From: a virus
Length of the DNA stretch: 20,469 nucleotides
Virus record (IMG/VR): IMGVR_UViG_3300025648_000112
Span: 1-20,469 of that record
Strand: one strand, 5' to 3'
In this document: piece after piece, positions 1 to 20,469 of the stretch
How positions within the stretch are numbered: position 1 is the first letter of the stretch
Layout: the number at the start of each line of letters is the position of its first letter
Program-made: the position numbers and the translations under genes
The notes under the pieces: generated by a model
Database searches by the model: none
What the model was told of the DNA's origin: nothing
Seen by the model: the letters and a program-made list of their open reading frames with translations, nothing else

Positions 1-1062
1 TGATGAACTATGGTATGTGGCAACCTGTTTGTATGGCATCTGTGATATATCAAACACAGAAAATGCTGAACAGTCTAAGTTTTTACCTTCTGAAACGTCA
101 ACTGTGATAGCATACAGATGGTCTGCCATGTTTTCACCATCATTTTCTTTCACTGGTTGTTGATAAATTCTAACCTTATCGTGTTCAAAAACGGGGTCAT
201 TGTAGACCATTTGTTGTAATTTTTGACCTGAAATCAACGTATTTGTAGAACCTAAGAATTCACATTCAAACTCTTGTCTAAATTGTTCTTCAGATGTATT
301 ACGAATTGTTTCTTCTTTCCATTCTTCATCTCGACCTGGCACCATAGACCAATGAATCTCAAATGGTTTATAACCATTCTTATTACCAATGGCATCCATC
401 CACAATTTGTAGAACATATTCATGCCATTGGGAGTAGAAACAATAATAATCTTTGTAGATTTACCAGATGAGATAACAGGATAAACAGAATTAAAAAACT
501 CCTCGGCAATGTTTGCAGGCACGAACGCAAACTCATCTAAGAAGACACAGTTAAATGATCCTCCACGAACTGCGGATGATGAGGTTGATGCGGCCATAAT
601 CTTAGAACCATTCTCCAGTTCTACATTACCTTTGTTCCAGGTAATGATACCTTGTTGTAACCACATTGGAAGATTCTCATATGCCAGTTGGTATTTGGCC
701 AAAATATCACGTGCAAGCGAACCTTTGTTAGCCAAAACAGCAACGTTCTGTGAGTCTGAGAATAGAGTTAACCAAAGTAAATATGCCACAGATGTGGTAG
801 TTTTACCAACCTGACGTGGACATTTTGTGATGACGAAACGGTTTTGGTGAAATAACCTAATCATTTCTTTTTGAAAATCCCACATTTCAAACGACATCAA
901 ACCACGGTCAACGTTAACAATTTTGATGTAATGTTCTGCAAAGTAAACCGGATCTTTTGCACATTTCAAAAACTCCTCAACTTGTTCCTGTGAATATTTG
1001 ATTTGTACGCCTGCTTTTTTAAGCAGCGGGTTGTCACGGTAACTATCTTTTGAATCTATCAT
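1..1062 (-). CDS. 17: Terminase large subunit gp17, 5' part (runs off the left edge)
   Basis: T4-type DNA-packaging motor: ATPase plus headful nuclease acting at the prohead portal. Only 354 codons are in the window (T4 gp17 is 610 residues). Visible motifs are a Walker A CPRQVGKT at residues 81-88, a Walker B CVFLDEFAF starting near residue 172 with the catalytic Asp-Glu at 176-177, and, near residue 322, VDVSEG, which matches the first catalytic Asp region of the T4 nuclease domain. The N-terminal stretch with DNPLLK, DPVYF and the PRQ-GKTT block is typical of gp17 in T4-like phages. The ATG at 1062 overlaps the TGA of the upstream gene as ATGA, implying translational coupling with gp16. 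The 3' end of the gene lies outside the window. Confidence 0.96.
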   Translation of the reverse strand, partial: MIDSKDSYRDNPLLKKAGVQIKYSQEQVEEFLKCAKDPVYFAEHYIKIVNVDRGLMSFEMWDFQKEMIRLFHQNRFVITKCPRQVGKTTTSVAYLLWLTLFSDSQNVAVLANKGSLARDILAKYQLAYENLPMWLQQGIITWNKGNVELENGSKIMAASTSSSAVRGGSFNCVFLDEFAFVPANIAEEFFNSVYPVISSGKSTKIIIVSTPNGMNMFYKLWMDAIGNKNGYKPFEIHWSMVPGRDEEWKEETIRNTSEEQFRQEFECEFLGSTNTLISGQKLQQMVYNDPVFEHDKVRIYQQPVKENDGENMADHLYAITVDVSEGKNLDCSAFSVFDISQMPYKQVATYHSSS

Positions 1063-1484
1063 TCTTTGTTGTTTTTAATAAACTTACTTAACTCTGAAGT
1101 TGATCCAACAAAAATGGCTTTATCAATATTTGTAGAACCTGATGGTGCAGCCTTTTTATCCATGTCACGCATTTGTTTTTGTACTGCAAGAAGTTCTTTG
1201 TTGGCATCTACCACATTCTTTAGTAGAGTTCCATACACTTCAAATGCACGTGGATGTTGACCTGCTTTTGCAATTTCCAAGATTTCATCCATAGCTGATT
1301 TACCTTGGTCTATTAAGTCTTGTAGATTAGTCTTTGTTTGTTCGTATGCATCAACCAAATCTTCTTCAAGTTCTGTCTCAGTAACTTTTACCGCAGGTAA
1401 AGTTTCTTTCTTAACCACAGGCGGAGTTACCGCCTTTGTGGTTACATCAAAGATTTGTTCCATGTTTTTATCAAAGTTATTCAT
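1059..1484 (-). CDS. 16: Terminase small subunit gp16-like
   Basis: A 141-residue protein that should regulate packaging initiation and stimulate the gp17 ATPase. The core (about residues 43-100) matches T4 gp16 in style: an acidic DAYEQTKTNLQDLI helix, then EILEIAKAGQHPRAFEVYG followed by another amphipathic helix. This is the central coiled-coil oligomerisation region with its conserved HPRAFEV motif. The C-terminus carries IFVGSTSELSKFI, also like T4 gp16. It is slightly shorter than T4 gp16 (164 residues). There is no clear Shine-Dalgarno before ATG 1484. ATG 1463 is an alternative seven codons in, but it has no better site. The gene starts 14 bases after the fibre-like gene and overlaps gp17 by four bases. 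Confidence 0.9.
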   Translation of the reverse strand: MNNFDKNMEQIFDVTTKAVTPPVVKKETLPAVKVTETELEEDLVDAYEQTKTNLQDLIDQGKSAMDEILEIAKAGQHPRAFEVYGTLLKNVVDANKELLAVQKQMRDMDKKAAPSGSTNIDKAIFVGSTSELSKFIKNNKE

Positions 1485-1498
1485 AACAATTTAACATT

Positions 1499-2089
1499 TT
1501 AATTTAGACCAAAACCGTGTACATACCAAGTATTTGCTGCTGCGGCCATCAAAGTAACAACACCATAAGAAGTTACATTATGGCTACCTGATGTAGAGTT
1601 GCCAGCTGCAAACAAAGAGACACCTGTGTTTGGAACAATAGTGATATTACCTGTTGTTGTGTGTGAAACAACTGTAATGATACTACCATTAGAGAATGCT
1701 ACATTAGCTGTAGTAGGAATATACAAACTTACATTTGATGTGTTTGTGTAATAAATGTATTTTCCTGCATCTGAAGTTTGTAAAACATAATTATTACTTT
1801 GAGCATTTTGTGGTTTTATTGCACCAGCACTATTTGCTTGTGAATATGCTGCATTTGCGGTACTTAAAGCTAAAGCAATATTTGCATTTGCAGTTGCATC
1901 AATACCTAAAAGACTTGCAACGTTAGCCGCCAATGATATTGCATTAGCAGCATACCAACCGCCTGCGGTTACTCCATCGTGTACAGTTATTTGATTTAAT
2001 GTGGTATCAACAATCAATTCACCTGCGGCACCAGTAATACTAGCAAGATTGCTTGTTGGATATCTTCTAAATTGTAGCGTCTTTGACAT
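1499..2089 (-). CDS. Small fibre-like virion protein between gp15 and gp16
   Basis: A 196-residue protein with three parts. Residues 1-50 resemble the N-terminal domain of the Bordetella phage major tropism determinant (LQFRR, GELIVDT, VHDGVTAGGW), a virion-attachment fold. Residues 64-90 are Ala-Asn heptads (TANAAYSQAN style) likely to trimerise. Residues 92-196 form a β-rich tip (YVLQTSDAGKYIYY, YIPTTANVAF, ITIVPNTGVSL, then NTWYVHGFGLN at the end), a pattern I know from many phage fibre and head-decoration proteins. An AAAGG site lies about seven bases before the ATG and overlaps the gp15 stop. It is not part of the T4 neck set, so it is an insertion. It could be a head or neck fibre; the exact location on the virion is unknown. 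Confidence 0.85.
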   Translation of the reverse strand: MSKTLQFRRYPTSNLASITGAAGELIVDTTLNQITVHDGVTAGGWYAANAISLAANVASLLGIDATANANIALALSTANAAYSQANSAGAIKPQNAQSNNYVLQTSDAGKYIYYTNTSNVSLYIPTTANVAFSNGSIITVVSHTTTGNITIVPNTGVSLFAAGNSTSGSHNVTSYGVVTLMAAAANTWYVHGFGLN

Positions 2090-2100
2090 TTTTTAACCTT

Positions 2101-3165
2101 TTATGTATTTGGATATTCCGTTATAACAGTATTAATAGTGAATGGTCCAGAGTTGGCCGTTTCTGTTGACATATCTTCTACACCAACATCAGTTCTCAAA
2201 TCATCTGAACCAGTTTCTGATGACAAATCTTCAAACACATCACCATAAACTGGAGAAACAACAATCTTGGCAAGTTCAATTGGTACAACTTTGTAGTTCA
2301 AAAACTTTCTAGTTGCTTCAGAAGTTTGTCCAACAATGTTTTGGTTTGACACAAAATTACCTGTTAAGTTAGTTAAAACTAAATTGTAATTCTGATATGA
2401 AACTACTTGACCGGTTGCAGTTGCAAAAGACGCTGAAGGTCCTTGATATGCAATTTCACCAATTTTGTAACTTCCAGTACCAACTTCAGCCATCTCAAAC
2501 AAAACATTATTTGCTGTTACTTTATTATTGTATATATTTGTAATAGATGTTTCAATTAGTCCAACATTGTCATTGATAGCACCAAAGATGAAACCTTTTA
2601 CAGTAAAGTTTAGAGTCCAGATAACCATTCTAGTATCTGAATCTCTGTCACCTTCATAAGTTACCTCATAACTAGTGTTATTTAAGATAATAGGAACTTC
2701 TTTTACAATACCCATTTCAGGAATCATATTCACTTTGATTGTATAATCTGGTGCAAAATATGGTAAAATGTGCTCTATAATTTGATTACCATCTTCAATG
2801 TTACGCACATAGAGATACAAACTAAAATCAAAGTTATAAGGAACTGGAGTGTATTGGGAAATATACTGAGATCCTGTATATGCAAAATTTTGCATATTTG
2901 TTATTTGCTTACGTGTTGCATCATATGAAATGCCATTCATCTCATAAGACATACGTGGTAATGCCATTTGAATCTTTTTATCAAGATTTGGATCACCTTG
3001 TAGACGCATTACATATAATTCTTTAGTTGCATAATCCAGTGGAACAATAAATCTTTCTTGTTCAGATTCATCTGGATTGTAACGCACCAATGTGATATTA
3101 TCAAACAAATTGCCAAAAGCAACCGTCAACTTACGAATCATTCTATTATAAGTGGTATTAGACAT
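2101..3165 (-). CDS. 15: Tail sheath stabilizer/completion protein gp15-like
   Basis: A 354-residue protein of the T4 gp15 family, which caps the finished tail and joins it to the neck. The N-terminal half (YNRMIRKLTVAFGNLFDNI, then DYATKELYVMRLQGD and MALPRMSYEMNGISYD) is characteristic of the family. It is longer than T4 gp15 (272 residues) because of an added module at about 229-291 (GSYKIGEIAYQG, GQVVSY, LTNLTGNF, IVGQTSEA) that resembles one in the adjacent gp14. An acidic Ser/Thr/Glu-rich tail follows. The start ATG at 3165 overlaps the gp14 stop as TAATG, and an AGGTGG site sits about nine bases upstream inside the gp14 coding end. Role is inferred from family and synteny. Confidence 0.9.
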   Translation of the reverse strand: MSNTTYNRMIRKLTVAFGNLFDNITLVRYNPDESEQERFIVPLDYATKELYVMRLQGDPNLDKKIQMALPRMSYEMNGISYDATRKQITNMQNFAYTGSQYISQYTPVPYNFDFSLYLYVRNIEDGNQIIEHILPYFAPDYTIKVNMIPEMGIVKEVPIILNNTSYEVTYEGDRDSDTRMVIWTLNFTVKGFIFGAINDNVGLIETSITNIYNNKVTANNVLFEMAEVGTGSYKIGEIAYQGPSASFATATGQVVSYQNYNLVLTNLTGNFVSNQNIVGQTSEATRKFLNYKVVPIELAKIVVSPVYGDVFEDLSSETGSDDLRTDVGVEDMSTETANSGPFTINTVITEYPNT

Positions 3166-4046
3166 TATAGACCACCTATAGGATTAGTTTCAGTTGTATC
3201 GATAATAGCAGAAGCGGCCGCAGCAGTTAAACTATTGTCATACGGTTCTTTAATTGCAGGTGTTTCTAGTGGGTCATATGTTGATACAATATAACTTGCA
3301 CCACTTGATTTACCAATAGCCGTACCTCCGTCAGTGAATGTTCCGTATATGTTAGACAATGATAAAGTATTTGTAGATGGAATCCATGATTGCACAGTAC
3401 CATAAGCATACGCATTTGCATATGTATTGTCTGGTGATTCAAATGCAATTTCTTGTATATGATACGTACCTGAACCAGTTCCTGTAGTTAAATGTAATGT
3501 GTAACCAGAATCTGTAACAACAGAATCAATGTCTGAAATACCAGTATTGATAACCTCTTGAGAATACTTGAATTTCTCCAACTCTAACTCATAAAAGTAT
3601 GGCAGTTTTCTACCCAATTGGAAGAAGTCTTTTGTTTGATTTGTGAATTTGATTTCATACAATTCACCAGTTCCATTAAGAATAGGAATATAAATCAAGT
3701 CACCTTCACGTGGTCTTTGGAATGTATTCTGTGGTACTCTTTGGCTAAATGTTCTTTTAGATACAATGACTGAAACTTGGTTGCGAATTTCTAAACCAAA
3801 TTTAGTAAACATTTCTCTATCACCATTGTACTCTGTGGCATTAGAAAGATACATTTCTAGTGGGAACGCTGTCTTAAAAAATTTAACTGGATCTTCACCA
3901 TAAAGAAGGTCACGAGCCGCATCGTTATTATTTGGCAAATAGTAAGCATCAAATCCCATAATCTTTATGGATTCTACAATCAAATCTTCAATGATTTTCT
4001 GGTCTGGTCTAGACCCATAAAGATTAAAATAATTACTGGTTGCCAT
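3165..4046 (-). CDS. 14: Neck protein gp14-like
   Basis: A 293-residue protein of the T4 gp14 family, a head-completion/neck protein that with gp13 forms the collar joining head and tail. The N-terminus (NYFNLYGSRPDQKIIEDLI, then IKIMGFDAYYLP) and the later REGDLIYIP, GELYEIKF and KLPYFYELELEKFKYS blocks are family features. It is longer than T4 gp14 (256 residues) owing to an inserted module at about 188-257 (GTYHIQEIAFESP, YGTVQSW, LSNIYGTF, IGKSSGASY) related to the one in gp15. A low-complexity Ala-rich tail follows. The ATG abuts the gp13 TAA directly (TAAATG), so translation is probably coupled. Confidence 0.92.
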   Translation of the reverse strand: MATSNYFNLYGSRPDQKIIEDLIVESIKIMGFDAYYLPNNNDAARDLLYGEDPVKFFKTAFPLEMYLSNATEYNGDREMFTKFGLEIRNQVSVIVSKRTFSQRVPQNTFQRPREGDLIYIPILNGTGELYEIKFTNQTKDFFQLGRKLPYFYELELEKFKYSQEVINTGISDIDSVVTDSGYTLHLTTGTGSGTYHIQEIAFESPDNTYANAYAYGTVQSWIPSTNTLSLSNIYGTFTDGGTAIGKSSGASYIVSTYDPLETPAIKEPYDNSLTAAAASAIIDTTETNPIGGL

Positions 4047-4829
4047 TTAGTTCAAGAACCATTCTAATGGTCCACCGTAGTTCTCTATCATGTCTCTTTC
4101 TAATCTGGCAATTTCTTCCATAGCCTCATCGTATGTCTCTTTGCCATTCAATGTGACACCACCTGGTAATTGAAGACCACCAAACTTTTTCATGTTTTCT
4201 CCCCAACTCCTCTTGATGAGAGCAGTGGCATATTCTTTTAACCAACGGTCATTCCAAACATTTGGATATGTGTCTGGATCAATTGCACCATAACACTCCG
4301 CAACTACAACTTGGCCGGCACTAATCTCAAATCCATCACCCCAAGCCCAATCAATGTAAAGTCTTTGCATATTACGTACCCAACGAATAGGAACTTCACC
4401 AGTGAACTGGAGTTCCAAAGAACGTAAGTGTTGTTGAGTCAATGTGTAATTGATGTAGGATGCAGATGTGAAGTCATACAACTCATTTAGACGCAATTGG
4501 TATCTTAGGTCAAACATATTGATAGTTGCCTGAGAATCTGTCAATGGAAAAATACGTGTGATACCAAGGATGTTAACGTTGTTGCCATCTTGGTCTGTAG
4601 CTTGTGAAGCATCCAAATACTGATGAGAAATATCAGTTTCTGTAATGTAATGAATCCAATAGAATTTTTGAGCACCATCGAAATGGTAATCTTGCCAGTA
4701 TTGTATTGCATCATCAATACGGTCGGATACTTGGTCTTCATCCACGTTGATGTCAATGACTGGCGCTCCTAACCTACGTAAACAGTAGTTTGTGAAATCT
4801 TGTCTAGTTAAAATGGGTGCTGAGGCCAT
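4047..4829 (-). CDS. 13: Neck protein gp13-like
   Basis: A 260-residue protein of the T4 gp13 family, which closes the DNA-filled head and forms the neck with gp14. Family features are LTRQDFTNYCLRRLGAPVI, then VDEDQVSDRIDDAIQYWQDYHFDG, and the C-terminal half with WAWGDGFEISAGQ, CYGAIDPDTYPNVWNDRWLK and the ALIKRSWGENMKKFGG block. It is somewhat shorter than T4 gp13 (309 residues). The start is well supported: an AGGAGA ribosome site lies eight bases upstream, and an AATAAATA late-promoter-like box lies 22 bases upstream. It is the first gene of the neck/terminase transcription unit. Confidence 0.93.
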   Translation of the reverse strand: MASAPILTRQDFTNYCLRRLGAPVIDINVDEDQVSDRIDDAIQYWQDYHFDGAQKFYWIHYITETDISHQYLDASQATDQDGNNVNILGITRIFPLTDSQATINMFDLRYQLRLNELYDFTSASYINYTLTQQHLRSLELQFTGEVPIRWVRNMQRLYIDWAWGDGFEISAGQVVVAECYGAIDPDTYPNVWNDRWLKEYATALIKRSWGENMKKFGGLQLPGGVTLNGKETYDEAMEEIARLERDMIENYGGPLEWFLN

Positions 4830-4836
4830 GCAAAAA

Positions 4837-4842
4837 TCTCCT
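4837..4842 (-). promoter_or_regulatory. Shine-Dalgarno AGGAGA for gp13
   Basis: Reading the minus strand, AGGAGA is followed seven bases later by the ATG at 4829. It is among the strongest ribosome sites in the window and fixes the gp13 start. It lies just after the putative late promoter, so the leader would be very short. Confidence 0.75.
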
Positions 4843-4851
4843 AATTTGGCC

Positions 4852-4859
4852 TATTTATT
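4852..4859 (-). promoter_or_regulatory. T4-type late promoter box AATAAATA upstream of gp13
   Basis: The minus-strand sequence AATAAATAGGC begins here. T4 late promoters are a single TATAAATA box at -10 with no -35, read by the gp55/gp33/gp45 system, and related phages use NATAAATA. The same 11 bases recur upstream of the fibre gene that starts at 20109. The distance to the ATG (22 nt) leaves a short leader, as is common for T4 late mRNAs. Assignment is by pattern only. Confidence 0.65.
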
Positions 4860-5013
4860 CAACAAAAGATTATAGACTTTCTATATTAAACGTTAGAAAT
4901 TTACGGTAACTTTTGAACCAAACAATACGTTCATACTGATAGTTGGTTTTTAATTGCGGTTTCTAATTTTGATTGTGTTCCATCTGGCATAGTATTTTCT
5001 TTTTATGTTGCAA
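4860..5013. other. Intergenic region between the oxygenase gene and gp13
   Basis: Together with its flanks this is the longest gap in the window (4830-5043, about 214 bases). It is AT-rich and has no credible ORF on either strand. Its right edge carries the hairpin at 5014-5034 and its left edge the late-promoter box at 4852-4859. I see no tRNA-like fold or further conserved motif between them. It looks like the boundary between two late transcription units. Confidence 0.6.
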
Positions 5014-5034
5014 AAAGTTACATTATGCAACTTT
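5014..5034 (-). terminator. Possible rho-independent terminator after the oxygenase gene
   Basis: A 21-base near-palindrome, AAAGTTGCATAATGTAACTTT on the minus strand apart from one G-T wobble, folds with nine Watson-Crick pairs around a tiny loop, so the real loop is probably 3-5 bases. It is followed by two more T residues, making a run of five. It lies ten bases past the stop at 5044. The stem is AT-rich and therefore weak, so this is a candidate only. Confidence 0.4.
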
Positions 5035-5043
5035 AAAATTCAA

Positions 5044-5637
5044 TCAGAGGACGGGTATAAAAGATAAATTAACATCAAAAATACCTTTGTTTTTAGCTTC
5101 ATTTGTATTGATTTCATCTACAACGTCAAAACCCAATGTCAAACGAAAACCATCATAATTTTCATGAATTTTTACTTCATGATGTTTTAAGCTTGGCCCT
5201 ACATAAATATTACCAATTTCATTTTTTATTTCAAAATCATCAAAAACTGTTGAAGTATTTTTGGGATCAATTGAAACATATCCATGAAACCAAGATCCTT
5301 TATGAATGTGTCTTTTTAAAACTTGATGAGGATTATGATAGTTTAACCAACATTTCATCCATAGCGGCCTATCATCATTTGCAATAGTTCTAATTATTTC
5401 ACACAATTGTTTGTAAAGTTGAAAAAATAAATTAGATCCAACAGTCAAAGAAAAAATATTGTAATAAGCATAACTTTTTGTTGAATCAATGTTGTTATAA
5501 CTTACATGAGTATCAAATCTTTTGTGTGCGTCTAAACAATCTAAAATAAAATTTTTTTGATTATTTACAATTAAAGATGAGTTACAAAGAAAATAACCAT
5601 TTTCTTTTATTTGTTTGATTACAACAATGTTTTTCAT
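5044..5637 (-). CDS. 2-oxoglutarate/Fe(II)-dependent oxygenase-like protein
   Basis: A 197-residue protein whose C-terminal half fits the double-stranded β-helix layout of phage 2OG-Fe(II) oxygenases. It shows WLNYHNPHQ (97-105), an HIH metal-binding candidate (110-112), HGYVSID (118-124), a GNIYVGPS strand (142-149), the distal His (HHEV, 152-155) and an Arg in FRLTLGFD (165) placed to bind 2-oxoglutarate. HIH replaces the more usual HxD, as in some phage members. The enzymes hydroxylate proteins, nucleic acids or small molecules; the substrate here is unknown. The ATG overlaps the upstream TGA as ATGA with no clear ribosome site, so translation is probably coupled. As last gene of the adhesin block, it could modify a fibre protein (inference). 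Confidence 0.65.
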   Translation of the reverse strand: MKNIVVIKQIKENGYFLCNSSLIVNNQKNFILDCLDAHKRFDTHVSYNNIDSTKSYAYYNIFSLTVGSNLFFQLYKQLCEIIRTIANDDRPLWMKCWLNYHNPHQVLKRHIHKGSWFHGYVSIDPKNTSTVFDDFEIKNEIGNIYVGPSLKHHEVKIHENYDGFRLTLGFDVVDEINTNEAKNKGIFDVNLSFIPVL

Positions 5638-6335
5638 GATGATTTAAATATTCTTTTTTTCATCAAAGTCATATATCCGTTAGCCATTTTGTACAAAGAT
5701 TTCAAATTCATTTTTGGTGTAGTATGTTTTACATTTAAGCAAGCACGAGTAAGTTGTTCTATGTCTTTTGTTAAAACTCCTTGTTTTAAAATAACCGTAT
5801 CATCGCAATCAAATTTAACCATGAATAATGGTTGACCTCTTTTTAACTTTACAACTGTTTCAGTTAAATAAGTTTCTGTTGTATAAACAATTGGTCTACA
5901 CCATTTTGTAATGTCAAATTGACCTGGAACTAATTTTATGGGGTTTGGATCATCATACAAAGGAATTGGCTGTGTGATTAGTTTTACTGGTTTTTTACTA
6001 TTTGTAATAAACAAATATCTTGGCATCAAATGAAAAAGATGAGACCCATTGGGTTGCATCCTTACTTTAATATTATTGTCGTAAAAAGTTTGACCGAAGT
6101 TATTAATAGTAGAAATATCATTTTTTAAAGTAATTTCAAGATCGTAAGGACTTTTAATGATGTATGAATTTTTCAAATAATCAATAAAAGCAGGACATTT
6201 TAAATATTGTTGACCTTCTTTTGCTTCTAAAAAATATTTAATAGCAGATTGTGGTTCAATATAAACAATGTTTAACTCTGGCATATCGTCAAAGTTAGGT
6301 TTAATTGTAATTGGCATCCATTGTATTTCTATCAT
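5634..6335 (-). CDS. Conserved-looking phage protein of unknown function
   Basis: A 233-residue protein starting at the ATG at 6335, two bases after the upstream stop. A longer reading from TTG 6368 would overlap the upstream gene by 31 bases and has no ribosome site, so I reject it. Visible blocks are NIVYIEPQSAIKYFLEA (22-38), KCPAFIDYLKN (46-56), KSPYDLEI (61-68), PRYLFI (105-110), PGQFDITKWCRP (137-148) and KRGQPLFMVKF (165-175). The CPAF/N/SPYDL/W-RP/KG-PL arrangement is reminiscent of the DUF6065-type unknown proteins. That link is from memory and weak. No signal peptide or membrane segment is seen. Being coupled to the oxygenase gene by an ATGA overlap, it probably works with it. Confidence 0.7.
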   Translation of the reverse strand: MIEIQWMPITIKPNFDDMPELNIVYIEPQSAIKYFLEAKEGQQYLKCPAFIDYLKNSYIIKSPYDLEITLKNDISTINNFGQTFYDNNIKVRMQPNGSHLFHLMPRYLFITNSKKPVKLITQPIPLYDDPNPIKLVPGQFDITKWCRPIVYTTETYLTETVVKLKRGQPLFMVKFDCDDTVILKQGVLTKDIEQLTRACLNVKHTTPKMNLKSLYKMANGYMTLMKKRIFKSS

Positions 6336-6337
6336 TT

Positions 6338-6841
6338 TTAAGGCCAAGGATAAGTTGTTGTTTTCCAAACATTGTTGATATCACGATTTTCAGTGAATAC
6401 ACCATTAACTTTTTTAGGAAGCACGGGCAACAAAACATCTATTGGATCTTCTGTTTTAACAGTTGAATTAACAACTTCTTTGTATGTGTTCCAAACATTA
6501 ATTTGAGATTGATCTGATATTTGTGAAATCATATGATCTGCATTATCAATCAAAATTTTTAATTTCAAATCTAAAATACGATTAATATAATTCATTTCTG
6601 CTGTTTTTTCTTCTTCAGTCATATCAATAGCAGTGAAAATTTCAGTCCATGAAACACCATCAGGTGCTAAACCATATGTTTTTTGCTGTTTTTGATATAT
6701 GCCAAATTCAATATCAGGTTTATCTTTATGAATAAACGGTTGAAAATTGAACGGAATTTGTCCGTGAACATCTAATATGTTTTCTTCAAGATAAGGATGA
6801 CCGATTGGTTGTCCATTTTCAATTTGAATATAAAAAGCCAT
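6338..6841 (-). CDS. Tail-fibre-assembly-like protein
   Basis: A 167-residue protein that begins FYIQIENGQPIGHPYLEENI, a start shared by small phage proteins that sit beside fibre genes. It continues with an aromatic IYQKQQKTYGLAPDGVSWTEIF block and a helical middle (MTEEEKTAEMNYINRIL, then a charged helix), and ends in WKTTTYPWP. The position directly after a glycine-rich adhesin gene mirrors genes for fibre-assembly chaperones (lambda Tfa, T4 gp38 and related). That role is inferred from position and style rather than from a firm motif. An AGGAAA site lies about six bases before the ATG. The stop is two bases from the next gene's ATG. Confidence 0.65.
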   Translation of the reverse strand: MAFYIQIENGQPIGHPYLEENILDVHGQIPFNFQPFIHKDKPDIEFGIYQKQQKTYGLAPDGVSWTEIFTAIDMTEEEKTAEMNYINRILDLKLKILIDNADHMISQISDQSQINVWNTYKEVVNSTVKTEDPIDVLLPVLPKKVNGVFTENRDINNVWKTTTYPWP

Positions 6842-6855
6842 TTTGATTTCCTATA

Positions 6856-8061
6856 TCAACTTACACATGTAGATGGGAATCGCCTAGTGTTACCAGGATA
6901 CACTATCCTTACACCACCAATTCCACCGTATCTACAATTTCCAGATGCAGGTGTTGACCCACCGTAATTTCCACCGTACATAGCAAAAGCAATATTTGAT
7001 CCGCTACCGCCACCAGACCCTCCGCCTCCGCCATTGTTTGTACCACAAGCACCTTTTGCTCCATTGGCTCCTTGGCCGTGTAAACCTACACCACCTCCTG
7101 CACCGCCGCAATATCCAAAAGTTGAGCAACAATAACAAACATAAGTTGAATTGCCGCCTCCGCCGCCACCACCAGATCCGCACTGAGCACCTCCACCTGC
7201 GCTTTGTGCTCCTTTTCCGCCAGAACCAGTATATCCTCCTGCACCCATTCCACCATTCCAACCATAGCTATTGCCGTAAGCACCTTTACCGCCGCCGCAA
7301 GCACATGAATAATTTGAACCTTGGCAATATATATTATTTCCAGAGGCAACTGCATAATTAGTTCCACCAACAACTACATAACTACTTGACGCAAATTGAG
7401 AGTTGCAATAACGTCCACCTGAACCCGCATAAACTGTTACCGTTGACCCAGGCGTAACTGCAATATTGTTTGAATACGCAAGCGCTCCTGCAGGCCCATA
7501 ACGTCCTCCTGATCCACCGCCTACTGTAACAACGGAAATTGAAGTAACACCTGCAGGAACCGTCCAGTTATAAGTTCGTGTTGAACCACGCGCTCCGCAG
7601 AAAGTGGCACATCCACGAACAGCTTGTGTGGTTGCACTAGCATTACCACTATAAGATCCATAACCTAATGAGTTTTGTGCTCTCACATGGAATGTGTAAC
7701 TTGTTGATGAAGATAAACCGGTCACACTAATTGGACTACTTGAGCCTGTTGCTGTTTTTGTTCCAGTTGAAGTACAAACAACTTGATAACCAGTAATAGA
7801 TAAGTGTCCTGTACAACTTGGTGCTGTAAAGGAAACAGAAATTGCAGAACAACTTGTAGCTGTAGCGGAACCAATTGTTGGGGCACCAGGAACACTTGTA
7901 TTACTTTTACCGTGGCCTGTATTCATACAGATAGCACCAGATGATTGGCCAAATAGTGTGCGAACGGCCGAGCAATTCAATGATATTTGTGCAGTTGCTG
8001 AATATCCTAATTCGGTGTCTATATTACTAAACGATATTGCGCCTGATGCAGGTAATGTCAT
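6856..8061 (-). CDS. Fibronectin III/glycine-rich tail adhesin
   Basis: A 401-residue tail protein. Residues 1-50 (LPASGAISFSNIDTELG) are a short N-terminal element common in phage tail proteins. Residues 57-146 are a fibronectin type III domain (VPGAPTIGSA, ITGYQVVCTS, SYTFHVRAQNSLGYGSYS). Residues from about 150 on are a glycine-rich domain with poly-Gly runs, ending in GGVRIVYPGNTRRFPSTCVS. This resembles the glycine-rich receptor-binding domains of T-even gp38-type adhesins. It has 19 cysteines, many in the Gly-rich part (including CYCC), which is unusual. It overlaps the upstream fibre gene by ATGA and has an AAAGGA site. It likely forms the distal receptor-binding tip (inference). Confidence 0.85.
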   Translation of the reverse strand: MTLPASGAISFSNIDTELGYSATAQISLNCSAVRTLFGQSSGAICMNTGHGKSNTSVPGAPTIGSATATSCSAISVSFTAPSCTGHLSITGYQVVCTSTGTKTATGSSSPISVTGLSSSTSYTFHVRAQNSLGYGSYSGNASATTQAVRGCATFCGARGSTRTYNWTVPAGVTSISVVTVGGGSGGRYGPAGALAYSNNIAVTPGSTVTVYAGSGGRYCNSQFASSSYVVVGGTNYAVASGNNIYCQGSNYSCACGGGKGAYGNSYGWNGGMGAGGYTGSGGKGAQSAGGGAQCGSGGGGGGGNSTYVCYCCSTFGYCGGAGGGVGLHGQGANGAKGACGTNNGGGGGSGGGSGSNIAFAMYGGNYGGSTPASGNCRYGGIGGVRIVYPGNTRRFPSTCVS

Positions 8062-9815
8062 TTATTTTCCTTTAATCTTTCGACTTCTTCACTTAATTCT
8101 TTGATAGCTTCCACTAGTAATGGAATCAATTTATCATATCTTACTGTTAAATATTTATCATCAATTGGTGCAGGAACCACAATTTCAGGTAATATTGCTT
8201 GAACTTCTTGTGCAGACACACCAACTTCTCTAATTGATTCATATCCTAATGCTTGTGCAGTTTCGTTAGCTTCATAATAGAAACCATTGAGACTTTTAAC
8301 TTTAGACAATGCATTTTGAATTGCACCCAATTTAGTTTTTAACCTATCATCGGAGTAGTAAGCAGTAATGTTATTGGTTGCACGAATCTCACCAGCAGTT
8401 CCAGAAGCTGCGGTGCCAACTCCAAGCGAGTTAAACTGTACACTAGAAGAAGTAGCAACTGCTTGACCAATACTGAATGTAACTGCTCCTGTTGCACCGG
8501 ACACAGAAACACCTGTACCTGCAACAGCGGAAGTAACTGCACCACTAGATGTTAGATAACCAGAAGGATTAGTTGAGTTGTATGGAGTGTATCCTAATCC
8601 TGTTGTAATTTGACTAGATGTTAATGAACCTGTGTATGTGCCAGTTAAGTATGTTGCTGAGTTGGCAGAACCAGTGGTATTTTGGTTTAATGTTCCAATC
8701 GCAGTATTAGAAACTGAAATAACACGGCCATAAGCATCAGTTACAAAAACTGGAATAGTTGTTGAGTTGCCATATGTTGCTGCTGTACCTGTTGTAGCCA
8801 AACCTAAAGCAACAATACCTGTATAAGCGTTTGCAGTTAATTGACCTGAATTAGCCACAATTGCTGTACTAGAAACAGAAACATTACCTGCATATGTTAT
8901 TTGACCACCTGAATTAATTGTAATAACTGGAATGGCCGATGAACCACCATAAGTTCCTGTTGTAACACCTGTACTTGCTAATGTTCCTGTAATTGTACCA
9001 GTAGAATACACATTGCCTTTAACACCAATACCACCAGAAATAATTAAAGCACCTGTGGAATTTGATGTAGATGGTGTGGTGTTTGTAACAATAACTTGGT
9101 CTGTTGTGTTTAATGTTACGTTATTGATTGTTGTATTAGAGAATGTAATATTACCTGTAACATTTAATGTGCCACCAATATTAACATTGCCTGAAATACC
9201 AGTATCACCTGCAACTGTCAATGTACCTGTAGATGTACTTGTTGATATAGTATTTGGTGCATTGATGACAACACCAACGTTGGCTGCATTATAACCATTG
9301 ACAAAGAACTTGACTGATTTACTTGCGGTATATGCACCAATCAATAAGTTACTACCATTAGAATACAAATATGCATCACCTGGATTAGCAGCAGTAAATG
9401 CATTTAATGTGGTGTTATAGTTTTGACTAATAATACCTAAGTCAACATAGTTTGATGTGTCTGTTCCTGCATTATTATATAAAGCAATATCAGATGAAGA
9501 ATTGCCTGTATTTGCAAAGTTTTGAACACCAAGTTGAATTGATTGGTCTGTATTTGCAACAAACATACCTGTTGTATACAAGTGTGCATATGTGTTTGTT
9601 ACATCAGATGCAACAGATGTGGCCAATACAGTCAAATTAGATGTTGCAGTACCTGAAATTGCAAGGTAAGATGGTGCAAAAATATTGTTAGAAGCTGAAG
9701 TAACTTGTCCTTCAGTATTAATTGTGATTGATGGTATCGTAGTTGTACCACCATAAGAACCGGATGTTACCCCAGTATTTGCAAGTACGAAACTACTAAG
9801 TTTTGTTAATGCCAT
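8058..9815 (-). CDS. Tail fibre with C-terminal S74 intramolecular chaperone
   Basis: A 585-residue fibre. Residues 16-42, about 284-307 and 343-368 are GRxT-type β repeats (YGGTTTIPSITI style). About 85-190 is a globular module (DLGIISQNYN, GDAYLYSNGSNLLIG) also found in the 1787- and 750-residue fibres. Residues 485-585 are a Peptidase_S74 domain: SDDRLK gives the Ser-Lys dyad with spacing of five (Ser488, Lys493), then LNGFYYEAN, GVSAQEVQAILPE and YDKLIPLLVEAIKEL. In known members the domain trimerises, helps the fibre fold and is released by cutting just before the Ser. The ATG abuts the upstream TAA, with an AAAGG site about ten bases upstream. Confidence 0.92.
   Translation of the reverse strand: MALTKLSSFVLANTGVTSGSYGGTTTIPSITINTEGQVTSASNNIFAPSYLAISGTATSNLTVLATSVASDVTNTYAHLYTTGMFVANTDQSIQLGVQNFANTGNSSSDIALYNNAGTDTSNYVDLGIISQNYNTTLNAFTAANPGDAYLYSNGSNLLIGAYTASKSVKFFVNGYNAANVGVVINAPNTISTSTSTGTLTVAGDTGISGNVNIGGTLNVTGNITFSNTTINNVTLNTTDQVIVTNTTPSTSNSTGALIISGGIGVKGNVYSTGTITGTLASTGVTTGTYGGSSAIPVITINSGGQITYAGNVSVSSTAIVANSGQLTANAYTGIVALGLATTGTAATYGNSTTIPVFVTDAYGRVISVSNTAIGTLNQNTTGSANSATYLTGTYTGSLTSSQITTGLGYTPYNSTNPSGYLTSSGAVTSAVAGTGVSVSGATGAVTFSIGQAVATSSSVQFNSLGVGTAASGTAGEIRATNNITAYYSDDRLKTKLGAIQNALSKVKSLNGFYYEANETAQALGYESIREVGVSAQEVQAILPEIVVPAPIDDKYLTVRYDKLIPLLVEAIKELSEEVERLKENK
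8062..8620 (-). repeat. Duplicated fibre C-terminal module, copy 2
   Basis: This stretch encodes GYTPYNS..NPSGYLTSSGAVTS, the VQF..LGVGTAASGT.GEIRAT linker and the S74 domain. It is closely matched in protein and clearly similar in DNA to 9819-10390 at the end of the neighbouring gene. The two copies lie in direct orientation less than 2 kb apart, which makes them a plausible recombination substrate. Confidence 0.8.
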
Positions 9816-12800
9816 TTATTTTACCTTTTGCATTAATGCATCAATTTGTTTTTGTTGTTCTTTGATAGCTTCAATTAGTAATGGTATAAGTTTTTCATAT
9901 TGTACTGTTAGATACTTATCACTAATTGGCGCAGGTACTACAACTTCAGGTAAAACGTTTTGTACTTCTTGTGCAGAAACACCAACTTGTTTTTCTGTTG
10001 TGTAACCTAACTCTTGTGCAGTTTGATTGGCTTGATAATAGAAACCGTTCAATGACAATAATTTTTCTAATGCATTTTCAATATTGCCTAATTTAACTTT
10101 TAGTTCATCATCGGAATAACCAGCAGTAATATTTCCTGTAGCACGAATTTCACCAGTTGTTCCTGATGCAGCAGTACCAACACCAAATGATCCAAATTGA
10201 ACAGAAGAACCAGTTCCAATTGATTGTGGTGTAGATAGTGTAACTGCACCTGTAGAACCAGAAACTGAAATTTGATTTGATGTTCCTGTCAACGAAGTAA
10301 CTGCACCACTAGATGTTAAGTATCCTGATGGATTACTTGAGTTATATGGAGTGTACCCTAATGCTGTTGTAACTTGGCCTGATGTTAATGCAATTGCAGT
10401 ATTGGATACTGTTGTAACTCTACCATATGCATCAGTAGTAATAATTGGAATATAATTTACTGCACCATAAGTTCCTGCGGTACCTGCTGTTGCCAAACCA
10501 AGTAACACATTACCTGTACTGGAATTGGCAGTAAGTTGTCCTGAGTTAGCGTATATTGCTGTACTTGGAGGTATAGTTATTGATGCATTAGCGGCAGAAG
10601 TTATTTGACCTTGTGCATTAACAACAAGAACTGGTATTGCAGTAGAACCACCATATGTACCAGAAGATACACCTGTGTTTGTCAATTGAGTAGAGTTAAT
10701 TGTTCCTGTAATCTGTGTATTAGCAATACTTGGAGTTACGTTAGCTGCATATGTTAAACGTCCAAATTGGTCAACTGCAAATACAGCATGTTGTGTAGAA
10801 CCACCATATGTACCAGAAGTTACAGTTGTCGCAATTAAGTTAACTGTTGGTGTTGTACCACCAGTAGAATAGATTTGGCCAGAAGTTCCAGAAACCGCAG
10901 TAACAGGTGAAGTACCACTAGATGCAGCCGTAACACGTCCAAATTGGTCAACTGTTATAGATGAATAGGTGTAATTACCTGGCGTTACAGATGAATTTGC
11001 AATTGCATTAAAATTTGTACCGTTAAAATATACAAGACCATTTGATGCATAAGTGTTGGCGCCTGTACCACCTGCAGCAATTGGTAATGTACCAGCAGTC
11101 AACGTGTTACTTGATGTAGAATATACAGCATTGTAAGCTGCACCAAAACTACTCAAACCAATTAAAACACCATTGTTTGCAGTTAATGTAACAACTTCAA
11201 TAGATGAACCATTTGGTGGTGCAGATGAGAATGTTATTGTATTACCAGATACTGAGTATGTTGATTTTTGTTGTGCAACACCACTAACATATACTGTTGT
11301 ATAATTTATACCAGAAGGTATTGTTGACAAATTGTATGTTGTTGTTACACCATTGCCAATAAAATTATCATCATATGGAACTAATGCTGGAACTAAAGAA
11401 CTTGAATTTGCAGCATTTAATAAAGTAGAAACTTCAATAAGTGAGCCAGAAGGCACTATTTCAGACAATGTAATTACACTGCCAGACAATGTGTATGCAG
11501 ATTTTTGTTGTGTTGCACCATTGATATTAACAATTGTTGAATTAATACCATATGGTGTTGTAGATAACTGATATGTTTGTCCTGTGCCGTTGGCAGTAAA
11601 TGTATCTACGTTAACGGCAATTGCTGCTGTTGCAGTAACTGAATTGTTAGATACAGAAGTAATACGACCAAATGAATCAATTGTAAGACTTGGTATTGAA
11701 GAACCAGTACCATATACACCAGCGGTTACACCAGTGTTTGCAAGACCAAGTGCAATGTTTCCTGTTGCCGAGTTGGCAGTCAATTGACCAACGTTAGGAT
11801 AAATTGCAGTACCAGGTGGAACTGTAATAGAGTTATTTGAAACAGAAGTAATACGGCCGTATGTGTCTATTGTAAGTGTGGGAATACTTGTCGTATTACC
11901 ATATGCACCAGCAGTTACGCCAGTTGTTGCAAGACCTAGAGCAACATTACCAGTAGAAGCGTTAGCAGTTAATTGGCCAGAGTTTGCATAAATTGTAGTA
12001 CCAGGTGGAACTGTAATTGCATTATTTGTGACTGATGTTACACGACCATAACCATCAATTGTAATAGATGGAATACTTGTTGTATTACCATATGTACCAA
12101 CTGTTGCAACATTAGATAATGATGCTAATGTAGAACCATTATAATATGTGATTGTGTTGGCAGTAAATGAGTTAACACCAGTACCACCATTTGCAACAGT
12201 CAATGGATTAGTTAATGTTAAACTTGCAAAAGTTGGTGTTGCAGTTGGTCTTAAATCTTGATTAGAACTGATTGTTAATGTATTACCAGAACCAGTAATC
12301 GTTACACCATTATTACTACTGAATGTAATTGAACTGCCTGTTGGTGTTGCAATTGTTCCGTTTGTACCAACAAAAGTATTTGATGTAGTATTAGAGTGTG
12401 CAAAAGCGGCATTTGCCTCTAAGAAGGCTGCATTAGCATATGCACCTGCTGAGTTTGCAGTAGTAAATGCTGAATTGGCATACGCAGATGCTGCGGCCGC
12501 ATTAGTTGTAGCGGTATTTGCTTGAGTGTAACCAGAGTTTGCGTATGCACCAGCAGAATTAGCTGCCGTAAAAGCACTATTCGCATACGCACCAGCAGAA
12601 TTGGCTGCAATAAATGATGAATTTGCATAAACACCGGCACTGTTAGCCGCAATAAACGCAGAATTAGCATATGAGCCTGCTGAGTTTGCAGTAGTAAATG
12701 CTGAGTTAGATTGTACAAAAGCACCGTTAGCATAAATGCCGGCAGAATTTGCTGCAGCGAACGATGAGTTAGCATAAGATCCTGCACTATTAGCGGCAAC

Positions 12801-15179
12801 AAAAGAACTATTAGCATATGTACCAGCTGAATTTGCAGTTGTAAATGCTGAATTGGCATATGAACCTGCGGCATTTGCAGTTGAATAAGCAGAATTTGCC
12901 TCAACAAAAGCACCATTAGCATATGAACCTGCACTATTGGCTGCACTATAGGATGAGTTAGCCTGAACAAAAGAAGCATTTGCCTGAACAAATATTGAGT
13001 TTGAGAACCCAAATGGTGCAGCTGCTGTATTTTGTTTTGTGCCGTCTGCGAATGTAATAGGTAAAGATTTTAATACAAGACCTGTGTTATATTTGAAACG
13101 AGCAATTTCATTATCTGTTGTAGCACCATTTGCAGCAAAAACAATATCTTTTGGTGTGTTTGTGTAAAATATTAAATTACCACCACCAGTTGTCGTGTTG
13201 CCAGCAGCATACAAATAACCATCATTTGGTCCAAACAAATTATAATTTGGATTTGAGTATGTTGAACTGGTAATACCCATATCAATATAACCATCATTTG
13301 CAGTACCGTTATCGGATGTTGCAGTATAATCAGCCGTTGCATTGGCACCATTATTGATGTTTTGTAAATTCAGCTGTACGAAATCATTATAATTTCCAGT
13401 TGATTGGATAATTGTTTGTGATTCGAAAGTATAACCTGTTGGAATTCCAGCGTACAATGCACCAAAACCATTTGCAGATGAACCAAAAAATTGACCAGTG
13501 TTACCTGAAATAGTTGTAGTGATTACATTACCTGTATATGTAATATTACCACTAACTGTTAAATTGCCATTAATTGTGGTGTTACCAGAAATTGTACCAC
13601 CAGAAGATGAGAATTTACTATTAGCAACAGTAAAAGCACTGTTAGCATAAGAACTTGCACTATTAGCAGCCGTGAAAGCTGCATTTGATTGTACAAAGGC
13701 ACCATTTGCATATACACCAGCTGAGTTAGCGGTTGTGAAGGCTGCATTTGCTTGTGCAAAAGAACCATTAGCATAAATTCCTGCTGAGTTTGCTGTTAGA
13801 TAGGATGAATTTGCATAAGAACTGGCTGCAGCTGCATTAGTAGTTGCCGTATTCGCTTGATTATATGCTGAATTGGCATATGCACCAGCAGAAGTTGCGT
13901 TAGTGTTTGCAGTATTGGCCTGAGTAAATGCACCATTTGCATATACACCAGCAGAAGTTGCTGTAGAATTGGCTGTGTTTGCCTGATTAAATGCAGAGTT
14001 GGCATAAGAACTGGCTGCAGCTGCATTAGTAGTTGCTGTATTTGCCTGTGTGTATGCACTATTAGCATATGAAGATGCTGCGGCCGCATTGGTTGTGGCC
14101 GTATTTGCCTGAGTGTATGCTGAATTGGCGTAAGAACTTGCAGCAGCCGCATTTGTAGTTGCCGTATTGGCCTGGTTGTATGCAGAATTTGCTTCAGCAA
14201 AAGCACCGTTAGCATACGAAGCTGCGGCAGAAATGTTTGTATTTTGTGTTGCATCTACGCCAGCAATTATTGCAACTTGAGTATTTGCATAGTTATATGC
14301 AGAATTGGCATATGAACCTGCTGATATTGCATTTGCGTTGGCGGTATTTGCTTGATTGTAAGCCGCATTAGCCTCTGCAAAAGCACCATTAGCATATGAG
14401 GATGCAGAAGCAATATTATTATTTTGAGTTGCATCAACTCCACTAATTATACTAACTTGTGTGTTAGCGTAATTGTATGCAGAATTTGCTTCCGCAAAAG
14501 CACCATTAGCATATGATGCTGCTGAATTTGCAGTTGAAAAAGCACTATTTGCATAAGAACTGGCTGCAGCTGCATTGGTTGTAGCAGTATTAGCTTGATT
14601 GTAAGCGGAATTAGCAACCACTCTTGCAACGTTATCAATCGCAGCACCACCACTAATTGTATTAGCAAAAGAATAAATTATATTTGCTAATGCAAAAGCG
14701 CCATTTGCATATACACCTGCAGATGTAGCTGTAGAATTTGCAAGATTAGCCTCTGCATATGCAGAATTAGCTTGAACAAACGCTGCATTAGCCTGTATAA
14801 ATGCTGGTTGTGCATATGTACCTGCATTATTGGCAGCATTAAAGGCTGCGTTTGCCTGTGCAAATGCTAAGTTGGCCTGATTATAACCATTACCTGCCAA
14901 TACAAATGCATTATTGGCTTCTGTAAATGCGGAATTAGCGTAAGAACCAGCAGAATTTCCAGTAGAATATGCCAAATTTGCTTGAACAAATGCTGAATTG
15001 GCACGAACGTAAATGTTATTTGCGGTGTCTTGCGTAGCAATATAATGACCACCTTGAGTTACACCGTCTTGTAATACTAAAGTGTTTGCTTGTGTGTCAA
15101 CAGCAAGTTCACCAACGACACCTGTAAATGCCGCAATCTGTGATGTATTACCTCGTCTTAATTGTAATTGTGTTGACAT
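9816..15179 (-). CDS. Giant tail fibre (1787 residues) with Ala-Asn heptads and C-terminal S74 chaperone
   Basis: Residues 1-50 are an Mtd-type virion-anchoring domain (LQLRRGNTS, GELAVDT, LQDGVTQGGHY). About 57-523 are Ala-Asn heptads, likely a trimeric coiled coil. About 524-550 is an ISGNTTINGNL β segment. About 560-720 is a globular module (NDGYLYAAGN). About 725-932 is a second heptad block. Seven GRxT β repeats lie between about 1020 and 1593, interrupted at 1187-1337 by a tandem pair of modules (FTANGTGQTYQLS and FIGNGVTTTYNLS). Residues 1686-1787 are S74 with Ser1689 and Lys1694 (SDDELK). It is the longest gene here and probably a long tail fibre shaft. CATAAATA lies 26 bases upstream and AAAGG about ten bases before the ATG. 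Confidence 0.93.
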   Translation of the reverse strand: MSTQLQLRRGNTSQIAAFTGVVGELAVDTQANTLVLQDGVTQGGHYIATQDTANNIYVRANSAFVQANLAYSTGNSAGSYANSAFTEANNAFVLAGNGYNQANLAFAQANAAFNAANNAGTYAQPAFIQANAAFVQANSAYAEANLANSTATSAGVYANGAFALANIIYSFANTISGGAAIDNVARVVANSAYNQANTATTNAAAASSYANSAFSTANSAASYANGAFAEANSAYNYANTQVSIISGVDATQNNNIASASSYANGAFAEANAAYNQANTANANAISAGSYANSAYNYANTQVAIIAGVDATQNTNISAAASYANGAFAEANSAYNQANTATTNAAAASSYANSAYTQANTATTNAAAASSYANSAYTQANTATTNAAAASSYANSAFNQANTANSTATSAGVYANGAFTQANTANTNATSAGAYANSAYNQANTATTNAAAASSYANSSYLTANSAGIYANGSFAQANAAFTTANSAGVYANGAFVQSNAAFTAANSASSYANSAFTVANSKFSSSGGTISGNTTINGNLTVSGNITYTGNVITTTISGNTGQFFGSSANGFGALYAGIPTGYTFESQTIIQSTGNYNDFVQLNLQNINNGANATADYTATSDNGTANDGYIDMGITSSTYSNPNYNLFGPNDGYLYAAGNTTTGGGNLIFYTNTPKDIVFAANGATTDNEIARFKYNTGLVLKSLPITFADGTKQNTAAAPFGFSNSIFVQANASFVQANSSYSAANSAGSYANGAFVEANSAYSTANAAGSYANSAFTTANSAGTYANSSFVAANSAGSYANSSFAAANSAGIYANGAFVQSNSAFTTANSAGSYANSAFIAANSAGVYANSSFIAANSAGAYANSAFTAANSAGAYANSGYTQANTATTNAAAASAYANSAFTTANSAGAYANAAFLEANAAFAHSNTTSNTFVGTNGTIATPTGSSITFSSNNGVTITGSGNTLTISSNQDLRPTATPTFASLTLTNPLTVANGGTGVNSFTANTITYYNGSTLASLSNVATVGTYGNTTSIPSITIDGYGRVTSVTNNAITVPPGTTIYANSGQLTANASTGNVALGLATTGVTAGAYGNTTSIPTLTIDTYGRITSVSNNSITVPPGTAIYPNVGQLTANSATGNIALGLANTGVTAGVYGTGSSIPSLTIDSFGRITSVSNNSVTATAAIAVNVDTFTANGTGQTYQLSTTPYGINSTIVNINGATQQKSAYTLSGSVITLSEIVPSGSLIEVSTLLNAANSSSLVPALVPYDDNFIGNGVTTTYNLSTIPSGINYTTVYVSGVAQQKSTYSVSGNTITFSSAPPNGSSIEVVTLTANNGVLIGLSSFGAAYNAVYSTSSNTLTAGTLPIAAGGTGANTYASNGLVYFNGTNFNAIANSSVTPGNYTYSSITVDQFGRVTAASSGTSPVTAVSGTSGQIYSTGGTTPTVNLIATTVTSGTYGGSTQHAVFAVDQFGRLTYAANVTPSIANTQITGTINSTQLTNTGVSSGTYGGSTAIPVLVVNAQGQITSAANASITIPPSTAIYANSGQLTANSSTGNVLLGLATAGTAGTYGAVNYIPIITTDAYGRVTTVSNTAIALTSGQVTTALGYTPYNSSNPSGYLTSSGAVTSLTGTSNQISVSGSTGAVTLSTPQSIGTGSSVQFGSFGVGTAASGTTGEIRATGNITAGYSDDELKVKLGNIENALEKLLSLNGFYYQANQTAQELGYTTEKQVGVSAQEVQNVLPEVVVPAPISDKYLTVQYEKLIPLLIEAIKEQQKQIDALMQKVK
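9819..10390 (-). repeat. Duplicated fibre C-terminal module, copy 1
   Basis: Encodes the GYTPYNSSNPSGYLTSSGAVTS stretch, the GEIRAT linker and S74, paired with 8062-8620. The two encoded ends differ mainly at scattered positions (SDDRLK against SDDELK, for example), so this is duplication followed by divergence rather than recent copying. Confidence 0.8.
11170..11615 (-). repeat. Tandem duplicated β module inside the giant fibre
   Basis: Two consecutive copies of a roughly 65-75-residue unit. Each shows F.GNG or F.ANG, then TYQLST or TYNLST, a GIN strand, a V.I.G..QQKS.Y strand, and a final P.GS.IEV.TL strand. The pattern resembles generic phage-tail β domains with a GNG...T..Y motif. The copies are direct and diverged. 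Confidence 0.7.
12387..13010 (-). repeat. 42-bp coding repeats, block 2 (Ala-Asn heptads)
   Basis: In-frame direct repeats within the giant fibre gene. The unit is 42 bases (14 residues, two heptads), for example SAGxYAN followed by SxFxxAN. Three consecutive units at about 12541-12666 are each exactly 42 bases and differ at scattered, mostly third-codon positions. It is a coding repeat and not a CRISPR array. Confidence 0.85.
13612..15010 (-). repeat. 42-bp coding repeats, block 1 (Ala-Asn heptads)
   Basis: The longer heptad block of the giant fibre. An Ala-Asn pair recurs every seven residues for several hundred residues, with a few registers broken by inserts such as VSIISGVDATQNNN and its near-copy. 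Some units, such as the AAAASSYANSAYTQANTATTN type, are nearly identical at the DNA level over 30 or more bases and recur several times, including at about 13820, 13999 and 14549. Confidence 0.85.
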
Positions 15180-15205
15180 GAATAATAGCCTTTATTAACC
15201 TTTTT

Positions 15206-15213
15206 TATTTATG
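15206..15213 (-). promoter_or_regulatory. Late promoter box CATAAATA upstream of the giant fibre gene
   Basis: CATAAATA on the minus strand fits the NATAAATA form of the T4-type late promoter. It lies in the 42-base gap between the short fibre stop (15222) and the giant fibre ATG (15179), 26 bases before that ATG. It would start the block running to 5044. Pattern-based only. Confidence 0.6.
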
Positions 15214-15221
15214 TTATTCTT

Positions 15222-15890
15222 TTAAGACAAAGTGCCCAAATCCACAGTACCATATATTGCCACAGTATTTGCTACTGAACCTAAATCTATGTATGGAAAA
15301 CCACTACTAGAAGATGTGTTTGCAGTGATTGTTATTTGTGATGTTGATGGATTTGCTACAACAGTAACACCACTACCACCAACAAATTGAACCGTCTGAC
15401 TTGTACTGCCACTGATAGTGTCACCAGTGGTGTCCGTAAAAGCATTAAAACTCGTTGAAGCTAAACTATAAGCGGAACAAGCAGTAGAATACGCAGAACT
15501 TGCTAAACTATAGGCATCACTTGCTTGTGTTGAAGCGGAACCAGCTAAACTATATGCAGAATTAGCCTCATCAAAGGCCGCATTTGCAGTTGCTCTTGCT
15601 ACATTATCTGTTGATGATCCTCCACCACCCGAACCTGAGGAATTGATTGTAACTGAATTTGTTACTGTGTTCGTTGTTAAAGTAACATTGTTGCCTGCCA
15701 CCAAAGTCAATGGTGAGTTTGCACTATTCGCAAGTACAGTTGATTGTCCTGATACTACAATCGTACCAAAAGAGTTACCACCTTGATTGGAGACTTGCAA
15801 ATCCCATGCATAACCATTGTATACCCAAGTCTTGTTACCTACGGTATAACTTTGTCCTATTGACGGTGATGATGGAAAATTTATTGCCAT
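15222..15890 (-). CDS. Short fibre/tail structural protein with heptad segment
   Basis: A 222-residue protein. Residues 1-33 ([19 protein letters not shown], then YNGYAWDL) are an N-terminal element seen in many phage fibre proteins. About 35-95 is a β region ending in a Gly/Ser linker. About 97-150 is heptad-like ([33 protein letters not shown]), with some Asn replaced. The C-terminus is β-rich and ends with two DLG repeats ([22 protein letters not shown] in part). It likely trimerises and attaches to a baseplate or fibre partner; the partner is not visible. AGGA lies seven bases before the ATG, inside the end of the upstream gene. The C-terminus lacks the DGGxF tail of its neighbours. Confidence 0.8.
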
Positions 15891-15893
15891 TTA

Positions 15894-17264
15894 TTATCCT
15901 ATGTAAGCCACAGACCAGTTGTCGTTGCCATCAAATATGATTGTACCAGAACTTGCAATTAATTGTAGTGTATCGCCTACCGCCAGTTTCACAATGTTGG
16001 CGCCACCGGCATGGTTCATTGAAGTGTTTGGACCAAATTCAACCATAATAGAAGTTGTTGTCCCACCACCAATTGCAGCAGTTTTTCTAACTAAGGCTTG
16101 AGCAATACCACTTGAACTATTATTATATGTTCTAATCACTAAATTAACTTGATATAAACCTGCAACGGGTGCTGTGAATATGCCTGTTGAACCATTCAGG
16201 TAACTTCCTTGGTTGTATTCAATATTCCAATTGCTATTAGTTAATGTTGTTGTAGCGGCAACTGAGCCACCATTACCTCTTACGCAAAATGCTGGACGAT
16301 TTGGTGCATAACCAGCAGCGATACCGTTTGTTGTTGTATTGCCTGCAAGTGTCATATCACCTGCATCAGACAAAGACATTGCTGTTATTTGATATGCACT
16401 ATTGACAACCTGCAAGTTGCCAACGCTATCTAAACGTATGGTTTTATTTGGCTTAGTTGCACCTGCAGAACTATTTGTGAAACTTAAAACATCTGCATAA
16501 CCTGTACCACCAATTGTATTGGCCGCAGTAATATTTACAGCTGTACCAATTGTACTTACGGGTTGATAAGTGACATTCAAACGACCAGTAATTGAACCAC
16601 CAGAAGTTGTTATGGATGTGTTAGCGTAATTGTATGCTGCTTGTGCTAATGCATTTGATGAATTTGCTTGATTATATGATGCATTGGCTTGTACAAAAAT
16701 ACTATTAGAATAAAGTAATAACTCTACACCTTTATCATATATTGTATTTGAACTGATGCTATTGAATATAGAATTTGTTACATTACTTTGTGCACCAGTT
16801 GGTCCAAATTCTGCCCATATTGGATATGCGGTATTACCAAAGTTTTCATACATCACGCCCGTATTAGAATTCAACCACAAATCATTTGGATTTGGAGAAC
16901 TTGGTGCAGAATTTTGGTAATATGTTTGTGTCTTTGCATTGGCTGTTGAGAAGACAATGTTACCATCTAATGTAATTGTCTTACTTGTAGTATTGGCAAT
17001 AACACCAATACCATTTGCGCCTTTGAAACTTAATGTGTCTGTGTTAGATGTTGCGAATATCAATGAACCAGATACGTTCATTGTTGAGAATGAATTGGTA
17101 AACTGGCCGCTAGAGATATATGTTATTGTACCTGTAGCATTTTTATAATACAACTTTCCATCGTAGTAGTTAAGTGCCAACTCACCATAGTTTAGTGATG
17201 TTGGTACATTACCTGATACGCCAGATTTTCTTAGTTGAATTGTTGTATTTGCAAATGTCGTCAT
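15894..17264 (-). CDS. Fibre protein with C1q/TNF-like tip
   Basis: A 456-residue fibre. Residues 1-55 are an N-terminal anchor (TTIQLRKSGVSGNVPTSLNYGELALNYYDGKLYY). About 90-215 contain TDTLSFKGANGIGVI, an NDLWLNSNTGVMYE segment and a short Ala-Asn heptad stretch (FVQANASYNQANSSN). About 220-315 are β-rich. About 320-456 look like a C1q/TNF-type trimeric jelly roll: RPAFCVRG, NWNIEYNQGSYLNGSTGIF, TAPVAGLYQVNLVIR, VKLAVGDTLQLIAS and the final NWSVAYIG. That domain commonly serves as a receptor-binding tip. GGAAG lies about eleven bases before the ATG, inside the DGGSF codons of the upstream gene; the two genes are three bases apart. Confidence 0.82.
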   Translation of the reverse strand: MTTFANTTIQLRKSGVSGNVPTSLNYGELALNYYDGKLYYKNATGTITYISSGQFTNSFSTMNVSGSLIFATSNTDTLSFKGANGIGVIANTTSKTITLDGNIVFSTANAKTQTYYQNSAPSSPNPNDLWLNSNTGVMYENFGNTAYPIWAEFGPTGAQSNVTNSIFNSISSNTIYDKGVELLLYSNSIFVQANASYNQANSSNALAQAAYNYANTSITTSGGSITGRLNVTYQPVSTIGTAVNITAANTIGGTGYADVLSFTNSSAGATKPNKTIRLDSVGNLQVVNSAYQITAMSLSDAGDMTLAGNTTTNGIAAGYAPNRPAFCVRGNGGSVAATTTLTNSNWNIEYNQGSYLNGSTGIFTAPVAGLYQVNLVIRTYNNSSSGIAQALVRKTAAIGGGTTTSIMVEFGPNTSMNHAGGANIVKLAVGDTLQLIASSGTIIFDGNDNWSVAYIG

Positions 17265-17267
17265 CTA

Positions 17268-17825
17268 TTAGAAACTTCCGCCATCCTCTATTGGATTTAT
17301 GATTGTTGTTGCCGTAATAGATTTAGCTTCCTCAATCTTCTTACGCTTTGCCGGAGTTAATTGCAAATATTCTATTTGTTCATTTAATGATTTAATTTTA
17401 GATTCATAATCATTACGAGTTTTTTGGTGTTCATCTCGTTCTTTAATTAATTCATTTCTAAAAGTATCAACGTGTTGAACCTGATGACGTACATTTTCAT
17501 ATTCATGTTTCATGCCATTCAAAGTATTGATTTCTTTTCTCAAATCATCAATAATTCTATCTTTGTCTTCACTTATTTCTCTAACAATCCTATCTTTTTC
17601 TTTGATGGTATTGTTGATAACCTCATTAGCACTTTGTTGAGAATTTGTGGTTTCATTCCTCAAACTCTCAATGATATTTTCCAATTCTTCAACTTTTTGA
17701 TTTAATTCACCAACTGCTTCGTCACTAATTTTAAGATTAGTCTGTAATGAGATATTTCTCAATACAGCATCTTGCATCGTATTAGTCAACAACTCAATAT
17801 AATGATTCACATATTTTTCACTCAT
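17268..17825 (-). CDS. Coiled-coil protein ending in EDGGSF
   Basis: A 185-residue protein of unknown function. Residues from about 30 to 155 are strongly charged and heptad-like (ELNQKVEELENIIESLRNE, EKDRIVREISEDKDRIIDDL, then ERDEHQKTRNDYESKIKSLNEQIEYLQ), so a long coiled coil is expected. Then comes a basic PAKRKKIEEAK patch and the C-terminal tail PIEDGGSF. No signal peptide or membrane segment is seen. It sits between two fibre genes and shares its last residues with the upstream genes, suggesting it works in the same structure, perhaps as a fibre connector or chaperone (inference). It has a strong AGGAG ribosome site seven bases before the ATG. Confidence 0.8.
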   Translation of the reverse strand: MSEKYVNHYIELLTNTMQDAVLRNISLQTNLKISDEAVGELNQKVEELENIIESLRNETTNSQQSANEVINNTIKEKDRIVREISEDKDRIIDDLRKEINTLNGMKHEYENVRHQVQHVDTFRNELIKERDEHQKTRNDYESKIKSLNEQIEYLQLTPAKRKKIEEAKSITATTIINPIEDGGSF

Positions 17826-17853
17826 TTCAAACTCCTAATAAAACATAATAAAG

Positions 17854-17861
17854 TATTTAGA
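17854..17861 (-). promoter_or_regulatory. Weak late-promoter candidate TCTAAATA
   Basis: TCTAAATA on the minus strand, one mismatch from TATAAATA, lies 28 bases before the coiled-coil gene's ATG at 17825 and overlaps the stop codon of the 750-residue fibre gene. The position fits the other boxes, but the match is imperfect and it is constrained by coding. Confidence 0.3.
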
Positions 17862-20109
17862 AGGCGCCTCCATCCATAGTTGTTGTCCATGTTGGAACGC
17901 CAGTGTTGTTTACAGTCAGAATCTGATTAGACCATGTTTGGTCTGCACCACCTGCAGCTGCAGTAACTTGTAATGCACCTGTTCCATTTCCATATATGAT
18001 ACCATTTTGTGTAAATGAAGATTGTCCTGTACCACCATATACTGTTGCAAGTGCTTGTGCAATTGAAACATAACCGTTGGCAGCAATTGTCATTGCATCG
18101 GTCGCACCGTTATTGACAACAAAGTGTATTGGATTTGAACTATTAGTACCAATTGCAAGGTCTGTACTCTGTGCATATAAGTAAACATTGTTTGCAACGT
18201 TTAGAGAACCAGTACCAACAAAATTAGGACCATTGATACCAAAGTCACCATATAAAGTGGTGTCAGTAGAATTGAAATTAGAAACAACAAAGTCAGCGGA
18301 TGCTTGTGTTCCTGTATTTGCGTTCTGAATAACAACTTGTTGATAATTGTTTGCATTAGAACCAAACGCAACAAACGCACCTGTTGCAGCATATGTCAAT
18401 GATCCGATGTTAATGCTATTAGCAGTAACAGAATTTACATTTGAATAAGTTACATTTAATGTTGTTACATTTAGTTGAGAAACATTTAATGTAGCTGCTG
18501 TTGTTGTGCCTCCTAATGTTGCATTATTTGCTAAAACAACTTGACCTGTACCTGTTGTACCGTTAGTAATTTGTGATGCAGGAATTGCAATTGCAGTATT
18601 AGAAACACCAGATACACGACCAAATCCGTCTGTTGTTACGACTGGAATATAAGCTGCATTACCATATGTACCTGCAGTACCAGTATTTGCTAATGATACG
18701 ATTGCAGAGCCGTTAAAATATGTAATCTCGTTGTTTACATAAGATGAATTATTAGTACCACCTTGTGCAAGCGCTAATGTACCAGAAGTAACTTGAGATG
18801 CTGAAATTGCAACTTGAGTATTAGATACAGAAGAAACACGGCCGTATGCATCAGTAGTGATTACAGGAATATAACTTGATGAACCATATGAGCCTGCTGT
18901 GCCTGTGTTCGCAAGAACTTGTAATGCACCAGAGCCATTACCAATTACAATACTACCAGCATTAAAACTTGTTGCACCTGTACCACCATTTGGTACTGTT
19001 AATGCGTTAGTTAATGTTAATGTACCACTAACAGTTTGATTTACAACATTTGACGTTTGAACTGTTGACTGGAATGCATTGATGTTTGTATACAACGTGG
19101 CAGTATTTGCCTGTGTAAAATAGTTATTACTTAATGTATTTGCTATTGAAGCATTTGTAGCAGCAATGTTTGCAAACAAATAGTAGTTTTTAGAACCTGC
19201 GTCACGCAATAAACCAGTTACATTGTTTGTTGAACCATTATTATACAATCCATAGAAACCAATATCAATTACGTCACCAGTAGTGTTATTGGCTGCCAAC
19301 TCAATCATTGAGTCGTTAGTTTGCACAATCGATGTATTGACGTATGTTGCAGTACCAGAAACAATCAAGTTACCAGAAATCTGTACGTCTGTACCAATTG
19401 TTTGTGGACCAACACCAGAAGTGTTAGAACGTAAAACTGTATTGTCTGTAGCAATCAATACTGTTTCTGAACCACCAGAACCAGTAACTGTTGTTGTAAT
19501 ACCAGTTCCATTACCTTCAATAGTTAATGTGCTGCCACCTTGTTGTGAACCTGATCCTGTATTACCTGAAACAGTGAATGAAGTTGCAATCGTATTATTA
19601 GAAATAGAAGTAATACGACCTTTTGCATCAACTGTAATTGTTGGAATGCTTGTTGTATTACCATATGCACCAACATTTGAGTTGACTGTTGCTAATGTAA
19701 ATCCTAATTCAACGTTGGCAGTACCGTTGAAGATAACGTTAGCTGCAGTTGCATCACCGTATGCACCAAAATATTGTGGATTTTGTAGTTGTGTTGCGTA
19801 TGTTGCTAAGTTTGCTGTGTTAGCATTAAGATTACTGACAGAAATGCCTGCAGCAGTAATATATCCAACAGAAATATTACCCATCGCATCACGTTTGACG
19901 ATGGTTCCTGAACCATTTGCTGAAGAAGCATTGTCAATTTGTGATGTATAATATTGACCACCAATGTTTACAACACCAGTACCTGTTGAGTTACCAATGA
20001 AGATGGTGTTAGACAGATATGAATATGCTAATTCACCTGCCTTAAGCGAACTTGGTGTACCGGTTGCGGTAGAACGCTTAATTAGAATACTTGTATTTGA
20101 TGCGGCCAT
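17857..20109 (-). CDS. Modular tail fibre (750 residues) ending in DGGAF
   Basis: Residues 1-55 are an N-terminal anchor (SILIKRSTATGTPSSLKAGELAY). GRxT β repeats lie at about 147-170, 405-427 and 477-500 (YGNTTSIPTITVDAKGR style). Three GGTG modules (PNGGTGATSF, AQGGTNNSSY, YGGTGQSSF) lie in the second half. About 578-663 is a globular module (NVYLYAQSTDLAIGTNS) related to those in the 585- and 1787-residue fibres. The protein ends TWTTTMDGGAF and lacks an S74 domain. It is probably a structural fibre or baseplate-fibre segment. An AAGGA site lies about ten bases before the ATG and an AATAAATA box 32 bases before. Confidence 0.85.
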   Translation of the reverse strand: MAASNTSILIKRSTATGTPSSLKAGELAYSYLSNTIFIGNSTGTGVVNIGGQYYTSQIDNASSANGSGTIVKRDAMGNISVGYITAAGISVSNLNANTANLATYATQLQNPQYFGAYGDATAANVIFNGTANVELGFTLATVNSNVGAYGNTTSIPTITVDAKGRITSISNNTIATSFTVSGNTGSGSQQGGSTLTIEGNGTGITTTVTGSGGSETVLIATDNTVLRSNTSGVGPQTIGTDVQISGNLIVSGTATYVNTSIVQTNDSMIELAANNTTGDVIDIGFYGLYNNGSTNNVTGLLRDAGSKNYYLFANIAATNASIANTLSNNYFTQANTATLYTNINAFQSTVQTSNVVNQTVSGTLTLTNALTVPNGGTGATSFNAGSIVIGNGSGALQVLANTGTAGSYGSSSYIPVITTDAYGRVSSVSNTQVAISASQVTSGTLALAQGGTNNSSYVNNEITYFNGSAIVSLANTGTAGTYGNAAYIPVVTTDGFGRVSGVSNTAIAIPASQITNGTTGTGQVVLANNATLGGTTTAATLNVSQLNVTTLNVTYSNVNSVTANSINIGSLTYAATGAFVAFGSNANNYQQVVIQNANTGTQASADFVVSNFNSTDTTLYGDFGINGPNFVGTGSLNVANNVYLYAQSTDLAIGTNSSNPIHFVVNNGATDAMTIAANGYVSIAQALATVYGGTGQSSFTQNGIIYGNGTGALQVTAAAGGADQTWSNQILTVNNTGVPTWTTTMDGGAF

Positions 20110-20140
20110 TTTAGGGTCCTTATTATAATTGTTATCTGCC

Positions 20141-20148
20141 TATTTATT
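20141..20148 (-). promoter_or_regulatory. Late promoter box AATAAATA upstream of the 750-residue fibre gene
   Basis: On the minus strand AATAAATAGGC, identical over 11 bases to the box before gp13, lies in the 51-base gap between the TGA at 20161 and the ATG at 20109. The repeat of the flanking GGC as well as the core supports a real site. Confidence 0.65.
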
Positions 20149-20160
20149 GAAAAACATATA

Positions 20161-20469
20161 TCAAAAATTACCTCCGTCAATGTTGCCATCAACAAGTTGG
20201 ACGGAGTTGTTTGCTAAGTAATATGCGGTATTTGCTTCGGATAAAGCTGTGTTTGCTGTATCACTGACTGCACTGGCTAATGAATAAGCCACATTTGCCT
20301 CAATGGCTGCTGAATTTGCTACCTGATAAACTGAATTAGCGTAAATATATGCTACGTTCGCCTCGTAAGATGCTGCATTAGCGGTTGCACCAATCTCTGT
20401 TATCTCTGTGACAATATTGGCTGAACCAACAAAAGTTGTGGTCCCTCTAACCGAATAATTCTGAGTTGG
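20161..20469 (-). CDS. Fibre protein, C-terminal 102 residues (5' end beyond the window)
   Basis: I translated this edge fragment by hand. It is open to the window edge and ends at TGA 20161-20163. It contains an unbroken run of about nine Ala-Asn heptads (TANAASYEAN, then VAYIYAN, SVYQVAN, SAAIEAN and so on), then NNSVQLVDGNIDGGNF. The heptads suggest a trimeric coiled coil like that of the giant fibre, and the last residues match the DGGxF tails of the next two gene products. The start, N-terminal domains and full length lie outside the window. Confidence 0.8.
   Translation of the reverse strand, partial: PTQNYSVRGTTTFVGSANIVTEITEIGATANAASYEANVAYIYANSVYQVANSAAIEANVAYSLASAVSDTANTALSEANTAYYLANNSVQLVDGNIDGGNF

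Follow-up and report, generated by a model that had tools for sequence, protein, structure and literature searches.

Short C-terminal tails on adjacent phage fibre proteins as probable plugs for gp37-type sockets

In the long tail fibre of phage T4, gp36 is reported to attach through its C-terminus to the N-terminus of gp37, and it connects gp35 with gp37 at a site away from the baseplate (PMC9603124). It is trimeric gp36 that binds the N-terminal region of gp37 (PMC3004832). The papers that we found describe the gp36-gp37 joint no more finely than as a contact of whole protein ends; according to one of them, no atomic structure of a whole long tail fibre has been presented. The second system of interest is the lateral tail fibre of phage DT57C, in which N-terminal beta-strands of LtfA augment the sheets of LtfC, ahead of a trimeric coil (PMC10713586).

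Here we describe a viral locus that has features of both systems. The analysed stretch of DNA, referred to as the window, is 20,469 nucleotides long (IMG/VR record IMGVR_UViG_3300025648_000112), and it codes for several adjacent fibre proteins that carry nearly identical tails of five residues. In all likelihood these tails are plugs for gp37-type sockets of other long-tail-fibre segments, i.e. they form a joint of the T4 gp36/gp37 type. This kind of joint is known from T4; descriptions of a short plug with a small socket, of their serial use or of the transfer of a plug to a coiled coil were not found in the open-access papers searched.

A common tail on adjacent fibre genes

Three open reading frames on the minus strand of the window end in NIDGGNF, TMDGGAF and IEDGGSF, with stop positions at 20161, 17857 and 17268, respectively, as read from the ORF list and the translations. 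The DNA pattern GAYGGNGGNNNNTTYTRR has exactly three matches in the window, which are these three C-termini; there was no match on the other strand of the window, and the reversed control pattern gave none. Both the ORFs and the pattern search thus confirm the sequence-only reading from which this study started, namely that three adjacent proteins (A, C and D in Table 1) end in DGG[N/A/S]F. Its statement that the motif is absent from the ends of the later fibre genes of the window is also borne out by the ORF ends. The same reading considered the three proteins otherwise unrelated, and indeed their C-termini beyond the last 7 residues were no more similar to each other than shuffled sequences. 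A longer domain common to A, C and D, which could have caused the motif, was sought in the window proteins and was not present.

Table 1. Fibre genes of the window with their plugs and sockets. Positions refer to the window unless a contig is named.
Feature	Position	Strand	Basis or remark
Protein A, C-terminal 102 aa, cut by window edge	20161..20469	-	ORF; near-identical contig L008
Protein A, complete 121-aa copy	L008:5634-5999		N-terminal beta-strand repeats, then heptads, then plug
Plug DGGNF of A	20164..20178	-	ORF and DNA pattern
Protein C, 750-aa beta-rich fibre segment, N-terminal socket, C-terminal plug	17857..20109	-	
Socket of C, residues 4-50	19960..20100	-	Profile A2, E=2e-23
Plug DGGAF of C	17860..17874	-	ORF and DNA pattern
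Protein D, 185-aa charged coiled coil, plug, no socket	17268..17825	-	
Plug DGGSF of D	17271..17285	-	ORF and DNA pattern
Protein E, 456-aa fibre, socket and C1q-like C-terminal domain, no plug	15894..17264	-	
Socket of E, residues 5-50	17115..17252	-	Profile A2, E=4e-22

The genes belong to a cassette that was followed in 80 related IMG/VR loci. From upstream to downstream it consists of an LtfC-like gene, A, B, C, D and E, the first and the last of which lack the tail, and the run is the same in essentially every locus that holds the region. In these loci as many as four genes in a row (A, B, C and D) end in the motif D-[G/A/S/M]-G-x-F/Y. Protein A measures about 73-370 aa in the relatives and ends in D[G/A/S/M]Gx[F/Y]; in many of them it is a fourth adjacent gene with the motif, ending in DAGFF, DSGFF, DMGFF or DGGTY. 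Protein B (65-95 aa in most relatives, absent from the close relatives of the window) ends in DGGxF (some copies carry a single additional S or T) and is composed of a socket, a linker and a plug and nothing else, as would be expected of a coupler. The relatives of C end in [L/M/I]DGGxF and those of D in [K/E]DGG[S/T]F. Protein D consists of a conserved N-terminal helix with an LTPAKRKK motif, a linker that varies between 17 and 42 aa in the relatives, and the plug; its homology to short coils that occupy the same place in marine phages is not established (best E=0.07).

The abundance of the motif was compared with two kinds of expectation. Ends of the form [DN][GA]Gx[FY] are present on 177 of the 685 distinct plus-strand ORFs of the 80 loci, as against 0.09 expected from the internal motif rate; shuffling of the last 30 residues gave a mean of 0.08 such ends and a maximum of 2. 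As the loci were retrieved with the C-terminus of fibre C, the count for slot C is query-biased while those for A, B and D are unbiased. The enrichment at C-termini that the sequence-only reading had proposed to check is therefore present, far above the level of shuffled sequences. Whole records contain two to five motif ends per genome, nearly all of them in the cassette, and the reversed control about 0.1. The tails are real and strongly selected.

A few further occurrences are listed here for completeness. In P-HM1, Bellamy and SparkleGoddess there are apparent matches well away from the cassette, and these proved to be out of frame. Other apparent matches are found in S-SRM01 (W12:73631) and DSL-LC03 (W13:25444). 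We also note a tetraspanin-like membrane protein of three relatives which ends in DGGKF or DAGKF and has no visible link to a fibre; this case counts against reading the motif as a plug.

The selection acts on the peptide. The Asp-Gly-Gly codons are GAC GGA GGT in A, GAT GGA GGC in C and GAT GGC GGA in D, as had been pointed out before, and since they vary between slots as well as between lineages, the earlier conclusion that the peptide is under selection holds. Within a slot the codon choice is biased, i.e. it is characteristic of that slot and conserved. Slot D nearly always uses GGC GGA and, since E starts about 4 nt past the stop of D, these codons probably double as the ribosome-binding site of E. 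Slot C prefers GGA followed by GGT or GGC, and the next start is about 41 nt off. A ribosome-binding site cannot explain the peptide as such, because the starts after A and C in the window are 31-51 nt away and have Shine-Dalgarno-like sequences of their own.

The N-terminal socket and its relation to gp37

The N-termini of B, C and E contain a common domain of 46 residues, xIxIKRS....P..L..GELAYSY..N.LFIG, which we call the socket. In a tblastn search the socket of S-SRM01 retrieved gp37, which forms the distal part of the long tail fibre in T4-like coliphages; the match is at its N-terminus. The relationship was evaluated with a socket profile, A2, which was built from cyanophage, freshwater and marine sequences only and contains no coliphage sequences. 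This profile matches residues 6-48 of T4 gp37 with E=1.7e-11 (on a 1000-sequence scale); for the gp37 proteins of six further T4-like phages the E values range from 1e-12 to 3e-6. When whole coliphage genomes were searched, gp37 was the only match (E about 5e-12 in ECML-134); the gp37 of a Jiaodavirus was missed in this search, yet it scores in the direct profile comparison.

The gene that precedes gp37 is gp36, and its product carries the corresponding tail. It ends in QDFGYY in T4, ECML-134 and OE5505, in IDFGEF in Proteus phage PM2, in LDYGTF in Acinetobacter phage KARL-1, in IDFGSY in KP15, in IDFGTY in a Jiaodavirus and in QDFGYYS in STML-198. No D-x-G-x-[F/Y] end was found on gp34 or gp35 of T4 and the relatives examined. 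By eye, the likeness of A and C to gp36 is confined to the tail. The locus thus shares with the T4 joint a homologous N-terminal socket and an upstream gene product ending in D-x-G-x-[F/Y]. The differences lie in number and in detail: T4 has one joint, whereas here A, B and C in series and an unrelated coiled coil, D, carry plugs, and the socket-bearing proteins are two or three. At its second position the plug mostly has Gly or Ala here, as opposed to Phe or Tyr in gp36 of the T4 type.

Sequence searches returned no solved structure of the socket. By fold it gave only weak matches, with Foldseek E>0.3 and Z not above 4, to the trimerisation domains of collagen XV/XVIII, Mtd and the N-termini of phage hyaluronidases, but these agree with a small trimeric beta domain. 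In the AlphaFold2 monomer model of B the protein has four strands and the tail is disordered and loose; a docking of the tail of B in its own socket was not seen in this model. A separate observation concerns Vibrio phage 2.275.O, in which a socket is present and the immediate upstream neighbour has no plug, a point that counts against the plug reading.

The Mtd_N domain (PF18454) resembles the socket: it too is a short beta domain at the N-terminus and has a GELA-like motif, and the two show a weak profile similarity (E=2e-4, to a 1787-aa protein) as well as a weak fold similarity. In the window PF18454 is found on two proteins other than those of the B, C and E slots, and neither window C, window E nor the B of a relative (contig L030) has a match to it at E<=0.1. 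Inspection by eye also shows Mtd_N-like domains in plugless phages (S-SSM7). Given the lack of PF18454 matches in B, C and E and the presence of these domains in plugless phages, Mtd_N-like domains are probably not sockets for this plug.

Plugs and sockets across isolates

Isolates were chosen by the presence of an LtfC homologue, their annotations were inspected, and the whole genomes were searched for plugs and sockets. The two numbers agree as 2:2 in P-HM1, DC31, Mosig, Melnitz-1, P-SSM2 and S-CAM9 (for DC31 this includes protein A, which ends in ESGQY, a degenerate form of the plug) and as 1:1 in ACG-2014f, S-SRM01 and S-T4. DSL-LC03 has a single plug and two sockets, one of them free and the other internal, so that the ratio of plugs to free sockets is again 1:1. 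Neither element is found in S-CAM1, S-SSM7, S-SCSM2R, S-CREM2, DLP_6, Bellamy and SparkleGoddess. HTVC008M has no plug and one marginal Mtd_N-like match (E=0.009), and its A-like N-terminus is fused into a fibre of 1020 aa; with this phage included, the plug is absent in all 8 of the 8 socketless isolates. The sole discordant case in the table of isolates is C48C1, with an internal socket and no plug. For the co-occurrence of plug and socket in this table, Fisher's test gives p=1.2e-4, uncorrected for kinship between the phages. We note that related phages make the co-occurrence non-independent, which counts against the plug reading. S-T4 and S-CAM9 were not looked at until the model was in place, and both fit. 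In ACG-2014f, S-SRM01 and S-T4 a distance of 82-98 kb separates the plug gene from the socket gene; the agreement of the counts is thus not explained by position in the genome alone.

The internal sockets are natural fusions. In DSL-LC03 protein A is fused straight to a socket. The junction reads EIDGQVNPTIKIKRT and lacks a plug: one can still recognise how the tail begins, but it runs on into the first strand of the socket and has lost its free end. C48C1 has a similar fusion of A and socket, again with no plug at the junction. A search of IMG/VR for further natural fusions of this kind found none.

The balance is different in the clade of the window, which has four plugs (A, B, C and D) versus three sockets (B, C and E), even when searched at E=10. 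The plug of D is hence without a socket of its own, and this counts against the plug reading.

Anchoring, order of segments and competing explanations

The LtfC-like gene lies just outside the window, directly upstream of the cassette. By sequence the protein matches PHROG 3304 (E=6e-19) and chain 7qg9 of T5 p132 (E=1e-3), and its Pfam LtfC-like match has an E value of 1.3e-4, below the curated cut-off. The best PDB matches of its AlphaFold2 model (pLDDT 84) are DT57C LtfC and T5 p132 (E=2e-10, TM 0.73), and the model has the beta-sandwich fold of LtfC. Sequence and fold both confirm the protein as an LtfC homologue. In a close relative of the window, protein A starts with two strand-like repeats followed by heptads, an arrangement that fits the role of an anchor. 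The similarity to the lateral tail fibre of T5 and DT57C therefore consists of an LtfC homologue upstream and of an A that, like LtfA, has strand-like repeats at the N-terminus and then a coil. In those phages, however, a long fibre protein provides the anchor with its N-terminus, whereas here a short separate protein that ends in a plug would take this role. The fibre is probably anchored by the T5-like collar protein LtfC.

From these comparisons we infer an order of segments. The LtfC-like collar protein would hold the beta-strand N-terminus of A. At each joint, a C-terminal tail of the form hD[G/A/S/F/Y]Gx[F/Y] would dock into the small beta-rich N-terminal socket of another segment: the plug of A would enter the socket of C (in relatives that have B, that of B, which would in turn plug into C), and the plug of C that of E. 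The far end of E, with its C1q-like domain, is presumably the receptor-binding tip. For the coiled coil D, with its flexibly tethered plug, a socket of this type is also the most likely docking site, and E probably provides it; D may branch off there, form a bridge from C to E, or have its role during assembly.

The sequence-only reading had proposed, among other roles, a docking tag to one virion partner, and had suggested predicting complexes of the tail with baseplate proteins. Docking itself is well supported, but the recipient is most likely the gp37-type N-terminal socket of another fibre segment, and neither the baseplate nor a single virion protein common to all tails. That all tails bind one common virion hub, such as the LtfC collar or a baseplate protein, would agree with their near identity and with the LtfC gene lying directly upstream of the cassette, and it would account for the one plug in excess of the sockets; nevertheless we consider it improbable. 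LtfC occurs without plugs in S-CAM1, S-SSM7, S-SCSM2R, S-CREM2 and Bellamy, and the plug cassette of P-SSM2 has matching sockets although some 74 kb separate it from LtfC. T4, where both plug and socket are found, already argues against a hub: in T4-like phages the tail is carried by gp36, and the place of gp36, between gp35 and gp37, is not near the baseplate.

Equally small is the chance that the tail is an assembly or chaperone tag which serves folding or trimerisation and stays outside the final joint. Protein D, a coiled coil without a socket, could occupy a socket transiently as an assembly factor. A general chaperone tag, however, need not track the number of sockets, as the plugs do, and need not be lost exactly where A and a socket are fused. 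No shared chaperone came to light in the course of this analysis. A chaperone tag or a processing site, both raised in the sequence-only reading, are not needed, as the plug counts follow the sockets and the tail of T4 is on the structural protein gp36. Least credible of all is a merely inherited similarity, i.e. a short C-terminal module spread by descent or exchange whose last five residues have no specific role: A and C do share a loosely similar beta-hairpin before the tail in several phages (by eye) and the codon choices are characteristic of the slots and conserved, but in the window the tail of A follows heptads and that of D a charged coil with nothing else in common, the last residues of D stay fixed while its linker varies, and same-slot proteins without detectable homology keep the tail.

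Docking of the tails in gp37-type sockets thus stands as the preferred explanation. A more far-reaching version of it can be put forward tentatively, as a serious possibility that we would hesitate to call probable: the plug of five or six residues may be an autonomous, portable docking peptide, sufficient to hang an unrelated coiled coil such as D on a gp37-type socket, and with a common plug-and-socket code these phages may put their fibres together out of three to five segments and branches that are interchangeable.

A plug of five residues and a socket of 46 residues give the gp36-gp37 joint a precise and testable definition. Together they allow separately encoded fibre proteins to be paired from sequence alone, even if the genes are 100 kb apart, in cyanophages, in phages of Pelagibacter and of methylophiles, and in T4-like coliphages. 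Such pairing helps to locate receptor-binding proteins, whose recognition in these genomes is difficult.

Codon usage in the tail

The codons GGC GGA are nearly invariant in the plug (the C-terminal D-[G/A/S/M]-G-x-F/Y tail) of D, the 185-aa charged coiled coil, both in the window (17271-17285) and in its relatives. This near-fixation is probably due to their doubling as the ribosome-binding site of E, the 456-aa fibre located 3' of D. The second Gly is encoded by GGA in 55 out of 58 occurrences; GGA makes up about 10% of the Gly codons in the genes of C, the 750-aa beta-rich fibre segment. In the plug of C itself, GGA is favoured for the first Gly (49 out of 65).

Tail-like ends and socket-like domains elsewhere

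A DGGKF or DAGKF C terminus is also found on a tetraspanin-like membrane protein in three relatives, where the gene is distant from the fibre cassette and adjoins polymerase-like ORFs. No link of these three proteins to the socket, the N-terminal domain proposed as the plug partner, was seen. These ends may have arisen by chance and been inherited from a shared ancestor, or the tail may serve a second purpose here. The Mtd_N domain, found in two proteins of the window, is likely a distant relative of the socket, and domains of this type are present also in phages without plugs.

Fibre genes and other genes

Features of the window and of related loci
Feature	Location	Strand	Remark
Protein with N-terminal Mtd_N (PF18454)	window 1499-2089	-	
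Candidate 2OG-Fe(II) oxygenase	window 5044-5637	-	PF13759 match below its cut-off
401-aa protein	window 6856-8061	-	fibronectin type III domain, then glycine-rich region
Fibre protein	window 8058-9815	-	C-terminal Peptidase_S74 (endosialidase chaperone)
Protein with N-terminal Mtd_N (PF18454)	window 9816-15179	-	C-terminal Peptidase_S74
Tetraspanin-like protein	L108:897-1820	-	DGGKF or DAGKF end
Tetraspanin-like protein	L109:899-1927	-	DGGKF or DAGKF end
Tetraspanin-like protein	L110:137-1315	+	DGGKF or DAGKF end
Metabolic gene block	L088:1-8771		Pelagibacter phage Mosig

A gene that possibly encodes a 2OG-Fe(II) oxygenase sits between the fibre and head-tail genes. In Mosig, a metabolic block (molybdenum cofactor, aminotransferase, FMN reductase, peroxiredoxin and dioxygenase genes) lies immediately upstream of the cassette of plugs and LtfC, a T5-like collar protein. 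Two adjacent fibre proteins of the window end in Peptidase_S74, and the 401-aa protein is possibly an adhesin tip.
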